Origin: Terriglobia bacterium
Lineage (GTDB): Bacteria > Acidobacteriota > Terriglobia > Acidiferrales > UBA7541
Direction: 5' to 3'
Length of the DNA stretch: 64,000 nucleotides
NCBI GenBank assembly: GCA_020073705.1
Contig: JAIQES010000005.1
Location: 1-64,000 of the forward strand
Shown: one piece after another, positions 1 through 64,000 of the stretch
Position numbering within the stretch: the stretch's first letter is position 1
Layout: every line of letters starts with the position of its first letter
The notes under the pieces: generated by a model
Told to the model about the DNA's origin: nothing
The model's database searches: none
The model's input: the letters and a program-made list of their open reading frames with translations, nothing else
Made by a program: the position numbers and the translations under genes

Positions 1-150
1 GGTGGCTATTTCGGCCACAGCGGGCGCCAGCATAAGGCAAGGCCTGCACCACTCCGCCCAGAAATCCACCATCACGGGCTGGGTATTGCTTGCGTCGATG
101 ACCTCAGCCTGAAACGTACTATCCGTCACACTGTTTACAGTATCTGCCAT
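1..150 (-). CDS. trxA: Thioredoxin, N-terminal part (cut by window edge)
   Basis: Translating the minus strand from the ATG at 150 gives 50 residues of a thioredoxin fold: a short N-terminal helix/strand, then VDFWAEW followed by the redox motif C35-R-P-C38. Thioredoxins reduce protein disulfides in the cytoplasm. The remainder lies beyond the window. The canonical motif is CGPC, so Arg at the second position is unusual and could shift the redox potential or substrate range. The gene lies 53 bp downstream of glgA on the same strand, so co-transcription is possible. Family assignment is firm; whether it is the main TrxA or a paralogue cannot be told from this fragment. Confidence 0.85.
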
Positions 151-203
151 GAGTGCCCTTTCGTATGGAGGCTGCCGGGGATGCTATTCCACTCTGCCCC
201 GGT

Positions 204-1670
204 TTAATTAGATGTAACTGCGTCCTTTCGGTTTCTCGATTTCCAGGCCACTTCGTAAAGCCTTGCGTATTCTATCGCGGATGCCCGCCATGAGAAATCC
301 TTGGCCATGCCGTTGGCCTGTACCCGCCTCCAGGCCGCCCCGTTTCGATAGACGTCCAGCGCCTGGCGTATCGCGCCGAGCAGCGCCGCTCCATCATACG
401 CTTGAAACTTGAATCCCGTGCCGCGTCCCGTTCCCGGATCAAACGGCTCGATCGTGTCATCGAGGCCGCCCGTCGCGCGGACCACGGGAACCGTACCGTA
501 CTTCAAGCTGTAGATCTGATTCAAGCCGCAAGGCTCGTACCGCGAAGGCATCAGAAACATATCTGCGCCCGCTTCGACCTTATGCGCCAGGGTATTATCG
601 TACGCCACCTTCACACTCATCTTCTCGGGATACAGTTCCGCCAATTCGTGGAACATCTTTTCATATTTCGGCTCGCCCGCTCCCAGCGCTACGATCGCCA
701 CGTCTTCGGTGAGCAAGTCCGGCGCCACCTCCGCGATCAGATCGAATCCCTTTTGATCGGCAAACCGGGAGACGATCCCGATCAATGGTCTGTTTACGGC
801 CTCCGGCGGCAAGCCGAACACTTCAAGAAGATTCTTCTTGCATGCCAGCTTGCCCGAAAGATCCTTGGGTGAATATTTCGCGGCGATAAGCTTGTCCTTC
901 GCCGGACTCCACGCGGCATAATCCACGCCATTCAAAATTCCGACCAGGCGGTCCGCACGATCCCGCACCACGCCGTCGAGTCCATGTCCGTACTCGGCCG
1001 TTTGGATCTCTTCCGCGTACTTGCGGCTCACCGTCGTCAGGTAGTCGGAGAAATTCAGCGCGCCCTTCAGGAAATTCACTTTGCCGAAGAATTCCATCGC
1101 GCCGACCCTGAACAATGTCTCGGGCGCGCCAATCTTTTTCAAGACCTCCCGCGGGAATAAACCGTGATACCCCATGTTATGGATTGTGAAAATTACCGGC
1201 ACCCTTTGGGCCGCCACATCATTGGCGTACTGCGTTCGCAACAACACCGGCACCAAAGCCGACTGCCAGTCATGACAGTGAATCACATCGGGCTTCCAGA
1301 CGTTCTTGGAAAACTCGATGGCCGCGCGGCAAAATTCCGCAAACCGCTCCGCATTATCCGGATAATCCTTCCCTGCCACGCCGTAGAGTTGTTCGCGGTC
1401 GAAATATTCCGGGTCCTCGACGAAATAGTATCGAACCCTGCGCAGGCTCCCTCCATCGATGATGGCAGGGAAACGCAACGTATTGCCAAAAGCGATGGTC
1501 AGGCTTGGCGCAGCCACCGCAACGGCATTTGTGTTGCGGTACCGTGGAAGCAGCACGGCGACCCGGTGCCCCAGCGCAACCAGCGACCTGGGCAGCGCTT
1601 CCATCACGTCTGCCAGGCCTCCCGTCTTCGAAAACGGAAGCCCCTCGGATGCCACAAATAATATTTTCAT
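204..1670 (-). CDS. glgA: Glycogen synthase (ADP-glucose type)
   Basis: 488 residues, the usual length for bacterial GT5 glycogen/starch synthases, which transfer glucose from ADP-glucose to the growing alpha-1,4-glucan in the cytoplasm. The N-terminus carries the ADP-glucose-binding KTGGL motif (residues 15-19) in FVASEGLPFSKTGGLADV. The C-terminal Rossmann half has the nucleotide-sugar region SRYEPCGLNQIYSL and the TGGLDDTI segment typical of GlgA. The ATG at 1670 opens directly with the conserved KILFVASE strand, so the start is secure. Its direction is divergent from rsmA, with about 95 bp between the two starts. No other glycogen gene is in the window. Confidence 0.95.
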   Translation of the reverse strand: MKILFVASEGLPFSKTGGLADVMEALPRSLVALGHRVAVLLPRYRNTNAVAVAAPSLTIAFGNTLRFPAIIDGGSLRRVRYYFVEDPEYFDREQLYGVAGKDYPDNAERFAEFCRAAIEFSKNVWKPDVIHCHDWQSALVPVLLRTQYANDVAAQRVPVIFTIHNMGYHGLFPREVLKKIGAPETLFRVGAMEFFGKVNFLKGALNFSDYLTTVSRKYAEEIQTAEYGHGLDGVVRDRADRLVGILNGVDYAAWSPAKDKLIAAKYSPKDLSGKLACKKNLLEVFGLPPEAVNRPLIGIVSRFADQKGFDLIAEVAPDLLTEDVAIVALGAGEPKYEKMFHELAELYPEKMSVKVAYDNTLAHKVEAGADMFLMPSRYEPCGLNQIYSLKYGTVPVVRATGGLDDTIEPFDPGTGRGTGFKFQAYDGAALLGAIRQALDVYRNGAAWRRVQANGMAKDFSWRASAIEYARLYEVAWKSRNRKDAVTSN

Positions 1671-1764
1671 ATCCCCTCGTTCGAACTATCCACCGTACTG
1701 AAAGCTGCCGGGGCCGTCAAGGACCCTGCGTGATGCAAGTGGCGCGCGCAAAAGGACAGTTCTC

Positions 1765-2562
1765 TTGTTACACTTCCTTGCCGTGTCACCCGAAAAGCTG
1801 GGACAACATTTCCTCACCGACGCAAGCTGGCAGGAACGGATCGCGAGCGCGATACGAATCAACGGGGGCGTCTGGGTCGAAATCGGCGCAGGCCACGGGG
1901 AGATGACTTCACGGCTGGCGCGGCGCGCCAGTAAAGTGATCGCCATTGAATTGGACCGCCGGCTTGCCGCGCGCCTGCGCGAAGTCACAGCGCCGCTCGG
2001 GAATGTCGAAGTCGTCGAAGGCGATGTGCTAGCGGTCAATTTTGGCAGCTTGACGCGAGGCGCGACCTTTTCCGTGTACGGAAATCTGCCCTATTACATT
2101 ACTTCTCCCATTCTGCACCGTCTGTTCGAGCTGGCGGATCAGATCGCCGTAATCCACGCCGTGATGCAGTTCGAAGTGGCATTGCGGATCGTTGCGGCGC
2201 CCGGCCGCCGCGATTATGGGTATCTCTCCGTGCTTTCGCAGTGGTTCAGCCGGCCGGAACTCGTACTGCGGATTCCGCCGGGCGCATTTCGTCCTCCACC
2301 AAAGGTCGCTTCCGCACTGGTCAGCCTTCGCATGCCGGGCGCGCGCGCAACGATTACCGCCAGCGATGAAAAGGCATTCCTTGATTTTGTGAAAGAATGT
2401 TTCAAGCAAAAGAGAAAGACGCTGCGGAACAATCTTCGCGCCCGGCTCGGGACGCGCGCCGAAGGGATTCTCCGCGAAGCGAGATTGTCCCCTGACGCTC
2501 GTGCCGAGCAACTTTCCATTTCTCAGTTTGCCGCGCTGTTTCAATTGCTGCAGGGAAAATGA
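1765..2562 (+). CDS. rsmA: 16S rRNA (adenine1518/1519-N6,N6)-dimethyltransferase
   Basis: 265 residues matching KsgA/RsmA, which dimethylates two adjacent adenines in helix 45 of 16S rRNA during 30S maturation. Visible motifs are the SAM-binding EIGAGHGEMT (about residues 39-48), the acidic IELDRRL strand end, and the catalytic NLPYY (107-111). The GxxFRPPPKVASALVSL region is also typical. Translation probably starts at TTG 1765: AAAGGA at 1751-1756 sits eight bases upstream. A GTG six codons later (1783) is an alternative start that retains EKLGQHFL. Confidence 0.95.
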   Translation: MLHFLAVSPEKLGQHFLTDASWQERIASAIRINGGVWVEIGAGHGEMTSRLARRASKVIAIELDRRLAARLREVTAPLGNVEVVEGDVLAVNFGSLTRGATFSVYGNLPYYITSPILHRLFELADQIAVIHAVMQFEVALRIVAAPGRRDYGYLSVLSQWFSRPELVLRIPPGAFRPPPKVASALVSLRMPGARATITASDEKAFLDFVKECFKQKRKTLRNNLRARLGTRAEGILREARLSPDARAEQLSISQFAALFQLLQGK

Positions 2563-2582
2563 CAGGTAAATTTCGATGGCGC

Positions 2583-2613
2583 GCTCCGGCGCGCGTAACA
2601 CCGTAACCGGAGC
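2583..2613. terminator. Inverted repeat between convergent genes
   Basis: GCTCCGG (2583-2589) and CCGGAGC (2607-2613) form a perfect 7-bp stem with a 17-base loop, lying between the convergent ends of rsmA (2562) and the phosphodiesterase gene (2621). There is no T-run on either side, so intrinsic termination is uncertain. Confidence 0.3.
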
Positions 2614-2620
2614 TCCCTAG

Positions 2621-3412
2621 CTACGTTTTCCGCAAGGCGCTGACCAGGCGATCCGGATAATCACTCATGATGCCGTCCACCCCCGCCGCAATCAGCTGTT
2701 GCATCTGCCCAGGCTCGTTGATGGTCCAGGCGACGACCTGGAGGCCCGCGCGATGCGCTTTTTCGACCAGGGCAGGTGTGACGAGATCGCCACGCGGGAC
2801 AATTTGCCGGGCTCCGGCCCGCACGCTGCGCTCCACGAGATCGTTTGAAGGATCCTCGCACAAATAACCGGTCATCATCGTGCTGTCCAGCCGGTGGACG
2901 GACTCGATCGTGGCAGGATCGAATGAGAGAATGATGACGCGCGCAGCCTCGCCCGAGTCGCGCAACGCGGCGACGACGGCGTGCTCGACGCCCCAGGCCG
3001 AGTCGGACTTAATTTCCAAGTAGAAAATGACGTCGCGCTCCTTCGCAAACTGAAGGATTTCTTCCAGCGTGGGAACGCGCTCGCCGGCAAAGGATTCGGC
3101 CGAGCGGGAGCCGAACCACGCGCCGGCATCGAGCGCACGCACTTCCTCGAGCGACCTCAAGTGAACCAAGCCATGTCCGGTCGTGGTGCGGTCGAGCGTG
3201 GAGTCATGGATGGCCACGACCCGCGCATCTCGCGTCAGGTGCAAGTCGGTCTCAATGAAACGCGCGCCCATATCGGCGGCGCGGCGAAATGCCGCCATCG
3301 TATTTTCCGGCGCGTGCCCTGAAGCACCGCGGTGCGCCACGACCCACACAGCTGTCGAATTCCTCCACCACTGGTATTTGGAACTGCGTGAAAATTCTTC
3401 CCGCTTCGCCAT
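2621..3412 (-). CDS. Glycerophosphodiester phosphodiesterase family protein
   Basis: 263 residues of the GDPD TIM barrel, which hydrolyses glycerophosphodiesters to glycerol-3-phosphate and an alcohol. The family signature is complete: HRG at residues 27-29, PEN shortly after, the metal ligands in IETDLHLTRD, and the catalytic His in AIHDSTLDRTT. The C-terminal AWTINEPGQM and GVDGIMSDYPD are also typical. The reading frame stays open upstream to 3577, but that extension runs through a likely terminator hairpin at 3517-3552 and encodes arginine-rich non-family sequence, so the ATG at 3412 is preferred. No secretion signal is evident, suggesting a cytoplasmic enzyme of the UgpQ type. Confidence 0.9.
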   Translation of the reverse strand: MAKREEFSRSSKYQWWRNSTAVWVVAHRGASGHAPENTMAAFRRAADMGARFIETDLHLTRDARVVAIHDSTLDRTTTGHGLVHLRSLEEVRALDAGAWFGSRSAESFAGERVPTLEEILQFAKERDVIFYLEIKSDSAWGVEHAVVAALRDSGEAARVIILSFDPATIESVHRLDSTMMTGYLCEDPSNDLVERSVRAGARQIVPRGDLVTPALVEKAHRAGLQVVAWTINEPGQMQQLIAAGVDGIMSDYPDRLVSALRKT

Positions 3413-3516
3413 CCTAGCAGAATTGGTCCGCAGCGTTGCTCGCCTTCGGGAATGGCTGTGCCCAAGCCGCCGTCTGAAGTGGGAAATACCGGGTAGGTTT
3501 CCGGAAGACCAAACAT

Positions 3517-3552
3517 GAAAGGGCCGGCCCCATATTCGGGACCGGCCCTTTC
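3517..3552 (-). terminator. Strong hairpin downstream of TonB receptor gene
   Basis: A 15-bp stem (3517-3531 with 3538-3552, one mismatch) closes a six-base loop. The stem is GC-rich with GAAAGGG at its base, and it lies 29 bp past the stop of the minus-strand receptor gene at 3581. The trailing U-run is weak, but position and stability fit an intrinsic terminator. Confidence 0.65.
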
Positions 3553-3580
3553 TGCATTCGACCGTGCCTTCCGCCACAGG

Positions 3581-6500
3581 CTAGAAGGTCAAGCGGAAGC
3601 CTATCTGGACCGAGCGGGAAGCTCCCGCTCCGATGGACGGATTATTGTTGGACACGTCCGGAGTCTGGCCGGCAGTGCCGAATGTGTCGGGGTTGTTAAA
3701 GGGATCGTTTCCACCAGGGGCGTTGAATTGCGGATTGGCATACTGGGTGTGATTGAGAACATTGAAGACCTCAAACCGGAACTGGCCGCCAATGCGTTCG
3801 GTGAATTTCCAGTCTTTGTTAACCGAGAGATCCAGGAGTTGAAGGCCATTGCCGCGGAACGTGTTGCGGGTCATGCTGCCAAACGTCCCCAGCCCAGGAG
3901 GAATCATTACCGAGGTGCCTTGTTCGAAGCAGCCGTATTTGTAGAGGGCTGCCGTTGCCGCCCCTGCGGTTCCTCCATCCAATGCCAGGGCCTTTGAAGT
4001 GCAGTCTACGTTGTTTTTGGCGTAAGCGGGTGATGTTGGGTCCGACACTGGAGGCAGCCCAGGTAAGAAGAATGGAACCGATGTGGCACCCAGATGACTG
4101 AAGTCCGAGGAATTGCCGTAGAAGTTCCACCGATCCATGAATTCCCCGGTTCCACTGACGTCGGCAGAGGAGTTTACGCGGCCGTTGCTGAGTACGCCCC
4201 AGGGCAGAGCGCCCTGGATGTTCACGATGGCATTGATCTTCCAGCCTTCCAGCATCTGCGCATATCCCTTCTTCCCGGGAAGCGCGTAAGTTGTTGTGAG
4301 CGTGAAACGCCGCCGGATATCAAATCCGCTGTTGGAATACTCCGCTCGCGGGTTCAGGCTGTTCTGAGGGACGTTCTGTCCCCAGTCGTTGGTGATGTCG
4401 TCAAGGGCGTGCGCCCAGGTAAACCCAAGCGTATAGGAGAATCCGTGGACGGGCCTCTGGGTCAGCGTGACCTGCATTCCATGATAGTTCGAAAGGTACA
4501 CATTTGAAACGAGGTTGATGTTGGATAGATATGGGAAGCAACCCGCGCTGCCGAGGCCGGTGGGAAGTGGTGTCGGACAGGCCTTGGTGAATGGGCGATT
4601 GGCTTGTATAAGGGTCGCACTCGGCGAGCACTTGGCGCTCGTGCCAAAGGATGAGAGACATGAGGTAATATCATCAGGGATTGTAAATCCCGCACCCATA
4701 GGCGGCGCGTTACGATCGGTAAGCCCGATGAGCTTTGTGGCGTGGTTGCCCACATAGCCCACTTCCAGTGACAGGTTGTTCGTGAACGCGTGCTGTATGC
4801 TCAAACTCCAGTTTCCAACGTAGGGAGATCGCAGGTTGGGATCAACCGACAAAATGGGGCACGGTTTGGCGTTGGTGCAAGAAACCAATCCTGTCGGAAA
4901 GATCGAACCCCCATTGATTGCCGGGTTTTGGTTCCAGTTAACCTGCGCAGTGGTAAGAGCAAGGCCTCCGGCGGTAATCGTGCCCGGACCCGCGACCCCG
5001 TTGATCAGGGCTCCGGTAGGAATTGTATTCAGGCCGGTTGTGGTTGCCACGGTGAATTGCTGGGAGACAAATATGTTGAAGCCCTCCAGCACGTAAATGA
5101 TGCCGCCACCGCCGCGCAGGACGGTCTTCCCGTTGCCCCTAATGTCCCAGGCAAACCCAACACGAGGAGCGAAGTTATTGTGATCGCCATTGTAGGGTGT
5201 GTTGATTTGCTTGCCCACTTGCACCATGCCCAGCGTCGGATCGAAATTTCCGATCAGGTTGTTGGCGTCCTTGATTGGGGTGACGTATTCATAGCGCAGG
5301 CCCAGGTTGAATACTAACCGATGTGTGATGCGCCAATCGTCCTGGGCGAACCCCGCAAATCCCCAGGTCCTCAAAGTCCGCATGGGGTCTCCACTGAACA
5401 GTTGGCCGTTCAACGCCGTTCCGGTCATGAAATTCTGCAACGAAGTGAATGTAATGCGGCCCTTCCCCGTGTTGAACGTGCCGCCGTTATAGATATTCTT
5501 GTGCAGTTCACCGCCGAATTTGAAGCTGTGGGCGCCGTGCAAATACGACAGATTCTCGACAAACTCCCAGGTCATATCCGGTCCCTGGAATTTCGGGAAG
5601 TTCGCGCAGCAACCAATCGCGCCGCTGAACCCCCTCAGCGTGAGATTTGGAAAGCCGCAGGATCCCGCACCGGTATTGAGGTCGAACTCCGGCTGGCCGG
5701 CTCCCGAGCCGGGGCAGTCGGCCGGCTTGAAGGACTGCGTGTACCGGCTGAACCCGACTCTGGCTTCATTGACGATCGCGGAACTCGGAATGTAATTCCA
5801 TGTCCCTCCGACCATTTGAGCGCGAGTGTACTGCGCCGGCCGCCAGTACGGTTGCGTGATGGCGGAGCTGTTTACGGGAAACCCGGTATTCTGTCCGGCA
5901 AAATAAGTGGCGTGCAGCATGTTCTTCTGATTGATGTGGTAATCGATCTTTGCCAGGCCGTTGTCCACCTGCAGATCGGTGTTAAAGGCCACAGCATAGT
6001 TGGCAGACGGACCGGACTGGAATATCGTGGGGCCAGTGGTCCTGGCGCAGGTTGTTGCATCGAGTCCGGCAACTAGCAAGCTTGTCGAGCTCCGGCTCCC
6101 CGCTGGAACGGCCAGGCACGCGTCTACAACACTGTGCGCCGAGTCTCCGATCGAGGTCGTCGTGGGAAAAGTGATCCGCGCGGGGTTCCCGATCGCATAA
6201 CGTTGTCCTTCGTAGCCCATGAAGAAGAAGAGTTTGTCCTTCTTAATGGGCCCGCCTACGGACGCACCGAACTGCTCGAGGCCAATGTGCTGCTTCGGAA
6301 TGGGATTCCCATCGCCGTCTAGACCGGAGTCGAAGGGATTCCGGGCGTCTAGGGCATCGGTGCGGCCAAAAGCGGCGGCCGAGCCGTGGAAGGTATTCGT
6401 GCCCGATTTCAACCCGATGTTCGCTATGGCTCCCGGCTTCCAGCCGTATTCCGCCTTGGGGTTCTGTTGGGTGTTGAATTCCTGGATGGAATCGACAGGC

Positions 6501-7171
6501 AATAACGTTGCCGCATCGCCGGAGAGACCCACGCCGTTTACGACGCTCTGCGCGCTGAAGGGTTCAATCGCCGTGATGCCATCAAGGATGTAGACATTAT
6601 GCTCCGGACGAAGGCCGTTGGTGCTCTGCGTCCAAGCGCCGCCACCAGGATAGATCGTCACGCCGGGGCGCAACTGCAGCAAGTTCATGAAGTTCCGCCC
6701 ATTCAAGGGCATGTCCTCGATGGTCGCATTACTCAGCGTCCCACCCAATGTGGCATTGGTGGTTTCCACCAGAGGAATCGCCTCGCTGACAGTGATCGTC
6801 TGCGTTTGTGCGCCGGGCTGGAGGGAAAGATCGACGCGGATGTCCTTGCCGACCTCCAATACGATGTTTTCCCGCTGCACAGTCTTGAAGCCCTGATATT
6901 CCGCTTTAACCGTATAGGTTCCTGGAACCAGGTTCGGAGCGTTATACGCCCCGGCATCGTCTGTGGTCAAAATTCGCGTCGTGCCCCGGTCCACGTCCCG
7001 GACGCTCACGGTTGCTCCCTGGATGGCGCCGCCGCTTTCGTCCGTAACGCTTCCGGAGATACGTCCTGTATTTGCCTGCGAAAAAGCCGACAAACAAAGC
7101 AGGAGCACTCCCAGACAAACACCCAACAACTGAATTGCATTCCTTGCACCCACCCAGCTTATAATTCTCAT
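3581..7171 (-). CDS. Oar-like TonB-dependent receptor with carboxypeptidase-regulatory domain
   Basis: 1196 residues. A signal peptide (hydrophobic LLGVCLGVLLLCLSAFS, cleaved near SQA) is followed by a carboxypeptidase-regulatory beta-sandwich (ISGSVTDESGGAIQGATV onward, roughly residues 38-115), a TonB plug (LPLNGRNFMNLLQLRPGV region), and a long outer-membrane beta-barrel ending in an aromatic-terminated strand, FRLTF. This architecture is the Oar/acidobacterial receptor class, and the barrel segments FFFMGYEGQR and FAQDDWRI are typical. The substrate is unknown; such receptors are often linked to polymer or peptide uptake. ATG 7171 is chosen because GGAGG lies six bases upstream; an earlier in-frame start at 7207 lacks this. 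It is monocistronic, ending at the hairpin 3517-3552. Confidence 0.9.
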   Translation of the reverse strand: MRIISWVGARNAIQLLGVCLGVLLLCLSAFSQANTGRISGSVTDESGGAIQGATVSVRDVDRGTTRILTTDDAGAYNAPNLVPGTYTVKAEYQGFKTVQRENIVLEVGKDIRVDLSLQPGAQTQTITVSEAIPLVETTNATLGGTLSNATIEDMPLNGRNFMNLLQLRPGVTIYPGGGAWTQSTNGLRPEHNVYILDGITAIEPFSAQSVVNGVGLSGDAATLLPVDSIQEFNTQQNPKAEYGWKPGAIANIGLKSGTNTFHGSAAAFGRTDALDARNPFDSGLDGDGNPIPKQHIGLEQFGASVGGPIKKDKLFFFMGYEGQRYAIGNPARITFPTTTSIGDSAHSVVDACLAVPAGSRSSTSLLVAGLDATTCARTTGPTIFQSGPSANYAVAFNTDLQVDNGLAKIDYHINQKNMLHATYFAGQNTGFPVNSSAITQPYWRPAQYTRAQMVGGTWNYIPSSAIVNEARVGFSRYTQSFKPADCPGSGAGQPEFDLNTGAGSCGFPNLTLRGFSGAIGCCANFPKFQGPDMTWEFVENLSYLHGAHSFKFGGELHKNIYNGGTFNTGKGRITFTSLQNFMTGTALNGQLFSGDPMRTLRTWGFAGFAQDDWRITHRLVFNLGLRYEYVTPIKDANNLIGNFDPTLGMVQVGKQINTPYNGDHNNFAPRVGFAWDIRGNGKTVLRGGGGIIYVLEGFNIFVSQQFTVATTTGLNTIPTGALINGVAGPGTITAGGLALTTAQVNWNQNPAINGGSIFPTGLVSCTNAKPCPILSVDPNLRSPYVGNWSLSIQHAFTNNLSLEVGYVGNHATKLIGLTDRNAPPMGAGFTIPDDITSCLSSFGTSAKCSPSATLIQANRPFTKACPTPLPTGLGSAGCFPYLSNINLVSNVYLSNYHGMQVTLTQRPVHGFSYTLGFTWAHALDDITNDWGQNVPQNSLNPRAEYSNSGFDIRRRFTLTTTYALPGKKGYAQMLEGWKINAIVNIQGALPWGVLSNGRVNSSADVSGTGEFMDRWNFYGNSSDFSHLGATSVPFFLPGLPPVSDPTSPAYAKNNVDCTSKALALDGGTAGAATAALYKYGCFEQGTSVMIPPGLGTFGSMTRNTFRGNGLQLLDLSVNKDWKFTERIGGQFRFEVFNVLNHTQYANPQFNAPGGNDPFNNPDTFGTAGQTPDVSNNNPSIGAGASRSVQIGFRLTF

Positions 7172-7685
7172 ACGTGCCTCCAAATCAACCGACTTAGAAA
7201 CCAGCACCGAGAACTAAAATGCCGTTGGCCCGTATTAATTATTCACTCGAGGGATAGTAGCTTCGTGTGCCCTGCATAACATTGGCGGGAAGTGAAGTCA
7301 AGTCAAATTTTTGCGATATCTATGCGTCTTCTTCTAGTCGGCTGCGCGGCACGCCTTTAACCGGAATTTCCATTTTGACTTCCCAGACGACCGACAATGT
7401 CCCCCCGGAAAACAAAAACTACTTAGCCTATGCTGTCGCAAGCGCATTACCACTCGAAGATACTTTTTTCTGCCGATTAAGTTATTGTAAATACATCATT
7501 TAATTTAGACAAAAAAATTATGGCGCTAAGTAGACCTTAACCTTATACAGTTTTCCACATAATCCCATTCCCAACTCCATGGTCTTTAGTAGAGTTCAAG
7601 GGCTGGTTGTACCATTCCCATGCGACTTCCGCCAGCGCTGCTATGCCCAACGCGCAGGCCGGAGTATGTGATCGGTAGGCTGCCG
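7172..7685. other. 514-bp AT-richer intergenic region
   Basis: It lies upstream of the receptor gene (minus) and downstream of nrdR (also minus). It is clearly AT-richer than the surrounding genes, with A/T runs near 7460-7530. It must contain the receptor promoter, but I could not pick a convincing -35/-10 pair. Short open frames here have no ribosome-binding site or recognisable product. Confidence 0.5.
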
Positions 7686-8150
7686 CTACTTGCGGGAGCG
7701 GTCTTTCAGCAGGCCCTTCAGTTCGGACATGAATTCCTTGACGTCCTTGAAGTCCAGGTAAACCGAGGCGAAGCGGACGTAGGCAACCTTGTCTAGTTTC
7801 TTGATGCGGTTCATCAGGAGTTCGCCGATCTCGCTGGTCTGGCGCTCGCGCTCGGGGGCTTCGTGTACAAAGCGCTCAACTTCGTCCACCAAGGCTTCGA
7901 GCTTAGCCGTGGCAACAGGACGTTTTTCGCACGATTTCAACAGCCCTTGCAAAATTTTCTGGCGGTCGAAGCGTTCCCGGCGGCCATCCTTCTTGATGAC
8001 CATGTAGGGGATTTCATCGATACGCTCGTAGGTGGTGTAACGCCGTCCGCACTTCAGACACTCCCGGCGACGACGGATCAGATCCCCGGCCCGGCCCTCG
8101 CGCGAGTCGATGACCTTGTCGTCCACGGACGAGCAGAATGGGCATTTCAC
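7686..8150 (-). CDS. nrdR: Transcriptional repressor NrdR
   Basis: 154 residues, the family's normal length. The N-terminal zinc ribbon has cysteines C3, C6, C31 and C34 with SREGRAGDLIRRRRECLKCG, followed by the ATP-cone (IKKDGRRERFDRQKI onward, roughly residues 48-137). NrdR senses ATP/dATP and represses ribonucleotide reductase operons by binding NrdR boxes. Translation starts at GTG 8150, which overlaps the stop of the upstream membrane-protein gene by four bases (GTGA), indicating translational coupling. No ribonucleotide reductase gene is in the window. Confidence 0.95.
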   Translation of the reverse strand: MKCPFCSSVDDKVIDSREGRAGDLIRRRRECLKCGRRYTTYERIDEIPYMVIKKDGRRERFDRQKILQGLLKSCEKRPVATAKLEALVDEVERFVHEAPERERQTSEIGELLMNRIKKLDKVAYVRFASVYLDFKDVKEFMSELKGLLKDRSRK

Positions 8151-9301
8151 CGCGCAGAATCTCCTCGTTCCCTTCCGTTCAGCCCCTTGGAAATCGCCCC
8201 GCCGTTAGCCCGCGGCACCGCAATGTGCGTGCCGACCTCTTCCGCCTCGGCCTCCGCGCGCGCCAGCTTGCGAAGCTCCCCTACGGACACTCCTTCGTGA
8301 ATCAATAGTGGAATCCCGATCAGGGTCGAACCCGCGAACGTAATGATCCATAGTACGACGGCGATGGCCACCGCAGGTTCCTGGTCCACCCCAAAGATCT
8401 TCGTCAAACCAATGAAACTGGCGATTTGAGCGCCGCCGCCGACGCCGGGAAGTTGCAGCACCGATCCCACCAGGGTGACTGCCAGCAACAGCATGGCTCC
8501 AGCGAAATTCATGTCGGAATGAAGGAACGCAACCGAGAACGCCTGTGCAACCCACAGATAGATCAACACCGCGACAGACCAGTGCACCGTCGTGTAAAAG
8601 ATTGCGGCCAACAGGTCGGGAAGGGTGCGAATGGCCTGCAATCCTTCGTTGACGCCTGTAATAACCGAGGCGATGCGCATGCGCATCCCGCCGACCGCGC
8701 GCCAGTGCTCCAGGCCACGGTCGAGCGCCCCCGCCCCATGCAAACGGTGATAGACCAGAAGCACGACGAGAGCGCTCAGGACGCCAAGCAACAACCAGCC
8801 GCCGTGGCGCGCCCCGTCCACCCAGTTCATATCCGCGCCTGCGTCGGAGAGCTTGCTGGAAAACACGAGCAGGCTCAGGCATGCCAGACCCGCGGCTGCG
8901 GCAAAATCGAAAAAGCGTTCAAGAAAGAAGATCCCGAACATGCTTGCTACAGGCAGGCGATCCTTCCGCGCAAGCAGCAGGGGCCGGACAGGCTCGCCGG
9001 CTCTCCCCAGAACGAAAATCGAGGCGAAGCCCATCAACGTTCCACGGTACGTATTCAAGAAACTGGTGGGGCCTACGTAGCGGCAAAAGCATTGCCAGCG
9101 GCGAGCGCGGATTGCATAACAGGCGTAAATCGCCACAAGGGAGAGCAAGAGCAGCCCAATATTCGCCTGGCCGACACTGTGGATGAATTTCCTCCACGTA
9201 AAATCGGCCAAATGAATCTCATGGCGGCTTCGAAAGGCGATAGCGACCAGGGCCGCCAGAATCAAAAACGCGACAAAAAGCCTGCGAACAGTTCCACGCA
9301 T
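8147..9301 (-). CDS. Flippase-like integral membrane protein (LPG-synthase TM / UPF0104 family)
   Basis: About 384 residues with many hydrophobic helices. The N-terminal helix (LFVAFLILAALVAIAF), then RARRWQCF and the conserved FASIFVLGRAGEPVRPLLLARKD and FFLERFFDF segments identify the lysylphosphatidylglycerol synthase transmembrane / YbhN-like family (the membrane half of MprF and relatives). These proteins are proposed to move lipids or lipid-linked intermediates, but no substrate can be inferred. There is no attached synthetase domain. A start at ATG 9301 is assumed; an in-frame TTG at 9340 is possible and neither has a clear ribosome-binding site. Coupled to nrdR by a four-base overlap. 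Confidence 0.75.
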   Translation of the reverse strand: MRGTVRRLFVAFLILAALVAIAFRSRHEIHLADFTWRKFIHSVGQANIGLLLLSLVAIYACYAIRARRWQCFCRYVGPTSFLNTYRGTLMGFASIFVLGRAGEPVRPLLLARKDRLPVASMFGIFFLERFFDFAAAAGLACLSLLVFSSKLSDAGADMNWVDGARHGGWLLLGVLSALVVLLVYHRLHGAGALDRGLEHWRAVGGMRMRIASVITGVNEGLQAIRTLPDLLAAIFYTTVHWSVAVLIYLWVAQAFSVAFLHSDMNFAGAMLLLAVTLVGSVLQLPGVGGGAQIASFIGLTKIFGVDQEPAVAIAVVLWIITFAGSTLIGIPLLIHEGVSVGELRKLARAEAEAEEVGTHIAVPRANGGAISKGLNGRERGDSAR

Positions 9302-9451
9302 CCGCACGCGAGCGTAACCGTTGCGGCGAGTAAGTGTCAAGAAAGGACATAATCATGCGTTCCCGATTGAATGTGTGCTTGGGGTACAAGATTGGGACGT
9401 GGTCACCTGGATTTCACATGTTTCCCGCTGTTCGCCTCGATGGATGGGCAA

Positions 9452-10744
9452 CTAACGCTCGACCAGCCGCTCCAGCGTGGAGAAGAATTCAGGGAATGAA
9501 ACGCCCGCGCACTCCGCATCGCGAATAACCGTCTCGCCTTCCGCACCGAGTGCTGCGACGGCGAACGCCATTGCCATGCGGTGATCGCCGTGCGGTTCAA
9601 TCTCGGCTCCATGCAGCCGGCCCGCCGATCGTCCAGCCACGCGCAAGCCGTCCGGACGCTCCTCGACTTCCGCACCCATGCGGCGGAGATTTTCCGCCAG
9701 CGAGGCGATGCGGTCGCTCTCCTTCACACGCAATTCTCCTGCGTTTCGAATCTCAATTCCCTGCTCCGTGTATGGGCCCAGCACGGCAATCGCGGGAAGC
9801 TCATCGATCAACTGCGCGATAGCGTCGCCTTCGATGACTCCTCCCTTGAGCGCCTCGTGACGGACGGCGACGTCGCCAACAAGTTCGCCGTTCGAGCTGC
9901 GAACCGAGATCAGGCTGACCGGCGCTCCCATGGAACCCAGGACGTCGAGCACGGCAGAACGCGTGGGATTCAGGCCGGCATTGTGGATAACCAGGCTCGA
10001 ATCGGGAAGCACCATCGCCGCAATTAGAAAAAACACGGCCGAGGAAAGATCGCCGGGAACTGCCAGTGAGCGCGCCTCCAAGCGTGGCCTCCCATGGATG
10101 CGGATTGCGCGGCCATCGTGGTCCAGGCGCGCGCCGAATTCGGCAAGAGCGAGCTCCGTGTGGTCGCGCGTGCGAACAGGTTCGATGACCGATGTCACGC
10201 CGTCCGTAAACAGTCCGGCGAGCAGGACGGCGGACTTCACCTGCGCGCTTGGAACGGGAAGCGTGTACTCGATCGGCGACAACCGCGCGCCTTCGATCTC
10301 CAGAGGGGCGTAGCCTCCCTCGCGAGACCGAATCCGCGCGCCCATCTTCGTCAGCGGATCGATTACGCGGCGCATGGGACGGCGCCGCAGGGAACCATCG
10401 CCATCGATGGTCGAACGAAACTCCTGCCCGGAAAGAATTCCCGCCAGCAGACGCATGGTTGTCCCGGAGTTTCCCGCATCGAGCGCGCGGCGCGGCTGGC
10501 GCAGTCCACCGAGGCCGGCTCCGGTGACGCGGACACGATCCCCCTTCGCTTCCACCGTGACGCCCAGACGTGAAAGACAATCCAGCGTGCTTCGGCAGTC
10601 CGCCGCGGCGGAAAAATGCGTAATGTCGCTGGTACCTTCGGCCAGCGCCGCGAGCATCGCATAGCGGTGTGAAATCGATTTGTCGCCGGGAACTTCGAGC
10701 GAGCCGGAGATCGTGCGAGCGGGACGTATGATTTGTTTCGCCAC
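9452..10744 (-). CDS. aroA: 3-phosphoshikimate 1-carboxyvinyltransferase (EPSP synthase)
   Basis: 430 residues, normal for AroA, which condenses phosphoenolpyruvate with shikimate-3-phosphate in the chorismate pathway. Motifs: PGDKSISHR with active-site Lys22, LDAGNSGTTMRLL (about 88-100), the LRVKESDRI segment and DHRMAMAFAV near the C-terminus. The start at ATG 10744 begins directly with the conserved first beta strand. No other aro genes are adjacent. Confidence 0.95.
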   Translation of the reverse strand: MAKQIIRPARTISGSLEVPGDKSISHRYAMLAALAEGTSDITHFSAAADCRSTLDCLSRLGVTVEAKGDRVRVTGAGLGGLRQPRRALDAGNSGTTMRLLAGILSGQEFRSTIDGDGSLRRRPMRRVIDPLTKMGARIRSREGGYAPLEIEGARLSPIEYTLPVPSAQVKSAVLLAGLFTDGVTSVIEPVRTRDHTELALAEFGARLDHDGRAIRIHGRPRLEARSLAVPGDLSSAVFFLIAAMVLPDSSLVIHNAGLNPTRSAVLDVLGSMGAPVSLISVRSSNGELVGDVAVRHEALKGGVIEGDAIAQLIDELPAIAVLGPYTEQGIEIRNAGELRVKESDRIASLAENLRRMGAEVEERPDGLRVAGRSAGRLHGAEIEPHGDHRMAMAFAVAALGAEGETVIRDAECAGVSFPEFFSTLERLVER

Positions 10745-11265
10745 GTCTGGATTCTAGCATGCAGATTCGCACAGGCGCAGTTGTCCCATCAGTGGGTAGC
10801 GGGCCACATTCCGATAACCATGCCTAGCGCAGCCGAACTCGCATAGCCATAGCTTAACGGCGCGGCTCCGGCGCAGACATTCGATACTTTCGGTAGCACA
10901 GGACACACTTCCCGGATCAGTCCGCAACATTGATTCTCGGTGGTCTCCAGATTCCATGGACGGAGCGAGTGACCACTTGGCCGAGTAATGGGTTAACTGC
11001 AGCAGGGGGATCTGTGCTCGTCAGGACCTGGGTATTGCAACGACCGGTTCCGGACGGATTCTCGCCCACTCGAAAACGATCTCAGCGTCTTGCATCTCCC
11101 CCTCTAACGTCGGCGGTAACTTGGCCAACTAGTCCGCTAACCAAGAACTGCATCACATCTCACATAGGGCCAATTAAAAAGACTCGCCGATGGTCCATTG
11201 ACGTGCAAGTCATGCGGGGAACACATTGATTTGCGGAAACGTCAGACTAGTGCGAAAATGCGTCC
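10745..11265. other. 521-bp intergenic region, no recognisable gene
   Basis: Divergent spacer between aroA (minus) and the FKBP gene (plus), which should hold both promoters. I see no convincing sigma-70 pair, tRNA, hairpin-rich element or coding frame with a ribosome-binding site. Confidence 0.4.
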
Positions 11266-12027
11266 ATGCGAAAACCATTTACAACAGCGGTAACCATATT
11301 GGCGACGGGAATGATCCTAGCTGGAAATGCCCGGGCGCAGCAGACTCCAGCGGCGAAGACTGGGCAAGCACCTGCGGCGAAAAGCCAGAACGAGGTGGCG
11401 CTCAAGACGCAGAAAGACAAGGCCAGCTACGCCATCGGGCTGAATATCGGGAGGAGCCTGCAGAAGGATTCCGTGGACGTGGACCCGGACATCCTCCTGC
11501 AGGGCCTAAAAGACGCGCTGGCCGGGGGCAAGTCGCTTTTGAGCGACGACGAAATGAAGGCCGCGTTGACCGCGCTCCAAGCCGACGTGAACAAGAGGCA
11601 GCAGGAAAAAATGCAAGTGGTCGGAGAAGCGAACAAGAAGGAAGGCGAAGCATTTCTGGCCGCCAACAAAGCAAAAGAGGGTGTCGTCACGCTACCCAGC
11701 GGCCTGCAATACAAGATTTTGAAAGTGGGTACGGGACCGAAGCCCGTGGCCAGCGACTCCGTCGTCTGCGACTATAGAGGCACGCTCCTAGACGGCACGG
11801 AATTTGACAGCTCGTACAAGCGCGGCCAGTCGGCGACGTTCCCGGTAGGCCAAGTCATCAAAGGCTGGACGGAGGCCCTGCAACTCATGCCGGTGGGATC
11901 GAAGTGGCAACTTTTTATTCCGCCCGAGATGGCCTATGGCCAGCACGGCGCGGGCGCCGACATCGGGCCCAACGCTACCCTGATTTTTGAGGTCGAATTG
12001 CTCTCGATCCAGGGCAAGGGGCAGTGA
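11266..12027 (+). CDS. Exported FKBP-type peptidyl-prolyl cis-trans isomerase
   Basis: 253 residues with the FkpA/Mip layout. It has a cleavable signal peptide (residues 1-24, ending NARAQ), an N-terminal alpha-helical dimerisation region (about 45-135, ASYAIGLNIGRSLQ onward) and a C-terminal FKBP domain (about 150-250). The FKBP hallmarks are present: YRGTLLDGTEFDSSY, VIKGWTEALQLMPVGSKW and IPPEMAYG. It should act as a periplasmic or outer-membrane-associated foldase. It lacks a lipobox. Start ATG 11266 has no strong Shine-Dalgarno but is the only start that gives an intact signal peptide. Confidence 0.93.
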   Translation: MRKPFTTAVTILATGMILAGNARAQQTPAAKTGQAPAAKSQNEVALKTQKDKASYAIGLNIGRSLQKDSVDVDPDILLQGLKDALAGGKSLLSDDEMKAALTALQADVNKRQQEKMQVVGEANKKEGEAFLAANKAKEGVVTLPSGLQYKILKVGTGPKPVASDSVVCDYRGTLLDGTEFDSSYKRGQSATFPVGQVIKGWTEALQLMPVGSKWQLFIPPEMAYGQHGAGADIGPNATLIFEVELLSIQGKGQ

Positions 12028-12142
12028 GATAAGGTCTGGAGTTGTTGAGCCAAGGACAGTGACGAGGCTGAAGTCGCAAATTGGTTTTGAGTTGAGGACT
12101 AGGCGTTAGGAAACGTACCGAACGGTTTCCGCTGAGCGCTTA

Positions 12143-12238
12143 GGTAGCGCCGACATCTTGCTCGTCCTGACTCAGAAAGGGTCGGCTGTGTTCGTGTTGC
12201 ACGAAAGGGCAAAGAGCCGGTGAGACGCCGGCGCTACC
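12143..12238. repeat. REP-like inverted-repeat element
   Basis: GGTAGCGCCG (12143-12152) is an exact reverse complement of 12229-12238, bracketing 76 bp that contains a second hairpin, TTCGTG-TTG-CACGAA (12191-12205). It lies in the noncoding gap between the FKBP gene and the S55 gene. The size and terminal inverted repeats resemble extragenic palindromic elements; only one copy is in this window. Confidence 0.45.
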
Positions 12239-12290
12239 AATCGCCCTTGTGATTGATTCCCACGAGTGGTCCGCGTATCATAATAAGCAA

Positions 12291-14120
12291 ATGTACCCAG
12301 TTCAGACCAAATGCGGTGTATTCCATCCGGCTTCGTTCCAGCGCATCCTGCTCCTCGGCGTCTTGCTTTCGCTGATTGCCCCCGCGTTATTTGCCGCGGA
12401 TCCGGAAATTTTCCCGCTCTCTCAAGTTAAACCTGGAATGAAGGGCGAGGCTCTCACTATTTTTGCCGGAGAGCAGATTGAAAAGTTCGATCTGGTAGTC
12501 ATCGGCGTGATGCCCAACTTCCTCGGGCCGAAGGAATCCATCATCTTGGTGCAGTTGGTGGGCCCGAAGGTCGAGCACACCGGCGTGGTTGCAGGGATGA
12601 GCGGAAGCCCGGTGTACATCGAAGGGAAACTGGCCGGGGCGCTGTCGCTCAAGCTGGGCACATTTACTAAGGAACCGCTGGCCGGTGTCACACCGATTGA
12701 AAACATTCTGAGTCTGCCCACTGGGCAGCCGGGCGCTATCGGTGCCGAAGCGCCGCAGGGGGCATCAGGCGCGGAAACTGTCTCCACGATGCAGCAGTTC
12801 GAAATGCCGCCGGTCTGGACGTCGCGCTCAGGCGTTCCGGGGGGAAGTTTTCTCAAGCCGATCGATTCGCCGCTGGTCTTTTCGGGCTTCAGCGCGGTAG
12901 CGATCCGGCAGTTTGCGGGCGCGTTTGCAGCCTACGGTATGGAGGCGGCGCAGGGCGGCACCACCGACGCGCGGCCCGATGATCGGGACATCAAGCCCGG
13001 GGACATGGTGAGCGCGGTGTTGCTTGAAGGAGACCTGTCCCTGAACGCCTCGTGCACGGTCACGGCCATCGTGGACGGGCGCGTCTATGTGTGCGGGCAT
13101 CCCCTGTTCGGCTTTGGTCCCGTGCAGATGCCCATGGCGCGCGGGCGTGTGCTGACGACGCTCAGCTCGGACCTGAACTCGACGAAAATTGTGAACGTGG
13201 GCGGCACAATCGGGTCGTTCGACCAAGACCGCGTTACATCCGTCATGGGACATCTGGGCACGGCGCCGAATTTGATCCCCATCGATATGACGGTAGTGAC
13301 AGCGGCCGGAGATAAGCATTTTGCGTTCCGCATGATGTCCAATCCAAAAATTACGCCGATTCTGATGGGCATCGCCGCCCTGAATGGTCTCGTGCAGAAC
13401 AGCGTTTACGGCGAAGGCACCACGCTGCGGCTGACCGGAGGAATTGAGATCGCCGGCCACTCGAGCGTCGCGCTCGAAAACCTGTTCACTCCCACTGATT
13501 CATTCATCCCCGACGGCATGTCGGTTGCAGGCGCCGTGCAAAACGTGTTCCTGAGAATCTTCTCGAACCCGTACGAGACGGCGAAGATCGAGCGTGTGAC
13601 GCTGCGCATGGAAGCCCTGCCGGATCGCCGCCAGACGACGATCGAGGGCGCCTGGCTGGATAAGTCCGAAGCGGCGCCGGGCGACACGGTGAATGTGAAA
13701 GTTCAATTGCGGCCTTATCGCGGCTCGCCTGTGATCCGCGACGTGCCGGTTACAATTCCACCACAAGCCGTGCGCGGCACATCCATGCAGATCCTGGCGA
13801 GCGATTCGGGAACCTTGAACCGCATGAGCGTCGTATCGGGATCGCAGGGACGCCTGCAGAATCTCGAGCAGCTCATCTCGGTCCTGAACCACGAGCGCCG
13901 GAACAACCGGTTGTACATCACGTTGCTTGGGCCGTCGCCGACCATGGTGGTACAGGACAAGGTGATGCCGAACGTGCCGGCATCACAAATCAATCTCCTC
14001 GACCAGCGCGGAGGGCCGGCCAGCTCGCTCTTGGTACGGGAATCAACGGCCGGAGAGTGGTCCGTGCCACTCGAACAGGCCGTTCAGGGATCCACATCCG
14101 TTACGATTCGAATCAAGTAA
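12291..14120 (+). CDS. Secreted SpoIVB-type (S55) peptidase-domain protein
   Basis: About 609 residues from ATG 12291. A signal peptide (LLLGVLLSLIAPALFAA) is followed by an S55-like region: VKPGMKGEALTIF, VAGMSGSPVYIEGKLAGAL (candidate nucleophile Ser near 104-106) and CGHPLFGFGPVQMP (candidate His near 270). The C-terminal half is predicted beta-rich without recognised motifs. In SpoIVB the family serves sporulation signalling, but no sporulation genes appear here and the role in acidobacteria is unknown. The Ser motif precedes the His motif, the reverse of SpoIVB, so peptidase activity should not be assumed. An in-frame GTG at 12249 would add 14 residues before the signal peptide. Likely same transcript as the next gene. 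Confidence 0.75.
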   Translation: MYPVQTKCGVFHPASFQRILLLGVLLSLIAPALFAADPEIFPLSQVKPGMKGEALTIFAGEQIEKFDLVVIGVMPNFLGPKESIILVQLVGPKVEHTGVVAGMSGSPVYIEGKLAGALSLKLGTFTKEPLAGVTPIENILSLPTGQPGAIGAEAPQGASGAETVSTMQQFEMPPVWTSRSGVPGGSFLKPIDSPLVFSGFSAVAIRQFAGAFAAYGMEAAQGGTTDARPDDRDIKPGDMVSAVLLEGDLSLNASCTVTAIVDGRVYVCGHPLFGFGPVQMPMARGRVLTTLSSDLNSTKIVNVGGTIGSFDQDRVTSVMGHLGTAPNLIPIDMTVVTAAGDKHFAFRMMSNPKITPILMGIAALNGLVQNSVYGEGTTLRLTGGIEIAGHSSVALENLFTPTDSFIPDGMSVAGAVQNVFLRIFSNPYETAKIERVTLRMEALPDRRQTTIEGAWLDKSEAAPGDTVNVKVQLRPYRGSPVIRDVPVTIPPQAVRGTSMQILASDSGTLNRMSVVSGSQGRLQNLEQLISVLNHERRNNRLYITLLGPSPTMVVQDKVMPNVPASQINLLDQRGGPASSLLVRESTAGEWSVPLEQAVQGSTSVTIRIK

Positions 14121-14159
14121 GCGACCGGGAGGCGCGCGGCGTCACCCCCGAGGAGTCTC

Positions 14160-16544
14160 ATGCGCGTTGCTTTTCCAAATTGTTGCCAGTTACGCGGCGC
14201 AAAGCCATCCGACCGCGTGAGATCCCTGGTGGTTGCCGCAGCTGCCGTCATTTTGGCCGCCGTGCCGGCGCTCGCCGAACACACCCGCTGGTGGCGTCAA
14301 GCCTCGTTCGAAGATTTCGCAAAGGGCACGACAAAGGGAGTGGCGCTGCGCAGCGACGGCAAGCTCTTCCTTGCGCCGCGCTTCGCCGAATTTGCCGATG
14401 CCAATCTCGCCTATCTCTTCACGTTACGCACCGATTCGAAAGGGAATCTCTACGCCGCAGGGGGTTCGAACGCGAAGGTCTTGCGCCTGGACGCGAGCGG
14501 TAAGGCCACAACCGTTTTTGAATCGGCAGAATTGGCAGCCCAGACGCTCGCCTTGGACACCGCCGGCAACCTTTACGTGGGCACGTCGCCCGACGGAAAG
14601 GTCTATAAGGTGACGCCCGCGGGGCAATCCTCCGTCTTCTTCGATCCGAAAACGAAATATATCTGGGACCTGGCCGTGGACCGGGATGGGACCGTGTATG
14701 TCGCGACGGGCGATACAGGCAAAATTTTTGCGGTTGCCCCGGACGGAAAGGGCCAGCTTTTTTATTCCAGCGAGGAAACGCACATTCGCGCGCTGGCACT
14801 CGATTCAAGCGGCAACCTCCTGGCAGGCACTGAACCCAGCGGGCTGATTCTGCGCATCCCCAAGGTGGCCGATCCCTCCGCGCAAACAGGCGCATCGGGC
14901 CGTCCCGGTGATTCCGCAAACAATACGCGCCGCGCCTTCGTGTTGTACGAAACTTCGAAAAAGGAAATTACGGCTTTGATGCAGGATGGGAACGCCAACC
15001 TCTACGTCGCGGCAGTGGGTGAGAAAACACCTCCCTCCCCCGGATTGATTCGAACGCAGCTTGCGGAGCTTGCAACCCCCGGGAGCTTCACTGTTACGGT
15101 GGGTGCTACAGGCAACGCGACAGTGCCGTTGCCGCAGGGACAGGTCAATCCACTCGTCCCGTTTCCCACCGTGATCTCAAGTGCCGTCTATCGGATCGCT
15201 GCGGACGGCTCACCGGAGGAGCTTTGGAGTTCGCGCGATGATCTGGTTTACGCATTGGGATTGCTGCCAAACGGAAAATTGCTCCTTGGAACTGGCAACC
15301 AGGGCGCCGTGCTGGAACTGGAAAACGATCACACCTTTTCGCGTCTGGTGAGAACCGCTTCCGGACAAGTGACATCGATCGCCACGGGAGCCGGCGGAAA
15401 GCTGTTCCTGGCGGCAGCCAATCCAGGAAAACTTTTCACGATGGGACCGGACAACGAGCCGGAGGGAACATTCGAGTCACAACCTTTTGACGCGCATATT
15501 TTCTCGCGCTGGGGGCGCGTGCAATGGTTCAGTCCAGGCGGCGCGCGAATCGATTTCTACGCGCGGTCGGGCAATACTTCCGATCCCCAAAACAACTGGA
15601 GCCCCTGGGCAGGGCCATATTCAAATGCCTCGGGCGGCAAACTGGACTGCCCCTCTGCGCGCTTTGTACAATGGAAAGCGGTCTTGCATGGCGCAGCACA
15701 TGGGCCGGCTCCGGAGCTCGACTGGGTGAGCATCGCATATCTTCCGAAAAACATATCGCCGGATGTCACTGGAATCGCCCTCCAGGATCCGGGTATCCGC
15801 GTACAAGGGATTTCCCTTCAAGGCCCAACCGCGGCATCACAAACTCCCGTGCAACTCCGCATGCCGCAGCCCGCGGCATCTACGTCGCCGATCAGCTCAG
15901 CCTTCACCGCCGCGGCTATTACGAGCCTGGGGACGTCCAATTTCACGCGTTTTGAAGCGGTCCCGCAGGGTTTTTCGCAGAAGGGCTATCAAGCCGTCGT
16001 ATGGACTGCTGACGATGCGAACGATGACCAGCTCGAGTTTGCCATCTACTTCCGCGGCGAAAATGAAACCACGTGGAAGCTGCTGAAGGACAAACTCGAT
16101 ACGCGCTTTTATTCCTGGGATACCACGACGATGCCCGACGGCGCCTATTACCTGAAGATCATCGCCAGTGATGCGCCGTCCAATCCCACGGGCGAAGCCC
16201 TCGCGTCCGAGCGCGTATCCGACCGCTTTGAGGTGGACAACACCCCGCCCGCGATTGTCCAACTCACCGCGGAGGCAGCGGGCGGCACAGCGACTGTGCG
16301 GGTCCGATTCCAGGCAAGTGATCCAGCGAGTTCCATCGCGCGCGCCCAGTACAGCCTGGACGCGGACGATTGGGCGCTGGTGTTCCCCACCGGAGGGCTA
16401 AGCGATGCGCCCCGCGAGAGCTACGACTTTCAGTTGCAGAAGGTCGCCCCAGGCGAACACACAATTACGGTTCGCGTGTACGATCAGTTTGAAAACGTAT
16501 CGACCGCCAAGGCGACGGTTCGCGTGCCGGCCAGCGGAAACTGA
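14160..16544 (+). CDS. Exported beta-propeller protein of unknown function
   Basis: 794 residues starting at ATG 14160, with GAGGAG eight to ten bases upstream. A signal peptide (VVAAAAVILAAVPALAE) precedes a repetitive N-terminal half: units such as TDSKGNLYAAGGSNAKVLRLD, DTAGNLYVGTSPDGKVYKV and DRDGTVYVATGDTGKIFAV are spaced about 45 residues apart, the pattern of NHL/SMP-30-like propeller blades. The C-terminal part (about 560-790) is beta-rich and contains SIARAQYSLDADDW-type Ig-like sequence. No catalytic motif is visible. It lies 39 bp after the S55 gene on the same strand, so the two exported proteins may act together. Confidence 0.7.
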   Translation: MRVAFPNCCQLRGAKPSDRVRSLVVAAAAVILAAVPALAEHTRWWRQASFEDFAKGTTKGVALRSDGKLFLAPRFAEFADANLAYLFTLRTDSKGNLYAAGGSNAKVLRLDASGKATTVFESAELAAQTLALDTAGNLYVGTSPDGKVYKVTPAGQSSVFFDPKTKYIWDLAVDRDGTVYVATGDTGKIFAVAPDGKGQLFYSSEETHIRALALDSSGNLLAGTEPSGLILRIPKVADPSAQTGASGRPGDSANNTRRAFVLYETSKKEITALMQDGNANLYVAAVGEKTPPSPGLIRTQLAELATPGSFTVTVGATGNATVPLPQGQVNPLVPFPTVISSAVYRIAADGSPEELWSSRDDLVYALGLLPNGKLLLGTGNQGAVLELENDHTFSRLVRTASGQVTSIATGAGGKLFLAAANPGKLFTMGPDNEPEGTFESQPFDAHIFSRWGRVQWFSPGGARIDFYARSGNTSDPQNNWSPWAGPYSNASGGKLDCPSARFVQWKAVLHGAAHGPAPELDWVSIAYLPKNISPDVTGIALQDPGIRVQGISLQGPTAASQTPVQLRMPQPAASTSPISSAFTAAAITSLGTSNFTRFEAVPQGFSQKGYQAVVWTADDANDDQLEFAIYFRGENETTWKLLKDKLDTRFYSWDTTTMPDGAYYLKIIASDAPSNPTGEALASERVSDRFEVDNTPPAIVQLTAEAAGGTATVRVRFQASDPASSIARAQYSLDADDWALVFPTGGLSDAPRESYDFQLQKVAPGEHTITVRVYDQFENVSTAKATVRVPASGN

Positions 16545-16645
16545 CGCGGCGCGCAGACCACGCAGATAAATTACCCATGCTCTACCGGTTGTGTCTTCTG
16601 CTGGGACAAGCTGTGCCATAATGCAACTGATCTACGAGTCCTCCT

Positions 16646-17617
16646 TTGAGCGCTCCAACCACTCAGCCTTTCGCGGGACCTGGCCTCCGCGCTATCCGAG
16701 AGGCGCATCTTCGCATTTCGCCCCACATCGAACAAACGCCGATCATGATTTCCGATGCGCTCGATGAACTGGCCGGCGCGCTGCTCTTCTTCAAGTGCGA
16801 AAACCTGCAACTGTCCGGCTCGTTCAAGATTCGCGGCGCGGCAAACGCCGTCCTTTCGCTGAGCGAGGCCGAAGCGGCGCGCGGCGTCGTGACGCACTCA
16901 TCGGGCAATCATGGTGCGGCCCTTGCGCTGGCCGCAAAGATGCGCGGTATCCGCGCGTGGGTGGTGATGCCCCGCAATGCGCCGAAGGTGAAAATCCGCG
17001 CCGTCGAGGCCTACGGAGGAGAAATTACTTTCTGCGAACCCACGCTTGCCGCTCGCGAGGCCGCAGCCGCCGAACTATTGCGCCGCACCGGCGCCGTGAT
17101 GATTCATCCCTACGATGATGACCGCGTCATCGCGGGCCAGGGCACGGCGGCGCTCGAACTTCTGGAGGAGATTCCCGATCTCGATGTGGTCTGCGCTCCG
17201 GTCTCGGGAGGCGGGCTGCTTTCCGGCACGGCCATCGCGGCGAAGTCGCTGCGGCCTGAAATTGCCGTCGTCGGATGCGAGCCAGCCAACGCGGACGACG
17301 CGGCGCGATCGCTCGCCTCCGGGCGCATCGAACCCGCCGCCACGACGGTTACCATCGCCGACGGCCTGCGCGCGACACTCGCGCCACGCACGTTCGCCAT
17401 TCTGCGCGAACGGGTGGACCGCATCGCTCTGGTCGCCGAAGACGAAATCCTCCGGTCGATGCGCCTGCTTACCGAACATCTGAAATGCGTGGTCGAGCCC
17501 TCCGGCGCCGTCTCAGCATCACCCGCGCTGCACCGCCAGCTCGGCGTGGAAGGCCTTAGAATAGGAATTATTGTGTCCGGCGGGAATCTCGATCCTGAGG
17601 TGATGGCCGCGCAGTAG
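16646..17617 (+). CDS. PLP-dependent threonine/serine dehydratase family enzyme
   Basis: 323 residues of fold-type II PLP enzymes. The Schiff-base lysine lies in SGSFKIRGA (Lys61), the substrate loop is SSGNHGAA, and the phosphate-binding loop is SGGGLLSG (about 188-195). The length and absence of a C-terminal ACT regulatory domain match catabolic threonine dehydratase, serine racemase or threo-hydroxyaspartate dehydratase rather than full-length IlvA. Exact substrate cannot be decided. The start is taken as TTG 16646; there is no clear ribosome-binding site and no upstream in-frame ATG. Confidence 0.88.
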   Translation: MSAPTTQPFAGPGLRAIREAHLRISPHIEQTPIMISDALDELAGALLFFKCENLQLSGSFKIRGAANAVLSLSEAEAARGVVTHSSGNHGAALALAAKMRGIRAWVVMPRNAPKVKIRAVEAYGGEITFCEPTLAAREAAAAELLRRTGAVMIHPYDDDRVIAGQGTAALELLEEIPDLDVVCAPVSGGGLLSGTAIAAKSLRPEIAVVGCEPANADDAARSLASGRIEPAATTVTIADGLRATLAPRTFAILRERVDRIALVAEDEILRSMRLLTEHLKCVVEPSGAVSASPALHRQLGVEGLRIGIIVSGGNLDPEVMAAQ

Positions 17618-17630
17618 GAGGAATAGAGAT

Positions 17631-17660
17631 TCACCACAGAGAACACAGAGGGCCACAGAG
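17631..17660. repeat. Three CACAGAG heptamers in tandem
   Basis: CACAGAG occurs at 17635-17641, 17644-17650 and 17654-17660, directly after the dehydratase stop codon and before the convergent protease gene. The wording (ACCACAGAG...CACAGAG) resembles short A/C/G-rich intergenic repeats seen scattered in many environmental genomes. Function unknown. Confidence 0.5.
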
Positions 17661-17746
17661 AGCTAAGGTTCAGCTTCCGGAAATGGAGCACAACTCTGGC
17701 ACGCAAGATTGTCCCCGCCTGAGCGCCTGTGCCACCTGACACGCTA

Positions 17747-20700
17747 TCAGGTCACCACAAGGATGATCGACGTGTTCTGCGTTGTCCCACTGGACGGTGT
17801 TCCTATCACGGTGATCGGGTATGTGCCAGCTGGAGTTCCGTTCGGATTCACACCACCGCCTCCGCCGCTGCTTCCGCCGGAGCCGCCACAACCCGCCACA
17901 AGCAATACCAGTAACAGAGCTAGCACGCTAACAGGAATCAATGCTTGGACTCGGCGTCTGCGCAATGCCAACAGGGTCAAAATGGAAATCGCTAGCGCCA
18001 ACAGCGCCTCCCCCCACAAATTAAGGTGGAGAGGCCTGGTCGGCATCGCTGGGGTCACGGCCAACGTACGGGACGTCGTGGTGATGACCAAAGAAGCAGT
18101 CGAGTTCATACCCACTGACACAGGGGAACATGCCGCGCCGGTGGGTAATCCGGAACAAGTCAGCGCGTACGAGACATTTCCCGTATTCGTGATCGTGTAC
18201 GTCGCGGGTGACCCGGCAGCTGCGGTCTGGGAAGCTGGCAAACCACTCAAGACCGCCGGGTTCACTGTCAGTGTGAAATTCTGCGTTGCATCCGCTCCCA
18301 CTCCATTATGCGCGGTGATGATGATCGGATAACTGCCGCTAGTGCCTGCCGCAGGCGTGCCGGAGAGAACTCCTGCGGTACTCAGCGTGACCCCGCTTGG
18401 GAGTGCACCTAATTCAGAAAATGTTGACGCTGGCGTCCCCGTTGCCGTCGCTGTGAATGTCCCCGCCGTGCCCACCATAAAAGTCATGCTATTCGCGCTC
18501 GTGATCGCTGGCGCCTGATTTACCGTCAGAGCGAAGCTCTGCACGGCGTTCGTGCCAACCCCGTTGCTCGCGGCAAGAGTGATCGGGTAATGGCCACCGG
18601 TCCCTGCTGCTGGTGTCCCGGCAAGTACTCCGGTTGCAGCTGTGAAGGTCACACCTGACGGCAGCGCACCTGTCTCGCTGAGCGCTGGTGTTGGCACCCC
18701 TGTTGCCGTTAAGGTGAATGTCCCCGCTGTCCCCACCGCAAATGTCGTGTTGTTTGCGCTCGTGATCGCTGCCACCTGGTTCACTGTCAGCGTGAAATTC
18801 TGCGTCGCATCTGTTCCCGAACCGTTGTGTGCTGTGATCGTGATCGGGTAGGTGCCAGCGGTTCCTGGTGCAGGCTTGCCACTTAGAACTCCGCTTATAG
18901 CACCGAGCGTGACTCCTGTTGGGAGCGCGCCCGCTGCAGTAAACGTCGGTGCGGGTGAACCTGTCGCCATCACTGCGAATGATCCTTCTATGCCTACAGT
19001 AAAAGCGGCATTACTGCCGCTCGTTATCACGGCCGGCGAAGGTGCGGGGGTCGCATTAGTGATGTTCAGGACGGTCTTGCCACCAAGCAAGTCCGCACCT
19101 GTTTCAGGCGGACCAAACGGCGCCACCATGAAGTAATACTTCGTCCCCGCTGTCGCCGAAAACGTCAGCAAGGACTGCGTGTACTGACCGCCAGAAACGT
19201 CATCGTTACATGCCACGTTAGTGAGGCTCCCGGGTGTACCTATCCACACGGATAGCGTCGTATCGTAAGTGCTTCCGATTGTCGACACGGTGACTAAAGC
19301 GGTCCCTGTCGACGCGAGCGACCACCATACTGTCTTCGTCCGCGGATTTGTGCTTGGAGGCACAGCTGTCAATGCGCACGGAGGGGTTGGATCTGTGATT
19401 CCACCGGTGTCGGTGGTTGCCGCAGAATTGTCAACAGTGCCGGTGAAGTTGCTACTCGTGATGGCAATCGCATTGGCAATATTGTCGTTAACCGGCGGGG
19501 TGCCATTCACGGTAAAGGGCTGTGACGCGGAAGATTCCCCCGCCTTCGCCGCATTATCGGTGACAGTAACCGAGGCGATCGTTCCGTAGGCCACCAGTGT
19601 GTGCGAGATCGTCGCTTTGATTGATGTGGATGTTCCGCCGGACTGCATCGTGATACCCGCTGTAGAACCGTTCCAGAGAATCTGGGCATTGGTGGCAAAG
19701 TTGCTCCCGGTCGCAGTCAGCGTAAAGTCGGCCGAGCCTGCAGAGATGGACGTAGGGAAAACCGAACTTAGTATGGGGGACGACCCTGCGCCCGTGCTGA
19801 TGCTTGACCATGCGTTCACCAAATTCGTCACGTCAATTGTGCCCAGCCCCGTCGCCTGATCGTAGCCAAGTCCGGCGGTGAAGCCGATCGGGCTTCCATC
19901 AGGACAATCCTGGGTGCCCAATGTGCAAGAGCTTGCGTTATTCCACGTCGTGACATCGTGAAATGCTGTTGGCGAACTCGCAGCCAAGGGGTAAAGAATG
20001 TAGTTCACATTTCCCTGACCCGTTGAGCCTGTCTTCTGGTTGATTAGTGCCAGAATGCCCGCGAACGTCGGACCGCCGAACGAAGTGCCGCCATAAACCT
20101 GCATGTTGGTATTTGTATTGGATATTCGGAACCCGTTCGTACAGCCCGATACAAGTGGGTTCGTGCCTTGGACTTGCGAGCAGATCAGATAACCATCGTG
20201 ATTCGGCGATGCGTTCACTGAGATATCGGGGACATCGCGGACACCATCGGCCGGGACGCCAGTTCCAGTCTGCCACGAGGGTTTTCCAAATATTGAACTT
20301 GCTCCCCCACCTCCTGCCTCCAGCCCAATCGGAGGCGGGGCCGTGTCGTTCCAAGTCTTTTCTGGAATGTAAGAAATCGCGGAACCGTTACTGGAGTTAT
20401 TTGTGGTGTTCCAGTAGGTGCCATTCCCGTCATCGAATTCTGTGCCGCCGACCCCAGTCACATACGGCAGGCTGCCGGGGATGTCTACGTTGAGCCCAAG
20501 TTCGGCGGGATAGTTGTTTAATTCTCCGTCGCAGTCGGTGGCCCCGCCATCCCCAACAGAAGAAACAATCGTGATTCCCTGGGAATTCGCCTGCTGCGCC
20601 ATTGCAACGAACGAATTGATATTGGAAGCAGCAAATGTGGCCTCGCAGCCGCCATAGCTGATGCTGATTACAGGCGCGAGATTCTGTCCAATGGCGTATT

Positions 20701-21841
20701 GCAACGAGGTGAAGACATTTGGCGAGTACACGTAAATGATCGTGGCATTTCGCGCGACGGCCCCGGACCATTCGATATCCAGGCTTGCCTCTTGCACGTC
20801 ACCGTCGAGGACGCCCGGAGGCGTAACGTTCGGAACAGGGACCAGTTGAGGAGCATTGACTGGCAGTCCGGAAAGTGAACGAAATGTGGTGATATCGCTG
20901 GTCACAATACTCGTTTGCCCAACGATCACAATTTTCTGCCCGGTCCCGTCTATTGGCGGACTGCTGGCGTAGAGTGGCTTGAGATCGTAAATCGTCGCAA
21001 AATCGTCGGGCGCTATATAGTGACTGACTCTATTGCTGTCTGTAAAATTCGGCTGCACAGAACTGACTCCGCTTTTCTTGATCGCCCGTGGCTTTACAGG
21101 ATAATTGTTGAGGCCGCGAAACCCGAGCACCAAACCCGCCAATGCGGCAGGGACTGAAGGTTCTGCAGAATTTGCATAAAATGTCTTTCCATTTGCAGCG
21201 TAGTTGTGAATCTCCGTATGGAAAGCGGATTCTACCTGCGCGGCCGTGCCACCAAAAACGATCCACGTCCGGCTGGGTGGAGTTTCCACCACGGCGAACC
21301 CCTGAGCTTGCAGCCAGGTTGAAACCTTGGTCAGATCGCTTTGTGTGACGCCGAATCGGTCGGCATATTGCGCTGGGGTGAGCCACTGATGAAAGCTTGG
21401 CGATGTGGGATTCTGCTGCGCGGCCAAAAGCGCATTGAGGTCGGCCTGCTGCGCGGCCGTCGGCTGGAACATCATCGTGATACGTTCGAGCTTGAATGAA
21501 GGATCGACCTTGCCATGGTCATTCTGTGGCCGCGCCTGCGGATGCAGATTTCCTGAAACAACACTCATCTTGCTTTCATCGATCTGCGTCGTAATACGCG
21601 TCTGCGCGGAGCTGCCTTGCGCGGATGCTTGCCTCGGCATGGCAACCAGGAGCGCCCCCACCAGAAGGCCGCTCAACCAGGGGTGTTTGCGGCGCGCAAA
21701 ATTCCTGACTAGGCCGCACCATCTCCGTAGTACGCTGCCATCCTGCTGAATGTGGTTCTGAACATGCGTATAGCCTGTAACAGCCACAGTTTTTCTCACC
21801 GTTCCCTCAGATCCCAGATGTATATGGCTCTTCCGGGACAT
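17747..21841 (-). CDS. Kumamolisin-type S53 serine-carboxyl protease with Ig-repeat tail
   Basis: About 1364 residues. After an N-terminal hydrophobic export signal (LLVGALLVAMPRQASAQ) come a pro-kumamolisin activation domain (about 95-250) and a sedolisin catalytic domain. The catalytic Glu351 and Asp355 lie in QEASLDIEW, the oxyanion Asp431 in SVGDGGATD and the nucleophile Ser587 in GGTSFGGP. Following these are an IPT/TIG-like region, a beta-sandwich, three 85-87-residue Ig-like repeats and a hydrophobic C-terminus with RRRR. Sedolisins are acid-active endopeptidases, apt for an acid-soil bacterium. ATG 21841 is preferred; GTG at 21862 is also in frame. It probably remains cell-associated through its tail (inference). 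Confidence 0.9.
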   Translation of the reverse strand: MSRKSHIHLGSEGTVRKTVAVTGYTHVQNHIQQDGSVLRRWCGLVRNFARRKHPWLSGLLVGALLVAMPRQASAQGSSAQTRITTQIDESKMSVVSGNLHPQARPQNDHGKVDPSFKLERITMMFQPTAAQQADLNALLAAQQNPTSPSFHQWLTPAQYADRFGVTQSDLTKVSTWLQAQGFAVVETPPSRTWIVFGGTAAQVESAFHTEIHNYAANGKTFYANSAEPSVPAALAGLVLGFRGLNNYPVKPRAIKKSGVSSVQPNFTDSNRVSHYIAPDDFATIYDLKPLYASSPPIDGTGQKIVIVGQTSIVTSDITTFRSLSGLPVNAPQLVPVPNVTPPGVLDGDVQEASLDIEWSGAVARNATIIYVYSPNVFTSLQYAIGQNLAPVISISYGGCEATFAASNINSFVAMAQQANSQGITIVSSVGDGGATDCDGELNNYPAELGLNVDIPGSLPYVTGVGGTEFDDGNGTYWNTTNNSSNGSAISYIPEKTWNDTAPPPIGLEAGGGGASSIFGKPSWQTGTGVPADGVRDVPDISVNASPNHDGYLICSQVQGTNPLVSGCTNGFRISNTNTNMQVYGGTSFGGPTFAGILALINQKTGSTGQGNVNYILYPLAASSPTAFHDVTTWNNASSCTLGTQDCPDGSPIGFTAGLGYDQATGLGTIDVTNLVNAWSSISTGAGSSPILSSVFPTSISAGSADFTLTATGSNFATNAQILWNGSTAGITMQSGGTSTSIKATISHTLVAYGTIASVTVTDNAAKAGESSASQPFTVNGTPPVNDNIANAIAITSSNFTGTVDNSAATTDTGGITDPTPPCALTAVPPSTNPRTKTVWWSLASTGTALVTVSTIGSTYDTTLSVWIGTPGSLTNVACNDDVSGGQYTQSLLTFSATAGTKYYFMVAPFGPPETGADLLGGKTVLNITNATPAPSPAVITSGSNAAFTVGIEGSFAVMATGSPAPTFTAAGALPTGVTLGAISGVLSGKPAPGTAGTYPITITAHNGSGTDATQNFTLTVNQVAAITSANNTTFAVGTAGTFTLTATGVPTPALSETGALPSGVTFTAATGVLAGTPAAGTGGHYPITLAASNGVGTNAVQSFALTVNQAPAITSANSMTFMVGTAGTFTATATGTPASTFSELGALPSGVTLSTAGVLSGTPAAGTSGSYPIIITAHNGVGADATQNFTLTVNPAVLSGLPASQTAAAGSPATYTITNTGNVSYALTCSGLPTGAACSPVSVGMNSTASLVITTTSRTLAVTPAMPTRPLHLNLWGEALLALAISILTLLALRRRRVQALIPVSVLALLLVLLVAGCGGSGGSSGGGGGVNPNGTPAGTYPITVIGTPSSGTTQNTSIILVVT
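18251..19027. repeat. Three tandem Ig-like coding repeats
   Basis: Units at 18251-18505, 18506-18766 and 18767-19027 encode 85, 87 and 87 residues, each starting with ITS and containing GALP(S/T)GVT, GVL(S/A)G and a terminal LTVN. They are clearly paralogous at protein level and partly alike in DNA. This is internal duplication within the protease gene, of the putative-Ig (He_PIG) type. Confidence 0.85.
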
Positions 21842-22000
21842 CGCCCGGAAGGAAAGTACCACCCAATAATCAACTTCGTTGGATGCAGGATTTGGTTCCA
21901 GGTTTTCTCATAGAATTGGGACCCCAAAGTCCCAAGCCTCTCTGTTCACAGGATACTCCCGTTGCTGGAAAAGATTCCATGCAGTGTGCTGAAGGTGTGA

Positions 22001-22378
22001 CTAGCCGTCGGACGGCTTCCAGTCTGGGGAGGGGAAGGAAATCTGCCAGAAAGAAAGCGACGGTTTGCTGAATTCGATGGGAATCAGATACCCCTCGGCG
22101 CTCTCGCGCGGGGCACGTGTGACGCGTGCGCTGGTGCGTTCGCCGGTGCGGTCGTTGAGGATTTCGAGTTTGGTCTCGGCATCGAGCGGGCGCGGACAAA
22201 ACACCATTGCGCCGTGGATGTTGACAGCAACGGTATGAGCAACCACGGTGATCTTTTGGCCTGACATGGTTATTTCCAACGTGACAGGCATACGGATGAT
22301 GACGCGCTGGCTGCGACGCCTCTCTTCTCCGGCCAGAACTGGTGTCGCCGGGTCCGGCTGCCCTTTGCTGCGGGTCAT
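22001..22378 (-). CDS. PilZ-domain protein
   Basis: 125 residues. The arginine-rich EERRRSQRVIIRMPV near the N-terminus corresponds to the RxxxR c-di-GMP contact of PilZ domains, followed by a beta-barrel-like alternation. The second PilZ motif (D/N-x-S-x-x-G) is only approximated by NIHGAM, so nucleotide binding is uncertain. Its start overlaps the stop of the upstream PilZ-like gene by four bases (ATGA), so both are translated together. The neighbouring genes give no clue to the output. Confidence 0.7.
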   Translation of the reverse strand: MTRSKGQPDPATPVLAGEERRRSQRVIIRMPVTLEITMSGQKITVVAHTVAVNIHGAMVFCPRPLDAETKLEILNDRTGERTSARVTRAPRESAEGYLIPIEFSKPSLSFWQISFPSPDWKPSDG

Positions 22379-22752
22379 AGATCAAGCCCCCAAAAGCCCA
22401 TCTCCGGATTGATCAACTCGATCCCCAATTCCCAACCTTCGGCCCTCTCATTCCCGCGCCAGACAATGACGGCCGGATTGGCTTGGCGGCTCACAAGATT
22501 GGTAACCTGAATACGCTGGTCTATCTCGAGATTCTGCGGTAGCACCACCAGGCACCCGTAAGGTCCAACCACGCGCGTTTGCGCTTCCCCGCGGCGGGTC
22601 TCGCCGCAAGCGTCCCATTCGACGATGATGGGAACGCGTGAATTCACCCGCACGCCCCGACGCTTCTCCCGACCGGACGGAGAAGTGTTTTTGGCACTTA
22701 TGCCACTCGCGCCCGGATGACGCGGGACAGGCACTGTCCGAAATTTGACCAT
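22375..22752 (-). CDS. PilZ-like protein, first gene of the pair
   Basis: 125 residues with REKRRGVRVNSRVPIIVEW, matching the N-terminal arginine motif and first strand of PilZ domains, then a beta-rich body ending in ELGIELINPEMGFWGLDL. The second motif is degenerate (VVGPYGCLVV), so this copy probably does not bind c-di-GMP in the canonical manner. It overlaps the next PilZ gene by four bases; together they may form a heteromeric unit (inference). Start ATG 22752. Confidence 0.6.
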   Translation of the reverse strand: MVKFRTVPVPRHPGASGISAKNTSPSGREKRRGVRVNSRVPIIVEWDACGETRRGEAQTRVVGPYGCLVVLPQNLEIDQRIQVTNLVSRQANPAVIVWRGNERAEGWELGIELINPEMGFWGLDL

Positions 22753-22995
22753 TAAAACCCCTCAGAAGACACAGGGAATGCCTTTAAGACCACCGAGAGA
22801 AAGCCTGCCCCGTGCCTGCAATAATGCTAGAAGAGGGTCATAAGGGCGTCAATGGTACTGTTCCACAATCGACAGCGGCGGGTAGAATCGGACTTCCGGC
22901 CTTCAACAAAATTCAAGACCTCTGCTATCGAAAATTTGCCGTGTAGCCGCTATCATGTTCCAGCTTTCGAGTCAGACGACATGAGAGGTGATTCG

Positions 22996-23712
22996 ATGGA
23001 TACAGTGCGCACGGAGGATGTCACGCTTCACGTAGCGGACGGCACGACGATGAATTCCTGCGTCGCGGCCCCGGCCGGCGGCGGAAAACTGCCGGGCTTG
23101 CTCGTCTTTCAGGAAGCCTTTGGCGTGAATTCACACATTCGAGATGTCACGCAACGTTTCGCCAAGGCCGGGTACGTGGCCATCGCCCCTGAACTGTTTC
23201 ATCGCACGGGACCCGGTTTCGAAGGAGACTACAATAATTTTCCGGCCTGCATGCCGCACATGCAGGCGCTGACTCCGGACGGCTTGACTCAGGATGCGCA
23301 GGCGGCGTTTGACTGGCTACAGAAAAATCCGCGCGTGCTGCCAAACCGCACCGCCAGCGTGGGCTTCTGCATGGGCGGGCGCACCTCGTTTCTTGCAAAT
23401 TCAGTCCTCCCCTTGCAAGCGGCGATCTCGTTTTACGGCGGCGGCATTGCTCCTGCTCTGTTGCCGCGCGCGCCTCAAATTCATGCTCCCATGCTTTTCT
23501 TCTGGGGCGGCTTGGACAGCCACATCCCGCAGGACCAGGTCCGCGCTGTGATCGACGCCATGCGGCAAGCGAAGAAACCATTCGTGAATGTCGAATTCTC
23601 GGACGCGGATCACGGATTCTTTTGCGACGCTCGCGCAAGCTACAAGGAAACAGCGGCAAAGCAGGCGTGGGACCTCTCACTAAGATTTCTCGCCACCTAC
23701 GTCAAGAGCTGA
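22996..23712 (+). CDS. Dienelactone hydrolase family protein
   Basis: 238 residues of the alpha/beta hydrolase dienelactone-hydrolase family. The triad is visible as Cys115 in GFCMGG, Asp164 in GGLDSHIP and His196 in DADHGFF, in the expected order and spacing. The cysteine nucleophile distinguishes it from serine esterases. Family members cleave dienelactones in chlorocatechol degradation, but most genomic members, including this isolated gene, have unknown natural substrates. Start ATG 22996 is chosen because AGAGGTGA lies just upstream; another ATG at 22981 and a longer frame to 22852 exist. No signal peptide, so cytoplasmic. Confidence 0.88.
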   Translation: MDTVRTEDVTLHVADGTTMNSCVAAPAGGGKLPGLLVFQEAFGVNSHIRDVTQRFAKAGYVAIAPELFHRTGPGFEGDYNNFPACMPHMQALTPDGLTQDAQAAFDWLQKNPRVLPNRTASVGFCMGGRTSFLANSVLPLQAAISFYGGGIAPALLPRAPQIHAPMLFFWGGLDSHIPQDQVRAVIDAMRQAKKPFVNVEFSDADHGFFCDARASYKETAAKQAWDLSLRFLATYVKS

Positions 23713-23791
23713 ATCGGAACCGGCGGGAAACTATTCCCTGCCCTCGCAAGTAGATTTAGTTGCTCTAAGACGAAAGAGGAATTGGAATCCG

Positions 23792-25369
23792 TCAACCGCG
23801 CCCCGGACGCGGCGTGACCGGAATCATCCGGCCCTTTTCCAACGTAAACGCACTGCCGCGCCACTCAATCTGGTTCATGCTGAAGCTCGCCAGCCAGACA
23901 AAAAACGAAAGCAGGTCGCGCACTGGCAGCAGCCAGAACCGTTGCCGCAAGACAGGGTCGCGCAGCCCCCAGACGCCCACCACCCACGCCATCGCAAACC
24001 GCAGAGCGAAGTATGCGCCCAGATACGCCGCTGCCGTGGCCCCTGACGGGGCTAAACAGGCTGCCGCAATCGCCCACGGCAGCCCGTGCGTGAACAACAT
24101 GCCAAAGTGGCCGCCGGGACGGATATTACGGATTCCAATCGCCCAACGCAATTCGTGCCGCAGATACGCGCCCAGAGTCTGCGACGGAAAGGCCATCTGC
24201 ACCGGCTCGGGCAGCAGTTCGATGCGGTAGCCGCGGCCGGCAATGCGCCGGCCCAGTTCGTAGTCGTCCGAGTGCAGGTCCACCAACGCCTCGAAGCCGC
24301 CGATTTCCGCCAGGCGCTGCTTCGTCGTGGCCATCGTCGAGCCCATCATGAACTTGATGCCTTCGAGTTCTCGCGCCACCAGAGCTGCGCCGCAAAACGC
24401 CGCGGACGAGCCGACGCAGTCCATCGCGGCAACGAATTGCAGGTTATCGTCGCCCCGGTAAAGCGCCGTCACACCGCCGACCTTGGAATCACGAAATATC
24501 CCCGCGATGCTGCGCAGATATCCCGGCTCGACGCGCACATCGCTATCCGTGATCACCAGCAGGTCGTGCCGCGCCTCGCGTGCCAGCCGGCAAAGGTTTG
24601 AAACCTTGCTGTTCGGCCCGAGCTGTTCCGCCACCACGACCAGCCGGATCGGACGCCCGGGAAAATCCGCGATAAGCTTCCGCACGACGGGCACGACAGG
24701 GTCCTCGCTATCTGCAACTGCAAATAGAATTTCGAATTCGGGATATTCCTGCCGGCAGAAGCTCGCAAAATTTTCGTATGCGTGGAGATCAAGCCCGCGC
24801 ACAGGCTTCAGCACGCTGATCGGGGGAGTAGTAGTTCCGGCAGGAAGCGCCGCCTGGGGAGAAATACGATGCGCCACACCGAAAAATCGCCACGCGGAGT
24901 AGATGCCCACGATGTAATAGAACAGCGGGCCGAGCGCCAGCGCGAGAATCGCCCAGCGAACAACGGTAAATATCGAAGGCCAGTGCGGAGACGCCGGCAG
25001 ATCGTCGGCCCACGCCATGGCCACGCCGAAGCAGATCAACAGAATTCCAGCCCAGCGCGTCGCGTTCAACCGCTCGCCCAGGAAAATCTTCGCGCCGAAC
25101 GCGCCCGCCACATAAGCCAGCGACGTCGCAGGAATGACAAAACTTACCGGAAACCACGACAGCATGGCCAGAAATGAAAAGAACGACGCCGTCATCAGCA
25201 GCACGCCCAACCAGAGCCAGTTCACGCGGAGCGCGCGCAGAACGAAGGATGCAATCGCGCGCGGGCGGAAATCGTGCACCTCGCCCAGCAGCTTCATCGC
25301 GTGCGTCAGGCAGAGCTCTCCACCTACGCCCGTCAGCACCACGAAAGTAAGGACAAAGGCTGTGCGCAT
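23792..25369 (-). CDS. hpnI: HpnI-like glycosyltransferase fused to an N-terminal SMR/EamA-type membrane module
   Basis: 525 residues. Residues 1-120 form four helices with the drug/metabolite-transporter half signature (FVIPATSLAYVAGAFGAKIFLGE, then RWAGILLICFGV). Residues 135-160 are a further helix, and 180-420 are a GT21 glycosyltransferase: VLKPVRGLD, the metal-binding D275-S-D277, D368/D369, and the RW pair at 408-409. C-terminal helices follow. HpnI transfers GlcNAc to bacteriohopanetetrol; the assignment is supported by adjacency to hpnJ. Usual HpnI proteins are about 380 residues without the N-terminal module, so this is a fusion. Start ATG 25369 lies one base after the stop of the preceding gene, implying coupling. 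Confidence 0.8.
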   Translation of the reverse strand: MRTAFVLTFVVLTGVGGELCLTHAMKLLGEVHDFRPRAIASFVLRALRVNWLWLGVLLMTASFFSFLAMLSWFPVSFVIPATSLAYVAGAFGAKIFLGERLNATRWAGILLICFGVAMAWADDLPASPHWPSIFTVVRWAILALALGPLFYYIVGIYSAWRFFGVAHRISPQAALPAGTTTPPISVLKPVRGLDLHAYENFASFCRQEYPEFEILFAVADSEDPVVPVVRKLIADFPGRPIRLVVVAEQLGPNSKVSNLCRLAREARHDLLVITDSDVRVEPGYLRSIAGIFRDSKVGGVTALYRGDDNLQFVAAMDCVGSSAAFCGAALVARELEGIKFMMGSTMATTKQRLAEIGGFEALVDLHSDDYELGRRIAGRGYRIELLPEPVQMAFPSQTLGAYLRHELRWAIGIRNIRPGGHFGMLFTHGLPWAIAAACLAPSGATAAAYLGAYFALRFAMAWVVGVWGLRDPVLRQRFWLLPVRDLLSFFVWLASFSMNQIEWRGSAFTLEKGRMIPVTPRPGRG

Positions 25370-25370
25370 G

Positions 25371-25805
25371 TCAGCTCGATCTTGCCGGCTCAGTGGTGCG
25401 TTGCGGAGTGCGGTTGATTAAGAGAACTCCCAGGAAAATCAGGAGGATTCCGATCCAGCGCGCCACCGAAACATTTTCACCCAGAAATAAATATGCAAGC
25501 AGGGGCACCAGCGCATACGCGATCGCAGAAAACGGCATCACGAAGCTGTAATCGGCCCAGGACAGCACCAACATATGGCAAACCATGAACAGCAGCATGA
25601 GCGCGATGCCCAGCCAAACCGTTCCGCTCGACAAAACACGCACCGCGCCAGCCTCAATCGCCGCCAGATGCGAAATATCCAGATCGCCGACGTCCTTCAT
25701 TCCTTTGCTGAGGACTGTGTTACCGACCGACCCGAGGAAAACGAGCAGGAACAGCAGCACGTAGGTCTTGGTCTTGCGGATTTTGGCGGAGGTCATTTCG
25801 GACAC
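25371..25805 (-). CDS. Small four-helix SMR/EamA-like membrane protein
   Basis: 144 residues with four predicted helices and no other domain. The segment YSFVMPFSAIAYALVPLLAY, followed by LGE and ARWIGILLIFLGV, is plainly related to the N-terminal module of the neighbouring HpnI fusion. Size and layout resemble ArnE/ArnF and EmrE-type half transporters, which work as dimers. It sits between hpnJ and hpnI in the same operon, one base from the hpnI start. A role in flipping a hopanoid glycolipid or its precursor is inferred from context only. Confidence 0.7.
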   Translation of the reverse strand: MSEMTSAKIRKTKTYVLLFLLVFLGSVGNTVLSKGMKDVGDLDISHLAAIEAGAVRVLSSGTVWLGIALMLLFMVCHMLVLSWADYSFVMPFSAIAYALVPLLAYLFLGENVSVARWIGILLIFLGVLLINRTPQRTTEPARSS

Positions 25806-25864
25806 AGTGCTACACAGGCGAACACGAGATCAAGTGTGCCAATCCGGGGAACCTGGTTTGCTCG

Positions 25865-27349
25865 TTAGTCACCGGCACTCGAGGCGGAAATCGTCGCTGC
25901 CGTCTGGGCCATTTCGCGCGCCGTCGCCTTGCGTTCGTGCAAGAACTTGAAGAATTCGACGCCCTCGCGGAGCCGCCGCTTCATCACTTCGGGGTTACGC
26001 AGCATGCCGCCGAACAGCGAGAACATTTTCCTCGGACGGAAATAGAACTTACGGTAGAACTCTTCGACCGAATTGAAGATGACGGTCGAATTCAGGCCGG
26101 GATAATTCAGCGCCGCGGTTTGGATCCCATGGGTATCCACCATCTCGCCGGTCTGGATTTGCAACCAGCCCTGTTCCTGCGCTTGCCGATAGAGCTCCGT
26201 GCCCGGATACGGCGCCGCGAGGGAAACCTGAATCGTTTCCGGGTCGATGTCGCAAGCGAACTTGATCGTCTCTCGGATCGTTTCTGGCGTCTCGCCCGGG
26301 AGGCCGAGAATGAACGTGCCGTGGATCGTGATGCCGAGATCCTTTGCGTTACGCGAAAACTCGCGCGCAATGTCCAAGCGAATCCCCTTCTTAATGTTGT
26401 TCAGAATTTGCTGATCCCCGGACTCGTACCCGACCAGGAGAAGACGGAGACCGTTGTCCTTCAGGATTTCGAGCGTCTTGCGCGGCACGTTGGCTTTCGC
26501 GTTGCACGACCACGTCAGCCCAATCTTTCCCAGACGCCGCGCGATTTCTTCGGCGCGAGGCAGATCGTCGGTGAACGTGTCGTCGTCGAAAAAGAATTCG
26601 CGCACTTGCGGGAAATGTTTCTTCGCGAGAGCCATTTCGTTCGCGACGTTGTCCGCGCTGCGCACGCGATAGCGGTGCCCGCCCAGCGTCTGTGGCCATA
26701 GGCAGAACGTGCACTTCGAGCGGCATCCGCGCCCGGTATAAAGCGACACGTAGGGGTGCTGCAGATAGCCGATGAAGTAGTTTTCAATCGTCAGGTCGCG
26801 CTTATAGACGTCCACGACAAACGGCAAGTCATCCATGTTCTCAATCGTGGGCCGGGGCGGAGTGAACGTCACACGTCCGTTGTCCCGGTAGGCGACCCCC
26901 CCGACGTCCTTCAGCGGCTTACGCGCCGCAATCTCCGCGCAGGTATAGTCAAATTCCCCGACCGCAACCCAGTCCACCGCCGGCGCGGCATTCATGGATT
27001 GCAGCGGCAGAACACCTACGTGCGCGCCGACCATGCCCACCATGATTTTCGGGTTCACTTCCTTGAGGTGCGCGGCAAACTTCGCATCGTTGGCAAACGA
27101 TGGCGTACTGGTGTGCAGTACGGCTAGCTCATAGTCATTTGCGAGGGGGGCCACCTGTTCAACCGTCAGCCCATCCGGAGGAGCGTCAATCAGCCGGCTG
27201 CCGGGAACCATCGCCGCCGGCTGCGCCAGCCACGTCGGGTACCAGAACGACTTGATCTCACGCCGCGCCTGGTAGCGAGCGCCAGCCCCGCCGTCAAAAC
27301 CCTCATAGCTCGGCGGATTCAAAAACAATGTCTTCATCACTTCGGGCAT
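25865..27349 (-). CDS. hpnJ: Hopanoid biosynthesis radical SAM protein HpnJ
   Basis: 494 residues. The N-terminus MKTLFLNPPSYEGFDGG and SFWYPTWLAQPAAMVPGS are characteristic of HpnJ. A B12-binding-like Rossmann region (about 50-145) is followed by the radical SAM core with cysteines C209, C213 and C216 in the CX3CX2C cluster motif. HpnJ converts the N-linked glucosamine of a bacteriohopanetetrol intermediate into the cyclitol ether, downstream of HpnI and HpnK. HpnK is not in this window. The start is ATG 27349 (MPEVMKTL); ATG 27337 is nearly equivalent. It heads an operon with the small membrane protein and hpnI. Confidence 0.9.
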   Translation of the reverse strand: MPEVMKTLFLNPPSYEGFDGGAGARYQARREIKSFWYPTWLAQPAAMVPGSRLIDAPPDGLTVEQVAPLANDYELAVLHTSTPSFANDAKFAAHLKEVNPKIMVGMVGAHVGVLPLQSMNAAPAVDWVAVGEFDYTCAEIAARKPLKDVGGVAYRDNGRVTFTPPRPTIENMDDLPFVVDVYKRDLTIENYFIGYLQHPYVSLYTGRGCRSKCTFCLWPQTLGGHRYRVRSADNVANEMALAKKHFPQVREFFFDDDTFTDDLPRAEEIARRLGKIGLTWSCNAKANVPRKTLEILKDNGLRLLLVGYESGDQQILNNIKKGIRLDIAREFSRNAKDLGITIHGTFILGLPGETPETIRETIKFACDIDPETIQVSLAAPYPGTELYRQAQEQGWLQIQTGEMVDTHGIQTAALNYPGLNSTVIFNSVEEFYRKFYFRPRKMFSLFGGMLRNPEVMKRRLREGVEFFKFLHERKATAREMAQTAATISASSAGD

Positions 27350-27579
27350 TATTTCACTCGCTCTCGCACCAAGTCTCCAAAAACGAAAGATTCCGGCTGG
27401 AACCGATATTTTACCTGAAACGAGGCCTTCTCCAGGAGGAAAACTCTGCACGGTTGTTCACGCCACGGTGAATGCTCGCATTGTCTCGCGCCCATCAGAG
27501 CCATGCGTGCTGTTCTTCCCCTGGATGTCTTCTTGCGCAAACCGCGGCATTCTTCCCATTACGATCTCGCGAATCCCCG

Positions 27580-28917
27580 CTATTGCAGCACCGTAGCCAC
27601 TTGCCCGGTGGTCCGAAGCAGTTCGAGCTCTGCCTGCTGCCGGGCATAGTTCGCATCCAGATAGGACAGCCACTTATCATTCTCGTTCAGGTGCGCAGCC
27701 TCCAGATCTTTCAGGCTGCCGCGTCCCTGGTCGAACTGCATCTGCAGATTGTGCAAATTCTCTTGCGCGAGCTGTAGTTCCAGCCGGGCCACATCTCCCC
27801 CAAGATCGGCCTCCCGCACCAGCCTTGCCTTTCGGCGGACGTCTAGTGAGAGTTCGCTGCGCTTCTTCTGGAGCGCCAGATTCGCCGCGTTCAAGTCCGC
27901 CTGCGCAAACGCCACCTCGGCCGATGTGCGCGACGCAAAAATCGGGATGCGTATTTCCAGGCCGAATATGACATTATTCCGTTGAAATTTGTTGAAAAAA
28001 TCGGTGTAGTTGTTCATTCGGCTCAACACGTTGTACTGGCCGGTCAAGCCGATCGTGGGCCAATATCCGCCGCGTTCACCCTTTAGTTTTTCCTCGCGTG
28101 CGCGCCGTTCCGTTTCTGCCTGCTTCAGTTCGATATTGTTCGCCATCGCCTGCGAGACCAAGTCTTTCGCTTCATCCGCGGCGGCACCCGGGATGTCCTC
28201 CGTCGAGACTTCGATCGGCAGGTCCTGCGGCAGGCCCATCATGTCGCGTAGTTCGCCGGAGAGCGAATCTTCGCGGTCTTCCATTTGCGCTACGCGCTGC
28301 TCGATTCGCGCGGTCGTGAGCTGGGCCCGTGTCACCTCAATGGGCAGCTCACGTCCCGCCGCGGCACGGTCCCGCATCGCGTCAAGGATCCGTCCCGCGC
28401 TCAATCGCTCGCTGCGCATCAACTCCAGCGCGTGCCGCACCTTCGCAAGTTCCAGATACAGGAGCGCCGCCCGCACCATCACGCCGTCGCGTACGCCGTC
28501 CATCGAAAGCCGTTGCCCCTCCGCCCTCTGCTCGGCCGCGCGCTGCTCACCCTTGAGGGGAGGATTGAAGATCTGCTGGTCGTACGACAAGCTAAAGATA
28601 GCGGGCACGCCGCCGCCAGACATTAGCGGAAATCCGCTGGTGTATGCGGCGCCCGTTCCGCTGTAGAAGTTCGGACGGAACGCCGAGCGGGTCACGCCGG
28701 CCTCGCGCTGCAATACACCGTATTGCAAACGGGCCAACGCGAGGTCGCGACTGTTCCCCACGGCCAGGCTGACGGCTTCCTTGAGTGTCAGCTTACGTGA
28801 AATTTCTGAGTCCTGCGCGCGACCGGCTGAAACGCCACTCAGTACGAGCAGTATCAGCCATGCCCGGCGTCCCGCACTTCGTCGCCGAATTTCCACCGTG
28901 ACTGCTCTTTCTTCCAT
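27580..28917 (-). CDS. TolC-family outer membrane efflux protein
   Basis: About 445 residues from ATG 28917. A signal sequence (WLILLVLSGVSAGRAQ) is followed by two long alpha-helical hairpin repeats typical of OEP/TolC: LTLKEAVSLAVGNSRDLALARLQ at the N-terminus and an equivalent DLVSQAMANNIELKQAETE in the second half, each ending in coiled-coil. It should form the outer-membrane channel for the upstream permease and adaptor. It is the last gene of a minus-strand operon, with 105 bp to the permease. Confidence 0.88.
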   Translation of the reverse strand: MEERAVTVEIRRRSAGRRAWLILLVLSGVSAGRAQDSEISRKLTLKEAVSLAVGNSRDLALARLQYGVLQREAGVTRSAFRPNFYSGTGAAYTSGFPLMSGGGVPAIFSLSYDQQIFNPPLKGEQRAAEQRAEGQRLSMDGVRDGVMVRAALLYLELAKVRHALELMRSERLSAGRILDAMRDRAAAGRELPIEVTRAQLTTARIEQRVAQMEDREDSLSGELRDMMGLPQDLPIEVSTEDIPGAAADEAKDLVSQAMANNIELKQAETERRAREEKLKGERGGYWPTIGLTGQYNVLSRMNNYTDFFNKFQRNNVIFGLEIRIPIFASRTSAEVAFAQADLNAANLALQKKRSELSLDVRRKARLVREADLGGDVARLELQLAQENLHNLQMQFDQGRGSLKDLEAAHLNENDKWLSYLDANYARQQAELELLRTTGQVATVLQ

Positions 28918-29022
28918 GCCCGCATTCTCACTTTCCGGCTGGCGGCGCGTTGTGCCTTTTCGCTCCTCTGCATTGCCCTCGGTCTTCAACTGGCCTTCTA
29001 CGTCGAATAAGAGCAAGCGCGG

Positions 29023-30225
29023 CTATTCGTATCGCAGCGATTCGGCGGGCTGCAGTTTTGCAGCTCGGTCCGCCGGCAAATACCCGAAGAAAACGCCGAC
29101 GGAGCAGGACACCAGAAACGCCAGCACTACCGACTGCCAGGGCACCGGCACGCGCAGATTCCCCGGAAGTAACGGCTCTGCCATGACGGGAATTGCAACG
29201 GCAATCAAGATCCCCAGCACTGATCCGAACCCACTGATCAAAAAAGCCTCTAGCAAGAACTGGAAGAGAATCTCGCTGCGCCGCGCCCCGATCGCCTTCC
29301 GAATCCCGATCTCACGGGTGCGCTCCCTAACAGTCACCAGCATGATATTCATAATCCCAATCCCGCTGACCACCAGCGCAATGAATCCGATCAACACCAG
29401 AACCACGGTCAGCGCCAGCGCAATTTGTCGCGCCGCTTCCACTATCGAGTTGAGGTTCATCACCTGATACCGCGCGCGGGTGGGATGCCGGTTACGCAAC
29501 AGCGCCTCAAGCTGGCGAGTCACCGGGATTACTTCCCCGGGCGACCTTGCCTGCGCGTACAGCATCTCCAGCGAAGTATCTCCCGTGTAATACTTCATGA
29601 GTGGAAATGGGATCAAGACCGAGTAATCCTGAATCTCCGAGAGACCGTAGGTTTGCACGCGCTCTCGGAATACACCAATGACGGTGAAACTGAGTTCGCC
29701 GACTCGCAGGTTTTGTCCGATCGGGTCGGCAAGGGGGAAAACCAGGCTCGCGAGCTGCGTCGTAATCAAACAGACCCTGCTGCCCGAACTCATGTCCTCG
29801 GCATCCACAAACCTGCCGCGTAAAATCAACAAGTTGCGAATCTGCTGGAACCTTTCGGTGACGCCCACCAGGTTTACGGTGCGCTCGACCGATCCCGCCA
29901 GCACGCTACTCTGTATCCCGCGCGTCCCCGCCACCGTTACGATACCCGGAAGCGCCGCCTTCGCGGCATTCATGTCTTCCAGCGACAATTCATCTTGCAG
30001 CATGATCGGCCGATTCGGATCAATATCGAGACGCGCATAGACCAGGTTCGCGCCAACCCCTTCAATTTGTGCGATGACATAGCGCCGTCCGCTCGACGCC
30101 ACGGTTACGACAAGAACAATACATGCGCTGCCGATGACCACGCCGAGCGTGGTCAGAAACGCGCGGATCTTGTTGGCCCAAAGGGCTTCGAGCGCGACCG
30201 CCCATGTTTCATTCCGGGGCATCAT
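29023..30225 (-). CDS. MacB-type ABC transporter permease without ATPase domain
   Basis: 400 residues. An N-terminal membrane segment (NKIRAFLTTLGVVIGSACIVLVV), a large periplasmic MacB-PCD domain (about 50-255), then three C-terminal helices with GIMNIMLVTVRERTREIGIRKAIGARR, the FtsX/MacB permease signature. Full MacB proteins carry an N-terminal ATPase (about 650 residues total); here it is absent and no separate ATPase lies in the operon. The partner could be encoded elsewhere. With the adaptor and TolC protein this should form a periplasm-to-outside exporter. Confidence 0.88.
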   Translation of the reverse strand: MMPRNETWAVALEALWANKIRAFLTTLGVVIGSACIVLVVTVASSGRRYVIAQIEGVGANLVYARLDIDPNRPIMLQDELSLEDMNAAKAALPGIVTVAGTRGIQSSVLAGSVERTVNLVGVTERFQQIRNLLILRGRFVDAEDMSSGSRVCLITTQLASLVFPLADPIGQNLRVGELSFTVIGVFRERVQTYGLSEIQDYSVLIPFPLMKYYTGDTSLEMLYAQARSPGEVIPVTRQLEALLRNRHPTRARYQVMNLNSIVEAARQIALALTVVLVLIGFIALVVSGIGIMNIMLVTVRERTREIGIRKAIGARRSEILFQFLLEAFLISGFGSVLGILIAVAIPVMAEPLLPGNLRVPVPWQSVVLAFLVSCSVGVFFGYLPADRAAKLQPAESLRYE

Positions 30226-30382
30226 GATTGCTGCCGTCGACTATAACAAACCTCAGATGAAAAAACCCGGCTGGAGGTTGGCATTCTATTTGTAGTTCGA
30301 AACCAGTTGGTCATGCAAATTCGCCGAACATCCATGTGCAATACTTGGAAACATTCCGTGACCGCTGGTGATTCGCGGCCCT

Positions 30383-31375
30383 TTATTTTTTCTCCACCCG
30401 CTTCAAAGCGTCTTCCACTGCTCTATTGTGCGGATCGAGAGCCAGGGAGGCGCGATATTCTTCTGCCGCTTCCGAAAATCTCTTCTGGGCCTCACAGAGC
30501 TTTCCGAGCCATTCCAGCGCGGAAGAATGCGCAGGAAGATCGGAATTGTCGGGGACCGTAGCCAGATAGGCCTTCAGCAATGATTTCGCCTCGGTGGGAT
30601 TCTCCCCTTTCATGACGAGAAGAATGCCGCGGTAGAACTTCAAGCGGCGGTCGTCAGCATCGATTCGTTCGGCGGCGGCAATCGCCTCACTCATTCTTGC
30701 GGTGTTCTGGCGGTCGCGGTAATAATCCGCCACCTCGAAGCAGACGCCGATTCGATCCGTATTCGAGTCCAGGATCTTTGCGAAGACCGTATCCGCTTCC
30801 GCCAGACGTTTCTTCGCGTTGAGGAACTCTCCGCGGGCAAGTTGCCCTTGCAAGGCGTCGAGCTTCTCGAGGGCTTCGATGTGCTTCAAGGCCCGGTCGT
30901 CGCCGCCGCTGAGGATACCGGGCGCGTACATCTCAAAGCGGATCAAATCGCGCTGCGCCTCGAAATTAGAGGGGTCGAGATGGACCGCAACCTCAAATTC
31001 CTTGTGCGTTTTTCTCGCCCATCCCATCGCGCTCAGGAACATGGCCTGCTCGGCCCTGCGGCCGTAGGCCTTGCCAAGCCAGTCGTGATATTCGGACTGC
31101 CCTGGGACCAATTGAACACTACGCTCGAAACTCGCCACTGCACGGGTAAATTCGCGAAGTTGGTAATAACACTGACCGAGAAGGAAATGAAGCGACGCGT
31201 CGTTAGGAGATTTTACAACCGCGTCCGACAGGGTGTCCACGGCACGGTGGTAATGCCCGGCGTTATATTCGCGCTGCGCCTCGGCCACCGGACTCTGCTC
31301 GGCGCGGGCCGGAACTACATCCGGCACATGAATCGCAAACAACAGCAAAGCTGCCAATATCAAACGGGGGTTCAT
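30383..31375 (-). CDS. Exported TPR-repeat protein in the efflux operon
   Basis: 330 residues with a signal peptide (LILAALLLFAIHVPDVVPARA) and several tetratricopeptide repeats: EAQREYNAGHYHRAVDTLSDAV, ASLHFLLGQCYYQLREFTRAVASFERSVQLVPG, and a final ALEWLGKLCEAQKRFSEAAEEYRASLALDP. TPRs mediate protein-protein contact, so a periplasmic assembly or substrate-presenting role is plausible but unproven. Its ATG overlaps the adaptor's stop by four bases (ATGA), so it is translated with it. The permease follows after 157 bp. Confidence 0.8.
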   Translation of the reverse strand: MNPRLILAALLLFAIHVPDVVPARAEQSPVAEAQREYNAGHYHRAVDTLSDAVVKSPNDASLHFLLGQCYYQLREFTRAVASFERSVQLVPGQSEYHDWLGKAYGRRAEQAMFLSAMGWARKTHKEFEVAVHLDPSNFEAQRDLIRFEMYAPGILSGGDDRALKHIEALEKLDALQGQLARGEFLNAKKRLAEADTVFAKILDSNTDRIGVCFEVADYYRDRQNTARMSEAIAAAERIDADDRRLKFYRGILLVMKGENPTEAKSLLKAYLATVPDNSDLPAHSSALEWLGKLCEAQKRFSEAAEEYRASLALDPHNRAVEDALKRVEKK

Positions 31376-32607
31376 TCCGGGCGCATCGCTCGTATCCGTA
31401 GATTTTCTTTAAGCGACACCTCGCCCGGCAGCGCGACTACATCGCCCTGTTGCAGGCCCGAGAGAACTTCGATCATCGTCGGATTGGCGATGCCGACCTT
31501 AATATCGCGCCGGTGCAAACGATCGTCTTCTACCCTATACACGAACCGCTTGCTGCCATCGACGTACACTGCACCGCGAGGCACCACAAGTACGTTTGGC
31601 CGCTCACTGACGTGAATGTGCACGTCCACGGTCGTGTTCGGAAGCAGATCGAGCCGGTCATTGGACACCGAGCAAAGCAATTCGCCGACATTGCGCGTGC
31701 CATGGGTGACGACCTGTTTCGGGACAACCCCGGTACGGCCACTCCACGTGCGTTCGGGATGCGCGTCCCAGAGAATCTCCACTGCCCGGTTGGCGTCGAT
31801 CTGCCCGAGTTCGGGTTCGTCAATAAATGCGCGAACACGAACGTGATGGAGATCGGCCATCTCGGCCAATAGATCTCCTTCCTTTACGAAATCACCCGAG
31901 CGTATGGGAAGTGAGTACATCGTGCCATCGAACGGGGCCGTGCCATGCGCAGAGCTGACCTTTTCTTCGTAGTCTCGAACCTGAGCTTGCGCACGTTCAA
32001 CCAACAGCGCAACCCGCTCGATGTCCGTCTGTGCCTGACGGTCGGAGGCCTGCTTCATCTTATCGAGTGACTGGACGTCGGTTTCGGCCTGGGCCAGCGC
32101 CACCTGGTTCTGCTCCAATTCCTGCGGTGTAGCAGCCTTCTGGGCCACCAGCTTGGTCAGTGATTCATTGTCGCGGCGCAACTGGACCAGTCTAGTCTGA
32201 GCCTTCTTCAGGTCGGCGGCGATCTTGGCGACCTGATCGACCGGGCCGCCCGATCTTGCCACGCGCAGCGCTTCTTGTTCCGCAGCCAAGTCCGCGCGCG
32301 CCTGCGCCAGTCCAGCGCGGGCCACCTTGTCGTCAAGTGCGAAGAGCAATTGGCCTCGCTTCACCTGCTGGCCTTCCACCGCGTAAACTTTCTCGACGGC
32401 CGTGGCGAACCCTGCGCGAAATGAACGCGGTGTGATAGGTTCCACTTTCCCGTTGGTTGAGACCATAGAACTCAAGTCTTGCCGTACGACATCCGCGACA
32501 TCCACGCGCGCTGTTGATTCCCGGCCGCTTATGAAAACCAGGACAGCCGTAAGCACAAGGGCAGCGCCCACGATAAACCACAGTCTTCTTCCGAGTCCCG
32601 TCGCCAT
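31372..32607 (-). CDS. HlyD/MacA-family periplasmic adaptor protein
   Basis: 411 residues. One N-terminal anchor helix (LWFIVGAALVLTAVLVFI), a lipoyl-like barrel half (VEKVYAVEGQQVKRGQLLFALD), a long coiled-coil (about 85-205, rich in Ala, Gln and Glu), the second barrel half (GTAPFDGTMYSLPIRSGDFVKEGDLLAEM) and beta-barrel/membrane-proximal domains. This is the membrane-fusion adaptor of tripartite exporters. It is the first gene of the operon with the TPR protein, permease and TolC. Start ATG 32607. Confidence 0.9.
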   Translation of the reverse strand: MATGLGRRLWFIVGAALVLTAVLVFISGRESTARVDVADVVRQDLSSMVSTNGKVEPITPRSFRAGFATAVEKVYAVEGQQVKRGQLLFALDDKVARAGLAQARADLAAEQEALRVARSGGPVDQVAKIAADLKKAQTRLVQLRRDNESLTKLVAQKAATPQELEQNQVALAQAETDVQSLDKMKQASDRQAQTDIERVALLVERAQAQVRDYEEKVSSAHGTAPFDGTMYSLPIRSGDFVKEGDLLAEMADLHHVRVRAFIDEPELGQIDANRAVEILWDAHPERTWSGRTGVVPKQVVTHGTRNVGELLCSVSNDRLDLLPNTTVDVHIHVSERPNVLVVPRGAVYVDGSKRFVYRVEDDRLHRRDIKVGIANPTMIEVLSGLQQGDVVALPGEVSLKENLRIRAMRPE

Positions 32608-32815
32608 TCCGTCCTCGTTCTACCGGTCTCTGCCGGCGGGTCAAAACACGGCATTCTAACAAAGTTTGACGCGGCAAACGAGCGGCCAGTGGAACTCCTG
32701 GACATCTCCGGCTCCTCGTATTTGAGATGCGCCCTGCTCCGGCGGGGATGCCGTCAACCAACGCAGGTGCGCGCCCGGGGTTTCGAGTTGCTCACTGCCG
32801 TGCTAGAATTTGGTC

Positions 32816-32980
32816 ATGAATGCGGAACCGACCCAAGCACAGGCTCATGCCCCAAAACAGGAAGCTCCGACGCCGGGGCAGCCGGTCCTGCACCGCGTTT
32901 GTACCCAGTGTAACAACATGTTCCGCGTGACGCCCGAAAATTATGACGCCAAGCAGTGCCCCAACTGCCATAAGGGCTAG
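32816..32980 (+). CDS. 54-residue zinc-ribbon protein
   Basis: A short open frame from ATG 32816 to TAG 32980. The first 25 residues are Gln/Pro/Ala-rich; the C-terminal half carries C29-x2-C32 and C48-x2-C51 in VCTQCNNMFRV and KQCPNCHKG, a compact zinc-ribbon knuckle pair. It lies divergent from the efflux operon and 148 bp before the NatAB-like genes. No clear Shine-Dalgarno is seen, but the cysteine pattern is strong evidence that it is coding. Function is unknown; nucleic-acid or protein contact is possible. Confidence 0.65.
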   Translation: MNAEPTQAQAHAPKQEAPTPGQPVLHRVCTQCNNMFRVTPENYDAKQCPNCHKG

Positions 32981-33128
32981 GTTCCCGCGTCCCGCCCTCC
33001 GTCCGAACGCCTGCAACATGCAATTCCCTGCCAGGTTCAGCTACAATCTGCACGGCATGATCGGGAAACGATGGCAATCAGCCGCAGAGACTCCTGCTCA
33101 AAGTGATGAGCGAATAACACGAACCTGA

Positions 33129-33860
33129 ATGATTGAAGCGCAAAACCTGGTGAAGCGGTTCCGCGACAAGAAGCGCGGTGAAGTGTGCGCCGTGGACCGG
33201 GTGAGCTTCCGATGCCGGCCGGGTGAAATCTACGGACTCTTGGGCGCCAACGGCGCGGGGAAAACGACGACCTTGCGCATGCTCGCGACGATTCTGACCC
33301 CCTCCGAAGGCACTGCCATCGTCGCCGGGTACGACGTGAAGAGGGAACCCCAAAAAGTGCGATCCTGCGTGGGATTTCTTTCCACCGCGACCGCGCTCTA
33401 TGGGCGCCTTTCGGCGCAAGAGATGGTGGAATACTTTGGCCGGCTGCACGGACTCGACGAACCGACCCTGCGCCGTCGCATCGACACCATCTTCGAGCGG
33501 CTCGAAATGAACGATTTCCGCAACCGGCGTTGCGACAAGCTCTCGACGGGGATGAAGCAAAAAGTGTCGATTGCGCGGACCCTGGTGCATGATCCTTCGG
33601 TGATGATCTTCGATGAGCCCACGGTGGGCCTGGACGTGATGGCCGCGCGCGCGATTGTCGGTTTCATCCGGGAGTGCCGCGAACATGGCAAAACGGTGAT
33701 CTTCTCCACGCATGTGATGAGCGAAGTCGAAAAGCTCTGCGATCACATCGGAATCATCCACGGCGGCAGGCTGCTGGCCGAGGGGACTCTTGCCGAATTG
33801 CGCCTGCGATTCGGCAAGCAAGATTTAGAAGACATCTTCATCGAGGTCGTCGAGCCGTGA
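33129..33860 (+). CDS. ABC transporter ATP-binding protein (NatA-like)
   Basis: 243 residues, a complete nucleotide-binding domain: Walker [10 protein letters not shown] (about 39-47), Q-loop area [14 protein letters not shown], signature LSTGMKQK, Walker [13 protein letters not shown] and the switch His in FSTHVMSE. It energises the permease encoded by the next gene, whose GTG start overlaps this stop codon. The class (NatA/CcmA-type exporters) pumps ions, lipids or drugs outward. It is unlikely to be the missing ATPase of the MacB-type operon, which lies on the opposite strand, although that cannot be excluded. Confidence 0.92.
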
Positions 33861-35068
33861 GCCTGCGGAACATTGGCATCGTCTATCGCAAAGAACTGGT
33901 CGATTCCTTGCGCGACCGGCGAACTCTCATTTCGATGGTCGCCGTTCCCCTTCTGCTCATGCCTCTGCTCACCATTGGCATGGGCGTGCTTTCCGCAAAA
34001 CTGGTCGGCCAGGCGATGGAAGAAGTGCCGGAAGTAATGATCCTGGGCGGCGAAGACTCGCCCAAGCTGAGGGCCGAGCTGGAAAGAATGGAGAATGTGC
34101 GGATCGTTCCGGCGAAATCCGACTACGCCGAGGAAATCTCCAGCAAACAGATTCGCGCGGCCGTGGAAATCCCGGAAGGCTTCGACACAAAGCTTGCGAG
34201 CGGCGCGCCGATGACCGTGAAGATTTATATGTACGAGGGCGAACTCAAGTCCGGCTTCGGCGCGAACCGGCTGCAAAAATTCTTCCGCGACTTGCGTGAC
34301 CGCGCCATTCGCGAACGCCTCGAAGCCCGGCAACTCCCTGAAAGTCTGGTCCGGCCGTTCGATATTGAACAGCAGAACGTGGCGCCGGCGGAGAAAGTTG
34401 GCGGCGCGGTTCTGGGCGGGCTTGTCCCTTATTTCGTCATTTTGCTTTGTCTGACCGGGGCCATGTATCCCGCCATGGACTTGACCGCTGGCGAGAAGGA
34501 GCGCGGCACGATCGAGACGATTCTTTGCAGCCCGGTATCGCGCACACATCTGGTGCTGGGAAAATTCCTGATGGTGCTCACAGCTTCGGTCGCGACGGCT
34601 GTGCTCTCCATTAGCTCGATGGCCGTTTCGTTCGGCGTGGGAAAGAAGATGCTGCTGGGCATGGCGAACGGCGCCGCCGACGCGGCGCTCCAAATCACGA
34701 TGACCGGAAAGGCTGTGATCTCCGTATTCTTCATGGTGCTTCCGCTGGCGGTGTTATTCTCGGCGGCTCTGCTGGCCATCGCGCTGTTTGCCAAAAGTTT
34801 CAAGGAGGCGCAGAGCTACATTTCGCCCCTGATGATTGTTGTGGTCCTGCCGGCAGTGGCCGCGCTGCTGCCTGGGGTTGAACTGAACACAACACTTGCG
34901 CTCGTGCCCGTGCTGAACACGAGCCTGGTCAGCAAGGAAATCATCACCGGAACCTATCACTGGAAATACATCGCGCTGATCTTTGCATCGTCGTGCATCT
35001 ACGCCGCTGCGGCAATAGCAATTGCAGTAAAATTATTCCAGCGGGAAGACGTTCTATTCAGGAGTTAA
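33857..35068 (+). CDS. ABC transporter permease (NatB-like, ABC-2 type)
   Basis: 403 residues from GTG 33857, which overlaps the ATPase stop by four bases. An N-terminal helix (LISMVAVPLLLMPLLTIGMGVL), a large extracytoplasmic loop (about 55-180) and then five or six helices. The conserved DLTAGEKERGTIETILCSPVSR motif is the ABC-2/NatB hallmark. It forms the membrane part of an exporter with the upstream ATPase; NatAB exports sodium in Bacillus, but the substrate here is not determinable. A longer open frame reaching back to 33674 is an artefact inside the ATPase gene. Confidence 0.9.
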   Translation: MSLRNIGIVYRKELVDSLRDRRTLISMVAVPLLLMPLLTIGMGVLSAKLVGQAMEEVPEVMILGGEDSPKLRAELERMENVRIVPAKSDYAEEISSKQIRAAVEIPEGFDTKLASGAPMTVKIYMYEGELKSGFGANRLQKFFRDLRDRAIRERLEARQLPESLVRPFDIEQQNVAPAEKVGGAVLGGLVPYFVILLCLTGAMYPAMDLTAGEKERGTIETILCSPVSRTHLVLGKFLMVLTASVATAVLSISSMAVSFGVGKKMLLGMANGAADAALQITMTGKAVISVFFMVLPLAVLFSAALLAIALFAKSFKEAQSYISPLMIVVVLPAVAALLPGVELNTTLALVPVLNTSLVSKEIITGTYHWKYIALIFASSCIYAAAAIAIAVKLFQREDVLFRS

Positions 35069-35088
35069 GAAGGAGGCAGGAGCCAAGA

Positions 35089-35117
35089 GGAAGGAACGGC
35101 ACACACCGTTCTTTTCC
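35089..35117 (+). terminator. Hairpin after the ABC exporter genes
   Basis: GGAAGGAACGG (35089-35099) pairs, with G-U pairs, with CCGTTCTTTTCC (35106-35117) around a six-base loop; the descending arm is T-rich. It lies 20 bp after the permease stop and before the convergent kinase-fragment gene. Confidence 0.45.
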
Positions 35118-35224
35118 TTGTCTGCTTGCATCCTACATGCTGGCTCAAAACCGGGTACAAAGCATTCATTTCGGTGTAGTTGGGTCTCCCGCAATATAGC
35201 TTGCAGCTTCTTTGCCTCGTTTTT

Positions 35225-35869
35225 TTATACATGGTGCGCGTGCTCGTGATGTTCCTCCCACGCATTCGAGAGGCGGCGAACGGTTTCCCGGAGGCGCACG
35301 GCAAGTTCGGCGATGGTCTGCAGGCGCTCTATGGCGGCAGGAGGAAGGCGGTCTCGCCGGGCAAGCAGCAGTTCCGTATTGCCGAGAATGCCGGTCAGCG
35401 GATTGTTAACTTCATGGCGAAGAATTTCGCCGAAGTCCCCGTCCAATTCTTCGTTGGGGAACTGGATCACCCCTGCCGTGCGCTCGGCCATACGCACGCG
35501 GCGGTCGAGCAGGCCAGCCGCGATAGGCGCGAAACGGCCCGTGCGCGTCACGAAATCCACTGCGCTGGACGTAATCAAGAACGCCAGATCGGCCTGCTTT
35601 TCCGGCGCCGCCGCGACCACCACCGGCGCCGTCTCAGTGAGCAGCGCGACCGCGGATTCGAGTGACTCTCCGTGCACAAGATCAACGGCGGATTCGTCGA
35701 GAAACACGACGGCGGGCGGCGTGCGCCGGAATTGTCTGCGCGCCTCCTCGACCGAACTGGCCATCTGTATCTGAGAGTGGCCGCCAGAGGCGGTAAGTTC
35801 ATTGATGCATTCCTGCGTCGCCGCCGCATCGGCGCTGATGATGAACATTGTTCGGTCCGTCAAAGTCAT
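35225..35869 (-). CDS. Pseudo-receiver plus HisKA protein lacking an ATPase domain
   Basis: 214 residues from ATG 35869. The first 120 look like a response-regulator fold (TMFIISADA strand, VVFLDES with an Asp at the phospho-acceptor position), but the acidic pair and conserved Lys are missing. The C-terminal segment EILRHEVNNPLTGILGNTELLL is a HisKA dimerisation/phosphoacceptor helix with its His. The protein ends before any HATPase domain. ATGA overlap with the upstream hybrid kinase means the two are made together. It may dimerise with, or accept phosphate from, that kinase; this is inference. Histidines near the end (HHEHAHHV) are notable. Confidence 0.7.
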   Translation of the reverse strand: MTLTDRTMFIISADAAATQECINELTASGGHSQIQMASSVEEARRQFRRTPPAVVFLDESAVDLVHGESLESAVALLTETAPVVVAAAPEKQADLAFLITSSAVDFVTRTGRFAPIAAGLLDRRVRMAERTAGVIQFPNEELDGDFGEILRHEVNNPLTGILGNTELLLARRDRLPPAAIERLQTIAELAVRLRETVRRLSNAWEEHHEHAHHV

Positions 35870-38800
35870 TTCCCCCTCGCAATGGCTCGCGGCCATCTTG
35901 CCTCAGCGGCAGTTTCCTCGTCAGCCGGAGCGGCGGCGAGAGCCTGGCGCACAGATTCTTTCAACTCTTCCACCAGAAACGGCTTCGCCAGGTATCGCAC
36001 GCCGCTCGAATTCAGAAACTCCAGGGTGCGCGGGCTCACCGTGTCCCCGGTGACAAACAGGAGCCTGTGCTGCAAGGGACTTCCGGCGCGTACCAGTGCA
36101 CGGTAGAGGCCTGGCCCGTCCAAATGCGGCATCTTCAAATCGCAGATGACAAGGTCATAGTTTTTTTTGTCCAACCAGTCGAGGGCTTCCCGGCTGTCGA
36201 GCAGCGTGTCCACCTGGTGGCCTTCCTCAGACTCCACGTCGGCAATCAGTTGCGCCACGGTGGGCTCGTCTTCCACCACGAGAATGCGCTCCGGATGCCG
36301 CTCAACTCGAACGGGGCTTGGCGCGGGGACAGCCGCGACCGCGCGTGGTGCGGCGGCCGGCTCTTCCTCGGCAAAATCGAGCGCGGCGGCGGCCAGCGCT
36401 GGCAGCTCGACGGTAAGGGTGGCGCCGTGGCCCGGCTGGCTTTCGACACTGACCTCGCCGCCGTGCTCTTGCACAATGCCGTAAACGATCGAAAGCCCCA
36501 GACCCGTGCCGAGGCCCACCGGTTTTGTGGTGAAGAATGGATCGAATATGCGCGAGACAACCTCGGGTGGAATACCGGGACCATCGTCGGAGATCTCCAT
36601 TCCAATGCGGTCACCGGCAAGCCGCCGCGTGCGGATGCGGATCCGCCCATGGCTGCCCCCTTGTTCACGTCCCTGCTGGATGGCCTGCTCGGCATTGACG
36701 ATCAGATTGAGCACCACCTGCTGCAACTGAGCGGCATCGGCCAGGGTGTGTGGCAGGCCTTCATCGAGGACCAGATCTACAAGAATGTTTTCGATTTTCA
36801 GTTCGTAAGCGCGCAGGGCGAATGTGCGTTCGATGACTTCGTTCAGATTGACCGCGCGGCGCTCAGGCTTGGTTTCCCGCGAAAACAAGAGAAGATTCTT
36901 GACGATTCGTCCGGCGCGCGCGGCTTCCTGCGAAATTCGCCGCGCATCGGCCGCGCGGTCCGACGCGGAACGGCGGCTGAGCAGGAGCTGCGCGTAGCCT
37001 TGAATGCTGGTGAGCGGATTATTGAGTTCATGGGCGATGCCAGAAACAAGCTGGCCGAGGGCGGCCATTTTTTCGGTCTGCAGAAGCTTGGATTGAATCA
37101 GCCGCTGGCCGGTGATATCGCGGTAGACCTCAAGCCAGCCCAGGCGCGCGCCGTCCGCATGGAACAAAGGCCGCGCGAAACGTTCCACGACCTTGCGCGA
37201 TGGCCGCACCAGTTCGAGTTCGTCCCAGCTCGCTTCGTCCCCCCGGCGTACGCGCTCGCGCCAGCGCGCCGCCGTCCCGGCTGGATGGCTGAACCGGCCC
37301 GCGAGGCTTTCGATCAGCGCGTCGATCGTGCCCAGTTCGAACAGGCTGCGCGCTTCCAGCCCCATGATTTGTGCCAAGCGGTCGCTGACCACCCGGATAT
37401 TTCCCGACGCATCGAGCAGCAACACGCCGGAATCGATCGAATCCATGAGGCCGTGCATCTCCGCTTCCAGGCGCCCTTCCGCTTCCCGCAGGGTCTTCCG
37501 CGAGCCGTGATCCTCGAAATAAATCAGCCACCGCCGGATCTCATCGCCTCTCGCATCGATCGCGGAGCGCAGATGCAGGCGCACGGCCGCGCCGGCGGCG
37601 AGCGCGGCTTCGAGCGGAACCACCAGGCGCTTAGTTCCGGGCGCGAGTTCGGAATCGTGCCTGATAAAACGCTCCCGCCATTCGGCCACGGCATTGCGCG
37701 CGGCCGGGGAAAACAAATCTTCGAGCGGGATCCCCTCCGCACATCCCAAGTCGAGTTGCAGGAAGGAGCGCGCAGCCCGGCTGGCTTCGCGAACTTGTCC
37801 CTGTTCATCAATGACTACAAGACATTCGCCGCTTTCCTCTACAATCCGTTGCAAGGAATTCACCCATTCGGCGCGCATTCCCCGCGTGGCCTCCCGGTCC
37901 AGGGCAGAAGCAGCCAGCAACGCATAGGACTCCAGAGCTGCCATGTCGTCGTTCGAATCCTCCGAAGGTAGCAACCCGGCCATCAGAACGCCGCAAGTGC
38001 GATTCCCTATTTCGATGGGAAAAGCGATCACGCGGTCCAGTGCCGGCAAAGCGTGGTCCGATGCGGAGCCCGGCCGCACTGGGAGGGCTTCGCCCTCAAT
38101 TTCTACCTCACGCCCTTGCTCGAGAACGGTTTGCCATATATGGAGGAGAGGTTCCTGCGGGAGCAACGTACGCCATTCGTCTGGACCGTCCCAACCATCC
38201 GGGAGCATGGGCGATCCGCCAGCCTTGCCTAAGGCCACGAACTCCGCCTGAACGTGATGCCGCACGGCGCGCGTAATCTGCGCAAGGATGGAGTCCACCG
38301 AGACGCCACAAAGGATGGCGCGGGAGAGGCGCACCTGAGAGCGAAGTCCCTCGGCCGCCAGTTCGCTGCGGCGGGTGTCGCGGTAATGCGCGACGGCAAG
38401 AGCGATCTCATCCGCACGCATGCGCAGCGTCTCGAGATCCAGACCCGCTGCGGCGCGGGCGCGGTCGTAGGCAACCATGGCCAGACCAAACGTGCAGTGC
38501 CGCGCACGGAGCGGAATCCAGACGGCGCCGTGCATTCCCACCAGCGGGCCAAGGCGTGGCATCGTTTCTTCCGGACCGAATTCGGCCCGGAGCGGCTCCG
38601 GACTCTCCAGCACCGCTTGCAGAAAAGGCGTTGAGACGTCGAGGTGCTTCCACTGTTCCGGAATGGGCCCAGGTGCGGCTTCGACCACGCGACCCCGGCC
38701 GAGTCCGCCGCGCCCCTTCCCGGTCAACCAAAGGCCGACTCGGTCCGCGGCGCCGGTCGCGAGCAACATCTGAGCACCCAGCTCGAGCAGATGATCGAGC

Positions 38801-38895
38801 GAGTCACCCCGCGCGGCAGCGCGCACCAAAGCGCCCGCCTGCCCCTCCGAGGAGTGTGCAGTCCCCCATTTTCGCATCCAGCCAGAGGCGGCCAT
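35866..38895 (-). CDS. Hybrid sensor histidine kinase (GAF-GAF-PAS-PAS-HisKA-HATPase-REC)
   Basis: About 1009 residues and no membrane helices, so cytoplasmic. Two GAF-like regions (about 25-345) precede two PAS domains (about 360-610), the HisKA box GIAHELNNPLTSIQGYAQLL, and an HATPase domain with NLIVNAEQAI, DDGPGIP and GTGLGLSIVYGIV. A Pro/Ala linker leads to a receiver with the acidic EDE, phospho-acceptor Asp in CDLKMPHLDG and Lys in YLAKPF. ATG 38895 is chosen because AGGAG lies five bases upstream; a longer frame to 39072 is not family-like. Coupled to the downstream HisKA protein, and possibly upstream of the sigma-54 activator at 40902. Confidence 0.92.
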   Translation of the reverse strand: MAASGWMRKWGTAHSSEGQAGALVRAAARGDSLDHLLELGAQMLLATGAADRVGLWLTGKGRGGLGRGRVVEAAPGPIPEQWKHLDVSTPFLQAVLESPEPLRAEFGPEETMPRLGPLVGMHGAVWIPLRARHCTFGLAMVAYDRARAAAGLDLETLRMRADEIALAVAHYRDTRRSELAAEGLRSQVRLSRAILCGVSVDSILAQITRAVRHHVQAEFVALGKAGGSPMLPDGWDGPDEWRTLLPQEPLLHIWQTVLEQGREVEIEGEALPVRPGSASDHALPALDRVIAFPIEIGNRTCGVLMAGLLPSEDSNDDMAALESYALLAASALDREATRGMRAEWVNSLQRIVEESGECLVVIDEQGQVREASRAARSFLQLDLGCAEGIPLEDLFSPAARNAVAEWRERFIRHDSELAPGTKRLVVPLEAALAAGAAVRLHLRSAIDARGDEIRRWLIYFEDHGSRKTLREAEGRLEAEMHGLMDSIDSGVLLLDASGNIRVVSDRLAQIMGLEARSLFELGTIDALIESLAGRFSHPAGTAARWRERVRRGDEASWDELELVRPSRKVVERFARPLFHADGARLGWLEVYRDITGQRLIQSKLLQTEKMAALGQLVSGIAHELNNPLTSIQGYAQLLLSRRSASDRAADARRISQEAARAGRIVKNLLLFSRETKPERRAVNLNEVIERTFALRAYELKIENILVDLVLDEGLPHTLADAAQLQQVVLNLIVNAEQAIQQGREQGGSHGRIRIRTRRLAGDRIGMEISDDGPGIPPEVVSRIFDPFFTTKPVGLGTGLGLSIVYGIVQEHGGEVSVESQPGHGATLTVELPALAAAALDFAEEEPAAAPRAVAAVPAPSPVRVERHPERILVVEDEPTVAQLIADVESEEGHQVDTLLDSREALDWLDKKNYDLVICDLKMPHLDGPGLYRALVRAGSPLQHRLLFVTGDTVSPRTLEFLNSSGVRYLAKPFLVEELKESVRQALAAAPADEETAAEARWPRAIARGK

Positions 38896-38903
38896 CACGT
38901 CTC

Positions 38904-39020
38904 CTAGAACCGCACTTGCAGGATAAGATAGCTGAATAGCAGCGCGGTGCCGATCATGACGATGGCGGTGATGGTTTCGCGCACCAAGCGGTAGTGCAGC
39001 AAATATTTCCGATAGAGCAC
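38904..39020 (-). CDS. Probable 38-residue single-helix membrane peptide
   Basis: GTG 39020 follows a strong AGGAGG five bases upstream. The 38 residues are a basic N-terminus (MLYRKYLLHYRLVRE), a hydrophobic helix (ITAIVMIGTALLFSYLIL) and a short QVRF tail. The TAG stop at 38904 abuts the ribosome-binding site of the hybrid kinase, whose ATG is eight bases further on. A good ribosome-binding site, plausible topology and tight spacing argue that it is real; no homologue is recognised. It could anchor or modulate the soluble kinase. Confidence 0.5.
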   Translation of the reverse strand: MLYRKYLLHYRLVRETITAIVMIGTALLFSYLILQVRF

Positions 39021-39512
39021 GGGAGCCTCCTGCGCTTCGTCTTGCACCGCTGTAACCAATGCACGAAATCACGTAAGGCGCACAGAATCAGCAGGTTTTT
39101 GAATGCGTGTTCATTAGAAAAATTAGTAGTTTTCCCATCCCGAAACTCCGCCAGGGCGCAATTCCCGGATAGGAAATCCCGTCGCCTCGGAACCTCCGTA
39201 CTTAGAGGCAGGCATGCGCACGCAACTCCCATGCGGTCTAGGTTCCATGCACAATCGCCCCTGAATTTTCCTTCACTTCGGCTGGTGCCACGATCCCCGG
39301 TCATGTCATGATTACAATTAAGTGCTTTTCAGTACCAACTACGAACTGTTGAGCAAGGCAGGGAAAGAGATGGCATGGAAGTCCTACAGCCACAATCAAA
39401 CTGGTTCTATCGTCGTCAAATGAAGCGAAAAAGGGGCAGCGTCCTAATTTGGAGGGTGTCGGGATAATTCCAGTCCTCAAGCCCACCTGCGATAGTCATT
39501 TCGGGAAGGAGA
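39021..39512. other. 492-bp divergent intergenic region
   Basis: It lies between the kinase operon (minus) and the Tat-exported hydrolase (plus), and must hold promoters for both. No sigma-54-type GG-N10-GC pair, convincing sigma-70 pair or coding frame was identified. Confidence 0.4.
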
Positions 39513-40625
39513 ATGATGGGATCAGGCAATGGGGGAAAGAAAATTGCAGTAGGAAACTCCACACGATATCAGGATGGTTCCAGTTACATGTCGAGACGCC
39601 GATTTATCTCCGCACTCGCGGCTCTCGGCGCAACGCAATTGATGCCGGCGCATAGGGTCGGGCAGAACATAAGACCTGCTATGGGCACCGCTCCTGCGCT
39701 TCGAATCATGGACATCCATCATCATCTGTTACCGCCAAGATATGTAGCGGCAAGAAAGGCCGACATTCTGAAAGTCTCCACTAGTCCCTCGGTCATCGAT
39801 TGGACGCCCGAGCACTCGCTCGACGTCATGGACAGCAGTGGCATCCAGACTGCGTTCGTTTCAGTCTCGACTCCCGGCATCTGGTTCGGAGATGTGGAAG
39901 AAGGCCGGCGGTTGTCGCGGGAGTGCAATGACTTCGCGGCGCAAATGGCGAAAGATCACCCGGGGCGATTCGGTTTTTTCGCGGCGGCGCCACTGCCGGA
40001 TACCGATGGCAGCCTAAAGGAGATCGAATATGCGATGGATACGCTGCACGCAGACGGGATCGGTTTGGTAACGAATTACGAGGGCAAGTATCTCGGTGAT
40101 CCCGCGTTCGCACCGCTGTTCGACGAGCTGAATCGCCGAAAAGCGGTCGTGTATGTTCACCCCACTTCCACCGCCTGCTGCTGGAACATCGTTCCCAACA
40201 TTCCAATTTCGCTTGAGGAGTTTGGCTTCGACACGACCAGAACCATCACCAGCCTGCTCTATAGCGGAACTCTCTCACGCTGTGCGGACTGTAAGTTCAT
40301 CTTCTCGCACGGTGGCGGGACAATACCGATGCTGGCCGGGCGAATTGGCGGAGGCGCGCGCCAGCTCACCCGCCTGGTGCCGCACGGTCCGGATTACGAA
40401 TTCCAGAAGCTTTACTTCGATACCGCGAGTGCGGCGAATGCGCCTGCGATGGCCGCGATCCTGAAACTGGTTTCCGTTAGCCAAGTTATGTTCGGCACCG
40501 ATTATCCCTGGGGGAATGTCGGGAACGCGCTCAAGGCGCTGGAAAGCGTGGGCCTCAGCGAAAGGGAGATTCGGGCGATCAAGTATGAAAGCGCGCTCCG
40601 GTTGTTTCCCCGGCTGAAGGCGTGA
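39513..40625 (+). CDS. Tat-exported amidohydrolase-2 family protein (ACMSD-like)
   Basis: 370 residues. SRRRFISALAALG is a twin-arginine signal, so the protein is probably folded in the cytoplasm and exported. The TIM barrel has the metal motif DIHHHLLPP (HxH type), a central His in VVYVHPTS, FSHGGGTIP and the catalytic Asp in MFGTDYPWG, matching amidohydrolase-2/ACMSD-like decarboxylases and hydrolases. Substrate unknown. AAGGAG at 39506-39511 favours ATG 39513 or 39516, giving an n-region of about 25 residues; ATG 39588 directly before the twin arginines is the alternative. Confidence 0.82.
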   Translation: MMGSGNGGKKIAVGNSTRYQDGSSYMSRRRFISALAALGATQLMPAHRVGQNIRPAMGTAPALRIMDIHHHLLPPRYVAARKADILKVSTSPSVIDWTPEHSLDVMDSSGIQTAFVSVSTPGIWFGDVEEGRRLSRECNDFAAQMAKDHPGRFGFFAAAPLPDTDGSLKEIEYAMDTLHADGIGLVTNYEGKYLGDPAFAPLFDELNRRKAVVYVHPTSTACCWNIVPNIPISLEEFGFDTTRTITSLLYSGTLSRCADCKFIFSHGGGTIPMLAGRIGGGARQLTRLVPHGPDYEFQKLYFDTASAANAPAMAAILKLVSVSQVMFGTDYPWGNVGNALKALESVGLSEREIRAIKYESALRLFPRLKA

Positions 40626-40901
40626 ATCGCATTTTCGCCGGCTACTCTGGCTCAGAGCGTGCAATATGCGAGCTGCCGCTTGAGCGGGGCGCAATGGGAT
40701 GCCGGCGAAGCTTTTGCGTAGCGCACCTTGGCGAACATCGGCCATTTGCTCGCGAGAATCCAGGCATCACAAGAAATTCCTACTCACTATCGCGCAGCCC
40801 TCGATTTCGAGCGCCCCGCGTTTGAGGTCTTCGAGCGATGAAGTGGTCCCTGCTCGCGATGATCTGAAGCCAGTAGAACGTCCAGCACATCCATTCTGGA
40901 A

Positions 40902-42338
40902 CTAGATTCCGTTCGTGGCTTTGCGCACGAATGGACCGTTCGAACCATCGTGCGGTTCGGATTCATATTGCTTGAGTTTGCGGTACAGTGTGGTCTTGCC
41001 GATGCCGAGCAGCCGTGCGGCAGCCATCTTGTCGCCGGCCGTCTCCCGAAGCGCGCGCAGAATTGCGCGGCGCTCAAGTGCCTCAAGCGGCACCAGTTCG
41101 TCGTTTTCCGGCAACTTCTCCACCGATGCGTACTGCAGGCTGGACGGCAAATCCCCGACGTGCAGGATCGGCCCCGTGCCCAGCGCCACGGCCCGCTCAA
41201 TGGCATTTTCGAGCTCGCGAATGTTGCCTGGCCAGTCATACGCCATGATGCGGCGCATGGCGTCTTCGGAAATCGTATGGATCGGATGCGCCGGGTCGCA
41301 GAATTTTTCGAGAAACGCATTGACCAGCAAGGGAATGTCGGTCCTCCGATCGCGAAGCGGCGGCAGCTTGATCTGTACGACATTCAAACGGAAATAGAGG
41401 TCCTGCCGGAAATTTCCGGTGCGGATGGCGGCTTCGAGGTCCCGGTTGGTGGCGGCAATCACGCGCGCGCGGATGCCGACCCGCTCATTCGAACCGACCG
41501 GTTTGACCTCATGCTCCTGAAGAGCGCGCAGCAGCTTCGCTTGCAGGTCCACGGGCAGATCACCGATTTCATCCAGAAAAAGCGTGCCCTCGCCGGCAGC
41601 TTCGAACAGACCTTGTTTCGAATGTTGCGCGCCGGTGAACGCGCCTTTCACGTAGCCGAACAGCTCGGATTCGATCAGCGTGGGGACCAGGGCGGAACAG
41701 TCCACGGGGGCAAAAGGTTTATTGCTCCGCGGTCCCGAGAAATGAATCGAGCGCGCGACAAGTTCTTTTCCCGTGCCGCTTTCTCCCAGGATCAAAACGG
41801 GGTACGTATGCTGCGCGACTTTCTCGATGAGCTTGTAAACGCGCTGCATTTTCGGCGAGACGCCGATCAATCCGCCAAAACCCGGCCGGCTGCGTAGCTG
41901 TTGTCGCAGCAGACGGTTTTCCTGATCGAGCTCGATGGCATGCACCAGGCGATCCAGTTTGGCGCGCAACTCTTCGACGTGAAACGGCTTCGTAATGTAG
42001 TCCGCCGCGCCCAGCCGCGTCGCTTCGATGGCCGTTTCGATCGTGCCGTATTGCGTCAGCACAATGACAGCAACCTGCGGATTATTCTCGCGAATCCGTT
42101 TGATCAGTTCCAATCCGCCGACTTGCGGGACCTTCAAGTCCGTAATGACAATATCGACCGGATACTGGTCGAGGATCTCCAGCGCCTGTTCGGTGGTCGC
42201 GGACGCGTAAACATGCAGCCCTGTTTCGAGAGCTACATCATTGCAAAGATTCCGCGTGGTTATCTCATCGTCCACAATCAGCAAGCTCAAACCGGCGGAT
42301 CTTACTGCTGAAGTTTCGAGTCTGGCATCTGTTTCCAT
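40902..42338 (-). CDS. NtrC-family sigma-54-dependent response regulator
   Basis: 478 residues with the full NtrC layout: receiver (about 17-130, phospho-acceptor Asp67 in ITDLKVP), AAA+ domain with Walker A GESGTGKE, the sigma-54-contacting GAFTGA loop, Walker [12 protein letters not shown] and the arginine-finger region, then a Fis-type helix-turn-helix ([32 protein letters not shown]). It activates RpoN-dependent promoters after phosphorylation. No kinase is directly adjacent; the hybrid kinase 2 kb away is a candidate. Start is ATG 42338, with GTG 42341 immediately before it equally usable. Confidence 0.93.
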
Positions 42339-42341
42339 CAC

Positions 42342-42678
42342 TAGGCGCCTCTTTTCAAAATAGGAGCAAAGACAATGCCAAATCAGGAGAAAGGCGAAAC
42401 TACGTCCAATAAAGCACTTAACTGGGGAACAATTGCTTATTGGCCGATGATTCTATGCCCATATCGGGAATTAAGACAAGTCCATTTTGATTCATGGCAA
42501 TGGTAAGCTCTTTATTACCATAGCGAAGCAACAATGGGAATCATTTATATTTCAAAGCGGGACAGACATCCGGAAACGAAGATCTATTCAGTTAAAATCT
42601 CGCGGAACCCAGTTCCGGTGCTCCGTTCATTAGGTTCTTGATGGAGATCATCACAATGCTGGAATTACATGAACAACC
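42342..42678. other. 337-bp AT-rich intergenic region
   Basis: Lies between two minus-strand genes: upstream of the sigma-54 activator and downstream of the BNR protein. It is markedly AT-richer than flanking genes and contains the dyad at 42500-42521. No coding frame with a ribosome-binding site was found. Confidence 0.4.
42500..42521. promoter_or_regulatory. Dyad ATGGTAA-N8-TTACCAT
   Basis: A perfect 7-bp inverted repeat (42500-42506 and 42515-42521) separated by eight bases, about 160 bp upstream of the NtrC-type regulator gene. The spacing suits a dimeric regulator binding site. It could alternatively be a weak hairpin. Confidence 0.3.
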
Positions 42679-44688
42679 TTAGTTCTGAGGTGGGACCGGA
42701 TAAACGGGGGCAGCCGCGAGAGCAGCAGTCCATTCCACTGCGTACAATCCATCCGTCGCAGAGGCTGCGAATATAACTCCCAAATTGTTTTTCGTCGTCA
42801 CGGCAGGAAAGAAACCATCGGCGAGCGTTCCAGCCAGGCGAGTCCACGTCTGGCCGGAGTTCGAAGAGATATACAGGCCTCCGGTGCGCATGGAGGCAAG
42901 AAAAACATTTCCTGAGAGAGCAAGATCCTGCACCGGCGTGGATGGCAAACCTGCGCCAGCCTGCTGCCAGCTTTTCCCTGCATCGCGCGAAATATAAAGA
43001 CCGTTGTGCGCGATAGAGACCAGCGTGTTTTCGTCCGCACGGTCCACATCTAAAGTGATGGCGCCGTCCGCCTTGAGCGGCAGATCGTGCCAGGCCCAGG
43101 ATTTCCCCCCGTCGGTGGAAAAAACCAGACCGCGGAGCGATGCAACCCACAGCCGCTCGCCATTCGAAGAGACACGTATAGACTGCACCGGCAACGCGGT
43201 AAGCGGGCCGATCGGATTCAGGGTCCATGTGACGCCTTGATCGGTGGACACCAGCAGGCCGTTCTCGGTAGCGGCGAACCAGCGGCCGGAACTAAAGGCC
43301 ATGTCGTGAACAACCTGTCCAAGCTGGCGTGCCGCGGTTCGCGCGGTGCGAGAGAGGGAGCGGGAACCTCGCGCAGGCGGGACCGTGACGGCGGCTGCCT
43401 CGCCGGTAACCGTTCCGGCTCGCTGCCAGGATTTTCTCCGTGCGTCATAACGCATCAGGCCGCCATGCGCAAGCGACGCCCACCATCCGTCCGGCGCGGC
43501 GTAAACGCGAAGCATCTGCTCGGTGTGCAAGCCCGGACCGAGCGGTCCCCAGGACTTGCCATTGTCGTCGGTCGCCAGAACCGGTTCGGGAGCGTGCGCG
43601 AGCACGGCCAGGACCCGGCCCGGACGCGCCGCATCGAGCGCCAGCGCGAGAATCTGACGGTGAAAGAATCCTGCGTTCGCATCTTGAAAGTGCTCTCCAT
43701 CGTCGTCGCTCGAGAGCACGCCCAACTCCTCGGTGCCAATCACCACGCGCCCCGGCCGGCCCGCGGGCACCACGACCGTGTTGACCACCCAGTCTTGCGG
43801 CGTGGTGCGCCGCCAGGTCACGCCCCCGTCAGCAGTCTTCCACAGACCTTCCGAGGTTGCAGCGTACACAGAAGCCGGATGTTGCGGGTCCTGCGTGATG
43901 ACGTAGGTGCGGCGCGCCGCGTAGGGAATGCCCTGGATCTTCTTCCACTGCGCGGCGCCGTTCTCACTGCGATAGATGCCCGAACAGGCGCTGGCATAAA
44001 TCCGCCCGGGACTTGCACGATCGACCAAAAGACTCATCACGTCAGAATCATCGATCATGCCGTCGTGGATGGGGCGCCACGTGCGCCCGCCGTCGGTGGT
44101 CTTCCAGGGAAGGTGAAACGTTCCAGCGTAAATCGTCTGCGGGTCGCGGGGATCCACGGCAAGCGAATCGAAGTTGCGCAGTTCGTCGTGATGCACGGGC
44201 GAGATGCGTTCCCAGGATTTTCCGGCGTCACGCGAGCGGTACACGCCGTCGAGTGTCCCGGCCACGAGCACGTCCGCGTCGGAGGGTGCGATTGCGAGCG
44301 CGCGCACGGCCTGGCCTTGCAGTCCCGCAGCGCGCCAGGTTCGCCCGCCGTCGCCACTGCGAAATACGCCCCCGCCTGCCGCCGGGTCTTGTGTCCAGGC
44401 GGAAGCAAAAAGGATACTCGCATCGCGCGGATCCACAACGATGGCTGTGACCACAGCGTCCCGCCTCGTGCTCGCGCGGCCAAGCAGCTCCCAGTGCGCT
44501 CCGGCATCTTCGGATCCGAAAATATGGCCATCGGCTGTGCCGAGAAAAAGCCGTCCGGGACGCGACGGATCGGCAGCAAGCGAATGGACGTCGCCGCCAG
44601 GCGGTCCGAGCGGGCGCCATGTCTGGGCGCCCGCGACTGTGCCGCCCAATACCATGAGCAATATGACAGCGAGTGGACTCTTGTTCAT
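42679..44688 (-). CDS. Exported BNR-repeat (sialidase-fold-like) propeller protein
   Basis: 669 residues from ATG 44688, with a signal peptide (LAVILLMVLGGTVAGAQ). At least ten bacterial neuraminidase-type repeats, S/T-x-D-x-G-x-x-W, are visible: SEDAGAHW, SGDGGRTW, SRDAGKSW, TTDGGRTW, TADGGVTW, STDQGVTW, STDGGKSW, SRDAGKSW and SSNSGQTW. They build two or more propellers of the Ycf48/VPS10 type. No sialidase Arg triad or catalytic motif is evident, so it is more likely a binding or scaffold protein. Monocistronic as far as can be seen. Confidence 0.8.
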   Translation of the reverse strand: MNKSPLAVILLMVLGGTVAGAQTWRPLGPPGGDVHSLAADPSRPGRLFLGTADGHIFGSEDAGAHWELLGRASTRRDAVVTAIVVDPRDASILFASAWTQDPAAGGGVFRSGDGGRTWRAAGLQGQAVRALAIAPSDADVLVAGTLDGVYRSRDAGKSWERISPVHHDELRNFDSLAVDPRDPQTIYAGTFHLPWKTTDGGRTWRPIHDGMIDDSDVMSLLVDRASPGRIYASACSGIYRSENGAAQWKKIQGIPYAARRTYVITQDPQHPASVYAATSEGLWKTADGGVTWRRTTPQDWVVNTVVVPAGRPGRVVIGTEELGVLSSDDDGEHFQDANAGFFHRQILALALDAARPGRVLAVLAHAPEPVLATDDNGKSWGPLGPGLHTEQMLRVYAAPDGWWASLAHGGLMRYDARRKSWQRAGTVTGEAAAVTVPPARGSRSLSRTARTAARQLGQVVHDMAFSSGRWFAATENGLLVSTDQGVTWTLNPIGPLTALPVQSIRVSSNGERLWVASLRGLVFSTDGGKSWAWHDLPLKADGAITLDVDRADENTLVSIAHNGLYISRDAGKSWQQAGAGLPSTPVQDLALSGNVFLASMRTGGLYISSNSGQTWTRLAGTLADGFFPAVTTKNNLGVIFAASATDGLYAVEWTAALAAAPVYPVPPQN

Positions 44689-44953
44689 GAACAGACGCCG
44701 GCCGCGCAACTTCGGCGGCAAGACACATTCTATTCTAATCCAGATTGCGCGCCTTGGCGGTGTCAGTCAGGGTCCGGCGTGCTTGGTCCGAGGTGAAACT
44801 TCCGGCCTAAAATGCAAGCTCGATGTTAGCGATTGTCCGCAATTCAATGCCAAGGCAACGCAATCTTGACGCAAAATGGCGCCTGGCGTATGGTCTTGCA
44901 CAAATGGGAGTTTGTATTAGGAATTCCAAGTTACATTTGAGAGAGGAGAATCC

Positions 44954-45238
44954 ATGATCGTCGTGCGCAATTGCTTTGTCGCCAAACCCGGGAATGCAAG
45001 CAAGCTTGCCGCCCAGTTGAAGAAGGCAGCAGCCGTTGCCAAGATTCCCAAGCATCGTGTTTTGACCGATCTGACCGGTGAGTTCAATCGCGTCATCCTG
45101 GAGTACGAAGCGGAGAACGTCGGCGAGTTTGAAGCCCGCATGAGGGACTATGCGACAAATGAGAAGTTCCGCGAGAGTATGAAGGGCTACACGGATTTGT
45201 GGATTACCGGAAGCAGGGAAATCCTTCAGATCGCCTGA
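44954..45238 (+). CDS. Small conserved-looking protein, possible NIPSNAP-like alpha/beta barrel
   Basis: 94 residues with an excellent AGAGGAGA eight bases before ATG 44954. The pattern beta (MIVVRNCFVA), helix (NASKLAAQLKKAAAVAK), beta (HRVLTDLTGEFNRVILEYEAE), helix (VGEFEARMRDYATN) resembles the ferredoxin-like dimeric alpha/beta barrel of NIPSNAP or ABM proteins. No catalytic residue can be assigned. It stands alone between two oppositely oriented genes. Confidence 0.65.
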   Translation: MIVVRNCFVAKPGNASKLAAQLKKAAAVAKIPKHRVLTDLTGEFNRVILEYEAENVGEFEARMRDYATNEKFRESMKGYTDLWITGSREILQIA

Positions 45239-45431
45239 ATTCCAACGGCCGATAAAATAACTCTGCCTGATCCTAGGCAGCAAGAGCCGCCTGGCGGGCC
45301 TTAGGAAGCCCCGCAAGTGGCCGGTTAACGTATTGGGAGCAGCGGCCCCTCGCTCACGGGCTTGTTTCCGGGTGATTTCTCAATTCTTCGGGCTCACAGG
45401 TTTCGGAATCTTCCTCACCTGCCAAACAAAA

Positions 45432-45473
45432 CAGGCTCCGTGCTTCCGCAAGACCAAGGACGCACGGAGCCTG
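45432..45473 (-). terminator. Intrinsic terminator of the OmpA-like gene
   Basis: A perfect 12-bp stem (45432-45443 with 45462-45473) and 18-base loop, followed on the minus strand by TTTTGTTT. It lies 20 bp beyond the stop codon at 45494. This is the best-formed intrinsic terminator in the window. Confidence 0.75.
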
Positions 45474-45493
45474 GAAATGAGACCCACAGAGCG

Positions 45494-47083
45494 CTAGTAG
45501 GTTGCACCCTCGGGAACCCAGATGACGTCAATGCGGCGGTTATTGGTTGCACCGGCCTGACCGCTGCCGGTACGGGTCGTGACTCGCGAAGCATCGATGC
45601 CCTTCTCGCCGAGGTACTTTACCGCATTGGCGGCACGATCCCCTGCGACCTTTTCGGGCTTGCGCTCCTTCGGATCGGAATAACCGATGATCACGCTGGT
45701 GGCGCGCGGCTCATTCTGCAGGCGCAGCGCGACATCGTCGAGGATGCGCTTGCAAACGTTATCAATGCGCGTGCTCAACGGTTTGCCGAACAGGCATTCG
45801 TTGATCTTGCTCGCCTGCGGTGGCGGAGGAACGGCTTTCACCTCAACCGTCATCGAGCAATCCGCGGCACCGCCGCGGCCGTCGTCCACGCGTACGGAAA
45901 TGTTATAGGTGCCAGGCGCGAGGCCAGTGGTATCGAAATCCGCGGCGGCGCCGGAGCCCACCACTTGACCGGCGTTGGCGCGCCATGTATAGGTGAGCGG
46001 GTCGCCATCAGGATCGCTGGCGTTGGTCGTAAGATGCACGCGTTCGCCGGCGAAGACTGAACTGTGGTCCGCCGAGCAAGTAATCGTCGGCGGCTGATTC
46101 GGCTTGGGCTCGACGCGGATACCCGCGCTGCAACTCGCCGCGCCGCCATGACCGTCGTTGACCTGCGCGGTGGCGTTGTAATTTCCAGGATTTTGACCCG
46201 CGAGATCCCAGCGGGCATTCGGTCCGCTGCCGCTGATGTTCCCGCCAGTGGCCGTGTAACTGTACGTCAGCGAATCATCATCGGGGTCGGACGCATTGAC
46301 GCTGAACGTCACCACCGTGTTCGAGCCAATCGTCACCGAGGTCGGATTCACCGAACAGGCCGCCGTCGGAGGCTGGTTGATCGCCACGGGCTTATAGCCC
46401 CAGCGGATCACCAGGCCGGACGAGGCCCGTATGTCGTTCTGGTGCGTGGGAATTCCGCTGATATCAGGATTAAACTTCGTCAAGAAGTACTCCACTTGGA
46501 AAAGGCGAATCGCGAACCGGCGGTTCAGCCCTAGATCAAGACCTCCGCCCGCGGCCATGGCAAAGCCGTTCGACGATCCCGAGGTGCTGGAGGAGAGGCT
46601 CGAATAGTTGCCGTGCGCGCCGCCGAGCAGGATCTGCGCGAATGGCGTCCAGCGCGTGTTGTTTCGATACGAAATGCGCGGGCCGAACAGGTAAGAGAAT
46701 ATGTTGGCGTTTATGGCGTCCCCATCATAGTCTCCCGCGTGATACCCCCCGAAATCACCCACCAACCCAAAGTAGCGGTTGAAGTTATACGCGAAGGAGG
46801 CACTTCCGCCGTTGAAATCTGCCTGTGGCAGACCAGCCCCAGGAGCGAAATGCAAGTAGGAGTAGCCGAGAAAAAGCTCTTCGTGGGGAAAATCGCTTCC
46901 CGGCTTCACATGCGGATCCTTCGCCTTCTTGGCGGGAGCGGGATCCGGCGCGGCGGCCGAAGAAGAAGAAGAAGAAGAAGGAAGTAAGGTCTTGTTGACG
47001 TCTGTTTTGGATTGAGCAAATCCCAGAGAAAGCGCGCAGCAGCATAGGGCTAGTACGGTGCAACTTCGCAATACGACTTTCAT
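45494..47083 (-). CDS. OmpA-family outer membrane protein with two PKD-like domains
   Basis: 529 residues from ATG 47083, with GGAGG five bases upstream. A signal peptide is followed by a poly-Ser/Ala/Pro linker, an eight-stranded OmpA-like barrel (ELFLGYSYLHF onward, about 60-225) and two PKD-like Ig domains each introduced by NQPPT and containing SDPDDDSLTYSYTA or SDPDGDPLTYTW. A C-terminal OmpA peptidoglycan-binding domain (VIIGYSDPKE, DRAANAVKYLGEKGI, NNRRIDV) completes it. It should tether the outer membrane to peptidoglycan. The seven-serine run comes from a (GAA)7 microsatellite on the plus strand. It has its own terminator. Confidence 0.9.
   Translation of the reverse strand: MKVVLRSCTVLALCCCALSLGFAQSKTDVNKTLLPSSSSSSSAAAPDPAPAKKAKDPHVKPGSDFPHEELFLGYSYLHFAPGAGLPQADFNGGSASFAYNFNRYFGLVGDFGGYHAGDYDGDAINANIFSYLFGPRISYRNNTRWTPFAQILLGGAHGNYSSLSSSTSGSSNGFAMAAGGGLDLGLNRRFAIRLFQVEYFLTKFNPDISGIPTHQNDIRASSGLVIRWGYKPVAINQPPTAACSVNPTSVTIGSNTVVTFSVNASDPDDDSLTYSYTATGGNISGSGPNARWDLAGQNPGNYNATAQVNDGHGGAASCSAGIRVEPKPNQPPTITCSADHSSVFAGERVHLTTNASDPDGDPLTYTWRANAGQVVGSGAAADFDTTGLAPGTYNISVRVDDGRGGAADCSMTVEVKAVPPPPQASKINECLFGKPLSTRIDNVCKRILDDVALRLQNEPRATSVIIGYSDPKERKPEKVAGDRAANAVKYLGEKGIDASRVTTRTGSGQAGATNNRRIDVIWVPEGATY
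46959..46979. repeat. (GAA)7 trinucleotide repeat
   Basis: Seven perfect GAA units on the plus strand encode seven serines in the linker of the OmpA-like protein. Unit loss or gain would keep the frame and only change linker length. Confidence 0.9.
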
Positions 47084-47425
47084 GCAACCCTCCATTTGAA
47101 TTACTACCCCGCCAGCATACTACCTCAGATTTCCAAACTTCAAACGTATCGCATCCCGTCTATACATCCAAGATTCAGGTTAACAGCGCCCCATCTCGCA
47201 AGATCAATCGCATCATGAGTTCAAACCTCCGCCGCAAAATGTGACTCTACTCTACTCAGGGAAATACCTTAATACTCTATCAATAAGAATGACTCCATTT
47301 CTCGGAACATACCGACACCTGACACCGAGTCCCCTCGGTTCCAATCGGAAACTCAGGGCGAGCGCAATTATATAATGCGGAACCGTCCTAACGCCCTTCT
47401 TTTAATTCTTTATCCTGTCATCGTC

Positions 47426-47441
47426 GGTGATGTGCATCACA
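47426..47441. promoter_or_regulatory. CRP/FNR-type binding site candidate
   Basis: GGTGA-TGTGCA-TCACA matches the TGTGA-N6-TCACA consensus at nine of ten positions. It lies about 340 bp upstream of the OmpA-like gene and 280 bp upstream of the regulator gene. Confidence 0.4.
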
Positions 47442-47524
47442 TGCCTGAGTGAGCTATATCGCGCATGAATTCGAGAACAAACATGATCACATCCTACGAA
47501 AGTGCTTTTTCTTTTTCCCCTGAT

Positions 47525-47540
47525 TGTCAAGCGCTTGACA
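47525..47540. promoter_or_regulatory. Perfect 16-bp palindrome TGTCAAGCGCTTGACA
   Basis: Fully symmetrical sequence with TTGACA on each strand, about 180 bp before the sigma-54 activator gene. A repressor or activator dimer could bind it; no good -10 box is found at 17 bp on either side. Confidence 0.4.
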
Positions 47541-47721
47541 TGTGTATGACTTGCAGCACCTCCCAAAGTCGAAAACATATAGCCCCCCCTGAGATTTCTC
47601 CACCATCTGAATGAATCCAAGAACAGAGTTTATTGTGATCTCAGCTTGGCAGAGGCGCGCTCTACTGGTAGATTCGAGGTGAGGCGCAGCCCCCCAGGCA
47701 GGGGAGCTGCTCACAACCCGA

Positions 47722-49131
47722 ATGGCTGTTTCAACCCGTTTTGAAACGACGAAGCCTGCTGCCGATCGCATCCTGATCGTCGAGGATGAAGAAAACGCCC
47801 GCATTGGATATGAAGCGCTCCTGCGCAGGTGGGGCTACGAAGTCCTGGGCGTGGGCAGTGCTGAAGACGCTTTAGCGCGCTTTTCTGAATTTGCACCCGC
47901 GGTTTTGATTGCCGACGTGGAACTGCCTGGAATGAACGGGCTCGACCTGCTCGCCAAGCTCGGGGGGGAATTGCAGACGGTTCCAGCCATCATCATCACT
48001 GGCAAGGGCAGCGAAGAACGTGTCATTGCCGCGATCGAAGCGGGCGCATTCTGGTACATCGAGAAGCCGCTCAAGGCCGCGGTATTGCGCTCCCTGCTGG
48101 ACCGCGCATTGGGCCGCGTCCGGGATCGCCGGCAAGTAGTGGCTCTGACGCGCCAGTTGCGCGAAACTGGAAGACTGGGCGATCTGGTCGGCGGATCCAA
48201 GACCATGCAGGATGTCATGCGGATTCTCGAGCAGGTCTCGCCGTCCTCCGCGTCGGTGTTGATCACGGGCGAGACCGGTTCGGGCAAGGAAATTCTGGCG
48301 CGAACCATTCACCGGCTCTCACCCCGCGCCGATCGGCCCTTTATTGCCATCAATTGTTCGGCGATTCCCGAATCCCTGATGGAAAGTGAAATTTTCGGGC
48401 ACGAACGCGGTGCGTTTACGGGGGCGGCCGAGCGGCGGATTGGCTGTTTTGAAATGGCCGACGGCGGCACGCTGCTCCTCGATGAAATTGGCGAGATGCC
48501 GGCGCCGACGCAGGCAAAGCTGCTCCGCGTGCTGGAGGACCATAAAGTGCGCCGACTCGGCAGCAAGGTAGAAACGCCAGTGGACGTGCGTGTGCTTGCC
48601 TCAACCAATAAGGAGCCCGAGCAGGCTGTAGCAAAGGGCGAGCTGCGGCAGGATCTCTATTTCCGCCTGAACGTATTCCACATTCATTTGCCGCCGCTGC
48701 GCGAGCGCAAGGATGACATCCCGCTGCTGGTCGAGCATATGCTGCGCGATATCAACGCGAAGCATGGACGCCAGGTTCGCGGCGTGAATCCTGAAGTGCT
48801 CGAAATGTTCGCGGGCTATTCGTGGCCGGGAAATGTGCGCGAGTTGCGCAATGTGCTCGAGCGCGCGGCCATCGTCACCGACCGCGATTTGATTGGCCGC
48901 GCACATCTGCCTGCGGATTTCGGGCACGCTCCCGCCGCGACTGCCTCCGATCTCGCTTCGCTCCGTTTCCCCCCGGGCACTACGGTGGAGGCCGTCGAGC
49001 GCGAGCTCATTCAGCAGACGCTGGCCTCGACAAGCAACAAAACGCGCGCGGCGGAGCTACTGGGCATCAGTCTGAAAACTCTGCACAACAAATTGAAAGA
49101 GTACGAGGCCGCGAAACCTCCCTCGCAGTGA
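47722..49131 (+). CDS. Sigma-54-dependent response regulator
   Basis: 469 residues. Receiver domain (about 15-130, acidic EDE at 21-23, Asp65 in IADVELPG, Lys in YIEKPL), AAA+ domain with GETGSGKE, the GAFTGA sigma-54 loop and LLLDEIGEMP, and a C-terminal Fis-type helix-turn-helix (NKTRAAELLGISLKTLHNKL). It should activate RpoN promoters. The sensor kinase gene begins 14 bp downstream, making these a cognate pair. ATG 47722 is assumed, with AGGGGAG rather far upstream. Confidence 0.93.
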   Translation: MAVSTRFETTKPAADRILIVEDEENARIGYEALLRRWGYEVLGVGSAEDALARFSEFAPAVLIADVELPGMNGLDLLAKLGGELQTVPAIIITGKGSEERVIAAIEAGAFWYIEKPLKAAVLRSLLDRALGRVRDRRQVVALTRQLRETGRLGDLVGGSKTMQDVMRILEQVSPSSASVLITGETGSGKEILARTIHRLSPRADRPFIAINCSAIPESLMESEIFGHERGAFTGAAERRIGCFEMADGGTLLLDEIGEMPAPTQAKLLRVLEDHKVRRLGSKVETPVDVRVLASTNKEPEQAVAKGELRQDLYFRLNVFHIHLPPLRERKDDIPLLVEHMLRDINAKHGRQVRGVNPEVLEMFAGYSWPGNVRELRNVLERAAIVTDRDLIGRAHLPADFGHAPAATASDLASLRFPPGTTVEAVERELIQQTLASTSNKTRAAELLGISLKTLHNKLKEYEAAKPPSQ

Positions 49132-49145
49132 GGCGCGGGGCAACC

Positions 49146-51062
49146 ATGCAACTCCGGCTAAAAACCAAGATCACACTAACCACGGCGCTGCTGGTGCTGG
49201 CCGTCGTGGGAGTGAACTCCACACTGTACGTCATTACCCTCACGCGGCAGGTGGTTCGCCAGGCGGACAATCGCGCCCTGCAGGTTTCTCGCCGGATTTT
49301 CTTTCAGGCACAAAATGCCTTGGCTAGCGCGGCCAAGGCGGGCGAGACGCCGGCTTCCGACAGCCCCCAGGATATGCGCGAGTTCGTGCGGAAGGCGCTC
49401 GACGAAAGTGCGGCACTGAATTTGGCGATCGCGTCCGAGACGAGCTTTAACTCCACGGTGGATGAAGTCAGCATCACAGACACGGATGGAATCGCCCTCG
49501 TCTCAAGTGTTCCCTCACTGCTCGAACACCATCCGCAACCGAGGACGAACCTTGCAGAACTGGTTTCAGCCAACTTTCGAGGCCAGATTCGCGTGATTTA
49601 CGGACCACGGCGCGAATACGAGGTTTCCTACCCGTTCAAAATGGGGCCCCCGGGAAAGATGGTTCCGTTCGGAGACATTCGCGTCGCTGTGGATACAGGG
49701 TTGCTGCGCAGCGATATTAATCCTGCCATACGGTCGGCGGCATTGCTCGCTCTGGCTTCGGTGGCGTTCTCAGGATTGTTGGCCGCGCTGGTCAGCGGTG
49801 CGTCCCTCGCTCCGTTGAAACGCATTACCACGCAGTTGGATCGTATCTCCAAAGGTGAATTCGACCAGAAACCGCTTGAGAGCGGAGATGAATTTGGCCA
49901 GGTCAGCACGAAAATCAGCCAGATTGGCATGCAACTCGGTGGCGTTCGGGAGATATTCAGCACTCTGCGTGAGAACCTGGATCAGGTCCTCGGCGGGCTC
50001 GACGATGGCTTGTTGTTGTTCTCTCTCGACGGCCGGGCCGTCATGGTGAGCCCTGCGGCTGAACGTTTCCTGTCAACGCCGTCAGACCATCTCTTGGGGC
50101 GCCGCGCGGAGGATATTTTTCCGCCCGATCATCCTGTCAGGGAAGCCATCAAATTGCACGACGGTGAGTTCGAGCCGGTCGCATCTGCGGAGGTCGTTCT
50201 GGCCGGTCCGGATTCGCCGGCGCGGCGTGTTGGAGTCAGTGTACAGGTCATCACAAAGGGAGATACGCGGATGGGCGCGTTGGTGACGTTCAAGGACCTG
50301 GAATCACGCGAGCGCATCAGCACGCAGTTGCAGGTTTCAGAGCGCATGGCCCAGCTCGGGCACATTACCGCGGGCGTGGCGCATGAAGTGAAGAATCCGC
50401 TGAACTCCATGCGGCTGTGGCTGGAAAATTTGAAAATGAGTTTGCCCGAAGGCGATGACCTGCCGCGTCAGGCCGTTCGAGTTCTGGACAACGAGATTGA
50501 CCGCCTTGACACCGTGGTGAAACGCTTTCTCGATTTCACGCGTCCTCCAGAAATGCACCAGGAAGAAACGAATCTCAAGGATCTGCTCGAAGAAGTACTC
50601 GGAGTGGAGCGGCCGCAGATGGACCAGGCGAATGTCAAAGTGGAAGCCCGCTTAGCCACTGATGTTCCGCCCGTGCTGGTGGACCGGCAACTATTGAAGC
50701 AGGCGCTGATGAACCTGCTTCTGAACGCCGTTGAGGCCATGCCCGGAGGCGGCCAGCTAACCGTCTCGCTCGAACGCCGCGGCGAGATGGCCGGTATCGA
50801 GATCGAAGACACCGGCACGGGCATCGCTCCCGAACACCTGATGAGAATCTTTCAACTGTTCTTCACGACGAGGCCCGGAGGCAGCGGGATTGGACTCGCC
50901 AGCACCTTCCGAACTGTGCAATTGCACAATGGTTCGATAGACTTCAAATCTGAAGTTGGGCGCGGCACGACGTTTCGAATCGAGTTGCCGCTGGCCCGTC
51001 AAACGGAGCCTGCGCTGTCCCGCCCGCACGATCCAGGCGCGGCAGTTGCGCGGAGCACATAA
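49146..51062 (+). CDS. Membrane sensor histidine kinase, partner of the upstream regulator
   Basis: 638 residues. Helix 1 (about 10-30), a periplasmic sensor region (about 35-190), helix 2 (about 195-220), HAMP (about 215-270), PAS (about 280-395), HisKA with His413 in AGVAHEVKNPLNSM, and HATPase with NLLLNAVEAM, EDTGTGIAPEHL and GGSGIGLAS. NtrB-like kinases of this kind commonly drive sigma-54 activators, which fits its neighbour. The signal is unknown. ATG 49146 is the start; the open frame reaching back to 48822 overlaps the regulator and is not real. The lipoprotein gene begins directly at the stop. Confidence 0.93.
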   Translation: MQLRLKTKITLTTALLVLAVVGVNSTLYVITLTRQVVRQADNRALQVSRRIFFQAQNALASAAKAGETPASDSPQDMREFVRKALDESAALNLAIASETSFNSTVDEVSITDTDGIALVSSVPSLLEHHPQPRTNLAELVSANFRGQIRVIYGPRREYEVSYPFKMGPPGKMVPFGDIRVAVDTGLLRSDINPAIRSAALLALASVAFSGLLAALVSGASLAPLKRITTQLDRISKGEFDQKPLESGDEFGQVSTKISQIGMQLGGVREIFSTLRENLDQVLGGLDDGLLLFSLDGRAVMVSPAAERFLSTPSDHLLGRRAEDIFPPDHPVREAIKLHDGEFEPVASAEVVLAGPDSPARRVGVSVQVITKGDTRMGALVTFKDLESRERISTQLQVSERMAQLGHITAGVAHEVKNPLNSMRLWLENLKMSLPEGDDLPRQAVRVLDNEIDRLDTVVKRFLDFTRPPEMHQEETNLKDLLEEVLGVERPQMDQANVKVEARLATDVPPVLVDRQLLKQALMNLLLNAVEAMPGGGQLTVSLERRGEMAGIEIEDTGTGIAPEHLMRIFQLFFTTRPGGSGIGLASTFRTVQLHNGSIDFKSEVGRGTTFRIELPLARQTEPALSRPHDPGAAVARST

Positions 51063-51617
51063 ATGCGACAACGCAAACTCCTCATGCTACTGTGCGCCGC
51101 CGCCCTTGCATCGGCCGGTTGTGGCAGCAGGCATATTGTGCGTGCAGCTCCTCCTTCGGTGAGCACCCCGCCCCCGGAGGAAACGCCGCCGGCCCCGCCG
51201 CCGCCCGCGCCCGTGCCGGCGGAAACCAAGACGGAAGAACCACCGCCGGAAGTTCCGCCCCCCGCACCTCCGCCAGCACCTGTCAGGCGTCCCGCGCCGC
51301 GACCGCGCCCGGAGCAGCCCGAAACTTCCGAACCGGCGCCCCCGAAACCGGCGCCGCCGCAGATTTCGCCCCAACTCTCCGCCAAGGACCTCGACGCGGC
51401 GAAGAACAATGCGGCTTCGAACATCACCACAGCCGAAAAGAACGTGCAGCTTGCAAACGGCAGGCAGCTCAATGCCGCTCAGAAAGACCTCGTCGCGAAG
51501 ATCAACGGCTTCCTCGGCCAGGCCCACGAAGCGATTCGCGCCGACGACTGGGTTCGCGCGCAGAATCTGGCGGAGAAAGCACGCATTCTTTCCGTCGAGC
51601 TCGTGAAATCGTTTTAA
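51063..51617 (+). CDS. Proline-rich lipoprotein coupled to the sensor kinase
   Basis: 184 residues. A lipoprotein signal ends in the lipobox ASAGC, so Cys20 should be lipidated. A long Pro/Glu/Ala-rich stretch (about 30-105) can span the periplasm, followed by an alpha-helical domain (QLSAKDLDAAKNNAASNITT onward). The ATG follows the kinase stop with no gap, so expression is coupled. A role as a periplasmic accessory of the kinase, or as an envelope spacer, is inferred from position. No homologue is recognised. Confidence 0.75.
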   Translation: MRQRKLLMLLCAAALASAGCGSRHIVRAAPPSVSTPPPEETPPAPPPPAPVPAETKTEEPPPEVPPPAPPPAPVRRPAPRPRPEQPETSEPAPPKPAPPQISPQLSAKDLDAAKNNAASNITTAEKNVQLANGRQLNAAQKDLVAKINGFLGQAHEAIRADDWVRAQNLAEKARILSVELVKSF

Positions 51618-51669
51618 CGCAACAGTCCCCTCCACTCCCTCTCCCCGCGTTTGCTGATAAGATAATTAT

Positions 51670-52815
51670 ATGAATACGTATGACGTCGTCATCGTGGGCG
51701 GCGGTATCATCGGCGGCTCGATTGCCTTTGAGCTGTCCCGGCGGAATCTTCGCGTTGCCGTGCTCGACCGCCAGGAACTCATGCACGAAGCGTCGTGGGC
51801 GGCGGCCGGCATGCTTTCGCCAGCCCCGGACTGCCCTGCCGCGATTCCGCTTGTGCCGCTCGGCCGCGCCAGTCTGGCCCTCTATCCACAGTTCGTCGCT
51901 TCCATTGAAGAATCCTCGAATATGCGCACCGGCTACCGCACAGACGGCACGCTCGAAGTTCTGTTCCACGGCGATGCCGGACGTGAACTCAGCACGCTGG
52001 TCGCACTCCATCATGGGCTGGGCCTCGCGTGTGAGCCGCTTCGGTTGGAAGAAGCAGGGGAGATGGAGCCTGCGCTTGGACGCGATGCGCGCGCTGCCGC
52101 GCTGCTCCCGGACGAAGCTTCCGTGGACAGCCGCGATCTGGGTGCCGCGCTGCTCGCCGCCTCAAAAACCGCTGGCGTGACGCTGTGCCCGGGAGTGGAA
52201 GTAATTTCGCTCGTCAAGGATGGGAAACGGTGCGCAGGCGTGAAGACCGCAGACGGCGGCGCATTTTCCGCGGGACAAATCGTGATGGCCGCGGGCTGTT
52301 GGACATCCCGTCTTCCCGAGGCCGCGCCGTACGCGCCGACGCGCCCCGTACGCGGCCAGATGGCCGCTCTGCGGCACACGGGCAAACCTATCCGCCGCGT
52401 CCTGCGCTCGGAGCGTGGCTACATCGTGCCGCGCGACCACGCCAGCCCGCAAAAGCTGGTTGTGGGAAGTACGCTCGAAAACACCGGCTATGCAAAGTGC
52501 GTTACTTCGGGGGGGCTCGAACAAATTTTCCGTGCCGTAAATGAGTTGGCGCCCGAACTTGCCAGCGCAGAAATTCTGGAAACATGGTCCGGCCTGCGCC
52601 CTGGCACGCCTGACCAGTTGCCCATTCTCGGACCGACCGGCATGGAGGGACTGGTGATGGCGACTGGCCATTACCGCAACGGCATTCTGCTCGCGCCGAT
52701 TACAGCAAAGCTCATCACCGAGTGGATCACCGAACGCAGAACATCATTGAACTGGGAAGATTTTAGTCCTTTGCGATTCGCGAGTGGGAACGCCGAGCGC
52801 TCCGCGACAGGGTAA
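51670..52815 (+). CDS. thiO: Glycine oxidase
   Basis: 381 residues of the DAO/ThiO flavoenzyme family. An FAD dinucleotide motif VIVGGGIIGGSIAFEL at the N-terminus, EASWAAAGMLSP, the C-terminal WSGLRPGTPDQLPILGPT and GHYRNGILLAPITAKLI match ThiO, which oxidises glycine to the iminoacetate used for the thiazole of thiamine. No other thi genes are nearby. The last 22 codons lie in a segment duplicated at 54575-54685. Start ATG 51670. Confidence 0.9.
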   Translation: MNTYDVVIVGGGIIGGSIAFELSRRNLRVAVLDRQELMHEASWAAAGMLSPAPDCPAAIPLVPLGRASLALYPQFVASIEESSNMRTGYRTDGTLEVLFHGDAGRELSTLVALHHGLGLACEPLRLEEAGEMEPALGRDARAAALLPDEASVDSRDLGAALLAASKTAGVTLCPGVEVISLVKDGKRCAGVKTADGGAFSAGQIVMAAGCWTSRLPEAAPYAPTRPVRGQMAALRHTGKPIRRVLRSERGYIVPRDHASPQKLVVGSTLENTGYAKCVTSGGLEQIFRAVNELAPELASAEILETWSGLRPGTPDQLPILGPTGMEGLVMATGHYRNGILLAPITAKLITEWITERRTSLNWEDFSPLRFASGNAERSATG

Positions 52816-52856
52816 TAGCCAACCCTGACCAAACCCATGGCAGCATGAATCTCCGG
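52745..52856. repeat. Direct repeat, copy 1 (3' end of thiO)
   Basis: 112 bp covering the last 22 codons of thiO plus about 40 bp downstream. A copy with roughly 90% identity lies at 54575-54685 in the same orientation. The two bracket the LeuA-family gene. Confidence 0.85.
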
Positions 52857-53068
52857 CGGGACGCAACGGGAGGACCAGTCTAAGAGGGATCTGTGAGCAA
52901 TCGGCCATCTTGGGACTTCAGTATTGTTCCGCAGCCGCCAGACGGTTCTGCATGCAAAACGGGGTGGGTCGTCTTGAATGCGGAGGCAGTTGGAAGATCA
53001 AAACGGAAATCCTGGCTTGATGCATAATGCTTGCTGCGGGTCTGCGGAGCGCGCCAGGAGAGGGTAGA

Positions 53069-54580
53069 GTGGAAACCATGGAAGTGATGGATACGACGCT
53101 GCGGGATGGAGAGCAGACACCCGGCGTCAATTTTACGCCGGACGAGAAGTTGATCATCGCCGAGGCTTTGCTGCGATCCGGAGTGGACGCCATTGAGATT
53201 GCCTCGGCCAGAATCTCGGATGGCGAAGCGCAGGCTGTGCAGCGCATCACGGAGTGGGCGCGTTCCCATGGCCTGGTGGATCGAATCGAGATCCTGGGCT
53301 TCGTGGACGGAACCAGATCCGTGGATTGGATCGTGCAAAACGGCGGCCGAGTGCTGAACTTGCTTGCCAAAGGCTCGGAACACCATTGCCGGGTGCAACT
53401 GAAAAAATCCCCGGATGAGCATTTCCAGGACATCGCCCGCACAGTCTGTTACGCGGACCAATGCGGCCTGAGCGTCAACGTGTACCCGGAAGACTGGTCC
53501 CAAGGCATGCGCGACTCCCAAGAGTACGTCATGGCGCTGGCCGGCTGCCTTTGCGAGCTGCCGGTGAAGCGCATCATGCTCGCGGATACGCTGGGGGTGC
53601 TGGCTCCCGAGGAGGCCGAAGCGTATGTCCGGTTGATGACCAGCCGCTTCACCATACCGTTCGATTTCCATGGCCACGACGACTACGGGCTGGCCGTATC
53701 GAACTCCCTGGCCGCGCTGCGCGCCGGCGCCGGGCGCGTCCACGTAACCATGAACGGACTCGGCGAGCGGGCCGGGAATACCAACCTCACCACACTGGTC
53801 GTGGCTGCGCGAGACCTGTACGGCATCACCTGCAAGGTGGATGAGCGGGCTCTGGGAATGCTCAGCGATCTGGTTGCGGGCATCAGCGGCGTGGAACCGG
53901 CCGCCAACGCTCCGGTGATCGGCCGCCTAAGCGCGATCCAGGGATGCGGTGTGCACGCGGATGGCGACAAGAAGGGCAACCTCTACCAGAACAAGCTGGA
54001 TCCCGCGCGCTTTGGGCTCACGCGCAGTTACGACTTGGGCAAAACCGCGGGGCTGGCGTCCATCGAGCAAAATTGTCAAGAGCTGGGCATCGAGATCAGC
54101 CCGGAGCAGCAGCGGGCCCTGCTGGCCAAGGTGAAGGAGCTGGGCGACCAGAAGGTGGCCGTGACACAGGCAGACATCATTCTTCTGCTCAACGACATTC
54201 TTAGCGCCAAGGGGAATGTCCTGAAACTGGTGGATTACGAGTTTGCGGTGCGGAAAGGAACGTCGCCCGCGGCCACGCTACAATTACGCCGCAACGAGGA
54301 ACAATTCGTGGCTCACGGCGTGGGCGACGGACAGTATGACGCTTTTATCAACGCTTTGCGCAGCGTTTGGCCTGAAATGCCTGAGCTGGTGGACTACCGC
54401 ATCGGAATTTCGCGCAAGGGCACCAGCGAAGCTCTGACAGAGGCGACCATCACCTGGCGCAGCGAAGGCAAACTCTTCTCGACTCGCGCCGTGGATTCCG
54501 ATCAGCTTGTTGCGGCAATGAACGCGACGATGCGCATGCTGAACTATGTGGAGCTCAAGCGAGAGCTCGGCAAACATTGA
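53069..54580 (+). CDS. 2-isopropylmalate synthase / citramalate synthase family enzyme
   Basis: 503 residues. The N-terminal HMGL-like TIM barrel begins with DTTLRDGEQTPGV, has the metal HxH in FDFHGHDDYGL and NGLGERAGNTNLTT, and is followed by a C-terminal LeuA regulatory-type domain (about 395-500). Such enzymes condense acetyl-CoA with a 2-oxoacid in leucine or isoleucine synthesis; 2-isopropylmalate, citramalate and related activities cannot be separated by eye. GTG 53069 has AGGAG eight bases upstream; ATG 53078 is the alternative. Its stop codon is formed by the first bases of repeat copy 2, suggesting that the gene arrived or was rearranged by recombination. Confidence 0.85.
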   Translation: METMEVMDTTLRDGEQTPGVNFTPDEKLIIAEALLRSGVDAIEIASARISDGEAQAVQRITEWARSHGLVDRIEILGFVDGTRSVDWIVQNGGRVLNLLAKGSEHHCRVQLKKSPDEHFQDIARTVCYADQCGLSVNVYPEDWSQGMRDSQEYVMALAGCLCELPVKRIMLADTLGVLAPEEAEAYVRLMTSRFTIPFDFHGHDDYGLAVSNSLAALRAGAGRVHVTMNGLGERAGNTNLTTLVVAARDLYGITCKVDERALGMLSDLVAGISGVEPAANAPVIGRLSAIQGCGVHADGDKKGNLYQNKLDPARFGLTRSYDLGKTAGLASIEQNCQELGIEISPEQQRALLAKVKELGDQKVAVTQADIILLLNDILSAKGNVLKLVDYEFAVRKGTSPAATLQLRRNEEQFVAHGVGDGQYDAFINALRSVWPEMPELVDYRIGISRKGTSEALTEATITWRSEGKLFSTRAVDSDQLVAAMNATMRMLNYVELKRELGKH

Positions 54581-54685
54581 ACTGGAAAGATTTTAGTCCA
54601 TTGCGATTCGCGCGTGGGAACGCCGACCGCTTCGCGGCAGGTAATAGCAAACCCTGACCAAACCCAGCGCAGCACGAATCTCCGG
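54575..54685. repeat. Direct repeat, copy 2 (thiO tail remnant)
   Basis: 111 bp, about 90% identical to 52745-52856 with one single-base gap. In the thiO frame it still encodes NWKDFSPLRFARGNADRFAAG, close to the thiO C-terminus, so it is a diverged remnant rather than random similarity. Confidence 0.85.
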
Positions 54686-54707
54686 CTCGATATGCCGGAA
54701 CGATGCT

Positions 54708-55496
54708 TCAAAACGGTGACCTACTGCGTGTGGGTTCACGGTTTGCCGGGCCAGGCAGTGTCGAGGCGCGGCCCGGGTCCGTGAAATTCACGCGGCTGGC
54801 GTCGAGATAGAGAGTGCGGTCGAGAACGACATCAACCGTCGTGCCACGCGGCAACTCGAGTTCAGGGCCACGCGTGAGAAGCACTGCGGCAAGCCCCACG
54901 GCCGCACCGGCCCCAGCACCGATTCCCGCCCCTCTGGCGCTGCGCCCCGCGATCGCCCCGATCCCCGCGCCAACTCCGGTCGTCTTTACAACTGTGCCTA
55001 CATCGGTCGCCTTGTCGGTATCCCCCTTGATCTTTCCCTCGCTGTCGGTGGATTCGTTGCCGCCCGTGCCGGCGTTGGTCGGGGTGGCGTTAAAGTCCAC
55101 CATGTAGCCATTGGGGAGGATCATCGAGTTCAAGCGCATTCGGATTTCGCCTTGCCCTTTCACTTTGCCGGGGCGTTTGGCTTCCAGAATTTCCCCCTGC
55201 ACGTACGTGCCTGCAGGAATGAGAATGCGATCCTTGATGACAATGGGGAAAAGCGTTTCGAGATATACCGGATCGCCGGGCCGGGCGTTGCGCGTGGTCA
55301 CTGCATTGTGCAGGACCAGGGGCAGATGTGTGCCGGTCGGAACGACGAGCCGATCCGATGCTGAGGCATTTTGCGTCTGTGCTGATGGCGACTGCGTTTG
55401 CGGGGGCACGGCTAGCTGTGGTTGCTCTTGCGCGTACAACCTGCTGCCGTTCGCCAGCAAGGCCACAAGCGCCAGAATGCCCGAAATCTTCCGCAT
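54708..55496 (-). CDS. Exported protein of unknown function with glycine-rich centre
   Basis: 262 residues with a signal peptide (ISGILALVALLANGSRLYAQ). A Gln/Ser/Pro linker is followed by a beta-rich region, VPTGTHLPLVLHNAVTTRN then LFPIVIKDRILIPAGTYVQGEI, which recalls the small beta-barrel of VirB10/TrbI proteins. A glycine-zipper-like stretch (GVGAGIGAIAGRSARGAGIGAGAGAAVG) sits at about 180-210. The tail is LPRGTTVDVVLDRTLYLD. No conjugation genes are present, so an envelope role is more likely than type IV secretion. Function is not determinable. Confidence 0.6.
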   Translation of the reverse strand: MRKISGILALVALLANGSRLYAQEQPQLAVPPQTQSPSAQTQNASASDRLVVPTGTHLPLVLHNAVTTRNARPGDPVYLETLFPIVIKDRILIPAGTYVQGEILEAKRPGKVKGQGEIRMRLNSMILPNGYMVDFNATPTNAGTGGNESTDSEGKIKGDTDKATDVGTVVKTTGVGAGIGAIAGRSARGAGIGAGAGAAVGLAAVLLTRGPELELPRGTTVDVVLDRTLYLDASRVNFTDPGRASTLPGPANREPTRSRSPF

Positions 55497-55562
55497 AGTA
55501 TTACCTCACTGCCCGGCTACGATGCGCTTTCGACTTACGAGGATGCCGCGATTATACGCTTT

Positions 55563-55785
55563 AACAGGCTGCGAAAAAGCTCTTTGGCATCGCCTCAGAG
55601 GTTGAGACCTCTGAGGGAAACGCAGGCTTTATGTCCCGGCTGAAGAGCTTGGGGGAAAAGTGGGTTAGGGTGTCATTGCCGAACGGAGCGAGAAATCTCT
55701 CTGTTCAAAAGTCAAGAAAAGAGAGATTCCTCGGCACGCAGCATGCCTCGGAATGACAACGTTTTGAGTTTTTCCGCAGCCTGTT
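55563..55785. mobile_element. MITE-like element with 20-bp terminal inverted repeats
   Basis: Ends 55563-55582 and 55766-55785 are imperfect inverted repeats (AACAGGCTGCG at the outer edge). Inside are nested palindromes: CCTCAGAGG-N6-CCTCTGAGG near 55593-55616, AATCTCTCT/AGAGAGATT near 55694-55729, and a TGTCATT/AATGACA pair. It has no coding capacity and lies between two promoters or gene ends. This suits a nonautonomous mobile or REP-derived element. No target duplication is obvious. Confidence 0.6.
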
Positions 55786-55839
55786 CTGTTTGACGCCAGG
55801 AACAAGACGGCTTAGGCTTGGCCTTCACGAGGAGGCAAG

Positions 55840-56040
55840 ATGGCAAAGCTGGCGCTGGTCTACGGCATGCGGTTGTTTCCAGCCGATGAATTGGGCGAGG
55901 TGAGCGATGCGGTCATTACGCTGAAGGACGGCCGCGCGGCGCGCGTGACGATGCACTTGATCGAAGGCACTAAGGAACAAATCGAAGAAACTCTGGAACA
56001 GTCGGTCAACGCCTTTTTCGAAATGTATCCCGAGATCTGA
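55840..56040 (+). CDS. Small acidic protein of unknown function
   Basis: 66 residues with a strong GAGGAGG six bases upstream of ATG 55840. Sequence alternates short strands (KLALVYGMRLF, AVITLKDGRAARVTMHLI) with a C-terminal amphipathic helix (KEQIEETLEQSVNAFFEMY). No known motif. It follows the MITE-like element and is not in an operon. Confidence 0.6.
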   Translation: MAKLALVYGMRLFPADELGEVSDAVITLKDGRAARVTMHLIEGTKEQIEETLEQSVNAFFEMYPEI

Positions 56041-56078
56041 GTGTTGTCGGACGGATTTCGGCCCGTATGATTCAGGCC

Positions 56079-56402
56079 TCAGCGATTGCCGAAACTTTCT
56101 GGATCGAAGTCCGCGGAGCCAGGAGCGGCGGCATTCGAGGAAATCAGCACGACGCTCTGTCCGGTCAGTTCAAAACGCTTCCGGCACTTGCGGCACGCCA
56201 CCAATTCATCGACACGCACCATGTAAGAGCGCGCCAGTGCGAAGCGCTTCTTGTCTTCTTCGCCTGCGCCGCGGGGCAGCTCATTCTTCTTTGTGCGCAC
56301 GAGCCAGCGAACCGGGTAGTTATCTTCCTTGCGGCAAGCCGGACAGGTGAGAGGTATGTTCTTGGTTTCCTGCTTTTCGTTATAGAACTGGCGCTCGTCC
56401 AT
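56079..56402 (-). CDS. Small zinc-ribbon-like protein
   Basis: 107 residues with two CxxC pairs, CPAC at about 20-23 and CRKC at about 70-73, separated by a basic helical stretch (RTKKNELPRGAGEEDKKR). This suggests a zinc-binding fold. It is the last gene of the minus-strand run after the polysaccharide deacetylase (36-bp gap). Function unknown. Confidence 0.6.
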   Translation of the reverse strand: MDERQFYNEKQETKNIPLTCPACRKEDNYPVRWLVRTKKNELPRGAGEEDKKRFALARSYMVRVDELVACRKCRKRFELTGQSVVLISSNAAAPGSADFDPESFGNR

Positions 56403-56438
56403 GATTTCCCTGCTCCTTTCGTGTCCGCGTTCAGCGGG

Positions 56439-57188
56439 TCAGGTGCGCAGCGCCCGCGTCGAACCGCCTGCTGCAGGCGATTCGATTGTAACAAATTCAA
56501 GGCCGGCGTCGCGCCAGCGTGGAAGCCAGTGTTCGAGCGCGGCGACCACGTGATGCCGGTCGCCGCCCAGCGCGCGATGATCGCCGTCGTGGAGCAGGAC
56601 AACGTCGCCGCGCGAGATGCCAGGGCGGGCCACGCGGGCGAGCCTCCCGATCAGGCGCTCCGGCGGCTGCGGTTTCCAGTCCCAGCAAATCCTCGACCAC
56701 ATTACGATGCCGCTCATGCCGGCGCGGTGAACCTCTCCATCCAGCATGGGGCTGCGATACCCATAGGGCGGCCGCATCCAGCGCGGCGAATCCGAGCGCG
56801 TGGCAGCGGCAACCGCCTCCTGGCACCGCGCCAGCTCTTCTCGAATGCCCGCGCGCGATTGAAAGATCAGGTTCGCGTGCGTGTCCGTATGGTTGCCGAG
56901 CAAATGGCCGCGCGCGGACATTTCCCGGACCAGATCGGGACATGCCCGTGCGAATTTTCCGATCAGGAAAAATGTCGCGCGCACCGAGTAGCGATCGAAC
57001 AAATCGAGCAGTCGAGGAGTGATGGCCGGGTTTGGTCCGTCATCGAACGTGAGCGCGAGCGTCTTTGTGGTTGCAGTATGCCGCACGGTGGGGCCGAACA
57101 ACTCCGCTGAGGGGCCGACAGCTCCCCAGGCAGCGATGCCCGCAGCGGTCACCGCGCCAGCCGACATAACAATGGGCCAGGGATTCAA
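56439..57188 (-). CDS. Polysaccharide deacetylase (NodB homology)
   Basis: 249 residues from TTG 57188, which has GGAG five bases upstream; an open frame to 57299 adds sequence that does not look like the family. One N-terminal helix (PIVMSAGAVTAAGIAAWGAV) suggests membrane anchoring. The NodB/CE4 motifs are complete: TFDDGPNP with Asp49/Asp50, H100-T-D-T-H104, RPPYGYRSP and DVVLLHDGDH. It removes N- or O-acetyl groups from a polysaccharide such as peptidoglycan; the substrate is unknown. It lies downstream of the DUF190 gene on the same strand. Confidence 0.88.
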   Translation of the reverse strand: MNPWPIVMSAGAVTAAGIAAWGAVGPSAELFGPTVRHTATTKTLALTFDDGPNPAITPRLLDLFDRYSVRATFFLIGKFARACPDLVREMSARGHLLGNHTDTHANLIFQSRAGIREELARCQEAVAAATRSDSPRWMRPPYGYRSPMLDGEVHRAGMSGIVMWSRICWDWKPQPPERLIGRLARVARPGISRGDVVLLHDGDHRALGGDRHHVVAALEHWLPRWRDAGLEFVTIESPAAGGSTRALRT

Positions 57189-57302
57189 TTCGTCTCCACT
57201 CTGTTTGATTTTCGCACGGCCTTGCCTGGCATTCCAGCCGCCGCTTGGGCAGGCGGTCGGCCGCTTTCCGAGAAGTTTCTCGGGGGGAAAACCAGTCACT
57301 AA

Positions 57303-57632
57303 TCAATCCAAGCTGCCCTGTTCGATTACGACATTTTCGCGCACGATGAGGCGATGTGCGGCCATCTCTCGCAGCTTTGGTAGTACGCGATTTACATGCT
57401 CATCCGTATCAACGAATGTGACAACAACAGGAAGGTCACCGCCAGCCTCAACGAGATGAGCTGTACGCACTTTGTTTCGGCCAAGGAACCCAGCCACGGA
57501 ATGAAACACCACCGCTCCAGCAACATTCTCTTCGCGCAAGTACCTGAGAATTTCCAAGTGCAAGGGCCGGTGATGCCATGAATCGCCTTCGGTGAGGTAC
57601 ATCGTTACTTGCACGGCCATAAGGTCTGCCAT
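57303..57632 (-). CDS. DUF190 family protein linked to CrcB
   Basis: 109 residues from ATG 57632, which follows the crcB stop codon by one base. VQVTMYLTEGDSWHHRPLHLEILRYLRE and GAVVFHSVAGFLGR are typical of DUF190, a GlnB-like small protein frequently encoded beside crcB. It probably regulates or supports fluoride export. No catalytic motif is known for the family. Confidence 0.85.
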   Translation of the reverse strand: MADLMAVQVTMYLTEGDSWHHRPLHLEILRYLREENVAGAVVFHSVAGFLGRNKVRTAHLVEAGGDLPVVVTFVDTDEHVNRVLPKLREMAAHRLIVRENVVIEQGSLD

Positions 57633-57633
57633 T

Positions 57634-58005
57634 CTACAACGACCGTGCCAGCACGGCACCTGCCAGCACTGAGACAAGGCAAAGCAGGTTGCTGGCGCTG
57701 ATGTTCAATCCCATTAGAAGCCACTGGCCTTGCTCGACTAAAGCAAACGTCTCAAAAGCATAGCTGGAGAAGGTCGTGTAGGAACCGCAGAAGCCGATCG
57801 CGATGAGCAATCGCCACCGAGGATCCATGAGTACCCGCTCGCTTGTCCAAGCGAGAAAGAACCCAAGCAACAGGCTGCCGGTGATGTTGATTATCAGCGT
57901 ACCGTAAGGAAAGCTAGAAGGAAGAATCTTGGCGATAAAACCGCCGAGGAAATACCGGGCGCTGGCACCAACAACCGCACCCAAAGCAATCCATAGATAA
58001 GCCAC
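57634..58005 (-). CDS. crcB: Fluoride ion channel CrcB/Fluc
   Basis: 123 residues with four helices. Conserved positions: GASARY near the N-terminus, Asn40 in INITGS, and GFCGSYTTFSSYAFE (about 71-85) with the phenylalanine that lines the fluoride path. Fluc channels work as antiparallel dimers and lower cytoplasmic fluoride. It starts at GTG 58005 behind GGGAG and a fluoride riboswitch, so it should be induced by fluoride. DUF190 is co-transcribed. Confidence 0.93.
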   Translation of the reverse strand: MAYLWIALGAVVGASARYFLGGFIAKILPSSFPYGTLIINITGSLLLGFFLAWTSERVLMDPRWRLLIAIGFCGSYTTFSSYAFETFALVEQGQWLLMGLNISASNLLCLVSVLAGAVLARSL

Positions 58006-58028
58006 GATGGAGTTCTCCCAAATGGTCT

Positions 58029-58077
58029 GGTAGGAGTCATCAGCCCCTCTGGGCGCTTAATGGCGAACTCCATCGCC
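58029..58077 (-). promoter_or_regulatory. Fluoride riboswitch (crcB motif)
   Basis: On the minus strand the sequence starts GGCGATGG, continues through the pairing GGCG/CGCC, the GCGCCC-loop-GGGC stem, and ends with CTGATGACTCCTACC, the conserved core of the crcB RNA motif. It lies 24 bp upstream of the crcB GTG. The segment GATGGAGTTC inside it is complementary to the crcB start region at 58005-58015, a likely expression platform. Confidence 0.92.
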
Positions 58078-58084
58078 GATATTT

Positions 58085-58113
58085 AGTTTATCGCGAACGC
58101 AAAGCGCGGGCAA
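58085..58113 (-). promoter_or_regulatory. Sigma-70-type promoter of the crcB transcript
   Basis: On the minus strand TTGCCC (58108-58113), a 17-bp spacer and TAAACT (58085-58090) precede the riboswitch. Transcription would start at the first bases of the aptamer, as expected. Confidence 0.5.
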
Positions 58114-58365
58114 GACAACATGTACGTGTCCTGTAGGCAGGCGATTCAAAGGCTTTGGTGTGTTGTGGACCGCTTCCCGCCACCTCCCGTGAAGTCGGAT
58201 TCTCAGAAAGTGGCCTGCTGTCCTCGGGTAACCCTTCCCGGCAGGAACGCGTCTAAACGTGAACGACGCGAGTAGCTGGCAGAACTGCCGCTTTCGCCGG
58301 GCCGCGAATTTTGGAACTACAGGAGCGGGAGAGCGGTATTTTCATAGGGCTCGAAGGGTCGTGAG

Positions 58366-61300
58366 GTGTTGGCTAGTAGATTCGCAGTATTGTTCGCGTT
58401 GATTGCTGTTTTTGGAATCTCGCTTGCTGCTCAGGAAATTCCAGACGCGAACGCTTCTTCCGAACGGCGCTTGACCGGTACGGTACGCACGGCTGAGGGT
58501 ATCCCCGTTCCCGGCGCTACGCTGCGTGCCATCCAGACTTCCTCTGGAAAGGCATGGGTGAGTTGGACCGATGAGAATGGAAAATTTGAATTTCCCGCCC
58601 TGCCATCCGGTCACTACCGCATCGAGCTTTCCCAGCTAGGTTTTGCTCCTACAACCAGAGAAATCGATCTTGCCCCGGCCTCTCAGGCGCCACTCGAATT
58701 GAAACTTGATGTGGGGACCCTGGCGGGGATCAACGCACCCCCCGCAACGCAGGGTATGGCAAAGGCGCCATCCGCGAACCCTCCGCCCTCGAGCGAGACT
58801 GCTAAATCTCAGCCCTCCGGCGAGGGTCCGGCAAATCCTACTAAACCTCCTTCCGCAGGTACGGCCGCAACCAGTAAAGGAGGCCCTGCATCTCCGGGCG
58901 GCAGGCCTGGTGGCCGCAATAGAGGACAGCAGGGTGGGCCGGGCGGCGGTGGCCCAGGAGGCGGGCAGCGCGCCTTCCAACAAGTCGGCCTTAATGGCCA
59001 GGATCAGAACAATCCCGAGAGCATGGGAGAAGAACAGCAGGATGTCCCGGAGGCCGGCGGACAGCTCGGGCAGGCGGCCTCTGCCGATGCGGTTCAGATG
59101 ATGGGAACCGTCGCGATGGGCCAGACACAAGATCAGATGGGTGGTTTCGGCCAACCCGGTGGTGGCGGTCCGGGTGGTCCGGGCACAGAGGGCGCATTCG
59201 GAAATACAGGCATCCCCGGACAGACTGCGCAAGGCCCTACTCCAGGGATGGGAGGTCGGGGAGGATTTGGTGGTCGAGGAGGCGGCGGTCGCGGGCCCGG
59301 CCAGCGGGGTGTGCCGCGCGGGCCTCAGGGAATCGACGCGCTTATGGGGGCGCAGCGTTTGTTACGCCAGCGCATCAACCGCGTGCACTACAGCTTCTAC
59401 GACACCTTCGGCGATTCGGCATTGAACGCCAGACCCTATTCGCTGACCGAGCGCACCCCGCTGAAGATTCCCGGATGGACGGAGTCCGCCGGGTTCAACA
59501 TGGGCGGGCCGCTGAAAATCCCGCACGTTTACGATGGCACCGACAAAACATTTTTCTACATCAACTTTGGCGGCACGTGGTCGCGGACCCCGGTGGATTC
59601 GTTCGCTGCGGTTCCCACGGCGACGGAGAGAATGGGCGACTTTAGCGCGAATAATGTCCAACTCTATAACCCGGCTTCAAATTTGACTGGTCCGAGAACC
59701 TTGATGCCTAACGCGGGCTGCCAGCAGGATCTGGCGAATGCGCCCGGCACGTGCATCCCCCAGAGTATGATCAGCCAGCAGGCGCTTGGCCTACTGAACT
59801 ATATTCCTCCGCCGAACGTGCCCTGCCCCACCACGCCGAACATGCCCTGCCCGACGCTGAACTATCACCTGCAGACCAATCTCCCTGGCTTGAGCAACCG
59901 GCTGAACGTGAACGTCACGCATCGGATTTCCTCGAAGCTCAGCCTGCAGGTGAACTACAATCTCAGCAATGGGACTTCCCACTTTCTGAACAGTTTTCCG
60001 GGGATCCAGGGAAACACGTTCACGCGCGGACAAAGCGTGATGATCGGGCTGACGCAGAACTGGACCAAGACCTTCATGCACACGTCCCAGTTTTATTTTT
60101 CGCGGAGCCGCTCGCTGGGCCTGAACGAGTTTTCCAATCTGACGGACATCAGTTCGCAACTCGGTATCACGGGAGTGTCAACTGCTCCGTTTGATTACGG
60201 CCTGCCTATGATCAACTTGACCAACTTCACCAGTTTGAGCGATCCGAACCCATCACTGAATCGCAGCCAGACGTATCGTTATGTGGACAGCGTCCGATGG
60301 ATGAAGGCGAAACACACGATCAATATTGGCGGTGAAATTCGCAAAATGGACATCAATCGGGATACCGATCCCACGCCGAATGGCCAGTTTTCGTTCACGG
60401 GATTGATGACCAGTCAATTGACTGCGGCTGGCACTCCTGTTACTTCGCCGGCCAATTGTGGCGCAGCCAATCCCGCCGTGCCTTGCATCGGAAACGATTT
60501 TGCTGATTTCCTGCTGGGCTATCCGGCCAATACAAAGGTTCAATTCGGTAATACCAGCACCTATTTCCGCAACTGGGGATTCGTCGGCTACGGGAGCGAT
60601 GATTGGCACATGTTCCCGCGGTTCACGGTGACGTACGGTGTGCGCTACGAAGCATTCACTCCACCTACGGAGATCAACAACCGCATCGCCAACCTGGAAG
60701 TGAGTTCGGACTTTACTCAGGTGCAGTGCGTCACTCCGGTTCCAACGGGAACTTGCATCGCGGGACCCACTGCATCGCTGTTCCACGGGCATTACAACAA
60801 CTGGGCGCCCCGGTTGGGTATTGCCTGGCAGCCTCCTGGGAAATGGTTTGCGGGACAGCATCAGATGACGGTGCGCGCTGGATACAGCATGTTTTACGTC
60901 CAGTCGTACTTGAATACGCTTTCGAGTGAGATGGCCAACCAGCCTCCGTTTGCGGTGGCGAACACGCTGGTCACGCTTGCAGGCACAACAACGCCGCTTA
61001 CACTTCAGAATGGTTTGTCCGGAACGCCGACAAACGCGGCGACCAACACGGTTGCGGTAGATCCGAACTACAAAGTTCCCTACGCGATGATCTGGAACGC
61101 TTCGATCGAGTATAACCTGGTGAGGGATACATTCGTGGAAATGCTGTACACGGGAACGCGGGGCGTGCATCTGGACGAACTCCTCGGATTCACTCCTCCG
61201 AACGCGACCGGCTTCACCTACGACACTTCGGGCGCGTTCTCCAATTTCAACGCTTTGCAAGTGCGTCTCCAGAAGCGAATGAGCCATGGCCTGATGTTCA

Positions 61301-61962
61301 TGGCCAGGTATACGTTTTCGAAATCGCTCGACGATGCCAGCACGATCGGCGGCGGGGGGCAAACCGTGATTCAGAACAACGCGTGCCCACGCTGCGACTA
61401 CGGACTATCTTCCTTTAACATGACCCATCAGTTTTTCGGCCGATTTTCCTATCAACTGCCGTTTGGCGACCGCCAGCGCTTCGCCACGAAAGGCTGGCAG
61501 AAATCTGTTTTTGGAGCCTGGCGGGTGAATTCGACTTTTACCGCGAACTCCGGCACACCCTATACGGTGAGAATCTTCTCGAAAAATCCGTCGTGCCAGA
61601 ACGTCCCCGGCGTCAACTCCGAGCGCGCCGATCAGACCGGCGATGTCACGCTGGCCAACCCGACGGTGCAGGAATGGTTCAACACGTTGGCGTTTAGCGC
61701 GCCCACCGGGTGCTTCGGCAACGCTGCTCGGAATTCAGTCGTCGGTCCCGGAGCGTTCACGATCAATTCAGGACTGACTAAGACGATTCAATTCGGCCGG
61801 GATGGCCTGCGGCGGTTGGATTTCAGTTGGAACACAACAAATCTGCTCAACCATGTGAACTATTCGGGTTTGTCCACGGTGTTCGGTACCCCCACCTTCG
61901 GACAAATCACGGGAGCCGGGGCGATGCGAAGCATGACGTTTACGACGCGGGTGAACTTCTAA
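58366..61962 (+). CDS. Oar-like outer membrane receptor with glycine-rich insert and no clear plug
   Basis: 1198 residues from GTG 58366, with GAAGGG seven bases upstream. A signal peptide (VLFALIAVFGISLAAQ) is followed by a carboxypeptidase-regulatory domain (about 33-115, GTVRTAEGIPVPGATL) and a low-complexity Pro/Gly/Gln-rich stretch (about 120-325). The beta-barrel then starts without the LPLNGRxF plug seen in the other receptor. Barrel markers are FFYINFGGTWSR, WHMFPRFTVTYGVRYE and a final FTTRVNF. It probably sits in the outer membrane; whether it depends on TonB is doubtful. The VWFA-related gene starts within its stop codon (TAATG). Confidence 0.8.
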   Translation: MLASRFAVLFALIAVFGISLAAQEIPDANASSERRLTGTVRTAEGIPVPGATLRAIQTSSGKAWVSWTDENGKFEFPALPSGHYRIELSQLGFAPTTREIDLAPASQAPLELKLDVGTLAGINAPPATQGMAKAPSANPPPSSETAKSQPSGEGPANPTKPPSAGTAATSKGGPASPGGRPGGRNRGQQGGPGGGGPGGGQRAFQQVGLNGQDQNNPESMGEEQQDVPEAGGQLGQAASADAVQMMGTVAMGQTQDQMGGFGQPGGGGPGGPGTEGAFGNTGIPGQTAQGPTPGMGGRGGFGGRGGGGRGPGQRGVPRGPQGIDALMGAQRLLRQRINRVHYSFYDTFGDSALNARPYSLTERTPLKIPGWTESAGFNMGGPLKIPHVYDGTDKTFFYINFGGTWSRTPVDSFAAVPTATERMGDFSANNVQLYNPASNLTGPRTLMPNAGCQQDLANAPGTCIPQSMISQQALGLLNYIPPPNVPCPTTPNMPCPTLNYHLQTNLPGLSNRLNVNVTHRISSKLSLQVNYNLSNGTSHFLNSFPGIQGNTFTRGQSVMIGLTQNWTKTFMHTSQFYFSRSRSLGLNEFSNLTDISSQLGITGVSTAPFDYGLPMINLTNFTSLSDPNPSLNRSQTYRYVDSVRWMKAKHTINIGGEIRKMDINRDTDPTPNGQFSFTGLMTSQLTAAGTPVTSPANCGAANPAVPCIGNDFADFLLGYPANTKVQFGNTSTYFRNWGFVGYGSDDWHMFPRFTVTYGVRYEAFTPPTEINNRIANLEVSSDFTQVQCVTPVPTGTCIAGPTASLFHGHYNNWAPRLGIAWQPPGKWFAGQHQMTVRAGYSMFYVQSYLNTLSSEMANQPPFAVANTLVTLAGTTTPLTLQNGLSGTPTNAATNTVAVDPNYKVPYAMIWNASIEYNLVRDTFVEMLYTGTRGVHLDELLGFTPPNATGFTYDTSGAFSNFNALQVRLQKRMSHGLMFMARYTFSKSLDDASTIGGGGQTVIQNNACPRCDYGLSSFNMTHQFFGRFSYQLPFGDRQRFATKGWQKSVFGAWRVNSTFTANSGTPYTVRIFSKNPSCQNVPGVNSERADQTGDVTLANPTVQEWFNTLAFSAPTGCFGNAARNSVVGPGAFTINSGLTKTIQFGRDGLRRLDFSWNTTNLLNHVNYSGLSTVFGTPTFGQITGAGAMRSMTFTTRVNF

Positions 61963-64000
61963 TGCGTGCACAAAGCACGACGCGGGGGCTTCTTGCAGCA
62001 CTTGCGGCGGCTTCGCTGCTCACCGCACCCTTGGGCGCACAGAACTCGCAGCCGCAAGCTCCGCCGCAACAGACCGCGCCGGTCAACCCGCGACAAGTTC
62101 CAACGCCACCACCGACGCTGGCGCCGAGGGGAAAGGCGACGATTCGGTCCACGGTTAGCTTGGTCGAAATCGACGTGCAGGTTACCGACCGCAACGGCAA
62201 GCCGATCAAGGGGCTGAAACAGGAACAGTTCACCGTCACCGAAAACGGCAAGGCGCAAAGGATATCTACGTTCGAATACAACGACATCGAGAAAATCGAA
62301 ACCGCCAGCGCGACTGGCGAGGCGCCGATCACTATCCCGCTGGGAACTGTGACCTCGCCCGAGGAAATCAAGTCCGTCGTCCACGATCACAGGATGATCG
62401 TGTTGTTCTTCGACATGACCTCGCTTCAGCCGGAAGACTTGCTGCGCTCGACTCGCGCCGCCGAGAAATACCTGCGCGAGCAGATGACGCCCGCCGATCT
62501 GGTGGGAGTCGTCGCGTTCGGCAACACGCTGAAGGTGATCGCTAATTTCACAAACGACCGTGCCTTGCTGCAGCAGGCCGTCGACGCCCTGGTACCCGGC
62601 CACGAAGCGGCGCTGGCCGCGCTGGCCGATGCAGCCGCGGCGGCCAACGGCGAAACTGCTGTGACCGAAGACGCCGGGGCGGCGTTCACGGCGGACGATA
62701 CGGAATTCAACGTCTTCAATACCGACCGGAAGCTCGCCGCCATGGAAGCCGTTTGCGAAGTCCTGGGGGGTATTCCCGGGAAGAAATCCGTGATCCAATT
62801 CACCAGCGGGATCACGCAAACTGGCGAGGAAAACCGGTCGCAACTGATTGCCGCCACCAACTCCACCAATCGTTCTAACGTTTCCATCTATACAGTGGAC
62901 TCGCGCGGAGTGCTCACAGCCACGCCGGGAGGCGATGCCAGTGCAGGCGCTTCGCGCGGCACGGCTATGTTTTCCGGCGCGACCGTCATCTCGCAAAGCC
63001 AGTCACGGCAGGATTCGCGCGACACGCTGGCGACGCTGGCGGGCGACACCGGAGGACGTTCGTTTTTCGACATTGGTGACTTTGGCAGGGTCTTCCAGAG
63101 CGTGCAAAGCGACAATGCCGGCTACTACCTCGTTGGCTATTACAGCACCGATGCCGCATACGATGGCAGTTGGCGGCGCGTCCACGTGAAGATCGATTCG
63201 CTACCCGCCGGGGCGCATGTGCGTGCCCGCGAGGGCTATTACGCTCCGAAGAACTTCGGAGTTTTCACGACGGAAGATCGTGAGCGGCAGCTCGAGGAAG
63301 CGTTCCGCTCGGACACCCCTGAAGTCGAGCTGCCGGTGGCGGTCGAAACGGCGCAGTTCCGGCTGGAGGGAAATCAGGTGTTCGTTCCCATCGCCGCAAA
63401 GCTCGCTCCAAGCGCGTTGCAGTGGGCGCAAAAGCGAGGCAGCCACGAGACCGCATTTGATTTCGCGGCGGAGGTGCGTGACGCGAAGACCAACCGCGTG
63501 GCCGGCGCGCTGCGCGATACGATCACAGTAAAAATTGACGCGGAACATTTCCAGGACATGCAGCAGCGTGCTCTGGTCTACCAGGGCGGCATCATACTTT
63601 CGCCGGGTGTGTACAAGCTGAAATTCCTTGCACGAGAGAATGAATCTGGCCGAATTGGCACGTTCGAGGACAAACTCACACTGCCGCCGCAGCAGCCCGA
63701 ACGCTTGCAGTTGAGCACGGTGCTGCTGTCGAGTCAGGTGGAAGCGGCGCAAAAAACAGCGCAGGTGAAAACACAGGCGTTCGCCAAGGACGCGAAGATG
63801 AAATCGTCTCCGCTCGAGGTCGGCGGCGAGCGCATCATTCCCAGCGTGACGCGCATGTTCACCAATCAGCAGACGTTGTACGTCTTCTTCCAGGCCTATC
63901 TGCCTCAGAAAGCCGACGCAGCTTCCTTGCGCGCCGGTCTGGTGTTTTTCCGCAACGGGCAGCGCCTCTCCGATACGCCGATGGTTGAGCCTGCGGAATA
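61962..64000 (+). CDS. VWFA-related acidobacterial protein, N-terminal part (runs off window)
   Basis: ATG 61962 shares one base with the stop of the receptor gene. The 679 codons present show a signal peptide (GLLAALAAASLLTAPLGAQ), a Pro-rich linker, a short beta domain (VEIDVQVTDRNGKPIKGL) and a von Willebrand A domain starting MIVLFFDMTSL, with YIYTV-like strands and GYYLVGY near its end. This is the acidobacterial VWFA-related family. The MIDAS motif is D-x-T-S-x rather than D-x-S-x-S. Tight coupling suggests it works with the receptor at the envelope. The C-terminus is not in the window. Confidence 0.88.
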   Translation, partial: MRAQSTTRGLLAALAAASLLTAPLGAQNSQPQAPPQQTAPVNPRQVPTPPPTLAPRGKATIRSTVSLVEIDVQVTDRNGKPIKGLKQEQFTVTENGKAQRISTFEYNDIEKIETASATGEAPITIPLGTVTSPEEIKSVVHDHRMIVLFFDMTSLQPEDLLRSTRAAEKYLREQMTPADLVGVVAFGNTLKVIANFTNDRALLQQAVDALVPGHEAALAALADAAAAANGETAVTEDAGAAFTADDTEFNVFNTDRKLAAMEAVCEVLGGIPGKKSVIQFTSGITQTGEENRSQLIAATNSTNRSNVSIYTVDSRGVLTATPGGDASAGASRGTAMFSGATVISQSQSRQDSRDTLATLAGDTGGRSFFDIGDFGRVFQSVQSDNAGYYLVGYYSTDAAYDGSWRRVHVKIDSLPAGAHVRAREGYYAPKNFGVFTTEDRERQLEEAFRSDTPEVELPVAVETAQFRLEGNQVFVPIAAKLAPSALQWAQKRGSHETAFDFAAEVRDAKTNRVAGALRDTITVKIDAEHFQDMQQRALVYQGGIILSPGVYKLKFLARENESGRIGTFEDKLTLPPQQPERLQLSTVLLSSQVEAAQKTAQVKTQAFAKDAKMKSSPLEVGGERIIPSVTRMFTNQQTLYVFFQAYLPQKADAASLRAGLVFFRNGQRLSDTPMVEPAE

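Follow-up and report, generated by a model that had tools for sequence, protein, structure and literature searches.

The window analyzed here, a 64,000-nucleotide stretch of DNA from a 78-contig draft MAG (G000), encodes two related SMR/DMT halves: a separate small protein, EamS, and the N-terminal module of the glycosyltransferase HpnI, EamN. Our analysis suggests that the two probably act as a paired-SMR flippase whose cargo is a hopanoid glycolipid, one of its subunits being attached to the very enzyme that produces this lipid. The initial annotation had predicted such a heterodimeric flippase of half-size DMT proteins, and the prediction gains support from the association with hpnJ and hpnI, the opposite charge bias of the halves, a topology compatible with the fusion, the conservation of the fusion under purifying selection, a further fusion found in a different phylum and a distribution complementary to that of HpnL. 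In the papers that we found, HpnN is assigned to outer-membrane delivery and the crossing of the inner membrane by sugar-headed hopanoids is left unexplained; our search of the hopanoid literature found no paper naming an EamA/SMR flippase. Our findings point to a dedicated and previously undescribed paired-SMR machine that flips sugared hopanoid across the inner membrane. The fuller claim, that this is the first identified inner-membrane hopanoid-glycolipid flippase, an SMR heterodimer tethered to a glycosyltransferase, and that HpnL is by complementarity a flippase too, we regard as evenly balanced between right and wrong.

Two related SMR halves at the hpnI-hpnJ locus

All features described here lie on the minus strand, where the gene order is hpnJ, eamS and hpnI. 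HpnJ (25865-27349), a radical SAM protein with B12 binding that belongs to the composite hopanoid pathway, and HpnI (23792-25369; 525 aa) both pass the curated cut-offs of their equivalogs, with 777.7 bits against TIGR03471 (cut-off 577.6) and, over residues 143-514, 331 bits against TIGR03472 (cut-off 310). Between them is EamS (25371-25805; 144 aa), the stop codon of which is one base away from the hpnI start codon. EamN makes up residues 1-122 of HpnI (25004..25369) and continues in frame into the remainder of the protein (23792..25003), which consists of a linker and N-terminal membrane helix (residues ~123-168), a GT21/GT2-type glycosyltransferase domain, matching ceramide glucosyltransferase in the PDB (E 6e-27), and C-terminal membrane segments; the AlphaFold2 model of HpnI has a mean pLDDT of 92.9. 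The initial description of the locus as a hopanoid cluster fits in part: hpnI and hpnJ are present, but they are its only hopanoid genes, with shc and hpnH placed on another contig (G000:C70) and searches of the assembly at E<=1e-20 giving neither hpnK nor hpnN. With no hpnK detected, the end product is uncertain.

The kinship proposed between the four-helix module of HpnI and the 144-residue protein was borne out, as was their common motif. HpnI residues 1-120 align with EamS without gaps over 103 residues, with 37% identity and an E-value of 7e-18, and the motif is found in both halves (SFVIPATSLAY...FLGERLNATRWAGILLI and SFVMPFSAIAY...FLGENVSVARWIGILLI). EamS and EamN are ancient paralogues. 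Each matches Pfam EamA (EamS with 33.7 bits, cut-off 28.2) as well as the NCBIfam ArnE/ArnF models, and they are the sole such matches in the genome; neither matches TIGR03476 (HpnL, cut-off 195.65 bits) or LPG_synthase_TM. AlphaFold2 backs the four-helix fold of the halves, the helices modeled in EamN spanning residues 2-28, 36-47, 50-72, 75-97 and 103-122. Both halves are under purifying selection, with dN/dS of 0.055-0.105 for EamN and 0.09-0.115 for EamS.

Opposite charge bias is a signature of SMR heterodimers (PMC9574504). In the window, the Lys/Arg bias is +5 for EamS and -5 for EamN, and across 53 pairs, the bias of EamN averages -5.7 and is negative in every one (53/53) while that of EamS averages +2.6, being positive in 47, zero in 6 and negative in none. 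The two halves are, thus, oppositely biased at 47 of the 53 loci and share a sign at none, the remaining 6 being those with a zero for EamS. The features by which paired SMRs are recognized, adjacent genes or modules and opposite Lys/Arg bias, are both found in EamS and EamN. The bias of EamS is the weaker of the two. From the charges in the sequence, EamN is predicted to be oriented N-out/C-out and EamS N-in/C-in; an N-out/C-out EamN would place its C-terminus where the first helix of HpnI must start for the catalytic domain to be cytosolic.

Distribution and alternative explanations

Among 247 sampled Acidobacteriota genomes, 35 have a true HpnJ, and 33 of these carry the tandem EamS/EamN pair, within 1.6 kb of hpnJ in 31 genomes, 7.9 kb away in one and on another contig in one. 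Acidobacteriaceae keep the pair together with hpnJ, and hpnI is usually unlinked to it; we therefore rejected hpnI as an obligatory neighbor of the pair. The two exceptions (G029 and G192) lack the pair, and each has an HpnL-like gene of the LPG_synthase_TM ("flippase-like") family, located either next to hpnK or on the contig with shc and hpnH, and falling short of the TIGR03476 cut-off (with 111.7 bits and, for a contig-end fragment, 72.3 bits). Conversely, HpnL gave no match at E<=1e-10 in any of the 33 pair-bearing genomes, G000 included, and so the two systems are mutually exclusive in the HpnJ-bearing genomes sampled. Burkholderiaceae hpnI/hpnJ clusters similarly have HpnL and lack any EamA gene. 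The complementarity rests on two HpnL lineages. HpnL is a membrane protein of about 320 aa, in fold unrelated to the SMR pair, that takes the same slot beside hpnI, hpnJ and hpnK; its function is not established (PMC12583986), and the complementary distribution, if our reading of the pair is true, would assign it the role of a flippase as well.

Instead of transporting the product, the pair might act as a scaffold in the membrane or as a regulatory subunit, holding HpnI (and HpnJ) in position and offering bacteriohopanetetrol to the enzyme. Covalent fusion to an enzyme and the small size of the halves would suit such a role, and the residues of the first transmembrane helix (TM1) speak on both sides. 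The site, which by its distance from the helix-terminal Met-Lys we take to be equivalent to EmrE Glu14, where an acidic residue characterizes proton-coupled SMRs, is E18 in the window's EamN (25316-25318) and E or D in 42 of 42 orthologues. In EamS, it is N29 (25719-25721), and across 63 proteins, the acidic residue is lost in about half (D 32, N 27, Q 3, E 1), as a scaffold would allow; its retention throughout EamN argues against one. Furthermore, most Acidobacteriaceae pairs are unfused and often far from hpnI, so they are not needed as a physical subunit of the enzyme, and the distribution complementary to the flippase-like HpnL family is at odds with a scaffold, which we consider unlikely.

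A paired-SMR flippase could serve another lipid that is made or used at the locus, such as a sugar linked to undecaprenyl or to a phospholipid; the hopanoid genes would then be mere neighbors. SMR lipid flippases can take several glycolipids (PMC9574504), and four genomes without shc or HpnH (G074, G169, G201 and G215) have SMR pairs of the same two clades; the fold alone, therefore, does not define the cargo, and the tie of the small protein to hopanoid genes, while close around hpnJ, is not exclusive. Against this stand the association with hpnJ in nearly all HpnJ-positive genomes, the hpnI-hpnK-eamA operons found in other families and the fusion of the module to hpnI itself on two occasions: the fusion arose again in Syntrophobacteraceae, where a separate EamN-HpnI-type fusion is found in a MAG of another phylum (L140). 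A cargo unrelated to hopanoids is, we think, quite improbable.

An ordinary drug-exporting SMR pair of the EbrAB/Qac type, placed in the operon by chance, is very improbable. In its favor, the closest solved folds, the top Foldseek matches of EamS, are EmrE and Gdx-Clo (probability 0.93-1.00, E 0.04-0.18, TM-score ~0.4-0.6), and some members weakly match EbrA/EbrB; with the whole fusion, the best 50 matches were all glycosyltransferases and the SMR module gave no separate match. In a PDB sequence search, the EamN and EamS profiles found SLC35B1, NIPA2 and CMP-sialic acid transporters; their match to EmrE was weak. Among SMR models, however, that of ArnE matches the most members (41/42 EamN and 45/63 EamS), and the Asn in place of the central acidic residue of the window's EamS is a frequent replacement in lipid SMRs (PMC9574504). 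Nor would a drug pump have any reason to be fused twice to a lipid glycosyltransferase.

The phylum-wide sample gave the in-frame fusion in G000 only, and a fusion confined to one genome was considered; the search within the family then gave 11 genomes of 4 genera, in separately named records, and the proteins of the ten relatives share 85 to 55% identity with that of the window. Decay of the module was ruled out by its dN/dS, and in these relatives, it is neither absent nor degenerate. Despite the draft state of the window's genome, an assembly or annotation artefact is refuted by the recurrence of the same fusion in independent assemblies and has a negligible probability.

A proposed route for hopanoid glycolipids

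We infer dimerization, flipping and the identity of the cargo as follows. In the inner membrane, EamS and EamN would assemble into a single heterodimer with the SMR fold and an antiparallel arrangement. With its catalytic domain on the cytoplasmic face, HpnI would glycosylate bacteriohopanetetrol, and HpnJ, together with HpnK where present, would remodel the sugar in the cytosol. The dimer could then carry the sugar head across to the periplasmic leaflet, in the way that ArnE/ArnF handles undecaprenyl-phosphate-aminoarabinose, and the fusion would hold one flippase subunit where the cargo is made.

The next genes may take the lipid outward. They encode a TolC-type outer-membrane channel (27580..29016; TIGR01844 match), a MacB-like permease with Pfam MacB_PCD and FtsX and no ATPase domain (29023..30225), a TPR protein with NCBIfam TPR matches (30383..31375) and an HlyD/RND-type periplasmic adaptor (31372..32607; TIGR01730, 149 bits, cut-off 94.9), the latter two being conserved neighbors. 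Homologues of the TolC-type gene adjoin hpnJ in other genomes, its place next to hpnJ-eamS-eamN is kept across the class, and tandem MacB permeases adjoin hpnI where hpnI is separate. None of the EamA-pair genomes tested gave an HpnN match at E<=1e-20, and we therefore propose the HlyD-TPR-MacB-TolC set as the outward route; its link to the locus is one of association, and lipid export is its presumed role.

Relation to known systems

Like ArnE/ArnF, the pair consists of two four-helix SMR proteins of ~110-140 aa encoded in tandem beside a lipid-glycosylation pathway, and among the named SMR models, ArnE/ArnF gives most members their best match. The initial label "ArnE/F-like" holds for the proposed mechanism but not for family membership: EamS scores 33.5 bits with ArnF (NF002816, cut-off 99) and 20.1 with ArnE (NF011625, cut-off 92), EamN 24.5 with ArnE, and the locus is a hopanoid operon, not an arn operon for lipid A aminoarabinose. 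The window pair further differs in the fusion of one subunit to a glycosyltransferase and in the acidic TM1 residue kept by EamN. With EbrAB and MdtIJ, it shares tandem paralogues, opposite Lys/Arg bias and a predicted antiparallel heterodimer; it differs in its hopanoid operon without cation-pump context, and its matches to EbrA/EbrB and MdtI/MdtJ are weak. In the GEBA survey, lipid SMRs were all singletons, functional pairs being known elsewhere (PMC9574504). HpnN, an RND transporter, likewise moves hopanoids, but to the outer membrane.

MprF carries a lipid-modifying enzyme and a flippase on one polypeptide and, in this, resembles the fusion, although the enzyme and the flippase fold are different and MprF holds a full flippase, the fusion half of a heterodimer. 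The LPG_synthase_TM family of HpnL includes the MprF flippase domain. With the SMR pair, the HpnI fusion and the HpnL complementarity, both the inner-membrane crossing of hopanoids and the function of HpnL become directly testable. The fused protein would offer an SMR heterodimer with a membrane orientation pinned by the attached enzyme, useful for studies of antiparallel assembly and enzyme-to-flippase channeling. The bacteria carrying the fused enzyme are one group within the soil Acidobacteriota.

Results

On the minus strand of the window, hpnJ (25865-27349), encoding the B12-binding radical SAM protein of the hopanoid pathway (777.7 bits, NCBIfam equivalog cut-off 577.6), is followed by eamS (25371-25805, 144 aa) and the glycosyltransferase gene hpnI (23792-25369; 331 bits, cut-off 310), with a single base separating the stop codon of eamS from the start codon of hpnI. 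The match to the HpnI model starts at residue 143, and the approximately 122 N-terminal residues, here called EamN, are 37% identical to EamS in an ungapped alignment of 103 residues (E 7e-18). The initial annotation was thus right to place a gene for a 144-residue protein between hpnI and hpnJ and to regard that protein as akin to the N-terminal module of HpnI. The genome holds no further sequences of this type; squalene-hopene cyclase and HpnH, each above cut-off, are encoded on a different contig from hpnI and hpnJ, and neither HpnK nor HpnN was detected in the genome at E<=1e-20.

The AlphaFold2 model of EamS (mean pLDDT 82.8) has four long helices and one short one, and a Foldseek search against the PDB returned EmrE and Gdx-Clo as the best matches (probability 0.93-1.00; E 0.04-0.18, modest values to be expected of four-helix proteins); the predicted fold is that of the SMR family. 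In the model of the fused protein (mean pLDDT 92.9), residues 2-122 repeat the EamS helix pattern and are followed by a lower-confidence linker, a membrane helix and the glycosyltransferase domain. The closest solved relative of HpnI by sequence is ceramide glucosyltransferase (E 6e-27).

Among 247 sampled Acidobacteriota genomes, mostly draft or MAG assemblies whose counts do not equal independent events, 35 carry HpnJ above cut-off, and 33 of these have the eamS-eamN pair. The proposed association of the small protein with hopanoid genes holds in most genomes: the pair lies within 1.6 kb of hpnJ in 31 of the 33, and of the other two, one has it 7.9 kb away and one on a different contig. Immediately upstream of hpnI is eamN in several families, the window's among them; family f2, which is Acidobacteriaceae-like, has hpnJ-eamS-eamN in this order, with hpnI mostly elsewhere. 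Three families without hpnJ (f29, f40 and f71) have one lone SMR gene in place of the pair, in the order hpnI-hpnK-eamA in G037, G066 and G196; the charge bias of the lone genes (-2 to +3) is compatible with dual-topology homodimers. SMR pairs of the same EamN and EamS clades also occur at four loci (L077-L080) in genomes without shc or HpnH (G169, G201, G215 and G074); scanning the neighbours at two of these loci (G201 and G074) revealed no adjacent lipid-glycosylation gene.

Eleven genomes, from four genera of the window's family, carry the in-frame EamN-HpnI fusion; in other genera of the family, eamN and hpnI adjoin as separate genes. Candidatus Acidiferrum typicum, a close relative in a named record, has a fused protein 84% identical to the window's. 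Within the window's genus, dN/dS values (EamN 0.055-0.105, EamS 0.09-0.115, glycosyltransferase 0.084-0.091) are comparable and indicate similar constraint, and the linker evolves more freely than its flanking domains (0.19-0.47); the N-terminal module is neither lost nor degenerate in close relatives. The eleven fused sequences form one group in the EamN tree (85/91), and the HpnI tree would require one additional origin. A Syntrophobacteraceae MAG from bog has its own fused protein of 547 aa (L140:8435-10075), which falls apart from the other fusions in both trees, and the phylogenies place the number of fusion events at two or more. Upstream of this fusion are eamS and an EamA-type hpnJ, and the operon has probably spread between phyla.

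The HpnJ proteins of the window genus and its sister genus (window 25865-27349; L102-L104, L108-L110 and L131-L134) group with HpnJ of HpnL-type clusters (G029 and Burkholderiaceae; 100/100) and not with those from the remaining EamA-type operons, among them the operon of a fused relative (L106); in these two genera, hpnJ was apparently replaced in place within the operon. Subdivision 1 and 3 Acidobacteria have been described as having hpnI and hpnJ but missing hpnK (PMC5462960). No HpnK was detected in the window's genus. HpnK is above cut-off in family f33 (G051, G063, G096, G123 and G165), its gene flanked by hpnJ and the SMR pair; in contrast to that description, true HpnK is present at L069, L068 and L065 (G051, G063 and G096).

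Discussion

The charges of the two halves point to a heterodimer. In SMR tandems, the subunits have opposite Lys/Arg biases centred near +4 and -4, with singletons near zero (PMC9574504). With the formula of that study applied to the 53 loci having both halves, the EamN bias is negative in all 53 (mean -5.7), and that of EamS is positive in 47, zero in 6 and never negative (mean +2.6), the EamS values being partly sensitive to the chosen N-terminal start; in the window, the values are -5 and +5. Counts over the loops alone are less one-sided. The topology predicted from these biases is N-out/C-out for EamN and N-in/C-in for EamS, and the fusion allows it to be checked independently: the HpnI catalytic domain, downstream of a membrane helix, is expected to be cytosolic, which requires the four-helix module before it to terminate on the periplasmic side, in agreement with the prediction from charge. 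In a tree of 119 sequences, the EamN and EamS clades are separate, and a branch supported at 95/84 has the hopanoid-linked EamN on a single side. The TM1 residue is Glu or Asp in 42/42 EamN sequences; in EamS, it is Asp in 32 and Asn in 27, including the window's. As the TM1 Glu is frequently lost in lipid SMRs (PMC9574504), the pair may be asymmetric, with one half coupled or catalytic and the other not.

Among known systems, ArnE/ArnF and further SMR pairs come closest, and by inference EamS/EamN works like these. The ArnE model matches 41 of 42 EamN and 45 of 63 EamS members; the window proteins score 20-34 bits against cut-offs of 92-99, which puts them outside the ArnE/ArnF equivalogs as judged by these models. 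A pointer to the role of the pair, though not proof, comes from HpnL (TIGR03476), of the flippase-like LPG_synthase_TM family. Among the 35 HpnJ genomes, exactly the two without the pair have an HpnL-like gene: in G029, directly after hpnK (LPG_synthase_TM 77 bits, TIGR03476 111.7 bits), and in G192, as a fragment at the end of the contig bearing shc and hpnH. No HpnL match at E<=1e-10 was found in the 33 pair-bearing genomes, and Burkholderiaceae hpnI/hpnJ clusters have full-score HpnL without an EamA gene. This complementarity indicates that two unrelated membrane families fill the same pathway position and suggests a shared role, the contrast resting within the phylum on two lineages with matches under the HpnL cut-off. 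According to a 2025 survey of Alphaproteobacteria, hpnL has no established function and hpnN serves in delivery to the outer membrane (PMC12583986).

We propose that HpnI would add a sugar to bacteriohopanetetrol at the cytoplasmic leaflet, that HpnJ, and HpnK if encoded, would act in the cytosol and that EamS/EamN would then flip the head group; outward delivery may run via conserved HlyD-TPR-MacB-TolC genes. The new element would be a putative lipid flippase for hopanoids, of the paired SMR type, in which one subunit is tethered to an enzyme. The earlier view that no such hopanoid flippase had been described agrees with our search of openly available literature, in which no paper was found that names an EamA/SMR protein among the components of the hopanoid pathway.

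In the window, the HlyD-TPR-MacB permease-TolC set (27580-32607) adjoins hpnJ-eamS, as in other families, and its MacB permease is without an ATPase domain; HpnN was not found at E<=1e-20 in the pair-bearing genomes examined. Where HpnN is undetected, this set is a candidate outer-membrane export route for hopanoids. Elsewhere in the class, where hpnI stands separate, it is adjoined by tandem MacB permeases.
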